This document shows, in pieces, positions 1 through 60,418 of a DNA stretch of 60,418 bases. The position numbers and the translations under genes were made by a program. Position 1 is the stretch's first letter; every line of letters begins with the position of its first letter. The notes below the pieces were generated by a model, which was not told the origin of the DNA, ran no database searches, and worked only from the letters and a program-made list of their open reading frames with translations. Source of the DNA: Thermoplasmatota archaeon (GTDB taxonomy: Archaea; Thermoplasmatota; E2; UBA202; JdFR-43); the NCBI GenBank assembly GCA_029259055.1, contig JAPDJP010000008.1, positions 1-60,418 on the forward strand. The letters are read 5' to 3'.

Positions 1-2
1 CC

Positions 3-290
3 GGAGAAATAAAAGTATCTATAAGAGAAAGCTTAGATGGAGAAGATATTGCTTATGTAATAAAAGATAATATACCAGCTCAATTTGAATGGATTCCTTT
101 CTATTTCAACATTTCATTGAATTCTACTTCATATTACATTGTTTTGGAATGTAATGGAAGCAAATATGATTATTATGCATGGGGATTTGGAAGAGGAAAT
201 CCATATGAAAATGGTTCAGCATGGATATATAAAGAAAGCTGGAGAGAGCTAACCATTGATACATGCTTTAGAACATATGGCTATAGTTAA
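3..290 (+). CDS. C-terminal end of a secreted/surface protein (partial)
   Basis: An open frame enters from the left edge and stops at TAA 288-290, giving 95 residues. The visible part is an extracellular beta-rich module: N-glycosylation-type Asn-X-Ser/Thr sites, many Tyr and Trp, a GSAW motif and a final CFRTYGYS. Modules ending in FRTYG are familiar to me from archaeal and bacterial exported proteins of unknown function; this is recognition, not a database result. No membrane anchor follows the domain. It lies 2 bp upstream of pheT on the same strand. The start, signal peptide and remaining domains are outside the window. Confidence 0.75.
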   Translation, partial: GEIKVSIRESLDGEDIAYVIKDNIPAQFEWIPFYFNISLNSTSYYIVLECNGSKYDYYAWGFGRGNPYENGSAWIYKESWRELTIDTCFRTYGYS

Positions 291-292
291 AA

Positions 293-1951
293 ATGCCGGT
301 AATAACAGTTGATTATAAAGATTTAATAAATCTGCTTGGGAAACATATAGACATGAGTATATTACTTGATAGATTACCAATGATAGGAGTAAGTATCGAA
401 AGAGTCGAAAATGAAGAGATAAGCATAGAAGTATTTCCAAATCGTCCAGATATGCTGAGTGTTGAGGGGGTGGCTAGGGCATTAAGAAATTTTTTGGGAA
501 TAGAGGAGGGTTTAAAGATTTACCCTATTTCTCCCCCAAAAATCTCCCTTTATGTCAAAGATAATATAGAAAAAATACGCCCATATATAGGAAGCGCGGT
601 AATTAAAAATGTCAAAATGACTCACGAAACTATAAAATCACTAATGGATTGTCAAGAAAAATTGCATTTTTCAATAGGAAAAGACAGAAAAAAGATGGCA
701 ATAGGAGTGCATGATTTTGATAAAGTTGAGCCCCCCTTTTATTATAAAGCTGTTGAGCCTAAAGAAATAAAATTTGTTCCCTTAGGTAAAGAAGAAGAAA
801 TGAATTTAATAGAAATTTTAAACAAGCATGAAAAAGGCATTGCTTATCGACATTTATTGGAGAAATACACAGAATACCCCATTATATTGGATAAAAATGG
901 AAATGTCCTATCATTTCCCCCCATAATAAATGGAGAACTGACGGCTGTAAATCAGTACACAAAAAACATATTTATTGAAGTAACTGGAATAGATAAAAAT
1001 GCGGTTTTATCAGCTCTTGTTATCATATCATCATTTTTAGCTGAAAGAGGTGGCCAAATAGAGCAAGTAGAAATCATAGGAAAAGAAAAGCTCATCACTC
1101 CTGATTTTTCTCCAAAAATTACAGAAGTGGAAACTGACTATATCAAAAAATTATTGAAGATAAATAATACAGAAGAAATTGTTAAGTCTTTAAAGAGAAT
1201 GGGACATAATGTCGAGCTTTTTAATGACAAACTGAAAGTTTATTCTCCAGCATGGAGAATAGATATTTTACATCCAATTGATATTGTCGAGGATGTAGCA
1301 ATAGGTTACGGATACGAAAAATTCGAGGAAATGCTACCCATTTCCATGACTTTTGGCTCCTCCTTTTCTTTTCAAAAATTGCACGAAACAATGATTGGCT
1401 TAGGATTTTATGAAGTTATTACTTTGAGCTTATCAAATCCAGACAAAGAATTCAAGAAATTTGAAATGGAAGGAAATCCTGTCGAAATAAAGAATCCCAT
1501 ATCAACCGAACATTCTATTGTTCGACAATCTTTACTACCTTCTTTATTAGAAATATTAAATAAAAATAGGCACAATGAGTTACCACAGCAAATATATGAA
1601 ATAGGGAATATTGTTTATTTTGATGGGGGGAAAGCGAAGCAGAAGATAATGATTGGAGGCGTAAAGATCGATGCTAAAACAGGTTTTACCGAATGCAAGT
1701 CAATCGTTGAAGCGATTCTTAGAAATTTTGGCTTACAACTTAATGTTAAAGAATGCAAGCATAAAGCTTTCATTGAAGGAAGATGCGCTGCTATTATAGT
1801 TGATAAGAATGAAATTGGTTATTTTGGAGAATTGAAACCATCCGTAATATGTAATTTTGAACTAGAATATCCGGTGATTGCCTTTGAAATAGATGTAAAT
1901 AAGCTATTTTCTTTTTCTCAGCAAAAGCAAAGCAATCAGCAGGAACAATAA
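293..1951 (+). CDS. pheT: Phenylalanyl-tRNA synthetase beta subunit (archaeal type)
   Basis: PheT pairs with PheS to charge tRNA-Phe. At 552 aa it matches the shorter archaeal form without the bacterial N-terminal tRNA-binding extension. Visible landmarks are the N-terminal block with EVFPNRPDMLS, a B3/B4 editing-type region (about 95-270), a B5 region (about 275-345) and the catalytic-like core with the ISTEHSIVRQSLLPSLLE segment. The ATG at 293 gives the expected N-terminus PVITVDY. The last 16 residues are Gln-rich (QQKQSNQQEQ) and overlap the antisense hydrophobic tail of the next gene by 48 bp, so this tail is probably a by-product of the overlap. pheS is not in the window. Confidence 0.97.
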   Translation: MPVITVDYKDLINLLGKHIDMSILLDRLPMIGVSIERVENEEISIEVFPNRPDMLSVEGVARALRNFLGIEEGLKIYPISPPKISLYVKDNIEKIRPYIGSAVIKNVKMTHETIKSLMDCQEKLHFSIGKDRKKMAIGVHDFDKVEPPFYYKAVEPKEIKFVPLGKEEEMNLIEILNKHEKGIAYRHLLEKYTEYPIILDKNGNVLSFPPIINGELTAVNQYTKNIFIEVTGIDKNAVLSALVIISSFLAERGGQIEQVEIIGKEKLITPDFSPKITEVETDYIKKLLKINNTEEIVKSLKRMGHNVELFNDKLKVYSPAWRIDILHPIDIVEDVAIGYGYEKFEEMLPISMTFGSSFSFQKLHETMIGLGFYEVITLSLSNPDKEFKKFEMEGNPVEIKNPISTEHSIVRQSLLPSLLEILNKNRHNELPQQIYEIGNIVYFDGGKAKQKIMIGGVKIDAKTGFTECKSIVEAILRNFGLQLNVKECKHKAFIEGRCAAIIVDKNEIGYFGELKPSVICNFELEYPVIAFEIDVNKLFSFSQQKQSNQQEQ

Positions 1952-2953
1952 TTCAAACCCAGGCGTTCGCAACCCTCTAGGCTGGGGCAAATCAGTAATA
2001 ACAGGAGATTTTTCTTTTCCAATATTTTTATCTTCTGCTGTTTCAACTGTATAGTTTCCTACGTAAATTGTATTATTATATTTTCTCATTATTCCCGGAA
2101 AATAATGAATTACTTCAATGAATATCTTTATATTATTTTCTTTCCCAGCTTCCCATCCCACATAACGTGGAGAAGTTGAATAAATGTAATAATATTCATT
2201 TTCATCAATTTTTGTTGCATTTATTTCTTCATCATTTATCACATAATATACTCTAAAGTTTTCTTCACTAATATTTTTACTAACCTTTATTTCTATTTTA
2301 TCAGAAGCATTTAATGGTGTTTTTGGTGGAAATATAACACTTGCAATTTCTTTTTCAAATTTTAACAATCCCTCAAATTTTTCTTCATTTCCTTTTTTGT
2401 CCTTTGCAATTATCTCGAAATATTCATTTTTGTTTCCCTTATATTCAAAATAATATATACCTTCTTCATCCTTTTTCATAGAATAATTGTTATTTCCTAT
2501 TTTCAATATAGCTTCTTCTATTCCTGAATTATCTGTAATATGTGCCAAAATTAATATACTGCCATTAACTTGTTGGATATTGGGTAATAAAACAATATCA
2601 ATTTTTGGAGGAGAAGCATCATAAAAAGGCGGGTTAACAGATAATATAAAAATGGCTAGCCATGTAAAAAAGTAGAAGGATATTGAAGCAATCCATTCCC
2701 TTTTACCAAATTTTCTGATGTCAATCTTTAATATTTGTAACAATTTGCCCAAAAAACCAATAGAAGCAATGGCTAATAAAAAGCATAATGGCCATCTAAT
2801 TGTAGCATCCATATTTCTCCACAAAATATGACAGATAATTGCCATAAATATTCCAAAAGAAAAAACAATAAAGGATGTTTTTGCTTTTCTTTTCTCTTTT
2901 TCTATGAAATTTTTTTCGTCGAATTCAGGAAATTTTATTTCTTCATTTTCCAT
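1904..2953 (-). CDS. Three-helix membrane protein with an exported Ig-like region and PGF-CTERM-like tail
   Basis: The 349-aa product has a charged N-terminus, three hydrophobic helices (about 24-46, 53-72 and 88-108), then some 215 extracellular-looking beta-rich residues with DNSG and several NxS/T sequons. The C-terminus reads PRGLRTPGFELL, then a hydrophobic run, then RKRK. This is the layout of a PGF-CTERM signal processed by archaeosortase A. PGF-CTERM proteins usually have a cleavable signal peptide; here the N-terminus is multi-spanning, which is unusual. The gene is convergent with pheT and overlaps its last 48 bp. I do not recognise the function of the extracellular part. Confidence 0.8.
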   Translation of the reverse strand: MENEEIKFPEFDEKNFIEKEKRKAKTSFIVFSFGIFMAIICHILWRNMDATIRWPLCFLLAIASIGFLGKLLQILKIDIRKFGKREWIASISFYFFTWLAIFILSVNPPFYDASPPKIDIVLLPNIQQVNGSILILAHITDNSGIEEAILKIGNNNYSMKKDEEGIYYFEYKGNKNEYFEIIAKDKKGNEEKFEGLLKFEKEIASVIFPPKTPLNASDKIEIKVSKNISEENFRVYYVINDEEINATKIDENEYYYIYSTSPRYVGWEAGKENNIKIFIEVIHYFPGIMRKYNNTIYVGNYTVETAEDKNIGKEKSPVITDLPQPRGLRTPGFELLFLLIALLLLRKRK

Positions 2954-3041
2954 GGTTTGCTAATAAAAATGATTTATAAAGTTATTTATCTTGTCATTCA
3001 TTTTCCTATTTCAACTACAAATTTCGCTAATTTTAAATATA

Positions 3042-5870
3042 ATGAGTAAAATTAATCCAATGTTAAACATTCTTTTTGCCCTATACCCGGATAAATGGGA
3101 AATGTATAAATTATTCTTTGAAGAGTCTCCAATTGCTTTAACAGTTGTCGAAGAGGACGGCACAATAAGTTATGCAAACAAAAAATTTGCAGAGTTAACT
3201 GGATATAAATTGCATGAAATCATTGGTGAACACTTTACAAAATTTGTTGCCGAGCAAGACAGAGAAAGGATGAATGAATATCATATAAAAAGGGTAAGAG
3301 GGGAGGAGGCTCCTCAGGAATATGAATATAAATGCTTAAGAAAAGATGGAAAAATAAGAGTTGTAAGAATAAAAGTCATAAAACTTCCAGAAAATAGAAC
3401 TTTATCATGTAAAATAGATGTTACTGAAAAGAAAGAAGTTGAAGAACTCTTTAAAAGAGTAGTTGAATCAACAATATTGGCTGTATTCATTTACCAAGAC
3501 GACCATTTTGTATATGTAAATCCAGCTGTTGAAAAATTGACAGGATACTGTAAGGAAGAGCTATTAAAGATGAAGTTCTGGGAATTAGTACATGAAAAAT
3601 ACAAGGAAAAAGTAAAAGAAAGAGGCAGAAAGAGACAAAAGGGAGAAGAAATTGAACCATCAATATATGAAATACCATATTATACAAAAGATGGGAAGTT
3701 GAAGTGGGCATTATGCTCATTAACAAACATAATGTATAAAGGCAAACCCGCCGCATTAGCAACAGCTATGGATATAACTGATAAGAAGGTTGCTGAAGAA
3801 GAGATTAGAGAAAGCAGAAGAAAGTTCGAATTTTTATATCAAAATAGTCCTTCCCTTAATATCATTATAGGATTTGATGGTAGAATTATAGATATAAATG
3901 ATTCCTTCCTTAAGTTGACAGGATATAAAAAGGAGGAAGTGATAGGAAAGAAAGTCCTTAGTTTTGTTGCTGACTATCATAAGGAAAAGGTTATGAAACA
4001 ACTTGAACAGGATTTCAAAGGAATAAAAACACCTTCAATAGAAGTAGATATAAAAGGGAAAAAGCAAATGCATACCATATTATTTGGAGAAGGACAAGTT
4101 ATTGTTTATGAGAAAGGCGAGCCAATTGGTGTTCTATTGAGTGGTATTGATGTTACAACACATAAAAAAATGGAAAAAGCTCTAAAAGAAAGTGAGGAGA
4201 GATTCAGAGAAGTTGCGGATTTATTACCGACCGTTATATGTGAATTTAATTTAGATGGCAAAATTTTGTATGTTAATAAAGCTGGTTTTGATCTTTTTGG
4301 ATATACAGTTGAAGATTTAAAAGCTGGAATAAATGCTCTCGATTTAATACATCCAGAAGATAGAAAAAAAGCCGAAGAAAGGATTAAAGAAATTATACAG
4401 GGAAAAAAGCTTGGCCCAATAGAATATAGAATGTTTAAAAAGGACGGGAGCCAGTTGAATATACTGGTTAATTCTTCACCAATATATAAAGATGGTAAAG
4501 TTGTTGGAATTAGGAGCGTATTAACAAACATTACTGAATTAAAAAGAACAGAGAAAGCTTTAAAAAGGAGCGAAGAAAAATACAGAAATTTATTTGAAAA
4601 AATGAAAGACGCACTATATATAAGCACAATAGATGGAAAGTTTATAGATGTAAATCAGGCAATGGTTGAATTACTTGGATATGATAGTAAGGAGGAAATT
4701 TATAAATTAGATATAACAAAAGATTTTTATTGCAATCCAGGAGATAGAGAAAAAATCATTAAGGAAATATCAAAGAAGGGATATGTAAAAGATTATGAGA
4801 TAGAAATAAAGAGAAAAGATGGGAAAAAATTAATCGTTTTGGAAACATGCCATGAAAGAAGAGATGAAAATGGCAATGTGATAGGATTTGAGGGTATAAT
4901 TAGAGATATTACTGAAAAGAAGGAAATGGAAAGAGCTTTGAAAGAAAGCGAAGAAAAATACAGAATGTTAGTTGAAATGAGCCAAGAAGGAATATGCGTA
5001 GATGATGAAAATGAAAACATTACCTTTGTAAATGAAGCTTTTGCCAAGTTACTAGGTTATAAAAAAGAAGAATTGTTGGGGAAAAATATTTTTGAATTGG
5101 TTCATGAAGACGATAGAAAGAAACTCGAGGAAGAAGTTAAAAAGAGAAGAAAAGGGGAAGCAAGTAAATATGAAATTAGATTCATTGCGAAAGATGGTAG
5201 AATCAAAACATTCATAGTTTCTGCCATTCCATTATATAAAAATGGTAAATTTGTGGGCAGTTTAAGCGTTAATTTAGATATTACGGAAAGAAAAATTGCC
5301 GAAGAAAAACTTGCCGAAAGCCAAGCCCTATATAAAGCTATTACCGAATCTTCTCCAAGCGGTATATTTATACTACAAGGAGGAGAATTTAAATTTGTTA
5401 ATTCGAAATTCTCTAACAGTATAGGATACACATTAGAAGAATTGAAAAAGATGAATTATTTAGAGCTTATTCATAGAGAAGATCGATACAAAGTTAATGA
5501 AGCAATAAAAAAGGTGATGAAAAAAGAAGAAACAATTTTGCCGGAATTTAGGTATGTAACTAAAGATGGAAGGGTGAGATGGGCTGTGGGGACAGGAGTA
5601 GTTATTGAATATAAAGGAAGACCCGCTTTATTAGGTACGATAACAGATATAACAGAAATAAAGGAAATGCACGAAAAAGAAAGAAAATTTATTGAGGATA
5701 CATCTCATTACTTCTTTAATCCAATTTGTGTTGCAAAAGGATACATTGAATTAATAAGGGAAAGGATAAATGGCGAAGAAAAAAATATGCTGGAAAAAGC
5801 GAACCAAGCTTTAACAAGATTAGAAAAAATCGTCAAAAATATCGTCACTAGGGGGGAAATACATGAATAA
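3042..5870 (+). CDS. Seven-PAS sensor with a histidine-kinase dimerisation domain but no ATPase domain
   Basis: The product (942 aa from ATG 3042; an upstream in-frame ATG at 2991 would add 17 hydrophobic residues) consists of seven tandem PAS/PAC units. Repeats begin near residues 20, 136, 262, 386, 512, 638 and 762, a spacing of about 125. Each has the N-x-x-F...TGY core and a closing DITE/K block. The C-terminus (about 875-942) has a DHp-like helix with FIEDTSHYFFNP, whose His889 is the candidate phosphoacceptor. The protein then stops: there is no N, G1, F or G2 box, so the HATPase domain is missing. No transmembrane helix is seen, so it is probably cytoplasmic. It overlaps the response-regulator gene by 8 bp. 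Confidence 0.93.
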   Translation: MSKINPMLNILFALYPDKWEMYKLFFEESPIALTVVEEDGTISYANKKFAELTGYKLHEIIGEHFTKFVAEQDRERMNEYHIKRVRGEEAPQEYEYKCLRKDGKIRVVRIKVIKLPENRTLSCKIDVTEKKEVEELFKRVVESTILAVFIYQDDHFVYVNPAVEKLTGYCKEELLKMKFWELVHEKYKEKVKERGRKRQKGEEIEPSIYEIPYYTKDGKLKWALCSLTNIMYKGKPAALATAMDITDKKVAEEEIRESRRKFEFLYQNSPSLNIIIGFDGRIIDINDSFLKLTGYKKEEVIGKKVLSFVADYHKEKVMKQLEQDFKGIKTPSIEVDIKGKKQMHTILFGEGQVIVYEKGEPIGVLLSGIDVTTHKKMEKALKESEERFREVADLLPTVICEFNLDGKILYVNKAGFDLFGYTVEDLKAGINALDLIHPEDRKKAEERIKEIIQGKKLGPIEYRMFKKDGSQLNILVNSSPIYKDGKVVGIRSVLTNITELKRTEKALKRSEEKYRNLFEKMKDALYISTIDGKFIDVNQAMVELLGYDSKEEIYKLDITKDFYCNPGDREKIIKEISKKGYVKDYEIEIKRKDGKKLIVLETCHERRDENGNVIGFEGIIRDITEKKEMERALKESEEKYRMLVEMSQEGICVDDENENITFVNEAFAKLLGYKKEELLGKNIFELVHEDDRKKLEEEVKKRRKGEASKYEIRFIAKDGRIKTFIVSAIPLYKNGKFVGSLSVNLDITERKIAEEKLAESQALYKAITESSPSGIFILQGGEFKFVNSKFSNSIGYTLEELKKMNYLELIHREDRYKVNEAIKKVMKKEETILPEFRYVTKDGRVRWAVGTGVVIEYKGRPALLGTITDITEIKEMHEKERKFIEDTSHYFFNPICVAKGYIELIRERINGEEKNMLEKANQALTRLEKIVKNIVTRGEIHE

Positions 5871-6249
5871 GGTATTGCTTATAATTGAAGATGAAAGAGA
5901 TATGCAAGAACTGATGAAAAAATTCATAGAAAAAGCTGGCTTAAAATTAGAAATTTATTCAGCCTTTGACGGCAAAGAAGGGGTAGAAAAATATAAAGAA
6001 TTGATGGAAAAGGGCAAGAAACCAGATTTAGTAATTATGGATCTAAAATTACCAGCTATGGATGGTGTGGAAGCAACCAAAAAAATAATGGAAATGGACA
6101 ACAATGCCATCATATATGGATTTACTGCATTTTTCGATACTGATTGGGCGAGAAGATTAATAAAAGCTGGTGCAAAAAAAATCATACCAAGATATGTTGG
6201 TTTCAAAGGATTTGTAGAAGAATTAAAAAAATTTTTTGAAGAGAAATGA
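5863..6249 (+). CDS. Stand-alone CheY-like response regulator receiver
   Basis: This is a 128-aa single receiver domain with no output domain. The acidic pair is E9-D10, the phosphoacceptor is D60 in VIMDLKLP, and the switch Thr lies in the GFTA motif. The usual Lys before the last conserved Pro is replaced: the sequence reads IIPRYVG, so Arg or a nearby Lys must take its role. It overlaps the PAS sensor gene by 8 bp and has a strong G-rich ribosome-binding site just before its ATG. Translational coupling argues that the two are cognate. As a single domain it probably acts by protein contact or as a phosphorelay intermediate. Its stop overlaps the next start (ATGA). Confidence 0.93.
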   Translation: MNKVLLIIEDERDMQELMKKFIEKAGLKLEIYSAFDGKEGVEKYKELMEKGKKPDLVIMDLKLPAMDGVEATKKIMEMDNNAIIYGFTAFFDTDWARRLIKAGAKKIIPRYVGFKGFVEELKKFFEEK

Positions 6250-7472
6250 AAATCGTAGTTGTTGGATGCGGGGCGGCGGGGGCAACAGCTGCACAATTTG
6301 CCAGAAAAACAGATAGGAAGGCAATCATAATTTTATATGATAAGGAAGGATATGGACAGTATTCAAAATGTGCATTGCCATATGTAATAGCTGGTAAAGA
6401 TTGGAAAGAAATTGTTGAATTTCCTCCAGAATGGTTTAGAAGAAATAAAATAGATTATAGGAGAGAGGAGGTATATAGGATAGATTTTAATGGGAAGATT
6501 ATAGAAGGAGAAAGAGAAGAGGAATTTGATAAGCTTGTAATAGCTACCGGCTCATTACCATCTTGTCCCTTTTATGTTGAAGATGCTTATTTTTTAAGGA
6601 ATATAGAAGATGCAATTGCTATAAGAAAAGAAATAACAAAAGCAGAAAGTGTTATAATTGTAGGAGCTGGATTAATAGGGCTTGAAATAGCAGAAGCATT
6701 ATCAAGCAAATTAAAAGTTAAGGTTTTGGAGTATATGCCGTATATTCTTCCAAATATGTTAGATAAAGATTCAGCGGATTACATTTTGAAAAAATTAAAT
6801 ATTGATATTGTTTTGAATTGTAAAGTAGAAAAAGTAGAAGGAAATAAAGTTCTTACAAGTAAAGGAGAATATGAAGCAGATTTTGTAATAGTTGCGGTTG
6901 GGAACAAACCGAATAGTTCACTATATGGAAAAGAAATATTTGTAGATGAGGCATGTAGAGTTGAAAAAGATATATATGCAGCAGGAGATTGCACTTTTGT
7001 TAAGGATTTTTTTGGTAGAAAAATAAATGTTGGATTGGGCAGTATTGCTGTGAGACAAGGAATGGTGGCTGGTATAAATGTTGCTGGAGGCAATGAAATT
7101 CTATATCCCCCCGTTTTTGCAAAAGTTACTAAAATTTTTGGTATTGAAATCGCCTCTGTTGGTTTACTCAGCCACGAAATAGATGGTATAGAGGCAAAAT
7201 TTATAGGAAAAACGTTGCCTCACTATATGGGTGGAGAGGAAATATTTGTTAAGATAATAGCTGAAAAGGATGGAAAAATTGTTGGATGCCAGGCTGTAGG
7301 GGAAAATGCAGGAAAAATAATAGATAAGATAACGATAGCAATATATAATAAAATGAATGTAAGAGATGTTGCAAGAATTGAAAATGCATATGCTCCTTCC
7401 GTAGCCCCTGTTTTCGATGCTGTAAGTATTGCCTGCAATGCTTTAGAAAGAAAGATAAGAAAAGTTATTTAA
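6246..7472 (+). CDS. FAD/NAD(P)-dependent disulfide oxidoreductase, CoA-disulfide reductase/NADH oxidase family
   Basis: The 408-aa product begins with a Rossmann FAD motif (VVVGCGAAGATAA). It has a second dinucleotide motif, IIVGAGLIGLEIAE (about residues 137-150), an ATG motif (VIATGS) and a late FAD motif (IYAAGDC). Cys42 in YSKCALPYVI sits where coenzyme-A disulfide reductases and archaeal NADH oxidases keep their single redox Cys. The known family reduces CoA disulfide, polysulfide or O2 using NAD(P)H; which one applies here cannot be told from sequence. The start codon overlaps the receiver gene stop, so it is likely the third gene of that operon. This suggests a redox response, though that link is inference. 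Confidence 0.9.
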   Translation: MKIVVVGCGAAGATAAQFARKTDRKAIIILYDKEGYGQYSKCALPYVIAGKDWKEIVEFPPEWFRRNKIDYRREEVYRIDFNGKIIEGEREEEFDKLVIATGSLPSCPFYVEDAYFLRNIEDAIAIRKEITKAESVIIVGAGLIGLEIAEALSSKLKVKVLEYMPYILPNMLDKDSADYILKKLNIDIVLNCKVEKVEGNKVLTSKGEYEADFVIVAVGNKPNSSLYGKEIFVDEACRVEKDIYAAGDCTFVKDFFGRKINVGLGSIAVRQGMVAGINVAGGNEILYPPVFAKVTKIFGIEIASVGLLSHEIDGIEAKFIGKTLPHYMGGEEIFVKIIAEKDGKIVGCQAVGENAGKIIDKITIAIYNKMNVRDVARIENAYAPSVAPVFDAVSIACNALERKIRKVI

Positions 7473-7490
7473 TCAATTTCATTTAAAATC

Positions 7491-9554
<2,064 letters not shown>

Positions 9555-9610
9555 ATGCTGTAAATATCTCCTTACTAATAAAATTTTTTAGATTTTTTGC
9601 AATTATATTC

Positions 9611-10573
9611 ATGAAACTGAAGGCATATATTCAACTTATACGTCCTTATGGAATATTTATTGCTTTGATGCCTCTAATAGGAGCAATAGCAAATGGAACT
9701 TTTCATGATTTGCTATTACTTCTTTTAATAGGAATTTTTGCAAATTCTTTTGGATTTGTGCAAAATGATTATTTTGATATAGAAATAGATAAAAAATCTG
9801 GATATGTCGCAGACCGCCCCTTGGCAAGTGGGATAATCTCCAAAAAAGAAGCAATAAACCTAATGGCATTTTTATTTCTCATTCCTTCTCTATTAGCTAT
9901 TCTATTTCTTTCCTATTATTCCTTTTTATTTTTGATGCTATACTTCGCCTTTTATACTTTATATAACAAGTTTAGCAAAGAATTTGCCTTTATGGAATAT
10001 TGTCTTGGTTTGGCAGGGATGATGATATTTCTTTCTGGCTCATTTTCTCATGCAAAAAATATCTCATTATCCTGCCTTCTTTTATCCATTCTACCAATTC
10101 TAAAGTATGCTTTTAATGTTGGTATATCTGCTAACCTTAAAGATTTAGAATATGATTTACAACAAGGAGTTAAAACAACGCCGGCAATATTTGGTGTTAA
10201 AGTAGAAAATGGAATACACATTCCTAAAAATTTTATTTTATATGGTTATTTGTTAAAATTAATTTTTATTATAATTTCCTTTATGGTCTTTTTATTTAAT
10301 CCGTCCATATTTTCCTTTTTACTCCTAATTATAATTTCATTTCTACTTTTTTATACGATGAATAAAATCTTCGAAAACATTAGAGATAGAAAAACAATGT
10401 TGTTTTATGCAGAAATACATGAAATAGCTACTTATATGCTAATAGTATCAATTCTATATGATTATATTGCTTACCGTTACAATGCGTTTCTTTCTTTTGC
10501 ATTGCTTATCCTTCCTCCAGTATGGATTTTGGTATGCATCAAGCTTTTCTTTGCTGGAAAACCTCTTGAATAG
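9611..10573 (+). CDS. UbiA-family membrane prenyltransferase
   Basis: The 320-aa product is a multi-helix membrane protein with both Asp-rich motifs of the UbiA superfamily. These are NDYFDIEIDKKSG (NDxxDxxxD), followed by ADRPLASG, and a second DLEYDLQQG (DxxxD) before KTTPAIFG. These bind Mg-diphosphate of a polyprenyl donor. In archaea, members include digeranylgeranylglyceryl phosphate synthase (ether lipids) and quinone or heme prenylation enzymes. The usual DGGGP synthase text near motif 1 (NRPNRPIPSG) is diverged, so I leave the acceptor open. The 3' end overlaps the convergent glycosyltransferase by 35 bp. Confidence 0.88.
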   Translation: MKLKAYIQLIRPYGIFIALMPLIGAIANGTFHDLLLLLLIGIFANSFGFVQNDYFDIEIDKKSGYVADRPLASGIISKKEAINLMAFLFLIPSLLAILFLSYYSFLFLMLYFAFYTLYNKFSKEFAFMEYCLGLAGMMIFLSGSFSHAKNISLSCLLLSILPILKYAFNVGISANLKDLEYDLQQGVKTTPAIFGVKVENGIHIPKNFILYGYLLKLIFIIISFMVFLFNPSIFSFLLLIIISFLLFYTMNKIFENIRDRKTMLFYAEIHEIATYMLIVSILYDYIAYRYNAFLSFALLILPPVWILVCIKLFFAGKPLE

Positions 10574-11627
10574 CATATTTTTTCCCTTTCCATTCTATTT
10601 CTCTTATAAAGAGAGAGGAGAGTAAATTATATGATATAATGAAGGATGCTAACGGCCTCAATAAAATATGGTATATAGGAGATACAAATTTTTCCTTTTC
10701 ATATTCCATTAGCTCAGCAAAAACTCTGTATTCCTGCCATCCTCTTATAAAATCAAAAAGAATAGGGGAAAATAAAAGAAAGCCAATAAATGGATTAATG
10801 AAAAAGAAAAATATGCCAACAATATTTGAAACTCTCATACCTATATTAAAAAAGAAGGCAATATTCCAAAGCCATGGAAAATAATATTTTACCCATGCAA
10901 ACTGTCTGTTCATCCACTTGAAAATTTCCTCCTCCTTCTGCGATTCAACAATTGCGAATGGAACGAATTCAATTACATATCCTTTCCTTTTTGCCTCTTT
11001 TGTTAAAGTTAAATCATCAACAAATTCATTCCTCCAAATATCTTCTATATGCAGTTCTCTCAAAATATCTTTTTTTATGGCTGTTGAACCTCCCCATGCA
11101 AAATTAAATTTCTTATAAAAGAATATAGCTGCAATTGCGGAATTCCAAACACATAGTAAAGGAGGCTCAAAATACCATCTATAAGTTGTTGAAATATTTC
11201 CCAAAGAAGCCACTAAATAATATAACCAGTTTTTGTGAGGCTTTATATCCGCATCAGCAAAAACTATAATTTCCCCACCAGCCTTCTCCAAGCCGGTGAG
11301 CAAGGCGGCGTTTTTCCCGCTTTTCCCTATTTTTTTTGAAATTTCAACCGTTGTTTTTCTACTTCTTATTTTTTTTCTTATTTCTTCCGCTTCTTCCTCA
11401 CTATCTACAACGATTATTATTTCATAATTGTTATAGTTCTGATTCTCAAATTTTTCCAAATCAATTTCTTCCTTACATGGAATAATGATGCTAACCTTTT
11501 TCTCTTCCTTTAAAATAGGTTTTTTATTGTATCTTCTCCTAACAAAAAACCAAGAAACAACAGATAATATACCTCCTGAGAAATTGAGTATGCCTACTGC
11601 CATGAAAAATATTGTAAGTATATCCAC
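10539..11627 (-). CDS. Membrane-associated family 2-type glycosyltransferase (ceramide-glucosyltransferase-like)
   Basis: The 362-aa product has an N-terminal helix (about 5-27), then a GT-A fold. VSIIIPCKEE is followed by a UDP-sugar region, FADADIKPH (DxD-type metal site), FVDDLTLTKEAKRKG with the second acidic pair, and QFAWVKYYFP in the place of the Q-x-x-R-W motif of processive and ceramide-type enzymes. C-terminal helices (about 265-340) anchor it in the membrane. It probably transfers a sugar to a lipid at the cytoplasmic face; the neighbouring UbiA enzyme is consistent with a lipid theme but does not prove it. Confidence 0.87.
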   Translation of the reverse strand: MDILTIFFMAVGILNFSGGILSVVSWFFVRRRYNKKPILKEEKKVSIIIPCKEEIDLEKFENQNYNNYEIIIVVDSEEEAEEIRKKIRSRKTTVEISKKIGKSGKNAALLTGLEKAGGEIIVFADADIKPHKNWLYYLVASLGNISTTYRWYFEPPLLCVWNSAIAAIFFYKKFNFAWGGSTAIKKDILRELHIEDIWRNEFVDDLTLTKEAKRKGYVIEFVPFAIVESQKEEEIFKWMNRQFAWVKYYFPWLWNIAFFFNIGMRVSNIVGIFFFFINPFIGFLLFSPILFDFIRGWQEYRVFAELMEYEKEKFVSPIYHILLRPLASFIISYNLLSSLFIREIEWKGKKYAIQEVFQQRKA

Positions 11628-11686
11628 ATATTTATTGTTAAATTTTTATTTAAATGTTTTTAATCTAGATTTAATAATCAATATGC

Positions 11687-12073
11687 TTAGAAATCAAATA
11701 GTTTCATATTATCCAATTTTTTAATTAAATCTTCATACTTCCCATAAAATAAATGACTCTTACATTTACAGTCACTGCAACCAAACCCGGGTATATAATC
11801 AAAATTTTCAAATTTTTTTGCAATTTCGCATTCTTCCTTTTTTTCACTTTCCTTATAAAAGACTTTCTCTATTTTCGCGTATCTAAGAAAGTAATCAATG
11901 TGCCATCTTATTTTCTTTTTCTTTCTTAAATGTCTTTCTATTCTTTTTTCTAGGCTATTTAATGCCGAACCAACATAAGCATAATATCCTTTCCTGAATT
12001 TAATCCTCCTCTTACCTATATCTATTTCTTTATCATTCTCTAGTTTTAGTATTAAAATATAGCTACCTTTCAT
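11687..12073 (-). CDS. GIY-YIG-type (DUF123) putative nuclease
   Basis: The 128-aa product matches the DUF123 group of the GIY-YIG fold. It has MKGSYILIL, GYYAYVGSA carrying the paired Tyr/Gly signature, then an Arg-containing helix (LEKRIERHLR), HIDYFL, and a C-terminal block with GCSDCKCKSHLFYG. DUF123 domains occur alone or fused to endonuclease III in archaea, and a repair or nuclease role is presumed, not shown. Its start overlaps the stop of the upstream winged-helix gene by 4 bp (ATGA), so the two are translated together. Confidence 0.85.
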   Translation of the reverse strand: MKGSYILILKLENDKEIDIGKRRIKFRKGYYAYVGSALNSLEKRIERHLRKKKKIRWHIDYFLRYAKIEKVFYKESEKKEECEIAKKFENFDYIPGFGCSDCKCKSHLFYGKYEDLIKKLDNMKLFDF

Positions 12074-12612
12074 TTGAAAATCTTGCTTATATCGAGTTCA
12101 TTTATTTTATCTGTAGTATATACCCATCCATTTTTTATTTCAATATACCCATCCTTTTCGTATTCCCTAAAAATTTTTTTAACTATTTTTATTTCATTTT
12201 TTAATTCCTTTTCAAATTTATCGATATTTAGTTTGCCTCTTCTTTTTAAACTTACAAAAAGAAGAAAGATTATAGCCATAACAATATCCTTTGCTAGAAG
12301 TTCTTCCGCAATAATATCTTCAACAGGTTCTACTTCTTCAGCAATTCTCCATCCTAATAAAAGTAAGCCATCTGAAACAAGTTTTCCTGTCCATGTAAGT
12401 TTATAAAAATTTTCCTCCTTTTTTATGAATCTTATTTCTTGTAAAGCTGATAAGGCTCTATTAAAAGTGGCGGTTGGTATACCTGTTATTTCCTGCAAGT
12501 CTTTCCATCTTATTTTTTCCTTCTCCCTTATGGCCATCAAGATTTTTAAGGCATTTTCCTTTAATAATCTAAAAATTTTGTATATAACATCTTGCTCAGT
12601 CTCTTTCATCAT
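12070..12612 (-). CDS. Two-domain winged-helix transcription regulator
   Basis: The 180-aa product begins with a helix-turn-helix of MarR/PadR style (NALKILMAIREKEKIRWKDL, then TGIPTATFNRALSALQEIRFI and a wing). After a hydrophobic segment (about 103-118, IVMAIIFLLFVSL) comes a second winged-helix-like region ending in KDGYIEIKNGWVYTT. The hydrophobic stretch may be core packing or a membrane helix. It forms a two-gene unit with the GIY-YIG gene. The ligand and target are unknown. Confidence 0.8.
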   Translation of the reverse strand: MMKETEQDVIYKIFRLLKENALKILMAIREKEKIRWKDLQEITGIPTATFNRALSALQEIRFIKKEENFYKLTWTGKLVSDGLLLLGWRIAEEVEPVEDIIAEELLAKDIVMAIIFLLFVSLKRRGKLNIDKFEKELKNEIKIVKKIFREYEKDGYIEIKNGWVYTTDKINELDISKIFK

Positions 12613-12648
12613 TTAACAATTTCTTTTAGTTAATAAAATTTGTTATTG

Positions 12649-13323
12649 TTACGAACTTTCTTTCTTAAGCTTCTTTATTTGCTCTATCTTCTTTTTAACT
12701 AAATTGTAATAATCATCGGGAACAAAATCAACAAATGCTTTATCTTTCTCTCCCTTTATTGCAATTGCTCCAATATCAAGAAACTTATCTAATAAAGAAC
12801 CCGGATATTCTGGGGTGAACGAAATAATCAAAGTATGGTTGTCTATTTTGGAGTCAGCTTCTTGTATTATTTGGGATTCGTTATCAGAATAAATTAATAT
12901 TTCGACGAAACCATTTACATATTCAACCGTATAATTTGACCTCGTCGTATTTAGGAGGAATACATATGTATAATTTCTATCCTTTTTAGGAATTCCTACA
13001 ACAGTCATTTTTAATATAAATTTTAAAGAAGTTTTTGAAAATTCGATTTTCTTAATATCTATACTATCATATGTTTTGTTGCTTTCTACTGTATAATTGA
13101 TAATGTTTCCCTCAAAAAGATAAATATCTTTTACTCCATCTACCCTAAAGGTCTTGTTTTCTTCTTCTAGGGAGCATATTATAAGAGAAATTACAGAAAT
13201 TATTAATATAATGAGTATGGATAAAATGACGATTTTTCCAAATTCCTTATCCTGTTTATGCTTTAATTCTTCAATTTCAGGTTCCATCTTTTCTAGAACT
13301 TCTATCTTTTCAACTTTACGCAT
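12649..13323 (-). CDS. Single-span membrane protein with an extracellular beta domain, unknown function
   Basis: The 224-aa product has a charged N-terminus rich in Lys/Glu (residues 1-28), one transmembrane helix (about 29-50, ILSILIILIISVISLIICSL) and a 170-residue outer domain with several NxT sequons (ENKTFRVDG, NYTYVF, RSNYTVEYV). It ends in a Lys-rich helix. There is no cleavable signal pattern, so it is probably an N-terminally anchored protein. It is divergent from the radical-SAM gene across a 126-bp intergenic region. I do not recognise the family. Confidence 0.75.
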   Translation of the reverse strand: MRKVEKIEVLEKMEPEIEELKHKQDKEFGKIVILSILIILIISVISLIICSLEEENKTFRVDGVKDIYLFEGNIINYTVESNKTYDSIDIKKIEFSKTSLKFILKMTVVGIPKKDRNYTYVFLLNTTRSNYTVEYVNGFVEILIYSDNESQIIQEADSKIDNHTLIISFTPEYPGSLLDKFLDIGAIAIKGEKDKAFVDFVPDDYYNLVKKKIEQIKKLKKESS

Positions 13324-13438
13324 TTCTTTTAATTTTTATTCATAAAGGTTATTTAAACATACTGGTGTAGCATGATTTAACAACCTCAAAATGCCATAAT
13401 ACTTATAGAAAATTTTATAAATTACAATCAATTTATTA

Positions 13439-13457
13439 ACGTTCATTATATGAACGT
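13439..13457. promoter_or_regulatory. Inverted repeat over the start of the radical-SAM gene (candidate operator)
   Basis: The sequence acgttcat-tat-atgaacgt is a perfect 8-bp inverted repeat with a 3-bp spacer and includes the ATG at 13450. A TATA-like element, ttttataaa, lies at 13413-13421, which puts the expected transcription start inside the repeat. A dimeric repressor bound here would block initiation. No binding protein is identified. Chance occurrence in AT-rich DNA is possible. Confidence 0.45.
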
Positions 13458-14715
13458 CCAAAAAATGAAAATTCTATTTGTTCAAGCAGATCGAGATGCT
13501 GGACGTTATAAAATATCCTCAAAATTTTTTATTCCATCCCTTACTCTGGAACAACTCATTGCATCCACTCCAGAGAAGTATGAAATAAAAATTGTTAATG
13601 AATGGTATGAAAAAGTTGATTTTGAAGAAGATTGCCATGTGGTAGCAATATCTTCTTTTACAAAGGATGCATACAGAGCTTACGAGCTTGCGAAAGAATT
13701 TAAAATGAGAGGAAAGAAAGTCGTACTCGGAGGATATCATCCAACAGCGTTGCCACAAGAAGCAAAAAGATATGCAGATGCTGTTGTAATTGGGGAGGCA
13801 GAAGAAAGTTGGCCACAACTTTTAAGGGATTTGGAGAGAGATAAATTAAAACCTTTTTATTTTAAAAAAGCAAGAAAAATACCCCCAGCAAAAAGAATAA
13901 GGCATCCATTTTTTTCTGCCCTCCAGGCAACTCGGGGTTGCCCCTATAAATGCGAATTCTGCCAACTTACAGGATTTAAAGATAATATACATAGGAAAAG
14001 ACCAATACCAGAAATTGTGAGCGAGATAAAAAGCATAAAAAACAAAATATTTTGGTTTCATGATGCCTCTCTTACAATCGATCCCAAATATACAAAGCAT
14101 CTTTTAAAAGAAATAATTAGAAACAAAATTAAAAAGAAATGGATAGCTTTTGGAAATCTTGCCGTTTTGTCAAAAGATATTGAATTAATAAGACTTGCAA
14201 AGAAAGCTGGCTGTATAGCATGGATGGTTGGTCTTGAAACTATTTCACAAAAAACAATTGATACAGAAATTAAAAAAGGAGGAAATAAAATAGAAAAAGT
14301 ACCTAAAACAATTGAAAAGATAGAAAAAGAAGGAATGGAAATATGGGCATCATTTATTTTTGGCTTTGATAACGATACACCAGATATTTTTGATAAAACA
14401 TTGGAAAAGTTAAATGAGTGGGGAATAAAAGTAGCAGAATTTAATGTTTTAACTCCTTTTCCTAAAACACCTATTTTTAAAAAATTTGTAAGAGAAAATC
14501 GAATATTTTCTTTTAATTGGAGTAAATATGATTTGAATAATGTTGTTTTTACACCGAAAAAGATGGAAGAAAAAGAACTGGAAAATGGAATAAGAAAATT
14601 GAACAGGAAATTTCTTTCATTGGATAAAATAATAAAAAGAACTTTATTGGCGAATCATAAAATTTTTACACTTTTGGCAAATTTATCCTTAAGAAAGATA
14701 AACAAATGCAATTAA
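13450..14715 (+). CDS. B12-binding-domain radical SAM protein
   Basis: The 421-aa product has an N-terminal cobalamin-binding-type Rossmann region (ILFVQADRDAGRY, VAISSFTKDAYRAYELA, VVLGGYHPTALPQEA, VVIGEAEESWPQLL). A radical-SAM core follows, with the CxxxCxxC cluster motif in RGCPYKCEFCQ, then GLETISQKTID and a C-terminal extension. Such enzymes perform methylations, cyclisations or C-C bond formation in lipid, cofactor and peptide biosynthesis; the substrate is not evident. ATG 13465 is an alternative start six codons in. It overlaps the DUF362 ferredoxin-like ORF, which suggests that protein donates electrons. Confidence 0.88.
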   Translation: MNVQKMKILFVQADRDAGRYKISSKFFIPSLTLEQLIASTPEKYEIKIVNEWYEKVDFEEDCHVVAISSFTKDAYRAYELAKEFKMRGKKVVLGGYHPTALPQEAKRYADAVVIGEAEESWPQLLRDLERDKLKPFYFKKARKIPPAKRIRHPFFSALQATRGCPYKCEFCQLTGFKDNIHRKRPIPEIVSEIKSIKNKIFWFHDASLTIDPKYTKHLLKEIIRNKIKKKWIAFGNLAVLSKDIELIRLAKKAGCIAWMVGLETISQKTIDTEIKKGGNKIEKVPKTIEKIEKEGMEIWASFIFGFDNDTPDIFDKTLEKLNEWGIKVAEFNVLTPFPKTPIFKKFVRENRIFSFNWSKYDLNNVVFTPKKMEEKELENGIRKLNRKFLSLDKIIKRTLLANHKIFTLLANLSLRKINKCN

Positions 14716-14744
14716 ATTTATTTAATACAATATACTTACAAAAT

Positions 14745-15782
14745 ATGGCAGATGTTTATTTTAAATCCGCACATACTCCATATATAAAAGATGCTCTGCA
14801 CATTTCTATAAAAAAATTAATGGAAAAACTGGAAAATGTAGTTGATAAAGGAGATATTGTAGCGATAAAGCTTCATATGGGAGAATTAGGAAATATTGGA
14901 TATATTCGCCCAATTTTTGTAAGGAAGGTAGTTGATTTTGTTAAGGAAAAAGGAGGAAAACCATTCATTACAGATACAACAACATTATATGGAGGGCATA
15001 GAGGAAACGCCATTGATTATTTATATACCGCTTCAATAAATGGTTTCAATTTGTCATCTATGGGTTGCCCCATTATAATTGCGGATGGATTATTAGGAAA
15101 AGATGAAGAAATAGTAAAAGTAAATGGATATGAAATAGGTGTAGCAAAAGCGATAATGGAAGCAGACTGTTTAGTAGTGCTTAGCCATTTTAAAGGGCAT
15201 GGAATGGCAGGCTTTGGAGGAGCAATTAAAAATGTTGGAATGGGCTGTTGCAGTAAATCTGGAAAAATATGGCAGCATGAAGTAACAAAGCCGTTACATG
15301 ATGAAAGCAAGTGCATACTTTGTAAGAATTGTTTAATTTTTTGCCCATGGAACGCTATTGAAGAAAACAACGGAATAAAGATTAACTATGAAAAATGCAA
15401 GGGATGCGGCGCCTGCACAGTATTATGTGAGCAGGGTTGTTTTTATTTGAATGATGTAAAAGAATTTCAAAGAAGAGTTGCTATTGCAACAAAGGCTGTA
15501 CTAAACAATTTTAAAGGAAAGGCTCTCTTTTTAAATTTCTTGTTAGATATTACTCCAAGATGTGATTGCTGTTCTTTTCCAGATAAACCAATAATTGATG
15601 ATATTGGCATTTTAGCATCAAATGACATTGTATCTATTGATAAAGCATCTTATGATTTAATTTGTTCAAAAGCTGGAAGAGATATATTTTATGAAATACA
15701 TAAAATAGATGGAAAAATACAAATTGAAGAAGCAGAAAAATTAGGAATAGGAGAAAGTAGATATGAATTAAAAGAATTATGA
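14745..15782 (+). CDS. DUF362 protein with two [4Fe-4S] ferredoxin motifs
   Basis: From ATG 14745 (MADVYFKS) the product is 345 aa; an ORF from 14706 would add 13 residues. DUF362 hallmarks are IKLHMGELGN, DTTTLYGG, VLSHFKGHGMAGFGGAIKNVGMG and GDWQ-type spacing. Two cluster motifs follow: CILCKNCLIFCPW (about 185-200) and CKGCGACTVLCEQGC. A late Cys pair (CDCCSFPD) is also typical. The family is of uncertain biochemistry, often placed with redox or radical-SAM enzymes. Here it directly follows the radical-SAM gene, so an electron-donor role is plausible but inferred. It converges on the HhH-GPD gene with a 6-bp overlap. Confidence 0.88.
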   Translation: MADVYFKSAHTPYIKDALHISIKKLMEKLENVVDKGDIVAIKLHMGELGNIGYIRPIFVRKVVDFVKEKGGKPFITDTTTLYGGHRGNAIDYLYTASINGFNLSSMGCPIIIADGLLGKDEEIVKVNGYEIGVAKAIMEADCLVVLSHFKGHGMAGFGGAIKNVGMGCCSKSGKIWQHEVTKPLHDESKCILCKNCLIFCPWNAIEENNGIKINYEKCKGCGACTVLCEQGCFYLNDVKEFQRRVAIATKAVLNNFKGKALFLNFLLDITPRCDCCSFPDKPIIDDIGILASNDIVSIDKASYDLICSKAGRDIFYEIHKIDGKIQIEEAEKLGIGESRYELKEL

Positions 15783-16397
15783 TTTACAAGGAAAGGGACA
15801 ATCATCACATTTATTCTTCCTACAGAAATCTCTTCCAAGTCTCATCAGAGCAATTTCGAGTTCTGTCTCATCCACACCTTCTATTTTCTTTATTTTTCCT
15901 TTTTCCAACAATTTATGATTTTTCGCAGCTAAAATAGCATATTTACTTGGCTCGTGGGGCGCCCATTTTATTTCCCTGAGGAAAATGTTAATTGTTGTGT
16001 CTCCTATTCCTTTCGCTAAATTTTTTAATTTATTTTTTATTTCCTTACTCTTTTTTATTTCTTCAAGCCCTCCCTCCTCAATAATATTTTGACAAGCTTC
16101 CAAGATTTTATCTGCTGTTTTAAAATCGTATCTGGCATATCCTCCTTCATCCAAACAGTTTACAATTTCATCCCATCCAGCTTCTAATATTTTTTCAGGC
16201 GATATGTAGCCATATTTTTCAAAAATTTTGTATGTTTTAATTGCTGTTTTTTCTCTAATTGGAGCGCCAAAAAGTAATGAAGCTAGGAACCATTTAAAAG
16301 GTTCCCTTTCGACGTCTATATTTAATATTTCACAGTACTTTTTTCCATACTCCTTTACAAACTCTTTAATGTTGTGCTTTTTCATTCTTACTTTCAC
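15777..16397 (-). CDS. HhH-GPD (endonuclease III-like) fold protein with Fe-S-type Cys cluster, catalytic residues altered
   Basis: The 206-aa product has the all-helical HhH-GPD layout and a helix-hairpin-helix LAKGIGDTTINIFLRE. It ends with C-x4-C-x2-C-x3-C (CRKNKCDDCPFPC), a compressed version of the endonuclease III [4Fe-4S] loop. In endonuclease III the hairpin is followed by Lys (GxGxKTA) and a later Asp in VDTH; here the hairpin reads GIGDTT and the Asp region reads HEPSKYA, so both usual catalytic residues are absent. It may bind DNA, or be a diverged glycosylase. The start could also be ATG 16385. The 5' end overlaps the PKD-protein gene by up to 32 bp. Confidence 0.78.
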   Translation of the reverse strand: MKVRMKKHNIKEFVKEYGKKYCEILNIDVEREPFKWFLASLLFGAPIREKTAIKTYKIFEKYGYISPEKILEAGWDEIVNCLDEGGYARYDFKTADKILEACQNIIEEGGLEEIKKSKEIKNKLKNLAKGIGDTTINIFLREIKWAPHEPSKYAILAAKNHKLLEKGKIKKIEGVDETELEIALMRLGRDFCRKNKCDDCPFPCKS

Positions 16398-18735
16398 TTC
16401 CTCCTAAATTTATTGCAAATACTTGCCAACTTTTTGCCAAATAATTTCCTGCTTTATCATATGCAATAACTTTTATCTCATGATATCCAATTGCAAATTC
16501 ATCCCACACATATTTGTAAGGGGAGGATGTTATATTTGCTTTATATACTCCATCTATATAGAATTCCACTCGTTTAATCCCTGCTAAATTATCCACACAA
16601 TCCACTTCAATTGTTATTCCCCCAATTATTACTGTTTCTTGAGTTGTTAAGATTTTTCTACCAAATATGTAAATACCATTTAGAGGATTCTTTATGCTTA
16701 TTGATGGGGGTGTATAGTCTATTTTTATCTCCTTTCTATGCGGTTTTTCGGCATTTCCTGCAATATCTACCGCAAAGAATACAAAGTTGTATATTCCCTC
16801 TCCTAATTTTATTGGCTCGCTATATTCCGTATAATTTCTGCCATCAATTTTATAATAAATTTTATCTATACCAGATAGTTCATCAGATGCAGATAAAGTT
16901 ATGTTAATTACTGATGTATACCATCCTGTTGTTACATTGAGGGAAGAGGAAAAAGTAGTTATAGGAGCCTTAGTATCTATTTTTATAGTGATATTCTTTA
17001 ATTCTTCAGTATTTGATGAATTATCAACCGAGTAGAATTTTATTTCATATATTCCATCATTTTCTAAATAAAATATTCCATCATATTCCTTCCAAGCATA
17101 GTTATTTATCCTATAAAATGTTTTACTTACTCCAGACAAATTATCATATGCTTTTAATTTTATTGCAACACTACTCAAAAACCATCCATTTCTTCCATTT
17201 TTTAATGGAAATATTTCATAAGTTGTGTATGGAGGTGTCGCATCTATCAAGATTATTATTTTGGTTTCATTTATTTTTCCTTCATTATCCATAATAGAAA
17301 GAGTGACATTATATTTTCCTTCATGAGTATAAATATGTTTTACAACCTCTCCATATCCACATGTTCCATCTCCAAAGTTCCAAGTATAATTGATTATATA
17401 TCCATCTATATCATAACTAAGAGAAGCATTGAATTCAACAATTTCATTTGGAGAAGCAACAGACGGCACCGAAAAGAAAGAAGGAGTAGGCGCTCTATTC
17501 TTAGCCATTATAATTTCATAATATGCAGTTGACTCTCCTCCATCATCATCTACTGCCTTTGCATAAACTCTTATTAAATGATTTTTCATTCCCAAAGTTA
17601 TTGTAATATTATTATCAGTACTCCAATCTTGAATTATAGTTGAATTTGTTACATCATAAAATTTGTAATAATATGTTATAGTATCGTTTATAACATCTGT
17701 TGAACCGGAAGCAACAGCTGTTAAAACATCTCCTACTTGAATATATGATGGAACGAATTCTATATCAGTTGGAGCAGTAGGAGCAACATTATTTACTGTA
17801 ACATAACATGTATCAATATTTCCTATTCCTCCATCATCATCTTTTACCTGAACTCTTACTATGCCAGAATAATCATCATACCATGTATGACTTGCTGTAT
17901 TTGTTGATAACCAACCGGTATCCCAATTTCCATCATTATCAAAATCCCATCTATAATAGAATTGATCATTACCAGGATCACTAACACTTCCCGCTATAAA
18001 TGTAATAACACTTCCTTCATCTCCTACTTTATCAGGAGTATTTGAAATAGTAGGAGCAACATTATTTACCACTAAATAAGTCACTGATATATTATAAGCC
18101 GATTCTTCATCTTCTACTTTCAATTTTATAGTATAATTTCCATCATCATCTATACCATATGTTTTTAATTCATTCCATGAAACATTTACTATTTCTCCTT
18201 CCAAATCATATACATCATCATTATTAAGATCCCATTTCCAAGAAACTATATTTCCATCCGGATCAAAACTTAAAGAAGCATTTAATATAACATAATCTCC
18301 TTCATTTATATAATAAGGACCATTTGGATTAGCAACAGGGGGACGATTTATTACAGTTATAACGCATGAATCGATATCATGCGCTCCTTTGTTATCTATA
18401 ACTTTCAATGTTACCGTATATTCCCCGCTTTCATTATAGGAAGTATATACGACTTCTCCCGTTGCATCAGGATTTGAAAAATCTATACCATCGCTTGCAT
18501 CAAAATCCCATAAATATGCAACTATATACCCATCAGGGTCGTAACTACCGCTTGCATTTAACTCCACAATATCATTTATTCCAACAGTTTGATTCCCTCC
18601 AGCATCAGCATGAGGCGGGAGATTCGGCGGAGGAGGTTCCGCCATTTGTTCCCTAAATTGAATGATTAAAAAGAGGAAAATCAAAACAATAATTGCACAT
18701 AATTTAGCAATATTTTTTTTGTTCATTAAATCCAT
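16366..18735 (-). CDS. Secreted PKD/Ig-like repeat surface protein (789 aa)
   Basis: An N-terminal hydrophobic signal or anchor (about 8-27) is followed by a proline-rich linker and about five PKD-type modules. Landmarks are ELNASGSYDPDGYI, YLWDFD, WKWDLNNDDVYD, YRWDFDNDG and NYTWNFGDGT. Two Ig-like modules follow, opening with TPPYTTYE and APITTFS and carrying the SGxxKxxYRI...SVDNSSN pattern. The last about 95 residues form a domain beginning IYIFGRKI and ending VFAINLGG. The same domain closes the 1402-aa beta-helix protein and the M28 peptidase in this window. There is no C-terminal membrane helix. The role is probably cell-surface adhesion or structure; substrates are unknown. Confidence 0.9.
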   Translation of the reverse strand: MDLMNKKNIAKLCAIIVLIFLFLIIQFREQMAEPPPPNLPPHADAGGNQTVGINDIVELNASGSYDPDGYIVAYLWDFDASDGIDFSNPDATGEVVYTSYNESGEYTVTLKVIDNKGAHDIDSCVITVINRPPVANPNGPYYINEGDYVILNASLSFDPDGNIVSWKWDLNNDDVYDLEGEIVNVSWNELKTYGIDDDGNYTIKLKVEDEESAYNISVTYLVVNNVAPTISNTPDKVGDEGSVITFIAGSVSDPGNDQFYYRWDFDNDGNWDTGWLSTNTASHTWYDDYSGIVRVQVKDDDGGIGNIDTCYVTVNNVAPTAPTDIEFVPSYIQVGDVLTAVASGSTDVINDTITYYYKFYDVTNSTIIQDWSTDNNITITLGMKNHLIRVYAKAVDDDGGESTAYYEIIMAKNRAPTPSFFSVPSVASPNEIVEFNASLSYDIDGYIINYTWNFGDGTCGYGEVVKHIYTHEGKYNVTLSIMDNEGKINETKIIILIDATPPYTTYEIFPLKNGRNGWFLSSVAIKLKAYDNLSGVSKTFYRINNYAWKEYDGIFYLENDGIYEIKFYSVDNSSNTEELKNITIKIDTKAPITTFSSSLNVTTGWYTSVINITLSASDELSGIDKIYYKIDGRNYTEYSEPIKLGEGIYNFVFFAVDIAGNAEKPHRKEIKIDYTPPSISIKNPLNGIYIFGRKILTTQETVIIGGITIEVDCVDNLAGIKRVEFYIDGVYKANITSSPYKYVWDEFAIGYHEIKVIAYDKAGNYLAKSWQVFAINLGGSESKNEKAQH

Positions 18736-18771
18736 TATTTAAAAACATCTTTTATATTTTTTTGTTGGTGA

Positions 18772-18790
18772 TAGTAAATAAATTCATAAC
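18772..18790. repeat. Left copy of 19-bp direct repeat flanking the IS110 remnant
   Basis: The exact 19-mer tagtaaataaattcataac is found here and again at 19174-19192, 402 bp apart, bracketing the decayed transposase. Bases outside the repeat differ immediately on both sides. It may be a duplicated target or element end. Confidence 0.75.
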
Positions 18791-18832
18791 ATTATAGGTC
18801 CTGATGACGTGTTAAAGCCCCTCCATATAAGC

Positions 18833-19088
18833 ATGAAGGAGGCGGGAACGTTGTATGCAGGTATGGATGCGCATAAGAAGTTTTGTCAGATCATAGTATG
18901 TACAAAAGAAGGAGAAGTTATAAGAAAAGGAAGAATAAAAACAGATGAAACAGCAACAAATTAAAAACAAGAGCTATAGCTGAAGCAAAGATTAAAAGGA
19001 AAACATTGCAATAATTGGAGTTGCAAGAAAATTATTGCAAACCATATATTACATGCTTAAGAAAGGAGAGCCATTCCACGTGTGCTGA
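18833..19088 (+). pseudogene. Decayed IS110-family transposase (internally deleted)
   Basis: ATG 18833 opens a 43-codon frame ending at 18964 whose start, LYAGMDAHKKFCQIIV, is the DEDD-type N-terminus of IS110 transposases (the Asp of GMD is the first catalytic residue). A second fragment in another frame, near 18970-19017, reads RAIAEAKIKRKT. A third frame at 19008-19088 reads IIGVARKLLQTIYYMLKKGEPF, the conserved IS110 C-terminal helix. A full transposase is about 350-400 codons, so most of the middle is missing. It cannot be functional. The remnant fills the 550-bp gap between two surface-protein genes. Confidence 0.85.
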
Positions 19089-19135
19089 TTGAGGAAGCTT
19101 TCTAACCATGGATGAAGTAGTCATAATGTTCATTC

Positions 19136-19163
19136 TAGCATTGCAGGAGATGCTGCAATGCTA
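19136..19163. repeat. Perfect 11-bp stem hairpin downstream of the IS110 remnant
   Basis: TAGCATTGCAG, a 6-base loop (gagatg), then CTGCAATGCTA form an 11-bp perfect stem. It lies between the transposase C-terminal fragment and the right 19-bp repeat. It could be an element-end structure or a terminator; there is no U-tract after it, so termination is less likely. Confidence 0.6.
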
Positions 19164-19173
19164 AAGTTAACAG

Positions 19174-19192
19174 TAGTAAATAAATTCATAAC
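19174..19192. repeat. Right copy of 19-bp direct repeat flanking the IS110 remnant
   Basis: This is an exact second copy of the 19-mer at 18772-18790. It lies about 98 bp upstream of the next start codon, so the promoter region of the 1863-aa gene abuts the element's edge. Confidence 0.75.
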
Positions 19193-19249
19193 CACAAAAT
19201 TATAAAAACGATTAATTATCAGGTAGAGATAAAAACCTTTTTGGGAAAT

Positions 19250-19289
19250 GTATATATAATGTATTTAAATATATTTTTGGAGGCGAAAA
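19250..19289 (+). promoter_or_regulatory. Promoter and strong Shine-Dalgarno of the 1863-aa surface protein
   Basis: A TATA-like run, tatatataa, lies at 19251-19259, and ggaggcgaaaa directly precedes ATG 19290 (GGAGG at 19279-19283). The same ggaggcgaaaaa leader is found before the 1402-aa beta-helix gene at 54331. Many genes here have only weak sites, so these two leaders look tuned for strong translation. Confidence 0.6.
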
Positions 19290-22200
19290 ATGAAAGGGAA
19301 AGAGATATATAAGTTGGGCGTTTTGGCTTTGGCAATAATAACTATTTTTTCAATAACAATCCACACAACATCTGCTGCAAGTCCACCAACAACCACAATA
19401 AAAGTAGGGGAGCCATCTTTTGGTATATTAAACGAATGGGTATCTGTTGAAACACCAATTTGGGTTAATGGTTCCGATGCTGATGGAGACTTAAAGGCAA
19501 CTTATTATAAAATATACTACAATGGATATTGGCATCCATTAAGTCCAAATGACACATATTGCGGTAACTACAATATAACATATTATAATGACGAACTTTG
19601 GTACATAAGATATAATGAAACAGTTGATTTTGCCCCAATACATTTTCATGAAGAATGCGAACATAAAATAGAATATTTCAGCATAGATGAAGCAGGAAAT
19701 GAGGAAGAACATCATATAAAAACTTTTTATGTTGATGATACTCCACCTCATTCATGGGTTGAGGTAGGAGATCCTCATTATGAAGAAAATGGAATTCAAT
19801 ATGTGACGACAAATACAGAAATAATTATATTAGCAAATGATTATGGACAGGAATGCGTTGTTGGAAACTGTACAATCTATTATAGATATTGGAAAGCAGG
19901 CACTCCAAAACCAGCATGGCAACAAGGCACACCAGGAACAAATGTTACTTTCAAGTTTGATGAAACATGTAAACATTATTTAGAATGGTTTGCTGTCGAT
20001 GTTCTTGGCAACAATGAAACAGAGGCAATCGGAGAGGTTCACAATATGACTTTTGAAGTAGATGATACCCCACCTACTTCAACAATTGGATTTGGCAATC
20101 CAAAAGTGGAAGATACAGTTACATATATAACATCATATACTCCAATTTATATAAATGCGACAGATACAAAATCTGGAGTAGATAAAATATACTATAGAAT
20201 AGTGTATAATGGTGAATACTCTCCATGGTACGAATCTGACGGAAACGCAACTTTTACACTATATGATTATGGCTATTTAGAAGATTGTCAGCATACTATA
20301 GAGTATTATGCTGTTGATGAATTAGGAAATGTAGAAGATATAAATCCAAAAACAGTATATGTTGATAATACGCCACCAGCTACTTGGAAGGAACACACTG
20401 GCACTGTATATGTAGAAAAACACCAAGTATTATTAAATGGAACAATATATAATAGGGTAAGATATAATACAACCGAAGGAAAATATACAATTCCACAAAT
20501 ATTCGGAACAGATATTGAGGTAACTGATGTAAAGCTTCAATGGGGTACTGAAGAAATAATAGGAAATGTTACAGGAGACTTGACTGGCCAATTCATGATC
20601 ATTATGGATGGGTTATGTATAGTAAGTGAGCCAGGTGTTAATTTTGGCCAAGGATTTAGTAGAGGTTCATTCTACTATTGGGATGAATATGGAGGATTTG
20701 ATGGATATTATGTTGCAGACCATACAAACTTTGGCTACACCCATGGCTTAATATATGCAATTGGATATGGAGATTATGAAGGAAAATATGTAACTGGAGA
20801 ATTCTATGGAGTAGTAAGTGGACCACCTGATTATATTAATTTTTCTGCAACTCTAAATTTCAGTTATGAAACATGGGTAACTGTCGGAACAAAGGTAATA
20901 ATTAAAGCTTACGATTTTAATGATCCTTGTGAAACAGGAACATATACAATACACTATAGGATATGGTATGATGGCAATTGGAGCGACTGGTATGAGAGTT
21001 CCAATGAAAATGCAGAATACACATTTGAAGAGGAATGTCTTCACATTTTGGAATGGTGGGTGGAAGATGATTTAGGTAATCCCTCGGAGCATTTCTTCCA
21101 AGTTTATAAAGTTGATAGCACACCTCCAGTAACATATAAGGAAGAAGGATTTACATATTATAATGCAACAGAGGATATATGGTATATAAAGCCCTGTACA
21201 CCAATTCAGCTTCTACCAGTTGATCCAGGAGATTGTGCAGTAGGAATAAATGTTACATATTGGGGATTTGTTGATGCAAATGGAAACTGGTGGCCAGATC
21301 CAGATACTGGCAAAGTTAATTACAGTGATTACACAGAAGATGATGTTGCATATTTTGTCACACCAATACATGATCACAATTATTGGTATAAATATGATCC
21401 AGAGAGACCAATTCATTGGCAAGAAGAATGTATCCACACACTATATTATTTCTCTGTGGACTATTTGGACAACATTGAGGGCACTATTGATTGTCAGGAA
21501 GACGATGACCCAGACCCAGATTATTATTTAAAGCCTGGCTTCAGGTATGGCCCGGATAGACAACAGGGAACAAATGATGATTATACATATGCAGTTAACC
21601 AGTATGCTGGACCAAACGGCATAGTTGGGGATCAAGATGATAATCAATGGGGAAATTCATGGTGTGTGCCATCCGCATCCGCATCATGCTTGTGGTGGTT
21701 CGCAGATTGGTATAACATGCCAGCCTTAAAATGCCAAGGGACGATTTATCAACTTGCCGATACATTAGGAAAGCAGTATATGAATACAGACCCATGGGCT
21801 GGAACATGGTGGAAGGATTGGATAAAAGGATTGAGAAACTATATTAATGATAAGGGATTGGGAGGAAGAGTTGATGTAACTTCTTATTCGAGAGCATCCT
21901 TTAGCTTCTCGAAATTAAAAGAAGAACTTGAAGAATGCCAGGATGTTATGTTGGCTATTTACTGGAATGGTAATTGGCATGCTGTGACAGTTTCATCAAT
22001 TGGAAACGCAAGAGATACGAATGCAGAAAATACTTTCGGAAAAGCCCCATTATACAAGCTTGATTTCATGGATCCATTAAAAGGAGACTTTGTTGATACA
22101 TGGATTTGGGATACAACACCACCGAAAATTTACTACCCAGATTATGACAATTGGTATGAAATAGGGATGGTTACAGTGTGTCCGAGAGTATATCAGAAAT

Positions 22201-24881
22201 ATAAAGTTGACGGAACAGCACCAACAACAACAAAGCATGTTGGAAATCCAAAATATGGAAGTAATGATGAGTGGGTAACATCTTCGACACCAATCTGGCT
22301 TAATGCAACAGATGGAGGAGAGTGTCCAGTAGGCGTTGAATATATCTATTATGAAATTTGGCTAGATGGCCAACTCATTGAAAATAAAACTGTATATGAT
22401 GGAAGTGAGGAAGATTTGGATGATGACTTTGGTGAAATCTCTGTTTTGATTTACTTTGAAGAGGAATCAAACCATACAATTAAATGGTATGCGGTTGATT
22501 ATTTAGGAATTGCAGAAAATATGAGCGAGCAAACACATTATGTGGATAATAGCGAGCCATTTATTGATATTGAGTTTGCTGGCCCCCATTGCCGATTAGA
22601 TAAAGACGCATATGGTGTTAATTACTCTACGATTACCCATATACTAAGCGATGATACAGGATTATGCACTGCCGGAATTAAAAATGTTACTTATAGGATC
22701 TGGTTTGATGGAACATGGCATCCTACAAGCGAGACCGATACATACTGTGGAAATGAGAATGTAACCTATTATGACGGAAAATACTGGTTTGTTGCAATAA
22801 ATGATACCGTAGAATTTACAAATATAAAATTCCATGAAGAATGTGTACATTATTTATACATAGAAGCAAAAGATAATTTGGGAAATGTTATAACAAGGAA
22901 CATAACATATGCAGTAGATGATAGCAAGCCAATTTCTTGGATTACTATTGGAGAGCCAAGATGGGGAGGAGATGAACATACATCCCATAACATATCAAAT
23001 ATGACTGTTGTGCAATTACACGGAATGGATGGAGGTTGCCTCAATAGATGGAAGATAATATATTGGATTGATGACCAAGATGTTCCATTTGAAGGAGGAT
23101 GGTATGAAGTAATTAATTTAACATTCACACCAGGAAACCATACCTTATATTGGTATGCAACAGATGGAGTAAATGATGAAGATTTACATAACCATACATT
23201 TTATGTAATTGCTGAGGATTGGGATTTCGAATATTCTCCATCATATATAACCACTTCAACTATTGTCTTCTTCTATGCTCATCAGCATGATAACCCTGTT
23301 TTGAACTTTACTTGGGACTTCGGAGACGGAACATACGGATATGGAGGCATTATTACGCATGTATTTGCAATGCCCGGATTGTACAATGTTACTTTAACAA
23401 TAACGGCCTTTGGAGGAGACTTGGAAAGAACGGTCACAAAGGCTATATTGGTATATCCATCATATCCAGACCCTTATCCACCAGTAGCTGATTTCAATTG
23501 GACGCCCTTAGAACCATCTACAAATGATGTCATACAATTTAACTGCTTATCATATGACACAGACCCATATGAGGCTGGATGGATTGTTTCGAGAGTGTGG
23601 ATTTTTGGCGATGGAACAATAATAGGAGGAAATGAATCATCACCAACTCATCAGTATGCTGATGATGGGTTGTATAATGTTACTTTGTATGTGTGGGACG
23701 ATGAAGGAGCTATTGCAACAATTACAAAACAGATAAATGTAAGCAATGTGCCGCCAGTAGCTAATTTCTCATACTGGACAGCTGACAAAACAGTATACTT
23801 TAATGACGAATCGTATGATACCGATGGCTCAATAGTTAACTGGACATGGAACTTTGGAGATGGTAACATAAGTTATAAACAGAATGTTAACTATACATAT
23901 GCGACCAATGGAGTATACAATGTTAGTTTAACAGTAAAAGACGACGACGGCGCCATCGCCACAATCTGGAAATTGATCTATGTGGATGTTGAATGGCCAG
24001 TTGCCAACTTTACTATTGAGCCATGTTGTGGAATACCCGGAGAAACAATTTACTTCAATAGTACATCTGATGATCCAGATGAATACATTGAAAATTATAC
24101 ATGGGACTTAGGTGATTATACATATGCATATGGAGATAAAGTAACACATTCATACGCCTATCCTGGCTTATATGACGTAACATTAACTGTTGTAGATTCA
24201 GACGGATTGACAGACAGCATAACCAAATCAATAAGGATATATGATATAATAAACTTCACACTAAAATTATATCCAGGATGGAATTTGATAACAGTTCCTG
24301 TCCAATATTACGGAAATGCGAGTGATTTGGCGGCATATATTGAGTACTATTGTGGCCCAGAAACTGTTCTTGCAATTGCAAGATGGAATGCAACAAGAGA
24401 CATGTTTGAAATGCATTTGACTTACGATCCATATCTTGACTTCCCAATAGAAGAGGGAGTTGGATACTTCATTTATTTGAATTACGAGATACCGGTAAAT
24501 ATAACATTTTATGGATATCCAATTTTAAGAGTCAATGTACCGGTGCAGGCAAGGAATTTGACAGGAACAAATACAACAGAAGGAGAAACAAACTGGAACT
24601 TATTAGGATGGTTTAAGTATGAAGCAGGATATGAAACAATGAATGTAACCGTATGGTTACCATATATAATCGAAAAGATAACAGGAAATAATGATACCAC
24701 TGGAACCAGCGTAGCAATTTGGGACGCAATTAATCAAACATATCTATTATACATGCCAGGTATTCCACCTTCAATGTGGCAAAATCTATCATACTTCGAC
24801 ATAGAAACAGGAATGGGCGTTTTTGTGTGGCTACCACCTGTTCCAGAAGGAACATATTGGCAAGATAGCCAGTGTCCATAA
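19290..24881 (+). CDS. Giant secreted protein (1863 aa) with Ig-like repeats, an internal papain-like/C39-like domain and PKD modules
   Basis: A signal peptide (about 1-29, ending TTSAA) is followed by Ig-like repeats of about 100 residues. Each has paired Cys, an IYYRIWYDG core and a closing YVDDTPP linker. Residues about 745-940 differ: NSWCVPSASASCLWWFADW, then WHAVTVSS. Cys792 and His897 are spaced as in papain-fold C39-like peptidases, so this may be a protease or autoprocessing domain. More Ig repeats follow, then about four PKD modules (WDFGDGTYGYG, WTWNFGDGN). The C-terminal domain opens YPGWNLITVPV and contains a second, related block (ETNWNLLGWF). There is no terminal anchor or sorting motif, so how it is held is unclear. 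Its stop overlaps the next ATG by one base (TAATG). Confidence 0.9.
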   Translation: MKGKEIYKLGVLALAIITIFSITIHTTSAASPPTTTIKVGEPSFGILNEWVSVETPIWVNGSDADGDLKATYYKIYYNGYWHPLSPNDTYCGNYNITYYNDELWYIRYNETVDFAPIHFHEECEHKIEYFSIDEAGNEEEHHIKTFYVDDTPPHSWVEVGDPHYEENGIQYVTTNTEIIILANDYGQECVVGNCTIYYRYWKAGTPKPAWQQGTPGTNVTFKFDETCKHYLEWFAVDVLGNNETEAIGEVHNMTFEVDDTPPTSTIGFGNPKVEDTVTYITSYTPIYINATDTKSGVDKIYYRIVYNGEYSPWYESDGNATFTLYDYGYLEDCQHTIEYYAVDELGNVEDINPKTVYVDNTPPATWKEHTGTVYVEKHQVLLNGTIYNRVRYNTTEGKYTIPQIFGTDIEVTDVKLQWGTEEIIGNVTGDLTGQFMIIMDGLCIVSEPGVNFGQGFSRGSFYYWDEYGGFDGYYVADHTNFGYTHGLIYAIGYGDYEGKYVTGEFYGVVSGPPDYINFSATLNFSYETWVTVGTKVIIKAYDFNDPCETGTYTIHYRIWYDGNWSDWYESSNENAEYTFEEECLHILEWWVEDDLGNPSEHFFQVYKVDSTPPVTYKEEGFTYYNATEDIWYIKPCTPIQLLPVDPGDCAVGINVTYWGFVDANGNWWPDPDTGKVNYSDYTEDDVAYFVTPIHDHNYWYKYDPERPIHWQEECIHTLYYFSVDYLDNIEGTIDCQEDDDPDPDYYLKPGFRYGPDRQQGTNDDYTYAVNQYAGPNGIVGDQDDNQWGNSWCVPSASASCLWWFADWYNMPALKCQGTIYQLADTLGKQYMNTDPWAGTWWKDWIKGLRNYINDKGLGGRVDVTSYSRASFSFSKLKEELEECQDVMLAIYWNGNWHAVTVSSIGNARDTNAENTFGKAPLYKLDFMDPLKGDFVDTWIWDTTPPKIYYPDYDNWYEIGMVTVCPRVYQKYKVDGTAPTTTKHVGNPKYGSNDEWVTSSTPIWLNATDGGECPVGVEYIYYEIWLDGQLIENKTVYDGSEEDLDDDFGEISVLIYFEEESNHTIKWYAVDYLGIAENMSEQTHYVDNSEPFIDIEFAGPHCRLDKDAYGVNYSTITHILSDDTGLCTAGIKNVTYRIWFDGTWHPTSETDTYCGNENVTYYDGKYWFVAINDTVEFTNIKFHEECVHYLYIEAKDNLGNVITRNITYAVDDSKPISWITIGEPRWGGDEHTSHNISNMTVVQLHGMDGGCLNRWKIIYWIDDQDVPFEGGWYEVINLTFTPGNHTLYWYATDGVNDEDLHNHTFYVIAEDWDFEYSPSYITTSTIVFFYAHQHDNPVLNFTWDFGDGTYGYGGIITHVFAMPGLYNVTLTITAFGGDLERTVTKAILVYPSYPDPYPPVADFNWTPLEPSTNDVIQFNCLSYDTDPYEAGWIVSRVWIFGDGTIIGGNESSPTHQYADDGLYNVTLYVWDDEGAIATITKQINVSNVPPVANFSYWTADKTVYFNDESYDTDGSIVNWTWNFGDGNISYKQNVNYTYATNGVYNVSLTVKDDDGAIATIWKLIYVDVEWPVANFTIEPCCGIPGETIYFNSTSDDPDEYIENYTWDLGDYTYAYGDKVTHSYAYPGLYDVTLTVVDSDGLTDSITKSIRIYDIINFTLKLYPGWNLITVPVQYYGNASDLAAYIEYYCGPETVLAIARWNATRDMFEMHLTYDPYLDFPIEEGVGYFIYLNYEIPVNITFYGYPILRVNVPVQARNLTGTNTTEGETNWNLLGWFKYEAGYETMNVTVWLPYIIEKITGNNDTTGTSVAIWDAINQTYLLYMPGIPPSMWQNLSYFDIETGMGVFVWLPPVPEGTYWQDSQCP

Positions 24882-27745
24882 TGAAAAAGCCCTCCTTTTC
24901 CCTTTCTATTTTAATTTTTGTTTTTATTATTTTTACTATTTTCATGAATAATAGCAATGCGCAGGCTCCTCCAAATCCTCACCCAGTTTTTGGCTACATA
25001 TATTATGGAATAAGTAATATAAAAATAGAGAACGCAACAGTGCGGGTTGAAAATTTGGATAGAAATATAACATACAATGCAACCGTGATCGGAGGAGCAT
25101 ATATTTTTAATGGAAGCGATGTTGGAGAAAGCGGTGATACTTTAAAAATACATGTTTATAAAGATGAGAGATGGAACGGAAATAAAACAATGCTTTTAGA
25201 TTTTTCTTATGCTTTTCAGAATGTTTCCATAAATGTTTTTCCTCGCTGGAACAGTAGACCAAACAAGCCGATAATACAAGCTCCTGATAGTGGCTACATA
25301 GGAGTAAATTATGAATTTGTTATAAATTGTAGTGATTTTGATAATGATTTTATAAGGTATTTTGTTGATTGGAACGGAGATGGAATATTTGATGAAGAGA
25401 GCTCATGGCTAAAAAATAGCTATACAACTTATCATCAATGGAATAAGAGAGGAACATATTCCATAAAAATAGAAGCTGAAGATGTGGCTGGGGAAAAGAA
25501 TTCAACAATTTTTAATATTTCAATTAAGGAAAAAAACGTTCCTCCTATAATAATAAATTATTATCCTCCCAACAATGCTAAAAATGTTAGTACAAGAATA
25601 AACTTATCCTTAGAAATAACAGATTTAAATGGGGATTTAATGAACATTTCCTTTTATATTAACTCATCCGATTTTTCTCAAACATTTTACATAAAAAATG
25701 TAACAAATGGAAGTTATTCGATTTCTTTAAACTTAAAAGGTCATACTGTCTATTATTGGAAGACAGTTATAGATGATGGAAAAAATCTTACTATTTCCCC
25801 AACTTTTAATTTTGAAACAAAAAACAATATTCCCATTTGCCCATCGCTAAATCTTTCATTAAATGAAGATGAAAATATAACGATAGATTTAAATGCATTT
25901 GATGTTGATGGAGATAATCTGTCATATTATATTTTTTCCCATCCACTGCATGGAAATGCTTCTATTAAAGCATCCCAGCTATTTTATATACCGGAAAAGA
26001 ATTATTTCGGAGACGATTTTATCAAAATTAAGGTTGAGGATGAATATGGGGGAATAAATTTTTCCTATATTGATATAAAAATTTTACCGGTAAATGATGC
26101 TCCAGAAAATCCAGTAATAAATGGAATATCAGATGGATATGCAAATAAATCATACAGTTTCTATATATATTCCTATGATGTAGACGGGGACAAGATAAGA
26201 TACGGAATAGATTGGAATGGAGATGGGAAAATTGATGAATGGACAGATTATAGCAAATTTGGAATATCAAAGGAACATTTATGGAAAAAGGAAGGTACAT
26301 ATATCATAAGAATAGTTGCTGAAGATGAAAATGGCTTAAAAAGTTATGGCGTAAAACAAATAAAGATAAGAAAAAATATTAAGCCATACATTGAAATTTT
26401 AAAGCCAAAAAATGGAAGCATCATTTCAGGAAAATTAGTTATCGAGGGAAAAGCATGGGATGATGATGGAGAGATTAAGAAAATTGAAATAAAAATAGAT
26501 GATGGAGAATGGATTAATATAGGAACAGAAAAAAATTGGAGTTATGTAATTGAAAAAATAGAAAGCGGAAAACATATAATATATATACGTTGTTATGATG
26601 GCTACAATTACACATTAAATTATGTTGAAATAAGTAAGGATAAAAATAATGAAATACCTTTAGAAACATTTATAATAATGGTAGCAATTTTAATAGCTCT
26701 CATTTTATTTAGAAACATGAAACATTTTATGAATTATCTACTGTTAGCTATTTTCTTAATAGCAATAATTTCAAATGCCCAGGAAATAGAAGGACCTCAT
26801 GCAATAGTTGGACATATTTATTTTGGTAATGGAGAGCCAGCAAAAAATTTTGTTATTACTGTTAAAAATATTGATAATGGCGAGGAAATAGAAAATGAAA
26901 GAATTTACAAGGAAGATAACTATTTCCAATTTGATGTGGGCAAGCCGGGACCTGGCTGGAGTTATGGGGATCGAATAAAAATCCTTGTGGAGTGTTATTA
27001 TAGAAATGTTTTGTTTATAGGGAGTAAAGAAATTATAATTGAAAAAGGGCTACCTTATCAGGAAGTAAATATACACATTTATCCCTCCTCTCCTTCTCCT
27101 CCAAAAATAAATGGTATATTGCATGGCTGTATCAATGTGTCATATAATTTCTCTGTTTTTTCAACAGATCCGAATAACTTTAAAATATCATATGGAATAG
27201 ATTGGAACGGAGACGGAGAAATAGAAGAATGGACAGATTATATGGAATCAGGAAAAAAATGTTTTGTTGAGCATTTATGGAAAGAAGCTGGTAACTATAA
27301 TATAAAAATTATAGCGAAAAATGAATATGGTGCCAAATCATCCGCCTATTTAAAAATCAAAATAGAAGAAAAACCTTTAATGCAATTAATATATCCAAAA
27401 GGAGGAGAGAACTTAAAAGGATTAGTAAATATCTTATGGAATATAACTGGGGAAAATATAACAATAAAATGTTTTAATGGAGAGGAATGGTATGTAATAG
27501 CTGAAAACATTAGTAATACTGGTAATTATTTATGGAATACAAGAAATTACACAAATGGAAAATATTTTCTAAAAATTGAAGTATATGAAAATGGAAAGCT
27601 AATAAACGAAATTCAGTCAGATTATTTTTACATAAAAAATGGGGGCAAAATACCTTCCTTTTCCATTTTACTAACATTGGTCTCCTTTATTTGGCCAATA
27701 ATTAAGCGGGCGCGGCGGGATTCGAACCCGCGACCTGCAGCTTAG
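24881..27745 (+). CDS. Fused two-unit secreted protein with Ca-binding-type loops; C-terminus runs into tRNA-Arg
   Basis: From ATG 24881 (TAATG coupling) the product is 954 aa. Residues 1-612 begin with a signal peptide (ending NNSNA), then HPVFGYIYYG and PKD/cadherin-like modules with DWNGDG-type loops. They end in a hydrophobic segment (IPLETFIIMVAILIALILFRN). Without a stop the frame continues at Met613 (nt 26717) with a second signal-like sequence (LLLAIFLIAIISNAQ) and a second copy of the layout: GHIYFG, DWNGDGEIEEW, then IPSF plus a hydrophobic tail and KR. Each unit looks like one complete exported protein; the ORF joins them. The last 13 codons are antisense tRNA-Arg sequence. A lost stop between tandem paralogues is the simplest explanation; a sequencing error is possible. 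Confidence 0.85.
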   Translation: MKKPSFSLSILIFVFIIFTIFMNNSNAQAPPNPHPVFGYIYYGISNIKIENATVRVENLDRNITYNATVIGGAYIFNGSDVGESGDTLKIHVYKDERWNGNKTMLLDFSYAFQNVSINVFPRWNSRPNKPIIQAPDSGYIGVNYEFVINCSDFDNDFIRYFVDWNGDGIFDEESSWLKNSYTTYHQWNKRGTYSIKIEAEDVAGEKNSTIFNISIKEKNVPPIIINYYPPNNAKNVSTRINLSLEITDLNGDLMNISFYINSSDFSQTFYIKNVTNGSYSISLNLKGHTVYYWKTVIDDGKNLTISPTFNFETKNNIPICPSLNLSLNEDENITIDLNAFDVDGDNLSYYIFSHPLHGNASIKASQLFYIPEKNYFGDDFIKIKVEDEYGGINFSYIDIKILPVNDAPENPVINGISDGYANKSYSFYIYSYDVDGDKIRYGIDWNGDGKIDEWTDYSKFGISKEHLWKKEGTYIIRIVAEDENGLKSYGVKQIKIRKNIKPYIEILKPKNGSIISGKLVIEGKAWDDDGEIKKIEIKIDDGEWINIGTEKNWSYVIEKIESGKHIIYIRCYDGYNYTLNYVEISKDKNNEIPLETFIIMVAILIALILFRNMKHFMNYLLLAIFLIAIISNAQEIEGPHAIVGHIYFGNGEPAKNFVITVKNIDNGEEIENERIYKEDNYFQFDVGKPGPGWSYGDRIKILVECYYRNVLFIGSKEIIIEKGLPYQEVNIHIYPSSPSPPKINGILHGCINVSYNFSVFSTDPNNFKISYGIDWNGDGEIEEWTDYMESGKKCFVEHLWKEAGNYNIKIIAKNEYGAKSSAYLKIKIEEKPLMQLIYPKGGENLKGLVNILWNITGENITIKCFNGEEWYVIAENISNTGNYLWNTRNYTNGKYFLKIEVYENGKLINEIQSDYFYIKNGGKIPSFSILLTLVSFIWPIIKRARRDSNPRPAA

Positions 27746-27781
27746 GAGGCTGCCGCCATATCCTGGCTAGGCCACGCGCCC
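27707..27781 (-). tRNA. tRNA-Arg (anticodon CCU)
   Basis: The minus strand gives a full cloverleaf. The acceptor GGGCGCG pairs with CGCGCCC, followed by discriminator G. The D-arm is GCCU...UGGC, the anticodon arm GCAGC-CUCCUAA-GCUGC with anticodon CCU, the variable loop AGGUC and the T-arm GCGGG-UUCGAAU-CCCGC. It is 75 nt, with no intron and no encoded CCA. It reads AGG codons. The 3' half overlaps the end of the convergent surface-protein ORF (27707-27745). Confidence 0.95.
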
Positions 27782-27823
27782 CCTTATTATAATTATCATT
27801 ATATTTTTTTAATTTTGTGGGAT

Positions 27824-29965
27824 TTATTTAGGACTTATTTTTGGATGCCAGTCGAAAGAAAATTTTGGAATATAATATGGAAAATGTAATAAGTATAGAA
27901 TTTTTAATTTTATGCCAATATAATCGTCCCAATAATTTCCCTTCCATTTGTTTGTAATGGCATCATCTCTTGCATTCATTGCATTTTCTATAAAATTATT
28001 TGAAAAAATTTTGTTGAATTGACTCCTCCATCCAAAATATATTCCATAATGCTCATTCTTCTTAATTGTGTTTTTTGTTATGAAATTATAACTAGAATTA
28101 ACAAATTGTAAGCCATGCATATTCCCAAAAATTGTATTATTTATTATGGTAAAATTTCTTGAATTATATAAATAAATTGAATACCAATTTTTATAAAATT
28201 CATTATTTTTAATTTTCCCATTTTTACCTTCTACCCATAATCCATACCATTCATTAAATGAAAAATTATTTTTAACAACATCAACATTATTAGTATATTC
28301 TTCCCATACCCCAAACCAATTATTCATAAAAATATTTTTCTCAATTCTTCCATTCGTTTTATTTAACCATATTCCATATTCATTGTTTTTTATGAGATTC
28401 CCTCTTATTAAACAATCTTTTCCTATAACAAATATGCTCCTATTGAAGAAATATATTTTGTTTTTTTCAATTTGCGCCCCATTTCCATAACAAATTAGAC
28501 CAATTCCTTTTTTATATCCTTCAATTGAAAAATTTTTTATTTTGATATTTGGAGCTTTTAAAATAATTCCATTTGTTATTATTTTCGCTCCTTCCCCTAT
28601 AATTTCAAGAGATTTGTTTATAAATAAATCCTCATAATATGTTCCATTCTTAACAATTATAACATCTCCATCAGATGCGTTATCTATTGCATCCTGTATT
28701 CTAGTGTAGTTTTCTCCTTCTCCTACATAAAAAATATTTCTAATTCCTGCTACCGAATTTCCTCCGATCATCAGAGTAGGATCCCCAAATATTTCAAATT
28801 CTTCAACAGCTTTCATATGAAAAGCTTTTGCAACACCGTTTTCCCAATTGAAAGAATCTAAATATTCTTTTATTGCTTTGCCCCATGCCTCCCCTAAAAA
28901 TTTGCATTTTGTTAGTTCTTTGCAAAACAATATATGAAGCTTACCAAGAAACATTCTTGTAACATTTTTTCCATGGCCAATCCAACATAAACCTGTTGAG
29001 CCAATACTCGCTATAGCTTTTCCTTTAGAAACAAAAAACCAATTAAAACATTCAGTACTCCTATTAAACTGGGCTAATCTTGCTCCAGATGTGATAATGA
29101 TAGGTAAGTAATCATTTTTTAATTGTAAAATATTCCATCTCCTATAATAAATCCATTTTTCATCATTTTTCTTATGAGTAGCCCATAAATGATGATTTCC
29201 CGCTCCTTCAAATATTACTATCTTAGCTCCTTTATTTATGGCATCATTTATTTTTTTGTAATTAAGTTCTTCCGAAGCATATATTTTTGTTATGTTATAT
29301 CCTTTGAACTGTTTTGCAATTTCATCCAATAAATATTCTCCTTCCGCAATATCCCAAGGATCGTGCAAATATAAATCGCCCCCACACAAAACAATATTTT
29401 TATTGATACTCCCTTGGTATTTAATTATATTTTCGATTACTCTTTTCAATTCCCTCTCATTTCTTACTGGCAATCTTCCAAGATAAACATCTGGATATAA
29501 ATCAACTTCATCTGTTAATTTCTTGCCATCAATATCATGTTCATACTCTCCATAAAATCCATTTCCATTTGTATCCCATGAAGCAAATTCCCCATTTTTA
29601 TCATATATATCAGCATAATATAAATCGCACGGAAATCTTCTCTCATATTCCCAAGAGGAACTTCTATCGTTTAAATATGAATAACATACTGGTATGAATT
29701 TCTCTCCCCCAACAAGCAAAACATATTTTATTCCCCACTTTTCTATCGCTTCCTTAATAAAATATTTGAGCTTTTCTGGTGTATTTTTTTCTCCCAAGCC
29801 TGCAACTATTGTTTTTATTCCATGCTCTTCTTTATACTCCTTAAATTGTTCGAGCAAATCTTTCCATTTATCTGGGCATATAATCAGAAAATCGTAATTT
29901 TGGCTGGAGAAAGTGAAAGGTGGAAAAACCATTACAATGAATATGAAAATAGCCAACCATTTCAT
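27824..29965 (-). CDS. Secreted C25 (gingipain-fold) pseudopeptidase fused to a parallel beta-helix domain
   Basis: The 713-aa product has a signal peptide (about 1-21). Its C25-like region (about 24-405) is closely related to the divergent neighbour (DFLIICPDKW, YVLLVGGEKFIP, CDLYYADIY, YPDVYLGRLPVRNE, FGDPTLMIGG). Residues about 415-690 are right-handed beta-helix coils rich in NxxxxN and IxxN steps. Aligned to the neighbour, the catalytic SGHG is EGAG (Ala255) and the catalytic DAC is SGA (Ala295). Both members of the Cys/His dyad are therefore missing and it is unlikely to cleave peptides. A role in binding protein or glycan substrates is plausible. It shares a 46-bp promoter region with the active paralogue. 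Confidence 0.88.
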   Translation of the reverse strand: MKWLAIFIFIVMVFPPFTFSSQNYDFLIICPDKWKDLLEQFKEYKEEHGIKTIVAGLGEKNTPEKLKYFIKEAIEKWGIKYVLLVGGEKFIPVCYSYLNDRSSSWEYERRFPCDLYYADIYDKNGEFASWDTNGNGFYGEYEHDIDGKKLTDEVDLYPDVYLGRLPVRNERELKRVIENIIKYQGSINKNIVLCGGDLYLHDPWDIAEGEYLLDEIAKQFKGYNITKIYASEELNYKKINDAINKGAKIVIFEGAGNHHLWATHKKNDEKWIYYRRWNILQLKNDYLPIIITSGARLAQFNRSTECFNWFFVSKGKAIASIGSTGLCWIGHGKNVTRMFLGKLHILFCKELTKCKFLGEAWGKAIKEYLDSFNWENGVAKAFHMKAVEEFEIFGDPTLMIGGNSVAGIRNIFYVGEGENYTRIQDAIDNASDGDVIIVKNGTYYEDLFINKSLEIIGEGAKIITNGIILKAPNIKIKNFSIEGYKKGIGLICYGNGAQIEKNKIYFFNRSIFVIGKDCLIRGNLIKNNEYGIWLNKTNGRIEKNIFMNNWFGVWEEYTNNVDVVKNNFSFNEWYGLWVEGKNGKIKNNEFYKNWYSIYLYNSRNFTIINNTIFGNMHGLQFVNSSYNFITKNTIKKNEHYGIYFGWRSQFNKIFSNNFIENAMNARDDAITNKWKGNYWDDYIGIKLKILYLLHFPYYIPKFSFDWHPKISPK

Positions 29966-30011
29966 ATTTTCAAATTTAAAAAGTTTATATATAGTTATGC
30001 CAATTTTATCT
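29966..30011. promoter_or_regulatory. Bidirectional promoter between the two C25 paralogues
   Basis: Only 46 bp separate the two start codons. On the plus strand tttatatata at 29984-29993 is centred about 24 bp before ATG 30012, as expected for a leaderless archaeal transcript. The minus-strand promoter must use the caaatttaaa stretch nearby. The overlap suggests joint or competitive control. Confidence 0.5.
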
Positions 30012-31463
30012 ATGAAACCGTTGATATTCCTGGTTTTTGCATTATTAATGATTCCAATAAATCATGATAGCATAATGTGGTTAGATGATTTTCACCCTAA
30101 GCTTGAAATTAAAGAAATGAATATAACTGGGGTAGGGATAAAAAATGGAGAAATAGTTATTATTCCGAAAAATAAAGTCATATATAAGACTCCAAATCAA
30201 TACGATTTATTAATCATATGTCCAGATGGCTGGGAAAAAATACTAGAAAAATTGAAAGAACATAAAGAAAAACATGGGATAAAAACGATTATTTTTTCGT
30301 TAAAGGATTTAGAAGGAAAAGAAGGAAGAGATGAAGCAGAGAAAATAAAGTATTTTATAAAAGAAGCGATAGAAAAATATGGGATAAAATATGTTTTGTT
30401 GGTTGGAAGTATAGATAAGATGCCGATAAGATTTGTGATGTATGCTTGGAGAAGTGGATTTAAAATATATAAAGCATGGTTACCAACTGACTTATATTAT
30501 GCAGATATATACAGATATGAAAATGGAAAAATCGTTTTTTCTTCGTGGGATACTAATAACAATTTAATATTTGGGGAAAATTATGAAGAAGGACTCGGAG
30601 AAAATGATATAATTGATTTATATCCAGACGTATATTTAGGAAGATTAGCTTGTGAGAATAAAGTTGTTTTAAAAAATGTTGTGAGAAAAATCATCAATTA
30701 TGAAAATAGTGGAGGAGAGTGGTTTAAAAGATTGATTTTGGTTGGAGGGGACACATTTCCTGGATGGGGGGTTGTTGAAGGAGAATATATGAATGAATTA
30801 ATAGCAAACATTATGAGAGATTTTCAGGCATATAGAATATGGTATTCTCTTGGGAATTTAAATGCAATAGAAATTGAGAAAGCTTTAGAAAAAGGGGCAG
30901 GCTTTCTTTATTATTCAGGACATGGATTTCCATATGGTTGGGCAACTCATCCGATAAATGGGAGTGATGAAGAATGGGTAGGAAGATACTATACTCCATA
31001 TATTATCCCATTAATGAATGGAAATAGACTACCTATTGTGTTTCTTGATGCATGTTTAACAGCTAAACTTGATTTTAATTCCTCAGATTTGAGACAGGAC
31101 GGAATAAATATAAAATTTAATGCAACCTTTCCTTGTTTTGCTTGGTATTTTGTTCGCCATCCATATGGAGGAGCTATCGCCACTATAGGAGCAACAAGAG
31201 TTGCATTTACTGGAGTATATAAAGATGGGCCAAAATGGGGAGCAGGTTATTTGGCATATAAATTTTTCGAATCATATGATGAAAATAAGTTGTTAGGTGA
31301 AATTTTTGTAGAAGCTCAACAAAAATACGCTACCAAAAACCCATGGGATAAATGGACTTTGCAAGAATTTATATTGCTTGGAGACCCTACCCTGAAGATA
31401 GGGGGTTATAAAACAACAAATTTTTATATGTTGGCTAATATTCATTTTAAGGGGGGCCCGTAG
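30012..31463 (+). CDS. Secreted C25 (gingipain-like) cysteine peptidase
   Basis: From ATG 30012 (MKPLIFLVF, a signal peptide placed 24 bp after a TATA box) the product is 483 aa; longer upstream starts would lack a sensible signal. The C25 fold is complete: YDLLIICPDGW, YVLLVGSIDKMP, DLYYADIYRY, YPDVYLGRLACEN, the catalytic His304 in YYSGHGFPYGWATH and Cys348 in FLDACLTAKLDFN. LGDPTLKIGG closes the domain. It should be an extracellular endopeptidase. The short tail after the domain (FYMLANIHFKGGP) has no anchor, and the stop codon lies inside the tRNA-CAU gene. The original C-terminus may therefore have been lost. Confidence 0.9.
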   Translation: MKPLIFLVFALLMIPINHDSIMWLDDFHPKLEIKEMNITGVGIKNGEIVIIPKNKVIYKTPNQYDLLIICPDGWEKILEKLKEHKEKHGIKTIIFSLKDLEGKEGRDEAEKIKYFIKEAIEKYGIKYVLLVGSIDKMPIRFVMYAWRSGFKIYKAWLPTDLYYADIYRYENGKIVFSSWDTNNNLIFGENYEEGLGENDIIDLYPDVYLGRLACENKVVLKNVVRKIINYENSGGEWFKRLILVGGDTFPGWGVVEGEYMNELIANIMRDFQAYRIWYSLGNLNAIEIEKALEKGAGFLYYSGHGFPYGWATHPINGSDEEWVGRYYTPYIIPLMNGNRLPIVFLDACLTAKLDFNSSDLRQDGINIKFNATFPCFAWYFVRHPYGGAIATIGATRVAFTGVYKDGPKWGAGYLAYKFFESYDENKLLGEIFVEAQQKYATKNPWDKWTLQEFILLGDPTLKIGGYKTTNFYMLANIHFKGGP

Positions 31464-31527
31464 CTTAGCCAGGTGGAGCGTCTGGCTCATAACCAGATGG
31501 TCGCCGGTTCAAATCCGGCCGGGCCCA
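31454..31527 (+). tRNA. tRNA with anticodon CAU (probably elongator Met)
   Basis: The cloverleaf has acceptor GGGCCCG with CGGGCCC and discriminator A. The D-arm is GCUU...GAGC, the anticodon arm UCUGG-CUCAUAA-CCAGA with anticodon CAU, and the T-arm GCCGG-UUCAAAU-CCGGC. It is 74 nt, with no intron and no CCA. The anticodon stem lacks the three G-C pairs of initiator tRNAs, so it is elongator tRNA-Met or the tRNA-Ile2 whose C34 is modified by agmatine; sequence alone does not separate these. Its first 10 nt overlap the end of the C25 peptidase ORF. Confidence 0.93.
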
Positions 31528-31633
31528 TGAAATTTTTATAGAGAAAGGTTTACCAAAACAAAAATATATAAGGAAATCTTTCTTGCTTGGTTATGTGGGT
31601 GTAGACTAAAAAGTAAAAATAAAGGTGTAAAAA

Positions 31634-33358
31634 GTGTATATAAGACAGCCAATAGTTGCTGTATTAGGACATGTAGACCATGGGAAAACCACCCTGTTAG
31701 ATTATATTAGAGGAACCTGTGTTGCTGCAAGAGAAGCTGGAGCAATAACACAACATATCGGAGCTACAGAAGTGCCTATTGATGTTATAAAATCAATATG
31801 CGGTGAACTTCTCAAAGGAAAAAAATTCAAAGTTCCTGGTTTACTATTCATTGATACGCCAGGACACTTTGCTTTTACTACATTAAGAGCAAGAGGAGGG
31901 GCATTAGCTGATTTAGCTGTTTTAGTTGTAGACATAAATGAAGGAATAAAAGAGCAAACAGAAGAATCAATAGATATACTCAGAAAATATAAAACACCTT
32001 TTGTGGTGGCAGCAAACAAAATTGATGCTATAACTGGATGGAAAAAAACAAAAGGAATAATTGGCCAGAGATTGCAACAGCAAATTGAGATAGCAAGAAA
32101 AGAATTTGACGAGAAATTGTATAAATTAATAGGGAGATTATATGATTTAGGATTTTCTGCAGAAAGATATGACAAAATAAGGGATTTCACTCGCAATGTT
32201 GCAATTGTGCCCATATCCGCTAAAACAGGAGAAGGAATAGAAGAATTGTTAATGGTTTTAATAGGACTTGCTCAAAAATTTTTAGAAAAGGAGCTAACAA
32301 CGCAAGAAAAAGAAGCGGAAGGAACCGTTTTAGAAGTTAAAGAAGAGAAGGGATTAGGAACAACAGTAGATGCCATTATATATAATGGAATTATAAGGGA
32401 AGGAGATAAAATAATACTTGGAGGAAAAAACAAACCTGTTATAACAACTATCAGGGCTTTACTTAAGCCAAAACCATTGGATGAAATTAGAGACCCAACA
32501 GATAGGTTTATGAATGTAAAAGAAGCCCATGCAGCATGCGGTATAAAAATCGCCGCCCCAAATTTGGAGGAAACTTTTGCCGGTGCTCCAATCAAAGTTG
32601 TTAAAAATTTGGAAGAGGACATTAAAAAAATAAATAAGGAAATGAGTATAGATATAAAAACTACAGATGAAGGAATAATATTAAAAGCAGATGCCATCGG
32701 TTCTTTAGAAGCTCTGGCTTTTATGTTGAAAGAGAAAAATATACCAATTAGGAAAGCTGAAGTTGGAGATATATCAAAGAGAGACATTGTTGAAGCACAA
32801 ACAAATGCGGATCCATTAAATAAAGTTGTGCTTGGATTTAATGTGAAATTATTACCAGAAGTTGAAGATACACAAGATGTTGAAATAATAACAGATAAAA
32901 TTATTTATCATCTTTTAGAAAAATTTGAGGAATGGGTGGATAAGAAAAAGAAAGAGTTGGAGGAGGAAAAAAGAAAAGAGATTACCTACCCGGGAATGAT
33001 TAAATTTCTCCCAAACTATACATTTAGGGTGAGTAAGCCAGCAATTATTGGAGTTAGAGTATTGGCGGGAGAAATAAGACCGAATCAGAAATTGATTAGA
33101 GATGATGGTAAGCCTGTTGGAAGAATAAAAAGCATACAGAAAGAAAAGAAAAGTTTAACAAAAGCAATTCAAGGTATGGAGGTGGCAATTTCAATAGAGG
33201 GGGCAACTGTTGGAAGACAAATTAAACCTGGTCAAATAATGTTAGTTGATATAAGTCAACAAGAAATCCAGAAATTATTACAAATGGATTTATCGCCAGA
33301 TGAAAGAGATGTTTTAGAAAAGTTAATAAAAATAAAAAGAGGACATGAATCCTCTTGA
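31634..33358 (+). CDS. infB: Translation initiation factor aIF5B
   Basis: This GTPase promotes subunit joining and initiator-tRNA placement. The 574-aa length fits archaeal aIF5B. The G1 motif GHVDHGKT is at residues 12-19, with G3 DTPGH and G4 NKID. Later come the beta-barrel II, the alpha/beta III domain (LKADAIGSLEALAFML) and the C-terminal tRNA-binding barrel (PGMIKFLPNYTFRVSKPAIIGVRV). No intein is present. The start is GTG at 31634, giving MYIRQPIVAVLG. The 3' end overlaps the helicase gene by 14 bp. Confidence 0.97.
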   Translation: MYIRQPIVAVLGHVDHGKTTLLDYIRGTCVAAREAGAITQHIGATEVPIDVIKSICGELLKGKKFKVPGLLFIDTPGHFAFTTLRARGGALADLAVLVVDINEGIKEQTEESIDILRKYKTPFVVAANKIDAITGWKKTKGIIGQRLQQQIEIARKEFDEKLYKLIGRLYDLGFSAERYDKIRDFTRNVAIVPISAKTGEGIEELLMVLIGLAQKFLEKELTTQEKEAEGTVLEVKEEKGLGTTVDAIIYNGIIREGDKIILGGKNKPVITTIRALLKPKPLDEIRDPTDRFMNVKEAHAACGIKIAAPNLEETFAGAPIKVVKNLEEDIKKINKEMSIDIKTTDEGIILKADAIGSLEALAFMLKEKNIPIRKAEVGDISKRDIVEAQTNADPLNKVVLGFNVKLLPEVEDTQDVEIITDKIIYHLLEKFEEWVDKKKKELEEEKRKEITYPGMIKFLPNYTFRVSKPAIIGVRVLAGEIRPNQKLIRDDGKPVGRIKSIQKEKKSLTKAIQGMEVAISIEGATVGRQIKPGQIMLVDISQQEIQKLLQMDLSPDERDVLEKLIKIKRGHESS

Positions 33359-35195
33359 ATTATTTCCATATAAGTTAAGAAAATATCAGGCAGAGATAAT
33401 AAAGGCTATAATGGATTCCCTCACCAAAAAAGAAAATTTAGTCCTCGAAGCGCCAGCAGGCACCGGAAAAACAATATGTGTTCTTACGCCTTGCATATTA
33501 TTTGCAAAAGAAAATAGAATGGGAATAGTATATCTAACCAGAACAAACTCCCAACAAAAGCAGGCTATTGTTGAGTTAAAAAAGTTAGCAGAAAAAACAA
33601 AAATGGATGCGGTGGGCTTGCAGGGAAAAATAAACATGTGCTCACTCATAAAACATTTAGGAAAAAATATAAGTAATGAAGAAATTGCAAAAATTTGCTC
33701 CTTTAGAAAAAAGAAGAGTTTAGAAGCATTAAAAGGGAAAGAAGAATGGAATAGATGCATATTTTTTGAAAATTTTTTGTTATATAAAGAGTATATTGAA
33801 TTAAATAATGTTATTTCGGCTGAGGAAATATATAAATATGGTGAAGAAAGAAAATTTTGCGCATATGAAATTAATAAAATGCTTGTGAAGAGAGCAAATA
33901 TTGTTGTTGCGCCCTACATATACATTTTTGATGATTTTTTGAGAGAAAAATTTTTCTCTTTGTTCTCTTATCAACCAGATGAGACAATTTTAATTATTGA
34001 CGAAGCTCATAATTTGCCAGATTTTTGTAGAGAATTGTTATCTTTTTCTTTAACAATGAAAACGATTAAGAGTGCTATTAATGAATGCGAGGAATATGGA
34101 GTGAAAGATAAGGATATTATTGATTTTCTTTTCATTCTAAAAAAGATTTTTAATGAAATTGACGAAGAAATAGATTTTTCCGAAACAAATGATGCAATTA
34201 TTTCTGAAAAAAGGATAGAAAATGAATTGGCTAAGAGGGAAATAAGTAAAGAAAAATTACAAGAAATAGCGGATAAAATGATCGTATATGGAGAAGTTAT
34301 TGCAGACATTAAAAATAGCAAAAATATCTTACCTCGTTCTTTTCTTAGAAGTATTGGTAAATTTTTTAATTTATGGTTGTCGTTAAATGATAGATGGGTA
34401 AGAATTGTTGAAAAGGAGGAGGATAATTTAAAAGTGGGAGCATATTGTTTAGACCCTTCTATTGCATCATCGGTCTTAAATTCTTTCTATTGTAGCATAC
34501 ATATGTCTGGCACATTAGAGCCTATGGATGAATATAAAGATAGTTTAGGTATAAAAGCTAAATTAGTTAAATTTCCCTCGCCTTTTCCTAAGGAAAATAG
34601 AAAAATCTTATATGTTGAAGGGATAACAACAAAATATTATATGGGAGAAAAAATGGTTGAAAAAATTAAGAAGTATATTGAAGAAATTTGCAATCTTTTT
34701 CATAAAAATACTCTTATTCTTTTCCCATCATATGAAATTATGGGAAGATTTGTTAATAAAATGGATATAAAAAGGGAACTATATATTGAAATGAGAAAAG
34801 ACCGACAAGAAGATATTATGGAAAAAATAAGGAAATTTAAGGAGAGAGGAGGAGTATTCTTATCTGTAATGGGAGGCAGACTATCAGAAGGGATGGATTT
34901 TCCATCTGAAGAATTAGAAATAGTAATTATTGTTGGAATTCCATATCCTCCTCCATCAGCTCGTCAGTATGCTTTACAACAATACTATAATAAAAAATTT
35001 GGAAATGGTTGGAAATATACTATGGAGGCACAGGCTATAAGAAAAATAAAACAAGCAATAGGAAGATTAATTAGAGGAGAAAATGATAGAGGAATAGCCA
35101 TAATTTTAGATGAGAGAGCAAAAAGATTCAGAAAGTATATTGAAATGAGTGCTTCAAGAAATGTGATAGAGGATATTAAAAAATTCTTTATGTGA
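33345..35195 (+). CDS. XPD/Rad3-family Fe-S DNA helicase
   Basis: The 616-aa SF2 helicase has Walker A APAGTGKT (36-43), a four-Cys cluster (C99, C118, C138 and C172) of the XPD [4Fe-4S] type, and DEAH at 219-222. It has C-terminal motifs SGTLEPM, SVMGGRLSEGMDFP (motif V) and QAIGRLIRGENDRG (motif VI). Archaeal XPD unwinds DNA 5' to 3' and acts in repair or transcription-linked bubble opening. It overlaps infB by 14 bp and converges on the methionine aminopeptidase gene with an 8-bp overlap. Confidence 0.95.
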   Translation: MNPLELFPYKLRKYQAEIIKAIMDSLTKKENLVLEAPAGTGKTICVLTPCILFAKENRMGIVYLTRTNSQQKQAIVELKKLAEKTKMDAVGLQGKINMCSLIKHLGKNISNEEIAKICSFRKKKSLEALKGKEEWNRCIFFENFLLYKEYIELNNVISAEEIYKYGEERKFCAYEINKMLVKRANIVVAPYIYIFDDFLREKFFSLFSYQPDETILIIDEAHNLPDFCRELLSFSLTMKTIKSAINECEEYGVKDKDIIDFLFILKKIFNEIDEEIDFSETNDAIISEKRIENELAKREISKEKLQEIADKMIVYGEVIADIKNSKNILPRSFLRSIGKFFNLWLSLNDRWVRIVEKEEDNLKVGAYCLDPSIASSVLNSFYCSIHMSGTLEPMDEYKDSLGIKAKLVKFPSPFPKENRKILYVEGITTKYYMGEKMVEKIKKYIEEICNLFHKNTLILFPSYEIMGRFVNKMDIKRELYIEMRKDRQEDIMEKIRKFKERGGVFLSVMGGRLSEGMDFPSEELEIVIIVGIPYPPPSARQYALQQYYNKKFGNGWKYTMEAQAIRKIKQAIGRLIRGENDRGIAIILDERAKRFRKYIEMSASRNVIEDIKKFFM

Positions 35196-36060
35196 GAACC
35201 TCACATCCATCTGATTTTATTAGTATTGTATGCTCCGCCTGCGCCACTACACCTTTTTTAATTTCAACAAGTTTAAAATATGGATAAATTAAGCCCTTTT
35301 TCATGAACAGAGAAAGTTTTGTATGGGTTTTATTTCCATATATTCTATAAAGCCATCTATCAGCAAATGGAAGATAATTAAATTTATTTTTTATCTGTTG
35401 AATCATTGGGGAAGCTTTTGCTATTCTGTAAATATTTCCTAAACCATTATCAATGACAATACCTTCACCAGTAGTTGAAAATGGTTCAATTGCTATTACT
35501 TGGCCTTCCTTCAGAGTCTTTGGATTCCTTGTATAATAGTTAGGAATTGAAATACCAGCATGTAATTTGTATCTTTCTAAAGAATGTCCCTGCAAATTTT
35601 TTATTGGTTTATATCCATATTTTTTAATAACTTCCTCAATTTTTTTCCCTATTTCTTCTATTTTTATACCGTCTCTTATTATCTTAATCGCTTCCTCGAG
35701 TGCTTTTTCAGCTGATTCTATCAGTTTTTTATAATTACTACTTCCTATCTCTATCGTTCTTGCGGTATCACCTATATATCCGTCTACATGGACACCTACA
35801 TCGATTTTAACTACATCTCCTTTCTTAAAATAATTTTTATCGTTAATTGATGGTGTAAAATGGGCAGCTATACTATTTACTGATATATTAACAGGAAATG
35901 CTAAATTGGCTCTTTCCCTTATATACCTCTCAATCTCCTCAACAACCTCTCTATAGCTCTTACCCTCCTTAATTATACTAAGCCCATACCTTAAAGCATT
36001 TTTCGCAACCTTTCCTGCTTCCCTATATTTTTCATATTTTTCATTGTCCTGAGACGCCAT
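35188..36060 (-). CDS. map: Methionine aminopeptidase, type II
   Basis: This enzyme removes N-terminal Met from nascent proteins using two divalent metals. The 290-aa type II enzyme keeps the metal ligands: the Asp pair in KIDVGVHVDGYIGDTART, His in LQGHSLERYKLHAG, and Glu in AIEPFSTTGEG and VAQAEHTILI. It also carries the type II insert between residues of about 155 and 240. The start overlaps the stop of the sua5 gene by 20 bp, making an operon with sua5 and mbf1. Confidence 0.96.
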   Translation of the reverse strand: MASQDNEKYEKYREAGKVAKNALRYGLSIIKEGKSYREVVEEIERYIRERANLAFPVNISVNSIAAHFTPSINDKNYFKKGDVVKIDVGVHVDGYIGDTARTIEIGSSNYKKLIESAEKALEEAIKIIRDGIKIEEIGKKIEEVIKKYGYKPIKNLQGHSLERYKLHAGISIPNYYTRNPKTLKEGQVIAIEPFSTTGEGIVIDNGLGNIYRIAKASPMIQQIKNKFNYLPFADRWLYRIYGNKTHTKLSLFMKKGLIYPYFKLVEIKKGVVAQAEHTILIKSDGCEVLT

Positions 36061-36625
36061 ATATCTCCTCCTTTATTTTTTCCTCCTTTATTGCCCCTTC
36101 CCTAATAATTTTTATTTTCCCTTCCGAAACATCAATGATGGTAGATGGCTTGCCGGGCAAGACGCCATCATCAATATACATTGCAACTTTATTTCCTAAT
36201 TCTTCTTTGGCTATTTCTATGCAATAGGGTTCTCTTCCTCCATGTAAATTTGCACTCGTTGCTGTAATGGGTATTTCCTTTGCTATTTTTAAAGCAATCT
36301 CATTTGCTGGAATTCTAATACCAATTTTATCCTTTGCAAGCACATCAGGAACGATTCTTCTCTTTTTTAAAATAAGGGTGATGGCGCCGGGCATAAATTT
36401 TTCAGCAATTTTATAAGCCATTTCATTCATATGAGCAAATTCTTTAATTTCGTCAATACTCGATATAGCAATAGATAAAGGCATTGTAAATGGTCTTTTC
36501 TTTACTTCATAAACTTTTCTGATAGCATTCTCGTTGAAAACATCTGCTCCCAATCCATATAAAGTATCCGTTGGATATACAATCAATTCGCCCTTTTTTA
36601 AAAGTTTAATAGCTTTTTCTATCAT
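36041..36625 (-). CDS. sua5: Sua5/YrdC threonylcarbamoyl-AMP synthase
   Basis: It makes threonylcarbamoyl-adenylate from Thr, bicarbonate and ATP, the first step of t6A37 in ANN-decoding tRNAs. The 194-aa YrdC domain has the N-terminal KKGELIVYPTDTLYGLGAD, KKRPFTMPLSI and ITATSANLHG (the ligand-binding Ser/Asn loop). There is no C-terminal Sua5 domain, so it is the short TsaC-like form. The ms2t6A methylthiotransferase at 40.4 kb acts later on the same nucleotide. The gene overlaps mbf1 by 20 bp. Confidence 0.95.
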   Translation of the reverse strand: MIEKAIKLLKKGELIVYPTDTLYGLGADVFNENAIRKVYEVKKRPFTMPLSIAISSIDEIKEFAHMNEMAYKIAEKFMPGAITLILKKRRIVPDVLAKDKIGIRIPANEIALKIAKEIPITATSANLHGGREPYCIEIAKEELGNKVAMYIDDGVLPGKPSTIIDVSEGKIKIIREGAIKEEKIKEEIYGVSGQ

Positions 36626-37067
36626 TTTTTATTAAATCTCCTATAGTTAAGGGTTTTATACTTTTCTTTTTTAGATGAACGCCTCCTATTTCCTGAAATA
36701 ATTTTATTTCAAGAACCTTTTCTATTTTTTTAACGGTTTCATCTGTGGGACGGAGTTCCTCATTTTCAATTTTTGCTATTGTAGTTGTTTTTTCCCCTAT
36801 TTTTGCTCCCAACTCTTCCCTCGTCATTCCCTTTGCTTCTCTAGCCATTTTTATTTTTTTACCCCAATCGGGAACCAATTCTTTATTCATTTCTTCAAAT
36901 ACATCTCTTGAATAAGGCACAATTTTTCTTTTTGGTTTAGTTACTGGTTTTTTATCTGGAAGGATTATACCATATTTGCTGCATTCATAACACACCATCA
37001 TTTCTACTCCTTCTACCAAAGCTCTCCTTAATTTTGCCTCTTTACCACATATCTCACATTTCATCAA
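36606..37067 (-). CDS. mbf1: Multiprotein bridging factor MBF1 homologue
   Basis: The 153-aa product has an N-terminal zinc ribbon (CEICGKEAKLRRAL, then MVCYECSKYG) and a C-terminal Cro-type helix-turn-helix (GKKIKMAREAKGMTREELGAKIGEKTTTIAKIENEELRPTDE). This layout is specific to archaeal MBF1. In archaea it associates with ribosomes; in eukaryotes it is a co-activator and acts in ribosome-collision responses. It leads the mbf1-sua5-map operon. Confidence 0.95.
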   Translation of the reverse strand: MMKCEICGKEAKLRRALVEGVEMMVCYECSKYGIILPDKKPVTKPKRKIVPYSRDVFEEMNKELVPDWGKKIKMAREAKGMTREELGAKIGEKTTTIAKIENEELRPTDETVKKIEKVLEIKLFQEIGGVHLKKKSIKPLTIGDLIKNDRKSY

Positions 37068-37087
37068 AAAAACATAACAAATTTATT

Positions 37088-37324
37088 TTAAACCTTTTCA
37101 ACTATATATTTTATCCCATTTTTTGTTATTCTGACATAATTTTTATTCTTCATTTCAATAAATTTCCTTTCTTTTAATTCATTTAATGCTTTGTTAAAAA
37201 ACTCATCATCGCAATTAATCTTCAACCTCAATAAATCAATCCATATCCATTTATTTTTATTATCTACATTATAAATTAATAAGGACAAAAGAATGTCATC
37301 AATTATTTCTTCCATATTCATCAA
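37088..37324 (-). CDS. Small winged-helix-like protein
   Basis: The 78-aa product has a predicted three-helix head and a beta wing (FFNKALNELKERKFIEMKNKNYVRITKNGIKYI). This resembles a single winged-helix DNA-binding domain. It lies 20 bp before mbf1 on the same strand and is divergent from the ubiquitin-like operon (76 bp between starts). It could regulate either unit; no evidence chooses between them. Confidence 0.7.
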   Translation of the reverse strand: MMNMEEIIDDILLSLLIYNVDNKNKWIWIDLLRLKINCDDEFFNKALNELKERKFIEMKNKNYVRITKNGIKYIVEKV

Positions 37325-37375
37325 TTATTATTAGTATTTATAATTTCTCCAAATGTAATTTTTCCAAAGAACAAG

Positions 37376-37400
37376 TTTTTAAACAAATAATTAATATAGA
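37376..37400 (+). promoter_or_regulatory. Candidate promoter of the ubiquitin-like operon
   Basis: The TATA-like tttttaaa at 37376-37383 lies 18-25 bp before ATG 37401, with a second in-frame ATG at 37404. There is no ribosome-binding site before the first gene, so a leaderless transcript is expected. Confidence 0.4.
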
Positions 37401-37637
37401 ATGATGAAAATTGCGGTTAAAGATGCTGAAACTGGGAATAGGATAAGTATGGAAGTTGAAAAAGATAATACAATAGAGGAAATTATTGAAGAAGCTGCCA
37501 ATTATTGGAGAAAAGACCCAGGAGCATATGTAGTAAGGTTGGGAAAGAAGATTTTGAGGGGAGAAGCAACTGTTGAAGAAGCGAGGCTACAAGAAGGAGA
37601 TATCATTGAATTAATTCCAGACCCAGAAGGAGGTTAA
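37401..37637 (+). CDS. Ubiquitin-like (beta-grasp) modifier ending in Gly-Gly
   Basis: The 78-aa product fits one beta-grasp domain. A beta hairpin (MKIAVKDAETGNRISMEVEKDNTI) precedes the helix (EEIIEEAANYWRK). Further strands include YVVRLGKKILRGEATVEEARLQEGDIIELIP, the ubiquitin-type tail strand. The chain ends exactly DPEGG-stop, so the C-terminal diglycine is exposed without processing, unlike eukaryotic ubiquitin precursors. The known archaeal SAMP proteins share this end. What sets it apart is the next two genes, an E2 and a JAMM peptidase, in one operon. The expected role is covalent protein modification, possibly also sulfur transfer. The substrate proteins are unknown. Confidence 0.93.
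   Translation: MMKIAVKDAETGNRISMEVEKDNTIEEIIEEAANYWRKDPGAYVVRLGKKILRGEATVEEARLQEGDIIELIPDPEGG
37627..37634 (+). promoter_or_regulatory. Shine-Dalgarno for the E2 embedded in the modifier's diglycine codons
   Basis: The final codons gaa gga ggt (Glu-Gly-Gly) read aaggaggt-like on the mRNA, and the E2 ATG follows the taa stop with no gap. The conserved GG tail therefore also serves as the ribosome-binding site of the E2. The spacing to ATG is short (about 3-4 nt), which points to coupled re-initiation. Confidence 0.6.
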
Positions 37638-38150
37638 ATGCCTCTCCCTAAGGATTTATTGATTAAAAGAATAAAAAATGAACTAAGGGAATGTAGAAAA
37701 AATTTTAGACACCATTTTATCGTTGCTGATAAAGAATTTAAAAAATTTCCTATAGAAATTACCGTTACCTTAGTAAATACTCCTGGACCAATTTTCAATG
37801 AAGGAAAAGTTATTCATAAATATACTCACAAATTAAAGATAATCATTACGGAAGATTATCCATATCAAACACCTATTGTGAGATGGAGAAGCAATATTTT
37901 CCATCCAAATATAATGCCTCCAGAAGAAGGAGGATATGTATGCACTAAATTGTTGGAAGGATGGAAATTTAAGTCAAATTTGGTTGCTTTTATTAAAGGG
38001 ATAGAAACATTGCTTGCAAACCCCAATCCAGAAAATCCCTTTGAAACAGATACATGCACCAGAGCCGCGGAATATTTTAATAAAAATCCATACAATCCTC
38101 CCCAAAAGATGAATCATAAGCCCCGTATTGTAGGTGAAGAAGTTGATTAA
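37638..38150 (+). CDS. E2 (UBC-fold) ubiquitin-conjugating enzyme
   Basis: The 170-aa product has the complete UBC core. Helix 1 is KRIKNELRECRK, and the strand set ends in YPYQTPIVRW. The HPN motif is H89-P90-N91 (IFHPNI), the catalytic Cys is C102 in GGYVCTKLLEGW, and the LLANPNPENPF segment and crossing helix AAEYFNKNP follow. The Trp after the Cys and the PN motif match eukaryotic E2s closely. It should accept the modifier as a thioester and pass it to a Lys or lipid amine. It begins directly after the modifier stop and overlaps the JAMM gene by 17 bp. No E1 or RING gene is nearby. Confidence 0.94.
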   Translation: MPLPKDLLIKRIKNELRECRKNFRHHFIVADKEFKKFPIEITVTLVNTPGPIFNEGKVIHKYTHKLKIIITEDYPYQTPIVRWRSNIFHPNIMPPEEGGYVCTKLLEGWKFKSNLVAFIKGIETLLANPNPENPFETDTCTRAAEYFNKNPYNPPQKMNHKPRIVGEEVD

Positions 38151-38772
38151 GATAAGCGGTGAGGAAAAGAAAAAGCAGAAAATCCAGCCTCCACCAACCA
38201 AAATAATATTTGAATATCCTTCCAGCAACACAGAAGAATTCATAAAAAAATTATATGAGGAGATGGGGCTACAGGAATTGAGCAATGGAATAGAATGTAT
38301 GGAAAAGGAAGTTGAAAGCACCTTTTCTAAAAATTTAGATTTTTATATAAAAGAGGAAGCACTTAAAAAAATGGTCTTACATTGTTATGAGATGGCTAAA
38401 GAAAGAAAAGAAGCAATGGGTTTTTTAATAGGAGACGTTAAGTACTGGGATAGAGAATATTCGGTAGTATATGATATTGCTACAACCTCGTTGGACGCCT
38501 CACCATTTTATGTAAGATTTGATAGAGAAGCATTTGAAAATCTATTTGATAAGTTAGATGAAATTGAATATGAATATATACTAATTGGATGGTATCATTC
38601 ACATCTTGGATATACAAGCTTTATGTCAAGCATTGATTTAGAGACCCAGAAAAAATATTTTAACCAACCTTTTCATGCTGCTATAGTTCTTGACCCAATT
38701 GCAAAAGATATGAAAGCCTTTAGATTAATGAATGGAGATTGCGTTGAAATTCCATTTGCAATTTTTAAGTAA
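38134..38772 (+). CDS. JAMM/MPN+ metallo-isopeptidase
   Basis: The 212-aa product (GTG start 38134) has about 70 N-terminal residues with no clear domain, then an MPN+ domain. The metal-site motif is intact: Glu93 (KEAMGFLIG), then H155-S-H157-x7-S165-x2-D168 (WYHSHLGYTSFMSSID). This is the active Zn site of Rpn11, CSN5 and archaeal JAMM1 deubiquitylases. It would remove the operon's modifier from targets. Because the modifier already ends in GG, precursor trimming is not needed, so deconjugation is the likely job. It overlaps the E2 by 17 bp and converges on lysK (8 bp). Confidence 0.94.
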   Translation: MKKLIKISGEEKKKQKIQPPPTKIIFEYPSSNTEEFIKKLYEEMGLQELSNGIECMEKEVESTFSKNLDFYIKEEALKKMVLHCYEMAKERKEAMGFLIGDVKYWDREYSVVYDIATTSLDASPFYVRFDREAFENLFDKLDEIEYEYILIGWYHSHLGYTSFMSSIDLETQKKYFNQPFHAAIVLDPIAKDMKAFRLMNGDCVEIPFAIFK

Positions 38773-40294
38773 TAAAATCTTTTATCCTTTTTAGCACAAA
38801 ATTTTTTCCCAGAGATTGCAAAAAATAGCCTGCTCTAGGCCCCTGTTTTTTTGCTAACAGAATTTTATATATTGTTTGAAAAGCTTTTTTTGCTGGAAAA
38901 TTTGTTTCTTTTGCCACTTCATGAATTGTTGTATGTATTTTTTCGGCATCCCATTCAATTTTTTCAAATTTTTCTAGTAGATTTTTTAGAAAATCTTTTT
39001 CAGCATTTTTTATTTCCACATTTGGTTTCTCATATTGCAGTTCAAATTTTATTTCATCAGGAGCATATTTTTTTAGCCAGTAAACAATTTTTTCGTATCT
39101 TTCTTTTAGCCTATTTAAATCAAATTTTTCTAATTTATATTTTCTTTTTAGAATTTCCAAAACTTCCTCAAAATTCTTACCTATCTGAGCAACAACCGCG
39201 AGATGGCGATACGGAATTATGATTGGAAGTTTTTGAGCTATTTCGTAAGGTTGAGAAAGTTCATAAACTCTTCTTGCATTCTTTAAATCTTCTTTTTCGA
39301 CTCCAAAATAAACCCTTTCATATTTATCATATTCATCAACTAAATCCAGAATTCCATAACCAGTATCAAATTCAATGTGGCGGTATGGTTCATATTTCAT
39401 AAATAAAAATCGCAGAACTTCGGGAGGGAGAATCTTAAGAACTTCTTCAGCAGATATTGCTACACCTGTTGACGCATGCATTGCTCCTTTTCCCTTTAAA
39501 TGAATGAATTCATATACAAGAGGCATGGGAGGTTCATATTCATAAACCTTTTTTGCAATTTCCTTTCCAGTATCCCATGAACCGCCAGCTGCTGCGTGGT
39601 CTTTTCCGAAAGCTTCGAAAGTAACTTTAAAAATTTTCCATCTTGCAGGCCAGTCAATTCTCCATGGTAACTTTCCTATACCTCCTTTTCTTATATCAAC
39701 CTCCCCTTCAAAATTGCATTTGCATTTATAGGTGACAATAGGATATTCATAATTTGTAATCTCTCCATACAATTTTCCGCAATTTTCGCATTTTATACTT
39801 AATGGCATCCAATGTTTAGGAAGTTCTCTTTTTGCTATATTTGTTAATATTTCTCTAATCACCTCCGCTTTATCCAGCGCTGTTTTAATTGCCTCTTTGT
39901 ATATCCCTTTCTCATATAGTTCATGGGCTAAATAGATTTTAGGAGTTACTCCTATATCTTTTAAGCTATTTAAAAATGGTTCAAGAAAATGCTCCGCATA
40001 ATTTTTATGTCCTTCACATGGACACGGAATTTCTGACAAAGGCATACCAACCCATTTTTCATAATGAGAAGGTAGAAAAGGATAAACCTTCCTAAGAGGG
40101 TCAAAAGTATCTCCAATATATATTAATTCTGCTTTTCCTCCTTTCTCCTTTAAAGCCCTATATATTGCTTCTGTTGTTAAAACCTCTCTCAAATTTCCAA
40201 CATGAATTGGACCAGATGGAGTTATGGCAGTAGCTAAAACATGCTTTTCCCCTCTTTTTAACAATTTTTCTGCAACAACATCAGCCCAATGCAC
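38765..40294 (-). CDS. lysK: Class I lysyl-tRNA synthetase
   Basis: The 509-aa product is the archaeal-type class I enzyme, unrelated to class II LysRS. It carries the HIGH-equivalent HVGN (31-34, in PSGPIHVGNLRE), the GDTFDPLRKVYPFLP block, Cys-rich CENCGKLYG and YKCKC zinc segments, and DWPARWKIFKVTFEAFGKDHAAAGGSWDTG. KGAMHASTG is the KMSKS-equivalent region, and a C-terminal helical anticodon-binding domain follows. The start at ATG 40294 fits family length. Its upstream region is divergent from the methylthiotransferase gene, with 92 bp between starts. Confidence 0.96.
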   Translation of the reverse strand: MHWADVVAEKLLKRGEKHVLATAITPSGPIHVGNLREVLTTEAIYRALKEKGGKAELIYIGDTFDPLRKVYPFLPSHYEKWVGMPLSEIPCPCEGHKNYAEHFLEPFLNSLKDIGVTPKIYLAHELYEKGIYKEAIKTALDKAEVIREILTNIAKRELPKHWMPLSIKCENCGKLYGEITNYEYPIVTYKCKCNFEGEVDIRKGGIGKLPWRIDWPARWKIFKVTFEAFGKDHAAAGGSWDTGKEIAKKVYEYEPPMPLVYEFIHLKGKGAMHASTGVAISAEEVLKILPPEVLRFLFMKYEPYRHIEFDTGYGILDLVDEYDKYERVYFGVEKEDLKNARRVYELSQPYEIAQKLPIIIPYRHLAVVAQIGKNFEEVLEILKRKYKLEKFDLNRLKERYEKIVYWLKKYAPDEIKFELQYEKPNVEIKNAEKDFLKNLLEKFEKIEWDAEKIHTTIHEVAKETNFPAKKAFQTIYKILLAKKQGPRAGYFLQSLGKNFVLKRIKDFIT

Positions 40295-40386
40295 ATGAAA
40301 AAAGCATTCTCATTATTTATTGATGACGGTTGCAAGAAATTACATTACTAAGAACAAATTTATAAATAAGTCATTTTATAGGAAAT

Positions 40387-41628
40387 GTGAAAATATATAT
40401 GGAAGTGTATGGATGCGCAGCCAATCAGGGAGATGCATCGATAATGAAAGGTATATTAGTGGAGAGAGGACACGAGTTAGTTGAGAGTTTAGATGAGGCG
40501 GATGCATCTATAATAGTGACTTGCACAGTTATAGATACAACCCAGCAAAGAATGATAAATAGAATAAGAGAATTGAATAAAAAGCCTTTAATTGTCGCCG
40601 GATGTATGGCATCTGCTCAGCAGGATTTGGTAAAAAAAGTTGCAAAAAATGCCCTGCTTCTTCCTCCTCGTTATATTCATTGTGTGGCGGATTTGTTAGA
40701 AGGAAAAAATGAATTTTATTATATGCCAAAAGCTGGTTTGCCAAGAAAAATCGATATAAGATTGAATATTCCTATATCTGATGGATGTCTTTATAATTGT
40801 TCTTATTGCATTACCAAAAAGGCAAGAGGGAATTTAACATCTTATAATTTAAAAGATATTGTGAAGGATATTGAAAATGCGATTAAGAATGGTTGTAAGG
40901 AAATAAGGTTAACATCACAGGATACAGCATCCTACGGAAAAGATATTGGGGAAAGTTTGCCACATCTTATCAATGAAGTTGCCGATTTAGAAGGAGATTT
41001 TAGAATAAGAGTAGGAATGATGCATCCTTTGTCGGCTCACAAAATATTTGATGAATTAATGGAAGCTTATAAAAATAAGAAGGTTTATAAGTTTCTCCAT
41101 TTACCTCTTCAATCCGCTTCTCCAAAAATTTTGAAAGCAATGAGAAGAGGATATGACTATGAATTATTTAAAGATTTAGTTTTTGAGTTCAGAAAGAAAT
41201 TTAAAGATTCGTCCTTTGCAACTGATATAATAGTTGCTTTCCCCAATGAAAGTCAAGAAGATTTTGAAATAACCCTATCGGCATTGGAGGAGATTTCACC
41301 AGATGTTACTAATATAACCCGCTTTTCTCCTCGCCCCCATACAGATGCTTGGAATATGAAAAGATTGCCAACGCAAATTGCAAAGGAAAGGTCAAGAATA
41401 TTAACATGTGTTGCAACAAAAATTGCATATGAAAATAACAAAAAATTGGTTGGCAGAACATATGAAGTTTTGGTTTTGGAGGAATATAAGGAATGGAAAA
41501 TAGGGAAAACAGATTCATATAAATCAGTTTTTTTGAAAAAAGCAAATATAGGAGAGTTTATAAATGCTAAAATAATAGATGCAACCCCAACTCATTTAAA
41601 TGGGGAGGAGTTATACTTACATGATTAA
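40387..41628 (+). CDS. tRNA t6A37 methylthiotransferase (CDKAL1/MtaB-type)
   Basis: This radical-SAM enzyme adds a methylthio group to t6A37, giving ms2t6A. The 413-aa product has the UPF0004 domain with cluster ligands C10, C46 and C73, the radical-SAM motif C134-x3-C138-x2-C141 in DGCLYNCSYC, and a C-terminal TRAM-like domain (GRTYEVLVLEEYKEWKIGKTDSYKSVF). The archaeal members, sister to eukaryotic CDKAL1, carry the same order. The start is GTG 40387; the ATG two bases earlier is in another frame and stops at once. The 3' end overlaps csl4 by 8 bp. Confidence 0.93.
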   Translation: MKIYMEVYGCAANQGDASIMKGILVERGHELVESLDEADASIIVTCTVIDTTQQRMINRIRELNKKPLIVAGCMASAQQDLVKKVAKNALLLPPRYIHCVADLLEGKNEFYYMPKAGLPRKIDIRLNIPISDGCLYNCSYCITKKARGNLTSYNLKDIVKDIENAIKNGCKEIRLTSQDTASYGKDIGESLPHLINEVADLEGDFRIRVGMMHPLSAHKIFDELMEAYKNKKVYKFLHLPLQSASPKILKAMRRGYDYELFKDLVFEFRKKFKDSSFATDIIVAFPNESQEDFEITLSALEEISPDVTNITRFSPRPHTDAWNMKRLPTQIAKERSRILTCVATKIAYENNKKLVGRTYEVLVLEEYKEWKIGKTDSYKSVFLKKANIGEFINAKIIDATPTHLNGEELYLHD

Positions 41629-42202
41629 GGAAGGAAGCATTGTGTTACCAGGAGATAAAATTGCAACAACGGAAGAATTGGTGGCGGGCGAAGGGACATT
41701 TGAAGATAGGGGAGATATAATAGCAAGTATTGTTGGAAAATTTGTTGTAGATAAAGAAAAAATGAAAGCTATTGTTATACCAACAACAGATACACCTCTT
41801 ATTTTGAAAAAAGGAGATACCGCAATATGCGAGGTAAAACAAATATCAGATTCATTAGTTATAGTTAAGATTGTTCATATAGCTGGCAAAAAAAGACAAA
41901 TAGCGGGTGAGAAGGATGCTGCAATCCATATATCAAATATAAGTAATGAATTTATAGATGATATAGGAAGAAAATTTAGAATAGGAGATATTGTTAGAGC
42001 AAAAATTATAAAAGCTGAACCAGCTATTCAACTATCTACAAAAGATAAAAGATTAGGGGTAATTAAGGCATTTTGCATAAATTGTAGGAATCCTCTTATA
42101 AGAAAAAATAATTTACTTGAATGTCCTATATGTGGGCATATTGAGGAGAGAAAATTGGCAGATGATTATGGAGAAGGAAATATTGACAGGGTGGTTAAAT
42201 GA
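41621..42202 (+). CDS. csl4: Exosome RNA-binding subunit Csl4
   Basis: The 193-aa product from ATG 41621 (IKEGSIVLPGDKIA) has an N-terminal domain, an S1 RNA-binding domain (about 60-140, ISDSLVIVKIVHIAG and FRIGDIVRAKIIKAEPAIQLSTKD) and a C-terminal zinc ribbon (CINCRNPL, then CPICGH). It caps the archaeal exosome and recruits DnaG or RNA. It overlaps the methylthiotransferase gene by 8 bp and rpoL by 4 bp, forming a tRNA-modification/RNA-decay/transcription operon. Confidence 0.95.
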   Translation: MIKEGSIVLPGDKIATTEELVAGEGTFEDRGDIIASIVGKFVVDKEKMKAIVIPTTDTPLILKKGDTAICEVKQISDSLVIVKIVHIAGKKRQIAGEKDAAIHISNISNEFIDDIGRKFRIGDIVRAKIIKAEPAIQLSTKDKRLGVIKAFCINCRNPLIRKNNLLECPICGHIEERKLADDYGEGNIDRVVK

Positions 42203-42471
42203 AATTGGAAGTAAAAATAAAAAAAGAGAGTGATAAAGAAATTGAGTTTGAAATAATTGGCGAAAAAACTTTGTTAAATCCATTGAAACAAAAATTGCTT
42301 GAATATAAGGAAGTTGAATACGCTGAATGGGAAGTTAAGCATCCTTTGACAACGAACCCGGAATTTTATTTGAGGGTTAGTAACGGAAATGTAAAAGAAG
42401 TCTTAAAAAGGGCGATAGAGGATTTGAAGAAAGATATTGAAAGCTTGCAAAAGCAAATAGATGAACAATGA
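42199..42471 (+). CDS. rpoL: DNA-directed RNA polymerase subunit L (Rpo11)
   Basis: The 90-aa subunit pairs with subunit D in the assembly platform, equivalent to the bacterial alpha dimer and eukaryotic Rpb11. It shows the typical N-terminal strand, LLNPLKQKLLEYKEVEYAEWEVKHPL, NPEFYLRV and the C-terminal dimerisation helix (VLKRAIEDLKKDIESL). It starts within the csl4 stop (ATGA overlap) and overlaps truD by 11 bp. Confidence 0.96.
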   Translation: MKLEVKIKKESDKEIEFEIIGEKTLLNPLKQKLLEYKEVEYAEWEVKHPLTTNPEFYLRVSNGNVKEVLKRAIEDLKKDIESLQKQIDEQ

Positions 42472-43744
42472 AGAAATAAATGAAAAAATAATTGGAATAT
42501 TCACATATATTACAAAATCAAAAGGAATAAAGGGAAAAATAAAGAAAGAGCCTGAAGATTTTATTGTAGAAGAAATACCAATATATCCCAAACCGTTGAA
42601 TGGGAAATATACAATAGCAAGGGTTACTTCAAAGAATTGGGAAACAAATAGACTTATTGAAAAACTGGCTAACGAATTACAAATTTCATCAAATTCAATA
42701 GGATATGCAGGAATAAAAGATAAAAGAGCGATTACAACCCAATTAATGTCATTTCCAGTTGATATTGAAAAGCTAAAGAAAATCAATATAAAAGATGTAA
42801 AAATAGAAATTTTATATAAATCTTCTAAACCCATTTATTCAGGAAAATTGATAGGAAACAGATTTCATATAATAATAAGAGATATTAAAGGAAGTGAAGA
42901 AGATGTCAGAAAATTAATCAATGAAATAAAAGAAATAGGAGGATTTCCGAATTTTTTTGGCATACAAAGATTTGGGATAGCACGCCCCATAACCCATATT
43001 GTTGGAAAATATATAATCAAAAATGAAATTGAAAAGGCTATAATGGCTTATATAGCCAATCCAATAGAAGGAGAGGATGAAGAAAGTTATGAGGCAAGAA
43101 AATTTTTAGAGGAAACCTTAGATTTTGAAAAAGCATTAGAAATATATCCGAAAAAATTGGTGTTCGAAAGAAGAATAATTAATTATTTATCTAAACATCC
43201 AAATAAATGGAAAGAAGCATTATTAACGTTGCCAAAAAACCTTATAAGAATTTTTTTGCACGCATATCAATCTTATTTATTCAATAAAATTCTTTCTTAT
43301 AGGATAGAAGAAGGATTGCCGATTAATAAGGCATTGGAGGGAGATATTGTAATTACATGGGATCGGGAAATAGTTATACAAAGTTATAACGGAATATATG
43401 TTAATAAAAGAAATATAGAGAAAATAAATAAGCAGATAATGAAAAATAAATGTTTTCCTTCAGGAGCAATAGTCGGTTATAATTTGCGCCTGGCAGAAGG
43501 AAAAATGGGGGAAATAGAAGAAAGAGTGATAGAAGAAGAGGGAATAGAGGAGGATGAATTTAGATTACCTCATATGCCCGAATTCGCTTGCAAGGCGATG
43601 AGAAGAATATTAATCGTTCCATTAAAAGAAATTAAATGGAAGATTGAAGATAAAAATTTATATCTACAATTTACGCTTCCAAAAGGGTGTTATGCTACTT
43701 CCCTATTAAGAGAAATAATGAAGGCGGATATATTTAGTTATTAA
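42461..43744 (+). CDS. truD: tRNA pseudouridine(13) synthase TruD
   Basis: It converts U13 of tRNA to pseudouridine. The 427-aa archaeal-length product has KEPEDFIVEEIPIYP at the N-terminus and the catalytic Asp in YAGIKDKRAITTQLMS. It also has GRNF-type RFHIIIRDI, FPNFFGIQRFG, a family insert (about 200-330), and CYATSLLREIMK at the end. It is the last gene of the csl4-rpoL-truD unit. Confidence 0.95.
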   Translation: MNNEEINEKIIGIFTYITKSKGIKGKIKKEPEDFIVEEIPIYPKPLNGKYTIARVTSKNWETNRLIEKLANELQISSNSIGYAGIKDKRAITTQLMSFPVDIEKLKKINIKDVKIEILYKSSKPIYSGKLIGNRFHIIIRDIKGSEEDVRKLINEIKEIGGFPNFFGIQRFGIARPITHIVGKYIIKNEIEKAIMAYIANPIEGEDEESYEARKFLEETLDFEKALEIYPKKLVFERRIINYLSKHPNKWKEALLTLPKNLIRIFLHAYQSYLFNKILSYRIEEGLPINKALEGDIVITWDREIVIQSYNGIYVNKRNIEKINKQIMKNKCFPSGAIVGYNLRLAEGKMGEIEERVIEEEGIEEDEFRLPHMPEFACKAMRRILIVPLKEIKWKIEDKNLYLQFTLPKGCYATSLLREIMKADIFSY

Positions 43745-43832
43745 AAAATTATAACTTTTGTTGTTCTTATGTATATGGATTATGAGGTATACCTTAATAA
43801 AATTAAAAATGAGAAGAGCGGATGAATTGGGC

Positions 43833-45970
<2,138 letters not shown>

Positions 45971-46021
45971 AGAGATAAATAAAGTTCATAAATAAAAAGG
46001 TTTGGTATCATCTTTTGAACT

Positions 46022-46879
46022 TCAATTTAAAAACAAAACGGAATGTCTAATTTTTTCCGCCAAGTCTTTTTTTATTCCTTTTTCCTTTAATATCCTGCCA
46101 CCAAAAACTCTTTTTTTCTTCGCTTCCCTACCTATTATAACCAAATCAGCATTTACTCTGTCTGCATATTTAACAATTTCATTTTCTAAGGCGCCAACTG
46201 AAATATCTATCACCAAATTTTCATATTTCTTTGCGAATTCCTTGGCTTTTTCCAATAATTCTTCTATGCTTCTTTCCATTTTTCTGCCTTTCTCATCTAC
46301 CTCTACTTTTTCTTCAGCATCTATTATGTATACAAGATATGGCTTATAGCCGAATTTTTCCGCAATTTGCAAAGTAAGCGTTGGCACCCTAACATTTGGG
46401 GCTAAATTTGTACATACTCCCAAAACATTTTCACTCCTTTTACCTATTTCAACCCATATTGGTATATTTAGAGTTTCAAAAAGTCTATATTTTAAAAAAC
46501 AATCTTTTTCATATCCCATTACAACGCAAGTCGCATTATACTCTCTAACGCTTTTAATTATTTCTTCTGAAAATTCACCAACAACAACTTTTCTTTCAAA
46601 TTGTTCGATATAATTATTCAATTTATTGAAAACTATATCCGCAATCTCTCTATTTTTTTCAATAAGATTTTCTTCGATTTCCTTTCTTTGCTCCTCCGTT
46701 AAGAAAGGCTCCGCAACATCTTCCATTTTCTTTAATATCTTCTCCTCAATAATGTAAACAACATATACATCACTACCAAAAATTTCAACAAATTTTTTTA
46801 TCCTTTTTGCAACATTCTCTTGAAAGAATTCTGATGAAATAGGAAATAACAGTTTCTTAAATATCTCCGTTAAAACCAT
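46022..46879 (-). CDS. Tandem universal-stress-protein (UspA) domains
   Basis: The 285-aa product contains two Usp-like Rossmann halves. Residues 1 to about 140 have KKLLFPISSE and a degenerate loop (VVMGYEKDCFLK). Residues about 150-285 have VLGVCTNLAPNVRVPTLTLQIAEKFG and ADLVIIGREAKKKRVFGG. The ATP-binding G-2x-G-9x-G(S/T) motif is diverged in both, so nucleotide binding is uncertain. It stands 51 bp from the coiled-coil gene and 33 bp from the transporter. Confidence 0.82.
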   Translation of the reverse strand: MVLTEIFKKLLFPISSEFFQENVAKRIKKFVEIFGSDVYVVYIIEEKILKKMEDVAEPFLTEEQRKEIEENLIEKNREIADIVFNKLNNYIEQFERKVVVGEFSEEIIKSVREYNATCVVMGYEKDCFLKYRLFETLNIPIWVEIGKRSENVLGVCTNLAPNVRVPTLTLQIAEKFGYKPYLVYIIDAEEKVEVDEKGRKMERSIEELLEKAKEFAKKYENLVIDISVGALENEIVKYADRVNADLVIIGREAKKKRVFGGRILKEKGIKKDLAEKIRHSVLFLN

Positions 46880-46912
46880 TAAAAATAAATTAACATATAA
46901 TATAAAACTTTT

Positions 46913-48253
46913 TCATATTAACAAAGGCCAGTAAAAATTAGCTATTAGAAATATTATTGTTAAACATATGATACCAGCAACTATACCTGTTTTTGCCATA
47001 TGTCTTTGGGAGAGATAACCAGATGAATAAGCTATTGCCATGCCAGGCGTTGCAATTATAAATACGAATGCCGCCCCGCCAGCTATTGCTGTTGCCATGG
47101 CCGCAATTATGGGTGATAAATTAGTTTGAGATGCCATGCTAATCGATATGGGTAGCATTGTTGCCACAGCAGCTGTATTACTCATAAAGTTGGTTAATAT
47201 GAAGGTTAATAATATGATACATGCTAATATGGCATATTCATTTCCACCAGAAATCAAAACCATTTTGGAAGCAAGCCATTGAGCTGCATGGGTATTTTCT
47301 AATCCCTTTCCCATTGTTATTGCTCCTCCATAAACAAGTATTATTCCCCACTGAACCCTCTTTTCAACATCTTCCCATTTAATTAATCCTAAAAAGAACA
47401 AAGAAATAACAGAAAGAAGAGCAATAACAGCCATTCCTATGGCATCTGAAAAGAAAATCCATAAAAAAATTGTTATTGCTATTACTAAAATGAGCAGTTT
47501 TTCATTTCTTCCAATTTCCTTCATTTCCTCTTCTTCCACTATTACATCATTTATTTCTGGAGGAAAAAAATAAAGAATAAGAAAAGTTACAATTGGAAGA
47601 GAAATAAAAACAATTGGCAAACTAAACTTCATCCAATCAAAAAATGACATTTTATAACCCATTTCATCCAAAAAGGCTATTGTGAGGGGATTTCTTGCTC
47701 CTCCAAGCAATGTTCCCCAGCTCCCTATCGTTGTGCCATATGTTAAAGCCAGCATAGTTGCAATGCCAAAATTGCTCTTTTTCGGCTCAGCTTTAACCGC
47801 TATTAATATGTGTAATAGAATTGGTAATAGCAATGCTGCTACTCCATGCTCCTGCATTATAAATGAAAGCACAGCCCCAACAAACATTATACCAAATACA
47901 AAAAAATGAGGGCTTTTTCCAAAAATTTTTAAAAATCTAACTGCAAATCTTTTATGCAATTTATATTTTTCAATGGCAGCAGCTAACATAAAAGATGCCA
48001 ATATAAAAAATACAGCCCTATTTCCAAAACTTGAGAAGACTTCTTTTACATCAGCTATACCAAATATGGGTTGTAAGACCATTATTAATAGTCCTGTAGC
48101 TGCCAAAGGAATAGCTTCTGTAAGCCATAAAAAAACAGCCATAGCCAATATACCCAGCATTATTAATCCTTGTCTTGTTAATCCTTCCGGAACTGGTAAA
48201 ATAAGAGATAAAATAATAATTAGCATCGCTATAGCAATATAAACTGAGCGCAT
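46913..48253 (-). CDS. SLC13/DASS-family anion symporter
   Basis: From ATG 48253 (MRSVYIAIAML) the product is 446 aa with about 11-12 transmembrane segments. It carries the family signature around TNFMSNTAAVATMLPISISMA and an equivalent first-half motif near SFIMQEHGVAALLLPI. The family moves di- and tricarboxylates, sulfate or phosphate with Na+. The first-half motif differs from the usual SNT, so the ion choice is open. An upstream ATG at 48292 would leave only 2 bp to the divergent PUA gene and no room for promoters, so I chose 48253. Confidence 0.88.
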   Translation of the reverse strand: MRSVYIAIAMLIIILSLILPVPEGLTRQGLIMLGILAMAVFLWLTEAIPLAATGLLIMVLQPIFGIADVKEVFSSFGNRAVFFILASFMLAAAIEKYKLHKRFAVRFLKIFGKSPHFFVFGIMFVGAVLSFIMQEHGVAALLLPILLHILIAVKAEPKKSNFGIATMLALTYGTTIGSWGTLLGGARNPLTIAFLDEMGYKMSFFDWMKFSLPIVFISLPIVTFLILYFFPPEINDVIVEEEEMKEIGRNEKLLILVIAITIFLWIFFSDAIGMAVIALLSVISLFFLGLIKWEDVEKRVQWGIILVYGGAITMGKGLENTHAAQWLASKMVLISGGNEYAILACIILLTFILTNFMSNTAAVATMLPISISMASQTNLSPIIAAMATAIAGGAAFVFIIATPGMAIAYSSGYLSQRHMAKTGIVAGIICLTIIFLIANFYWPLLI

Positions 48254-48294
48254 TCTTTTGAAAAGTAAAATATAGAATAAAAATATTTTCATTT

Positions 48295-48771
48295 ATGACA
48301 GAAATCAAAAACAGGCATAAATTGAGAAAAAAAGAGGCAAAGGAATTTATAAGGAAAATTGAAGAAAATCTTGGATGCAAAATAAATAATGAAATAGAAA
48401 TAGCGGATTATGAAAACATAAAACTAATTTTTATAGATGGAGAATTGCATGGGCTAATTTTTGATGGCATACCATTTCTTAATGTAGAGGGGTTAAAGAA
48501 ATACAAACCAACTAAAAAATTTGTTGTAGTTGATGATGGAGCCATCAAGCATATTTTGAACGGGGCGGATGTGATGGCGCCCGGTATTATTGAAGCAGAT
48601 AAGGAGATAAAAGAGGGTGATTTAGTTTGGATTAGAGATGAAAGGGGGCTACCTCTGGCAATAGGCAAAGCATTGATGGATGGGGAGAGAATGAGCAATG
48701 AGAAAAAGGGGAGGGCTATAGAGAATATACATTTTATTGGGGATAAGATTTGGAAGATGTGTAAAAAATGA
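48295..48771 (+). CDS. PUA-domain RNA-binding protein (MCT-1/Tma20-like)
   Basis: The 158-aa product has an N-terminal alpha/beta domain (KNRHKLRKKEAKEFIRKIEE) and a C-terminal PUA domain (KKFVVVDDGAIKHILNGADVMAPGIIEADKEIKEGDLVWI). The layout matches archaeal DUF1947-PUA proteins, relatives of MCT-1 and Tma20, which work in translation re-initiation and recycling. AT-rich aaaatata upstream gives a TATA-like box within the 41-bp divergent region. It overlaps the PLD gene by 4 bp. Confidence 0.92.
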   Translation: MTEIKNRHKLRKKEAKEFIRKIEENLGCKINNEIEIADYENIKLIFIDGELHGLIFDGIPFLNVEGLKKYKPTKKFVVVDDGAIKHILNGADVMAPGIIEADKEIKEGDLVWIRDERGLPLAIGKALMDGERMSNEKKGRAIENIHFIGDKIWKMCKK

Positions 48772-50789
48772 GGGAATTTATTATTGCATTAATTCTTTTT
48801 ATTCCCCATTTATCTTATGATTCGAGTTTATCTGTTGATTGGGTTAAAGTAAATAAAGAAATAGTGGGAGAAGGAGAAATAGTAGAAATAGAAGCAAAAA
48901 TTTCAAATAAGGGTATTTCTAAGCCATTTGCTGTATATTTTTATTATGATTTTATTGATGAGAGGCATTTAATAGGAATAAAGTATTACGAATCCATAAA
49001 GTATTATAGATATCCTAAAGTAAGGTGGGATACGAAGGGGCTAATGGGAAAGCACAAAATAATTGTATATGTAGATGGTGATACAGCATTTTGCAATATT
49101 ACAATCTGTGAATCAAAAATAAAAGAAAATTTGCTAATCAAGGAGGTATATTATTATTGTTATAAGAATAGGGATAATGAATACATCTGCATTTATAATG
49201 CAGGAGAAGATATAAGAATTGGAGAATGGTATATAACTACCCAACCTTGGAAAAGAATGGATAAGCAAAATAAGATAATTTTTCCAGATATTATATTGAA
49301 ACATAATGAGAGCATATATGTTACAAAAAATGGTTCTTCCTTTAAAAAAGAAAAAGAGTTTGAGGCGGATTATGAATATTATGATTGTTCAACTCTTCCA
49401 GATATTAAAAGAGAAGGAAAATTTATTTTGGCAAATGATGGAGGAGTTGTTTGTTTAAAAGACAGATATAATCATACTATAGATGTTGTCATATATGGAA
49501 ATGCTTCCTTTAATGAAGGATGGAATGGCGAGCCAATTAAAAATGTTAAAAGAGGCGAGATTTTAATAAGGAAAGATATTATAGATACAAATAGCAGCAA
49601 GGATTGGGAGACAAAAGTTATTGGACAGTCCGATTATGAAGCATGGCACGGTATAGCGAATAAGGGTATTGCGTTTTGTTCTCCAGATTGTTCCTATATA
49701 GTTATTTCAAATGAAATTATAGAAGCAAAAGACATAATCATTAATATGTATTTATTTACAAATCCTTTTCTCATGGATAAATTATTAAAGGAAAATGCGA
49801 GTATAAAACTTCTTTTAGATGGGAATGTTTATGGAGGATTACCAATGGAAGAAAGATATATTGCCTATATGCTTCATAATAATGGAGGGGAAGTCAAATA
49901 TATGATGAGTAGCGAGGAAATTCATAAAAGATATAGATATGACCATGCAAAATATGTTATAATAGATGGAGAAAAATGTATAATTGAATCAGCAAATTGG
50001 GCAAAAAGCGGTATACCAGTTGATAGTTCATACAGAAATAGGGAATGGGGAATTTTAATAGAAAATAAAAGTGTAGCGAAATTTCTCATGAAGGTATTTT
50101 TACATGATTGGAATGCTTCTATCGAGTTTAATGAAAGCAGTTTTACCCATGGAAAGCCACCTAAAGATTATACAATAAGTTATTTTATTCCAGAAGGAAA
50201 TTATCACTCCAGATTTTCTGCATTTGATATCAACTTCCCATTTAACATAACTATTATCTTATCGCCAGATAATGCAGAAGATGAAATAATTGATTTAATT
50301 GAGGGTGCAGAAAATGAAATTTTAGTAGAACAGGCATATATAGAAATGGAATGGAATGAAGGAACAAATCCATTTATAGAGAAATTAATAGAGAAAAATG
50401 AAAGTGGTGTAAGAGTTTTTATAATCTTGGATGGGCAATACACAATCAATAAGGAGACTTATGAAATTTTAACTAAAAATGGAATGAAAGTAAAATTGCA
50501 CAATGATTATACAATACATAATAAAGGCCTAATAATCGATGGGAATAAAGTTTTAATTTCTTCCATTAACTGGGGAGAAAATTCTGTAAGGAGAAATAGG
50601 GAAATAGGCGTAATAGTTGAAAGCAAAGAAATAACAGAATATTTTGAAAACATATTCTGGTATGATTGGAATTATGAAATTAGAAAAGAAAATGAAAAGA
50701 CTAATTTCAATTTCTATTTTGTTTTAACAATTTTTATAGTTACTTTCATAATTATCTACCTTGGGAGGAGGAATTCAAAATGGATTTGA
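48768..50789 (+). CDS. Secreted, membrane-anchored phospholipase D-superfamily protein
   Basis: The 673-aa product has a signal peptide (about 1-18), a CARDB/Ig-like module (about 20-115) and a lamin-tail-like beta module (about 120-270). Two PLD halves carry intact HKD motifs: HAKYVIIDG and HNKGLIIDGNKVLISSINW. A C-terminal transmembrane helix (FYFVLTIFIVTFIIIYLG) ends in RRNSKWI. The active site faces outside. PLD enzymes cleave phosphodiesters in lipids or DNA, so an external nuclease or lipase is possible. It overlaps the PUA gene by 4 bp and the rhomboid gene by 10 bp. Confidence 0.9.
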   Translation: MREFIIALILFIPHLSYDSSLSVDWVKVNKEIVGEGEIVEIEAKISNKGISKPFAVYFYYDFIDERHLIGIKYYESIKYYRYPKVRWDTKGLMGKHKIIVYVDGDTAFCNITICESKIKENLLIKEVYYYCYKNRDNEYICIYNAGEDIRIGEWYITTQPWKRMDKQNKIIFPDIILKHNESIYVTKNGSSFKKEKEFEADYEYYDCSTLPDIKREGKFILANDGGVVCLKDRYNHTIDVVIYGNASFNEGWNGEPIKNVKRGEILIRKDIIDTNSSKDWETKVIGQSDYEAWHGIANKGIAFCSPDCSYIVISNEIIEAKDIIINMYLFTNPFLMDKLLKENASIKLLLDGNVYGGLPMEERYIAYMLHNNGGEVKYMMSSEEIHKRYRYDHAKYVIIDGEKCIIESANWAKSGIPVDSSYRNREWGILIENKSVAKFLMKVFLHDWNASIEFNESSFTHGKPPKDYTISYFIPEGNYHSRFSAFDINFPFNITIILSPDNAEDEIIDLIEGAENEILVEQAYIEMEWNEGTNPFIEKLIEKNESGVRVFIILDGQYTINKETYEILTKNGMKVKLHNDYTIHNKGLIIDGNKVLISSINWGENSVRRNREIGVIVESKEITEYFENIFWYDWNYEIRKENEKTNFNFYFVLTIFIVTFIIIYLGRRNSKWI

Positions 50790-51646
50790 TTTCATTATTA
50801 ATTATTGCAATAATCATACTGTCCCTTTTATTCATAAAAAAATCGATTTGTTATTCTATCATCATAGCGAATTTCATAATATTTCTTATCACTCCATTAT
50901 TTTATCCATTAAAATATATTTTAAATGACTTAGCTTTTTCTCCAAATAATTTAATAAATTACAAAATCTACACAATTTTTACTTCAATGTATATACATGG
51001 GAGTGTATGGCACATTATTGGAAACATGCTTGTTCTATTTTTTATAGGAGTTCCTTTTGAATATAGAGTAGGGGTAAAAAAATTTGCTCTAATTTATTTT
51101 TTAGGAGGAATGATAGGGAATATTTTCTATTCAATAGCCAGATGGGGGAGCCACATATTTTTAATTGGAGCATCGGGCGCCATATTCAGTATTTTGGGCG
51201 CCTTTGCGGTGGCTTATCCAAAAGATGAGATAGTTGTTTTTATGCCTTTAATTTTTATGAGAATGAAAGTTATTACAGCCGCGATTTTAATGGCTCTATT
51301 ACAAATTTTTTTAATCGTTATGGAAGAGTATATACAATTTTATGAAAAAATTGCTTATCTCGCCCATCTTGGAGGACTGGTTGGTGGAATATTATTGTCC
51401 ATTGTGTTCATTAGAGGGGAAGAAAAAGTGCTTGATATAGGGTGGGATTCTTTGGAAAGCCTTGCGATAACGCAAAAACAGAAAGAAATATTTAAAAAAA
51501 TAAAAGAAGCAGATTTACCAGATGTAAAGGAGGCATGGTTATCAAAGTTTTTAGAAATTACAAAATGCCCCCGTTGTAATGGAAAATTAATAAAGGAGGA
51601 GGGCGTTATTAAATGCAGTGATTGTGATTTTTTTATTAAATTGTAA
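50780..51646 (+). CDS. Rhomboid intramembrane serine protease with C-terminal zinc ribbon
   Basis: The 288-aa product has about six transmembrane helices with HGSVWHIIGNML, the catalytic Ser132 in GASGAIF and His196 in LAHLGGLVGG, both in place. Residues about 260-285 are a soluble zinc ribbon (CPRCNGKLIKEEGVIKCSDC), which may gate substrates or bind partners. It overlaps the PLD gene by 10 bp and may process that or other membrane proteins. It converges on the presenilin-like gene (11-bp overlap). Confidence 0.95.
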   Translation: MDLISLLIIAIIILSLLFIKKSICYSIIIANFIIFLITPLFYPLKYILNDLAFSPNNLINYKIYTIFTSMYIHGSVWHIIGNMLVLFFIGVPFEYRVGVKKFALIYFLGGMIGNIFYSIARWGSHIFLIGASGAIFSILGAFAVAYPKDEIVVFMPLIFMRMKVITAAILMALLQIFLIVMEEYIQFYEKIAYLAHLGGLVGGILLSIVFIRGEEKVLDIGWDSLESLAITQKQKEIFKKIKEADLPDVKEAWLSKFLEITKCPRCNGKLIKEEGVIKCSDCDFFIKL

Positions 51647-52466
51647 AATGCGCAATAATATATGCAAGAATGACACCGCCATTTAAATATGGTAAGCCCG
51701 GCTGGGGGGATTTTGAAATTAGTTTCATGAGAATAAAAAAGCCAAGCAAAGCCCCCGCCAAAGTAGCAACAAATCCAAATAATCCCTTTTCCATATATGA
51801 TGCAGAAATTAAAATACCCGGAATTATAATATCTCCCAGCCCCATATAAACAGCTTCCTTGTCCGCAAATTTACTTTTTAAATACGAGTATTTAGTTTTT
51901 CTTGGAAAAATAACAAGTAATGGAAGATTTGTTGTAACAATTGTTTCCGCAAGTCTCACCATATGTTTTGTTTTATGCACAGAAATTGCGTCATATATTG
52001 CAAGAATGATAAGAAGTAATATTATATATGGAATTGCTATTGATATTGCGAACATTGCAGATATCCCTCCAGCCAAGAATATTGCGAAAAAATCAATTAC
52101 ATACCATTCTGGATATTTTATGAATAATATTAACATACTTATGGATATAATCAAAGAAAAAAGAAATGATAAATCCTTGTTTATTAAATAAAATAAAGCT
52201 TGAAAAATTGTTAAAGATGTAAGGAAAAAGAAAGATAGTATGATATATCTAATCAGATTTTCTTTATATTTTGCTATTAAAAGTAGAATAACCGTAAAAA
52301 TCAACAATATTAAAAAAATTTGAAAAATATTTGTAGGATTTTCAGGATTCTCAAATACTCTAAAACCAGCTTCTTTGAAAGGAATAACCACAAAAACCGA
52401 AACTAACTGACTCAAAATAAAAATTATTGCAATTCCCAGATGAGGCATGAAATTTGGAAATTCCAT
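51636..52466 (-). CDS. Presenilin/signal-peptide-peptidase-like aspartyl intramembrane protease
   Basis: The 276-aa product has about nine hydrophobic segments and both catalytic motifs of the A22/PSH group: Asp159 in YDAISVH and Asp212 in MGLGDIIIPG. The PxLP-type loop near the C-terminus reads PGLPYLNGG. The cytosolic stretch between them contains a basic loop (FPRKTKYSYLK). It should cleave transmembrane helices, typically signal-peptide remnants. Its 3' end overlaps the rhomboid gene, so two unrelated intramembrane proteases lie tail to tail. Confidence 0.92.
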   Translation of the reverse strand: MEFPNFMPHLGIAIIFILSQLVSVFVVIPFKEAGFRVFENPENPTNIFQIFLILLIFTVILLLIAKYKENLIRYIILSFFFLTSLTIFQALFYLINKDLSFLFSLIISISMLILFIKYPEWYVIDFFAIFLAGGISAMFAISIAIPYIILLLIILAIYDAISVHKTKHMVRLAETIVTTNLPLLVIFPRKTKYSYLKSKFADKEAVYMGLGDIIIPGILISASYMEKGLFGFVATLAGALLGFFILMKLISKSPQPGLPYLNGGVILAYIIAHFTI

Positions 52467-52485
52467 AAAGAAAGATATAATAAGA

Positions 52486-52767
52486 TTATAAAAAAGATTT
52501 TACTAAATGAACAACTTCTTTGATATTTTTTGTAAGGAATATATATTCTCTTTCGTTTGTTGCAATTTTCATCTTTTTAAATACATTCCCTATTATTTTA
52601 ATTTCTTTTATATCCGCAAATTTAATTTTTAACATTTTATTTGCTAATAGAGGCTTAAAAATTAATTTTCTATTTGTTATGAAAAGAGTACCTGGAATTT
52701 TTAAATATCCTCTTTTTAAATTTGCGCCTCTTTTCCACATAATCAATTCATCCTTTTCAAGTTCCAC
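52486..52767 (-). CDS. Small GRAM/PH-like domain protein
   Basis: The 93-aa product is beta-rich with a C-terminal helix. The motif GTLFITNRKLIFKP followed by IKFADIKEIKII matches the GRAM or bacterial PH-like fold that binds lipids or proteins. It is the last gene of a minus-strand run and overlaps the NTPase by 11 bp. The function is unknown. Confidence 0.78.
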   Translation of the reverse strand: MELEKDELIMWKRGANLKRGYLKIPGTLFITNRKLIFKPLLANKMLKIKFADIKEIKIIGNVFKKMKIATNEREYIFLTKNIKEVVHLVKSFL

Positions 52768-53227
52768 AATATGTGATAAAATAAATCTTTTTAAAATTAT
52801 AGGGAAATTTTTTTAAAAAATGTTTCTCAATTTCTTTTCTTATTACAACAATAACATCCTTGTCACTTTCCATTATCTTTTTTGCCTCCTTATATATTCC
52901 TTTACTATTCATTTCTAGATATCCTATTTCATCTATTATGATAAGTTCGCTTTTAATTGCAGATTTCAAAGCATTTCTACAAAATTCTATACCACTATAA
53001 CTAATAATATAATTTTCAGTTTCTATTCCTTCAAAATTCGCCATGCTTTTGAGCCTTGAGAAAACACATCTATCTTTGTTAAGCATATTAATGGCATCTG
53101 TTCCAATTTTTATACCGTTTTTAAAAACAGGTAGGCAGATTATTCCACCGCACTTGCAATTTTTAAATATAGAAAATAAGAAACTACTTTTTCCGCTGTT
53201 TTTACTGCCTATAAATAATATCTTCAT
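52757..53227 (-). CDS. THEP1-like P-loop NTPase
   Basis: From ATG 53227, which overlaps the upstream stop as ATGA, the product is 156 aa. It has Walker A GSKNSGKS (7-14) and Walker B with the THEP1-type DEIG (LIIIDEIGYLE). Numerous Cys residues occur (CKCGGIIC near 26-33). THEP1 proteins hydrolyse NTPs in vitro; their cellular role is not settled. A longer start at 53254 is possible but would break the coupling. Confidence 0.85.
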   Translation of the reverse strand: MKILFIGSKNSGKSSFLFSIFKNCKCGGIICLPVFKNGIKIGTDAINMLNKDRCVFSRLKSMANFEGIETENYIISYSGIEFCRNALKSAIKSELIIIDEIGYLEMNSKGIYKEAKKIMESDKDVIVVIRKEIEKHFLKKFPYNFKKIYFITYCGT

Positions 53228-53844
53228 ATACCTGCTATTACAGCAATCCAGCACAAAGCAGATATTGCAAATGATATTGGATAGTAAAGCTCATCTCTTA
53301 CTTTAATTTTAAATGGTAAGTATGCAATCGGTAAAGCAAATCCTCCTATTATGCCAGCAATTGTTGCGCCAGCAAAAATCCTTGGTATTATAGCTATTAA
53401 ATCCTTTAAGTAAAACTTTGCAACAAGTAATGAAGTTAGAATTTGTGTAGTTATATAACCAATTGCATAAATTGAATAAAATGAAATGATGCCCATGGTA
53501 ACCTTCATTATATTACTCTTTTTCCATGGAAGAAGCCAAAAAATTTCAAATGCCAATCCCTCAATAAAAATTGCTATTGAAGCACATATTAGGCACCCTC
53601 CAATTGGATTAAAATGGCGAAGAAGAGACGCCACCACAGCCATCCCAGCCTGCATGCCGGGTTTTTCAAAAATGCGGCGGGTAGATGCCATAATAAATAT
53701 TGCTATGCTTACCATAAAAACGCTTAAGTCATATTTATGAAGTAAATCACCCAAGGAGCATTCCAGAAAACCCCATATTGAACCAAATAGCAATATCGCT
53801 ACCATTAACCTGCATCTTTTCATTGCATATATTAAGGACAACAT
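53224..53844 (-). CDS. Multi-spanning membrane protein of unknown family
   Basis: The 206-aa product has five to six transmembrane segments and conserved-looking polar spots within helices (FGSIWGFLECSLGDLLHKYD, LLRHFNPIGGCLICASIAIFIEG). Such buried Glu, Asp, His and Cys suggest transport or cofactor binding. Its start overlaps the stop of the upstream gene (TAATG) and its stop overlaps the NTPase start (ATGA). An ECF-type substrate subunit is a tempting idea but I cannot confirm it. Confidence 0.78.
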   Translation of the reverse strand: MLSLIYAMKRCRLMVAILLFGSIWGFLECSLGDLLHKYDLSVFMVSIAIFIMASTRRIFEKPGMQAGMAVVASLLRHFNPIGGCLICASIAIFIEGLAFEIFWLLPWKKSNIMKVTMGIISFYSIYAIGYITTQILTSLLVAKFYLKDLIAIIPRIFAGATIAGIIGGFALPIAYLPFKIKVRDELYYPISFAISALCWIAVIAGI

Positions 53845-54218
53845 TATATCACCTCTATTTTAACAACATCTTTTACCCAAAACTTTTTAGGAAGGTTTTC
53901 AAATATTACTTGTCTCTCTTTTGTCAGTACACCTTTTTTCATATCTTCCCATTCAACCGTTTGAGAATATCCATCTGCACCAATTATTGTATATTCATGT
54001 TTTTCTGGTTGCTCCACACCACTTAAATTAATTATACAAGCCAAACTTGCTTCTTCTCCGATGGAGCACTTTTCAAAAATTTCCTCTATACTTATTTTTT
54101 TACCATTTATCTCTATTATCTCTCCAACTTCTTCTACACTCTGATATATTGCAGATACGATACCAACAGAAAGGAGGAAAACAGCTATAACTATTGATAT
54201 TTTTTCTCCCCTTTCCAT
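53844..54218 (-). CDS. Exported small protein resembling a molybdopterin-oxidoreductase fragment
   Basis: From ATG 54218 the product is 124 aa, and tatttaaat at 54241-54249 lies 27 bp upstream as expected for a leaderless promoter; ATG 54233 is less well placed. A signal or anchor helix (about 7-25) is followed by IINLSGVEQPEKHEYTIIGADGYSQTVEW and LPKKFWVKDVVKIEV. These motifs resemble short sulfite-oxidase-like (Mo-pterin binding fold) proteins that lack the cofactor-binding core. It heads the four-gene operon with the membrane protein, NTPase and GRAM protein. Confidence 0.78.
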   Translation of the reverse strand: MERGEKISIVIAVFLLSVGIVSAIYQSVEEVGEIIEINGKKISIEEIFEKCSIGEEASLACIINLSGVEQPEKHEYTIIGADGYSQTVEWEDMKKGVLTKERQVIFENLPKKFWVKDVVKIEVI

Positions 54219-54289
54219 TTGAAAGAGAATCATAAACGAATATTTAAATCTATTTCTCGTTATTAAATATCAATAAATTATATGGGATA

Positions 54290-54330
54290 AAGTTTATTTA
54301 ACAAAAATATATACTATCGGAGGCGAAAAA
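54290..54330 (+). promoter_or_regulatory. Promoter/leader of the 1402-aa beta-helix protein
   Basis: agtttattta at 54291-54300 is a TATA-like element. ggaggcgaaaaa precedes ATG 54331 and is identical to the leader of the 1863-aa protein gene at 19290. The short leader retains the Shine-Dalgarno at 54319-54323. Confidence 0.5.
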
Positions 54331-57300
54331 ATGAGGAGGAAATTCTTAACGAGCATTCTATGTATGGTGGTAGTCTGTTCTCTAGTAATTATACTTCCAT
54401 CAAATAAAGCAGAAGAATCCAATGATTTATCAGATTTCGAAAATACAATCGATGCAAAAATAAACATAACAAAAGAACCAACAATCATTAAACCCATAAA
54501 AAAAGAAATTTCTCCAATAAAAATAGATGTTCACAAGCCATCGTTTACAATGAAAAGAAAGATCATATACGTTGATGATGATTTTACAGACGACCCAGCC
54601 AATCATAAATGGAATACTATAAAAGAAGGATTGGAAGATGCCGAAGACGGAGACACAATAAGGATATATGATGGGACATACCATGAATATGATTTGATAG
54701 TGAATAAATCCATATCTATAATAGGAAATGGTAGTGCTACGATAGTAGATGGAGGGAAGGCAGAATGGAAAAATATATTCCATATTTTGGCGGACAATGT
54801 TTATATAAGCAATCTTAAAATCATAAATTCAGATGATGATGCAATAGAAGTAGAAAGTGCAAACAATATCAGCATTCTAAATTGCGAATTTGAAAATAAT
54901 GTGGCGGGAATATTTTTGAGTTGTTCTTCGAATGACTACATAGGCTATTGTACCTTCCAAGACAATGTATATGGTATATATCTAGTGGAATCAGAATATG
55001 CAGATTTACAATACTGTGATTTCATTAATAATACATATGGAGCTTTCTTTTCTGATAGCAATTATGGAAATGCAGAATGGCTCAACTTTAATAGCAATGA
55101 AATAGGATTATACCTGGATGATTCCTATTATTTAAATCTTAGAAATAGCTCCTTTATTTCAAATACTGAATATGGACTATACGGACATAGAGGGAAATAT
55201 GCAGATATAAGAGATTGTAATTTCAGCAATAATAAGTTTGGATTTTATATAGCACATGGTGGCGGTTCTATACTAAGAAACAATGTTTTCAATAATAATG
55301 TATATAATTTTGGAAATTGGGGTTCCTTAACAAGTGACTTCAATTGGGATATTGATACTTCTAATACAATAAATGGAAAGCCTATTTATTACATAATAGG
55401 AGAAAGTGGTTTGGTATTTGATGAAACAATGGACATAGGATTTTTAGCACTAATTTCCTGTGACAACATTATTGTTAGAAATCTATCATTGGGAAATAAC
55501 TTTAATGGACTTGTTGTTGTGGATACGGAATATTCAACAATAGAGAATTGTACAATATCAAATTGTTATTGGACAGGAATACTCTTAGGAAGATATTCAA
55601 AATATAATACCATAAAAGATTGCCATATACATCACATTGAGGAAAGACCAATTTATATGTGGTCCAAAGCGGAAAATAACTTAATCGAAAATTGCGTTAT
55701 TCATGACGCTACCATTGGCATATATACCTTTGGTAAAAATAACGAAATTTCAAACTGTTCAATATATAATTGTAGCAATAGAGCAATAGGAGCGACACAA
55801 GTTATTACAATAAAGAATTGTAGCATATGGAACAATCACTGGGGAATAAATTTATCTCCAAAGTCTGGAACAACGCTTAAAAATAATAGTTTATGGAACA
55901 ATGACCAAAGCTTAGGATTCCATCCATCAAAAACAGTTTCAAATTACAATATGGATATCGATACCTCCAACACAGTAGATGGTAAACCCGTCTATTACAT
56001 AATAGGAGAAAGTGGTTTGGTATTTGATGAAACAATGGACATAGGATTTTTAGCACTAATTTCCTGTGACAACATTATTGTTAGAAATGTAACCATACAC
56101 AATAATTACTTGGGCATATATTTAGTAGATACTACAGATTCAGAAATAATCAATTGTACAGTTTATAATTGCCATTATGCAATAGGAATAACAGCAGATT
56201 CAACTAACAATTTAATAAAAGATTGTAAATCATTTAACAATTCTCATGGCATATTCATATACGATGCTTCAGCCAATACTGTAATGAATTGTCAATCTTA
56301 TAATAACAATTATGGAATATGGATTCATTACTGTCCACTTCCAGCAAATGTATTAAGAAATAATACTCTATGGAATAATACACAGAATTTTGTGATGAGA
56401 GGAGGAAGTGTTGACGAATTTAGACAAGATATTGATACCTCAAATATTGCAGATGGGAAACCAGCCTATCATATAATAGATGCAGATGGTCTTACATTCG
56501 ATGGAATTGCTGTAGGATGGCTTGCTCTGGTAAATTGTAGTAATATAATAGTGAGTAATATAGAATTTAGCCATAATGACCAAGCAATATTATTAGTCAA
56601 TACTGTTGATTCTGTCATATCGAATTGTATTGCTCATGATACAAGCAGGGGAATATCATTATACTATGACTCAAATAATAATGTAATAGAAAACTGCATA
56701 TCTTATAACAATGGATACGGAATCTACTTCTATTCATCCTCAGATAATAATCAAATAATAAATTGTCACATGTACAACAATTCAATAGGAATATATGGAT
56801 ATAAATACGCAACTAATCATGTAATAGAAAATTGTGCATTTGACAACAATACGGAAGGCATAATGTTGTACTATTATTCTAATAACAACCTAATAAGTAA
56901 TTGTACATTTTATAACAATGAATATGGAATAGATTTGTATTACAAGAACAACTTCAATGAAATTAGGGATTGTGTTATAGTTGACAATGAAATAGGAATA
57001 GATCTATATTACTATACATCATCAAACACTGTAGAAAATTGTAACATATCACATAATTCAGTTGTTGGAGTAAGAATTTACAAATCTACGGGAAATATTA
57101 TTGTTGATAATTATTTAATGAATAATTACTATGCAATTTACATATACTCCTCATCAACAAGCAACAGTATTTATCATAATTTCTTCATAAACAATGCAGT
57201 CTATAAACATGTAAGAGATGAATGCGGAAATTCATGGGATAATGGATATCCATCTGGTGGTAATCTCTGGAGCGATTATAAAGGAAAAGATGAATATCAG

Positions 57301-58539
57301 GGTCCAAATCAAGACTTGCCGGGAAGCGATGGAATAGGAGATACACCATATATAATATTAGGAGGATGCCCAATGACATACACACAAGATAATTACCCAT
57401 TGATTAATCCTCCTCCAAATACATGGATCGATGTAAGCAATGCAGTAAATGGATATATTTCGCCAACCTCGGTTATAGTTATAAGAGGAGAGGATGATGA
57501 AATTTCAGGATATAGATATTATATTCATTATAGAATCGATGGCGGAGCCGAGCAAGTAGGAGGACTTAATGAAAATATATGGTTACAAATAACGACCCCT
57601 GGATGTCATATACTTGAATATTGGGGAGAAGATGCATGGGGAGCATTAGAAGAACACCATAATGTTACATTATTTGTAGATGCTTTTGCCCCGACAACAA
57701 AAATAAGTTTCAATCCACCAGTAGACAAAACAGACGGATATTATTATATAACCACAGATACACAGATTCAATTTAGTGCAGTAGATAACGGAGCTGGCGT
57801 AAAAGCCACCTATTATAGAATAAATGAGAGCTGGTTGCAATATACACAACCATTTAATCTGGAAGCTGGAGAGTATACTATAGATTTCTATAGTGTTGAT
57901 TTATTAGGTAATCAAGAAACTGCAAAAACAGTGTATGTAATTGTAACACAGGATTTAGCCCCATTAACAACCTGCAATTTAGAACCTTCCTCTCCAAATG
58001 GAAATAACGGATGGTATATAACAGATGTCATGGTAAGTTTCGAAGCCATTGATGAAGACGGTGTAAAAGCAACTTACTATAGAATAAATGGTGGCCAATG
58101 GAAAGAATACACCAAACCATTGATTTTGGATGAGGATGGAATTTATACAATAGAATACTACAGCATCGATAACTTAGGATTAAAAGAAGATAGCAAAACA
58201 ATAGTAATAAGGATTGATAAAACAATATCCTTAGACGTTAGCAAGCCGGAAAATGCTATCTATATATTTGATAGGGAAATTATACCATTTATTAAACCAA
58301 TTGCAATTGGAAAATTAACTATAAAAGCAGAGGTTGTGGAAGAGATGTCAGGCATTGACGAATCATATATTGAGATAAATGGAGTTGAGAAAGCTAGATA
58401 TAAGGAAGAAATAAGTTATACATGGAATGAGTTTGCTATAGGAAAACAAGAAATTCGCATAGTTGCATACGATATGGCAGGAAATAAAGCAGTAAAGACA
58501 ATAGAAATAGTGATTTTCAATATGGGATTAGGAAAATAA
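54331..58539 (+). CDS. Giant secreted right-handed beta-helix (NosD-like) protein with C-terminal Ig-like domains
   Basis: The 1402-aa product has a signal peptide (about 1-28). A NosD/PbH1 beta-helix from about 75 to 1020 is marked by IENCxxxNNxxGIYL coils. GKPxYYIIGESG insert units appear three times. A closing segment (WSDYKGKDEYQGPNQDLPGSDGIGDTPY) is typical of archaeal NosD-type proteins. Three Ig-like modules follow. The final about 95-residue domain runs from IYIFDREI to IFNMGLGK and is shared with two other proteins here. There is no membrane anchor. Such helices usually bind or cut polysaccharides; no catalytic residues are evident. Coding DNA contains a 96-bp perfect duplication. 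Confidence 0.92.
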   Translation: MRRKFLTSILCMVVVCSLVIILPSNKAEESNDLSDFENTIDAKINITKEPTIIKPIKKEISPIKIDVHKPSFTMKRKIIYVDDDFTDDPANHKWNTIKEGLEDAEDGDTIRIYDGTYHEYDLIVNKSISIIGNGSATIVDGGKAEWKNIFHILADNVYISNLKIINSDDDAIEVESANNISILNCEFENNVAGIFLSCSSNDYIGYCTFQDNVYGIYLVESEYADLQYCDFINNTYGAFFSDSNYGNAEWLNFNSNEIGLYLDDSYYLNLRNSSFISNTEYGLYGHRGKYADIRDCNFSNNKFGFYIAHGGGSILRNNVFNNNVYNFGNWGSLTSDFNWDIDTSNTINGKPIYYIIGESGLVFDETMDIGFLALISCDNIIVRNLSLGNNFNGLVVVDTEYSTIENCTISNCYWTGILLGRYSKYNTIKDCHIHHIEERPIYMWSKAENNLIENCVIHDATIGIYTFGKNNEISNCSIYNCSNRAIGATQVITIKNCSIWNNHWGINLSPKSGTTLKNNSLWNNDQSLGFHPSKTVSNYNMDIDTSNTVDGKPVYYIIGESGLVFDETMDIGFLALISCDNIIVRNVTIHNNYLGIYLVDTTDSEIINCTVYNCHYAIGITADSTNNLIKDCKSFNNSHGIFIYDASANTVMNCQSYNNNYGIWIHYCPLPANVLRNNTLWNNTQNFVMRGGSVDEFRQDIDTSNIADGKPAYHIIDADGLTFDGIAVGWLALVNCSNIIVSNIEFSHNDQAILLVNTVDSVISNCIAHDTSRGISLYYDSNNNVIENCISYNNGYGIYFYSSSDNNQIINCHMYNNSIGIYGYKYATNHVIENCAFDNNTEGIMLYYYSNNNLISNCTFYNNEYGIDLYYKNNFNEIRDCVIVDNEIGIDLYYYTSSNTVENCNISHNSVVGVRIYKSTGNIIVDNYLMNNYYAIYIYSSSTSNSIYHNFFINNAVYKHVRDECGNSWDNGYPSGGNLWSDYKGKDEYQGPNQDLPGSDGIGDTPYIILGGCPMTYTQDNYPLINPPPNTWIDVSNAVNGYISPTSVIVIRGEDDEISGYRYYIHYRIDGGAEQVGGLNENIWLQITTPGCHILEYWGEDAWGALEEHHNVTLFVDAFAPTTKISFNPPVDKTDGYYYITTDTQIQFSAVDNGAGVKATYYRINESWLQYTQPFNLEAGEYTIDFYSVDLLGNQETAKTVYVIVTQDLAPLTTCNLEPSSPNGNNGWYITDVMVSFEAIDEDGVKATYYRINGGQWKEYTKPLILDEDGIYTIEYYSIDNLGLKEDSKTIVIRIDKTISLDVSKPENAIYIFDREIIPFIKPIAIGKLTIKAEVVEEMSGIDESYIEINGVEKARYKEEISYTWNEFAIGKQEIRIVAYDMAGNKAVKTIEIVIFNMGLGK
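55387..55482 (+). repeat. 96-bp perfect repeat, copy 1 (inside beta-helix gene)
   Basis: It is identical over 96 bp to 55993-56088, 606 bp (202 codons) away. It encodes YYIIGESGLVFDETMDIG and what follows. A third, diverged copy lies near 56467 (AYHIIDADGLTFDG). Confidence 0.9.
55993..56088 (+). repeat. 96-bp perfect repeat, copy 2 (inside beta-helix gene)
   Basis: This is the second exact copy. Flanking codons differ at once on both sides, so the identity is confined and points to recent duplication or gene conversion rather than uniform constraint. Confidence 0.9.
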
Positions 58540-58549
58540 ATCCTTTCCC

Positions 58550-58738
58550 CTATTTCTTTTCTTTTGTGCTTAAAATTATTCCCAATATACCAGTAGATAT
58601 AAGAATAGCTACTGGAGAATATATACCAATATCCGCCCACACATTATAAGATAAACCCCAACCTATATAGTATATTATTCCCAAGACTATTAAAAAAGCC
58701 GAGAACACTAACTTTGCATTTATTTTATTTTCCGCCAT
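58550..58738 (-). CDS. Small two-helix membrane protein
   Basis: The product is 62 aa from ATG 58738 (MAENKINAK); three codons upstream is another ATG. It has two hydrophobic helices separated by YNVWADIGIYSP and a basic tail KEKK. The mix of Trp, Asp and Gly between helices looks conserved rather than random, and similar short membrane proteins occur in archaea, from memory only. It lies downstream of tRNA-Trp on the same strand. Confidence 0.6.
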   Translation of the reverse strand: MAENKINAKLVFSAFLIVLGIIYYIGWGLSYNVWADIGIYSPVAILISTGILGIILSTKEKK

Positions 58739-58760
58739 TTTTATCACGTAAATTAAATAG

Positions 58761-58902
58761 TGGGAGCACTGGGATTTGAACCCAGGTCAGCGGGTCTCTT
58801 CTATGGGTCATCGCTCCAGTTATTCTTCATTTCTCCGATGACCCTCTTCTAATCATCCCCATAACTGGAGCCCGCTATGATCCCTGGCTACACCATGCTC
58901 CC
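58761..58902 (-). tRNA. tRNA-Trp (anticodon CCA) with 69-nt intron at 37/38
   Basis: The exons are 58865-58902 (38 nt) and 58761-58795 (35 nt). The acceptor GGGAGCA pairs with UGCUCCC, discriminator A. Anticodon stem GCGGG:CCCGC holds loop CUCCAGA after splicing. The T-arm is CUGGG-UUCAAAU-CCCAG. A bulge-helix-bulge forms: the outer anticodon stem, the 4-nt helix CUCC with GAAG (one C-A mismatch), bulges AGU and AGA, and an inner helix UAUGGG with CCCAUA. Cleavage within the bulges gives G37 joined to A38, the canonical position. Confidence 0.95.
58796..58864 (-). ncRNA. Box C/D guide RNA carried by the tRNA-Trp intron
   Basis: Intron positions 1-69 hold C box AUGAUUA (9-15), D' CGGA (28-31), C' AUGAAGA (35-41) and D AUGA (54-57), closed by the stem UAUGGG:CCCAUA. 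The sequence before D, including CUGGAG, pairs with CUCCAG of the anticodon loop so that its fifth base upstream of D faces C34. The sequence before D' (GGGUC) pairs with GACCC across the 3' splice site so that its fifth base faces C39. Both meet the N+5 rule and match the known archaeal tRNA-Trp intron targets 34 and 39. Fibrillarin (7491-8129) would catalyse methylation. Confidence 0.85.
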
Positions 58903-58945
58903 ACGATTTGTAATATTTCTTGGCATTTAAATTTTTTATGGTCTG

Positions 58946-60142
58946 TTATAATCCTAAATTGAAAATTGTTACATTGATTGTTTTAAAAGCAGAATTCCCA
59001 GCATTGTCATATGCCATCGCTTTTATCTCATGCTTTCCCACTACAAGTTCATCCCATAACCATTCATATGGCTTATTTTTAATTTCTATCTTTAATTCAT
59101 CATCAATATAAATTTCAATTTTTGAAATTCCCGATTGATTATCATATGCATCCACCTGTAAAGTTATTTCTCCGATTATTATTGGCTTATTTGTAGGAAT
59201 AATTTCTTTATCCCAGATATAAAGATAATTTTTTGGTTTTTGTATATGTATCACAGGCTTTTCATTATCTGGTATATTTATATTTGCTATTTTAAGTAAG
59301 GTAGATGCAATCAATCTCGTTACTTTTACAGCATATTCCAAATCCATTTTATCTATAGTGTCTAAAGAAGTGTGGTAATAATCATTAAATTCATATTCAT
59401 GGAAAAACACAGCATTATATCCAGCCAGCATAAATGGCCAATGATCACTATTTCCTCCAGCATATTCTTCATTGACGTTCAACCCAATGCCATATTCCCT
59501 AGAACAATTGACAGCAATATTTGCTATCCATTTTGAATCCTTATTATCAAATATATACACATTTCTTTTTCCTTCATCGCTTTTTGTGTATCCAATCATA
59601 TCTGCATTTAAAACAGCAATAATGGGCATATTATTTTCAACAGCATTTGTAGCATAGCTAAAACTTCCCAATAATCCTTCTTCTTCTCCAGAAAATAAAA
59701 CAAATCTAATTGTATATGTAAGTTTTACTTTAAAATTGCTCAATGCCTTTGCAATTGCTAAAACAGCGGATGTCCCCGAACCATTATCGTCGGCGCCCGG
59801 CGAGGAAGGCACACTATCATAGTGGGCGCAAACTATTATGCTATCATTTTTCTCCCCAGGTAAAATTGCTTCTATATTTCTATCTTCATATCCAGAATTG
59901 TTCCATTCTATAAAATAAGTAGTATATCCATATTTAACTAATTCTTCATAAATGAAATTCCCCGCTTCCCAGCATGCTTGAGTTCCTGTAACTCGAGGGC
60001 CAAAATCTTGTAAAGTTTGTATGTATTCCCTTAGCATTTCTTCATTTATAACTGCTATTATATCATTAATATCCCATCCTACAGTATTTAGAGGAGGTAT
60101 AAGAAAAAGCAGAAGAATCGATAAAGTTATAATTTTTTGCAT
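58946..60142 (-). CDS. Secreted M28-family metallo-aminopeptidase
   Basis: The 398-aa product has a signal peptide (about 1-20). In the M28 domain, zinc ligands are in VCAHYDSVPSSPGADDNGSGTSAV, FSGEEEGLLGS, NADMIGY and YYHTSLDTIDKMD. It should remove N-terminal residues from peptides outside the cell. The last about 95 residues (YLYIWDKEIIP to FNLGL) form the domain shared with the 789-aa and 1402-aa proteins. It fits a chain in which C25 endopeptidase products are trimmed to amino acids. It is divergent from the next gene. Confidence 0.93.
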   Translation of the reverse strand: MQKIITLSILLLFLIPPLNTVGWDINDIIAVINEEMLREYIQTLQDFGPRVTGTQACWEAGNFIYEELVKYGYTTYFIEWNNSGYEDRNIEAILPGEKNDSIIVCAHYDSVPSSPGADDNGSGTSAVLAIAKALSNFKVKLTYTIRFVLFSGEEEGLLGSFSYATNAVENNMPIIAVLNADMIGYTKSDEGKRNVYIFDNKDSKWIANIAVNCSREYGIGLNVNEEYAGGNSDHWPFMLAGYNAVFFHEYEFNDYYHTSLDTIDKMDLEYAVKVTRLIASTLLKIANINIPDNEKPVIHIQKPKNYLYIWDKEIIPTNKPIIIGEITLQVDAYDNQSGISKIEIYIDDELKIEIKNKPYEWLWDELVVGKHEIKAMAYDNAGNSAFKTINVTIFNLGL

Positions 60143-60210
60143 AAGAAAGTTATAGAATTTGTATTAAAAATGTTTTTGAATAATTTTTTAAATAAAATCG
60201 TATAAGGTAT

Positions 60211-60418
60211 TATGAACTATACAAAATTAATTGTAATCCTTATCATACCAATAATCTTGGGAATAGTTTTTGGTATAAATAATGAGTCCATATCCAATAT
60301 CCAAAGAAAAGATGCTATGCCTGTCATAGTAAGCAAGGAAAATCCATTTTATGCAATTATTGCAGCTCCTGTAGCATTGTATTATGATGATTCATTGCAT
60401 GTTCAGCCATTACTTGTT
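60211..60418 (+). CDS. N-terminus of a secreted protein (partial)
   Basis: ATG 60211 opens a frame that runs off the window after 69 codons. A signal peptide (NYTKLIVILIIPIILGIVFG) is followed by NPFYAIIAAPVALYYDDSLHVQPLLV. The PVALYY segment resembles starts of archaeal exported proteins seen elsewhere, from memory only. The function cannot be told from this piece. Confidence 0.7.

Follow-up and report, generated by a model that had tools for sequence, protein, structure and literature searches.

The three-gene cassette in the window, which is the whole 60,418-nucleotide stretch of Thermoplasmatota DNA analysed here, very probably represents three of the four genes of an operon for ubiquitin-like conjugation, E1-Ub-E2-JAMM; the operon is found widely in Thermoplasmatota, and its E1 gene has moved elsewhere in this genome. 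The conjugation cascade itself is included in this estimate. The window genome and many of its relatives, among them a rumen methanogen, appear to have a full ubiquitin-like tagging system, made up of modifier, E1, E2, JAMM protease and probably RING ligases anchored in the membrane, and the best reading of the sequences is that of a genuine conjugation system that is a variant of the known archaeal Ub operons. Work on E2-dependent ubiquitination in archaea has used proteins of the uncultured Caldiarchaeum, and apart from this the process is ascribed to Asgard archaea; the operon would extend this eukaryote-style modification to a further archaeal branch.

The modifier, E2 and JAMM genes

An ORF check of the window recovered the ubiquitin-like modifier (UBL), the E2 and the JAMM protein where a reading of the sequence alone had placed them:

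37401..37637, + strand: UBL, 78 amino acids, C-terminus IPDPEGG with exposed GG; probable start 37404 (basis: Pfam, AlphaFold2, homologues)
37638..38150, + strand: E2 ubiquitin-conjugating enzyme, 170 amino acids; HPN codons 37902-37910, catalytic Cys102 codon 37941-37943
38134..38772, + strand: Rpn11/CSN5-type JAMM (MPN+) metalloprotease, 212 amino acids; probable start TTG 38143; motif codons E93 38410-38412 and H155-x-H157 38596-38604, with S165 and D168 further downstream

The E2 start codon begins at the base right after the UBL stop, and the JAMM start overlaps the 3' end of the E2 gene. The three genes had been described as fused into an overlapping operon; they do overlap, but they are separate genes. 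Relatives begin at 37404 and 38143, which suggests that the second ATG is the true start of the UBL and the TTG that of the JAMM protein. The identities originally proposed for the three products were borne out by Pfam, AlphaFold2 and invariant motifs.

The UBL alone matched Pfam ubiquitin at 5.7e-5, slightly below the curated cut-off. Its AlphaFold2 model, built with 45 homologues, had a pLDDT of 94.4 and the strand and helix order of a beta-grasp protein, and Foldseek matched it to ubiquitin, NEDD8, SUMO and the Caldiarchaeum Ub (probability 1.00, TMq 0.80-0.88), so that the assignment of the 78-residue protein to the beta-grasp fold held. The motif PDPEGG closes the folded part in 75 of 75 modifiers from loci of the phylum; it is followed by no further residue in 38 of them and by 1-15 variable residues in 37. 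These tails follow the precursor pattern of ubiquitin, NEDD8 and Caldiarchaeum Ub. The precursors of ubiquitin and NEDD8 extend beyond GG, and a protease exposes it. In Caldiarchaeum, too, the GG of the ubiquitin precursor is exposed by a protease (PMC5654768). In one lineage (L080:4915-5982 and L096:4846-5979), the modifier occupies the C-terminal end of a larger protein whose N-terminal part carries zinc ribbons, i.e. a natural modifier fusion, and the JAMM protein is fused to a long coiled coil.

The E2 matched Pfam UQ_con at 2e-15, and its AlphaFold2 model (pLDDT 87.9) has a UBC fold that Foldseek aligned to UBC domains with a probability of 1.00 and a TM of about 0.6. In a profile alignment to UBE2A, the HPN motif, the catalytic Cys and the PNP segment line up, whereas the loop with the SPA residues of RING-binding eukaryotic E2s is conserved in part only. 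HPN and the Cys are invariant in the 16 E2s of the order, and HPN is present in all 80 E2s from loci of the phylum. No relative of the E2 was found in a plasmid collection.

Pfam JAB matched the JAMM protein at 4.5e-13. A profile of the JAMM family matched Rpn11 first (1.4e-18), ahead of CsRpn11 of Caldiarchaeum (3e-17), CSN5 and then AMSH, and the desampylase model scored 19.6 bits, below its cut-off of 130. Residues E93, H155, H157, S165 and D168 are invariant within the order, and HxHx7SxxD is present in 77 of 77 JAMM proteins of the phylum. With its MPN+ motif and its closest similarity to Rpn11, the protein is classed on sequence as an Rpn11/CSN5-type JAMM. Two divergent JAMM proteins (L059:6590-7528 and L085:5524-6504) have hydrophobic C-terminal stretches resembling transmembrane hairpins, which suggests membrane anchoring of the deconjugating enzyme in these loci.

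Conservation of the operon and its displaced E1 gene

We scanned the contigs of GTDB genomes with the E2 alignment and obtained 119 relatives, of which 80 were kept as loci. Where their lineages are named, they are Thermoplasmatota, Thermoplasmata, Thermoplasmatales or Methanomassiliicoccales, or just Euryarchaeota or archaeon. Every one of the 16 E2-positive genomes in the order has the genes arranged as UBL-E2-JAMM (in one, a contig end truncates the UBL), and the three genes stand together in 72 of the 80 Thermoplasmatota loci, most of the others being cut by contig ends. Conservation of the three-gene order in relatives, on which the sequence-only reading had staked its claim, was thus found both in the order and in the phylum. 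Since PDPEGG (75/75), HPN (80/80) and HxHx7SxxD (77/77) are kept throughout, chance is excluded.

The neighbours named in that reading (infB, xpd, mbf1, sua5, lysK and csl4) agree with Pfam, which identified infB, an xpd-like helicase, Sua5, lysK and a csl4/Rrp4-like S1 protein, as well as an HTH protein consistent with mbf1. In relatives, SIS-domain, AP-endonuclease-like and ribosomal-protein genes recur beside the operon, as judged by eye from the sequences. The proposed housekeeping setting, as opposed to a defence island, is supported by both sets of neighbours. Upstream of infB, the window also encodes a gingipain-type Peptidase_C25 (1.3e-53) at 29913-31463.

The setting bears on whether the genes could serve anti-phage conjugation as Bil/E1-E2-JAB systems do. 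The four functions are the same as those of Bil, and Bil-like E2-JAMM-E1 arrangements exist in other Thermoplasmatota (L167, L168, L170 and L172). Against this, PADLOC gave no match to BilA, BilB or BilD and matched BilC at 0.0042 only, on which basis we rejected Bil membership, and conservation is vertical and patterned, in the vicinity of housekeeping genes (lysK in the window; genes for SIS-domain, AP-endonuclease-like and ribosomal proteins in other loci), and not in patchy islands. We therefore give an anti-phage system hardly any probability and retain the conjugation operon as our reading. The arrangement is E2-JAMM-E1 in L167, L168 (G022) and L172 (G198), and E1-E2-JAMM in L170 (G038); all four match the UBL-E2-JAMM family weakly and are possibly Bil-like systems acquired separately.

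The cassette had been described as minimal, with no E1. This is correct for the 60-kb window but not for the genome: a genome-wide ThiF search found two ThiF/E1-type genes, both on contigs other than that of the window. One of them is the orthologue of the operonic E1s:

G000:C2:68095-68874: displaced E1, 259 amino acids

It is 66-68% identical to the gene immediately upstream of UBL-E2-JAMM in G002, G003, G004, G010 and G012. Of the 80 loci, 56 have an E1 gene upstream in the same orientation; in 50 it is the direct neighbour (at up to about 105 nt), and in the other six the distance is 0.9-3.9 kb. Within the order, E1 was found in 15 of 16 E2-positive genomes (the lone exception is 86% complete) versus none of six E2-negative ones. 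Because the orthologue is off-contig here, upstream in relatives and co-occurring with E2, we consider the E1 to be displaced in the window's family. The genome-wide search and the synteny with operonic E1s led us to reject the E1-less reading: the gene is in trans here and heads the operon in most relatives. In the region L035:10096-13741, the displaced E1 shares about 11 nt with a radical SAM gene, and after the E1 comes a convergent PAPS-reductase/PUA/ferredoxin gene.

The second ThiF/UbaA-like gene (L034; G000:C29 near 8135-9088) has an extra C-terminal domain and stands beside a LarE-like PP-loop gene. It was rejected as the cognate E1, being closest to ThiF/MoeB-type models and not the operonic orthologue, and may act in sulfur chemistry.

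The displaced E1 is a single ThiF domain of 259 residues with no inserted Cys domain and no UFD, and canonical E1s align to its adenylation part alone. This part is closer to UBA1 (2e-36), UBA3 and UBA2 than to MoeB (1.5e-22) or UBA5 (9e-17), and the protein also matches ThiF/MoeB models. Conservation extends to the residues for adenylation, to a CxxC...CxxH zinc site and to Cys189 of the SCTG motif (CTG in 56 of 59). The thioester site is probably Cys189, judging from its conservation and from homology to UbaA/UBA5, which we take to extend to the catalytic Cys; a phmmer search with the E1 C-terminus gave nothing useful on this residue. In eukaryotic E1s, the UFD recruits the E2. Its lack counts against the cascade, as the hand-over from E1 to E2 would proceed without the eukaryotic recruiter.

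The compact, MoeB/ThiF/UbaA-like architecture of the E1 and its matches to ThiF/MoeB models also favour a sulfur-carrier system (SAMP/Urm1/ThiS-like), in which the UBL would carry sulfur for thiolation of tRNA or cofactors, or would serve SAMP-style marking without an E2. ThiS matched the UBL in the Pfam search, if weakly (0.031), and the displaced E1 is adjoined by a PAPS-reductase/PP-loop gene and the radical SAM gene. Yet the UBL is nearer to ubiquitin than to ThiS, the set always includes a conserved E2 with catalytic Cys and HPN, for which sulfur transfer has no role, the JAMM protein is of the Rpn11/CSN5 type and not desampylase-like, and RING proteins co-occur with the set (see below). 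Moreover, the second ThiF/UbaA-like gene beside the LarE-like gene could do the sulfur chemistry. We consider a sulfur carrier very improbable and favour ubiquitin-like conjugation.

RING proteins as candidate ligases

The absence of a RING gene noted earlier is true of the neighbourhood in this genome but not of the phylum, where RING genes co-occur with E2 and are operonic in three families. Pfam zf-RING_2 and UQ_con coincide in 31 of 194 Thermoplasmatota genomes, far above expectation. Two regular expressions failed to detect any RING, as H4 is lacking in the archaeal form, and they were replaced by a profile, A5, built from RING hits. Profile A5 detected a RING in 52 of the same 194 genomes, 39 of them with E2 versus 12.9 expected (Fisher 3.6e-21, a value that ignores phylogeny). 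By family, the overlap is 14 of 17 and 17 families among the 39 taken (2e-5, phylogeny below family level uncorrected). Location in the operon is stronger evidence than these statistics: the order is RING-E1-UBL-E2-JAMM in L161, RING-UBL-E2-JAMM in L159 and L160/L059, and RING-E2-JAMM in L098 and L102. These operons span three families, none of which is that of the window.

Scored alone, the RING domain is above the gathering score of zf-RING_2 and, for some proteins, of Prok-RING_1. Its ligands, C-x2-C...C-x-C-G-x2-F-H-x2-C...C-P-x-C, are C4HC3-like with H4 missing and an extra Cys two residues before C3. The Caldiarchaeum srfp RING similarly has a displaced C3/H4 and an extra Cys (PMC5654768). 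We conclude from its sequence and distribution that the RING protein is likely the ligase of the system. In family f16 (G029, G040, G048, G054 and G067), RING matches (E 1e-13 to 1e-16) occur where E2 was not detected; a diverged E2 or a different role of the RING could account for this.

In the window's family, the RING forms the last 45 residues of proteins of 799-934 amino acids, which consist of a signal peptide, cohesin, PKD/Ig repeats, one transmembrane segment (TM), a basic stretch and the RING. The 15 residues after the TM include 5-7 basic ones and those before it 1-2; because basic residues concentrate after the TM, a type-I topology with cytosolic RING is predicted. Both this topology and the E3 role are what we infer from sequence. 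Eukaryotic single-pass transmembrane RING ligases have a comparable layout. Methanomassiliicoccales-like genomes have smaller single-TM RING proteins with extra zinc ribbons. In G018 (L184:7051-8936), an in-frame TGA splits the membrane RING protein between ectodomain/TM and RING, reflecting either an assembly error or real inactivation.

Profile A5, positive in 52 relatives, found no RING in the window genome (best E 0.48, partial); zf-RING_2 was silent in 14 control genomes, so its silence in the window genome was not counted as absence. One candidate is the ORF G000:C28:16570-17674, whose 368 residues comprise a signal peptide and cohesin and run off the contig end. From its first residues on, it aligns with the RING proteins (35-36% identity, E-values down to 8e-46). 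The gene upstream of it closes with a dockerin-like repeat, as judged by eye, and is similar to the one that precedes the RING protein in G008 and G007. The RING may thus be cut off in this genome; since cohesin/PKD proteins are numerous in it, the ORF is a lead and not proof. It comes last in a gene cluster for surface proteins that bear cohesin and dockerin-like domains (G000:C28:12000-17674; L201), and its product resembles the ectodomain of the RING proteins.

A working cascade could also be E3-free, with direct transfer by the E2 and the RING association reflecting shared ancestry instead of function. The SUMO E2, Ubc9, which is able to choose substrates directly, is a precedent. RING was found neither in the window assembly nor in four E2-positive relatives of the order (G004, G005, G006 and G012), and the genome-level association ignores phylogeny. 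Set against this are the RING genes within operons of three families, the family-level association and the truncation of the window genome's candidate at the contig end; we regard E3-free transfer as unlikely. With a RING ligase taken as the preferred reading, the more specific proposal that the type-I membrane proteins with cohesin ectodomain and cytosolic RING tail are the E3s of a minimal E1-Ub-E2-Rpn11 system, in which an E1 without Cys domain and UFD works with an E2, is tentative and somewhat doubtful. If true, archaeal surface proteins would be wired straight to ubiquitination.

Proposed cascade and related systems

We infer every catalytic step from what was observed: the gene set and its order, the UBL and E2 folds, the catalytic residues, and the co-occurrence with E1 and RING. 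The modifier would be made ready with its GG end or, in about half of the relatives, with a short tail trimmed by the JAMM protein. The 259-residue E1 would adenylate the GG carboxylate and then form a thioester, the modifier would be handed to Cys102 of the E2, the RING protein would join E2 and substrate, and the Rpn11-like JAMM would take the modifier off again. As the RING is a predicted cytosolic tail of a cohesin/PKD type-I protein in the window's family, many of the substrates may be located in the membrane or next to it. Given the housekeeping neighbours and the lack of a Bil identification by PADLOC, we prefer to see in the operon a system that modifies proteins constitutively; its targets may be membrane or surface proteins, and it may feed a protease.

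The sequence-only reading had compared the cassette with the Caldiarchaeum, Asgard and Bil systems only. Those systems stand, but the operons of the "JAMM-3" proteins were missed; according to the main text of Fuchs et al. 2018 (PMC6043591), these proteins are closer to Rpn11/CSN5 and lie in operons with Ub, E1 and E2, no E3 being named. As far as described there, they share with our operon a JAMM nearer to Rpn11/CSN5 than to SAMP-type JAMMs and the combination of Ub, E1 and E2, and they may be the same systems. That main text leaves the taxa unnamed and says nothing about the architecture of the E1, its displacement or an association with RING proteins.

Caldiarchaeum and Asgard archaea are known to have complete Ub operons (PMC5654768, PMC6043591). 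That of Caldiarchaeum subterraneum encodes Ub, E1, E2, the srfp RING and Rpn11 (Hennell James 2017, PMC5654768; Fuchs 2018, PMC6043591). The Thermoplasmatota operon shares with it the enzyme set, the Ub fold (6fno/6fnn are among the best Foldseek matches), the Rpn11-type JAMM, precursor tails after GG and a RING with an extra Cys near C3/H4. It differs in lineage, in its E1 of one adenylation domain without Cys domain or UFD, in the Ub tail PDPEGG and in the RING, which is usually outside the operon and predicted to be membrane-anchored. Bacterial BilABCD has the same four-gene set of modifier, E2, JAMM and E1 but another gene order, E1 type and neighbourhood, besides the missing PADLOC matches to BilA, BilB and BilD. 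The haloarchaeal SAMP/UbaA/JAMM1 system likewise has a Ubl, a compact E1 and a JAMM; unlike in that system, an E2 is present and invariant here, and the JAMM is not desampylase-like. To our knowledge, SAMP systems have no E2.

Grau-Bove et al. reported RING and UCH in one marine group II genome (PMC4327156). Our literature search, which covered main texts, found no description of E2 ubiquitin systems in Thermoplasmatota or Methanomassiliicoccales, nor of the E1-Ub-E2-JAMM operon of Thermoplasmatota, its minimal E1 or the partner that joins cohesin, TM and RING. Such a system would change estimates of how old and how widespread the E2 step is, and would provide an E1 whose architecture looks ancestral together with a real E2. 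Its conservation in Methanomassiliicoccales such as the rumen enrichment RumEn M1 would permit tests in culturable organisms.

The PDPEGG tail could explain how the system went unnoticed. The last K/R of the UBL is residue 62, and trypsin would leave the 16-residue remnant LQEGDIIELIPDPEGG on the target lysine; since this remnant is not GG, standard di-glycine proteomics would miss the conjugates. Glu-C has a site after E76, and its remnant would be exactly GG.
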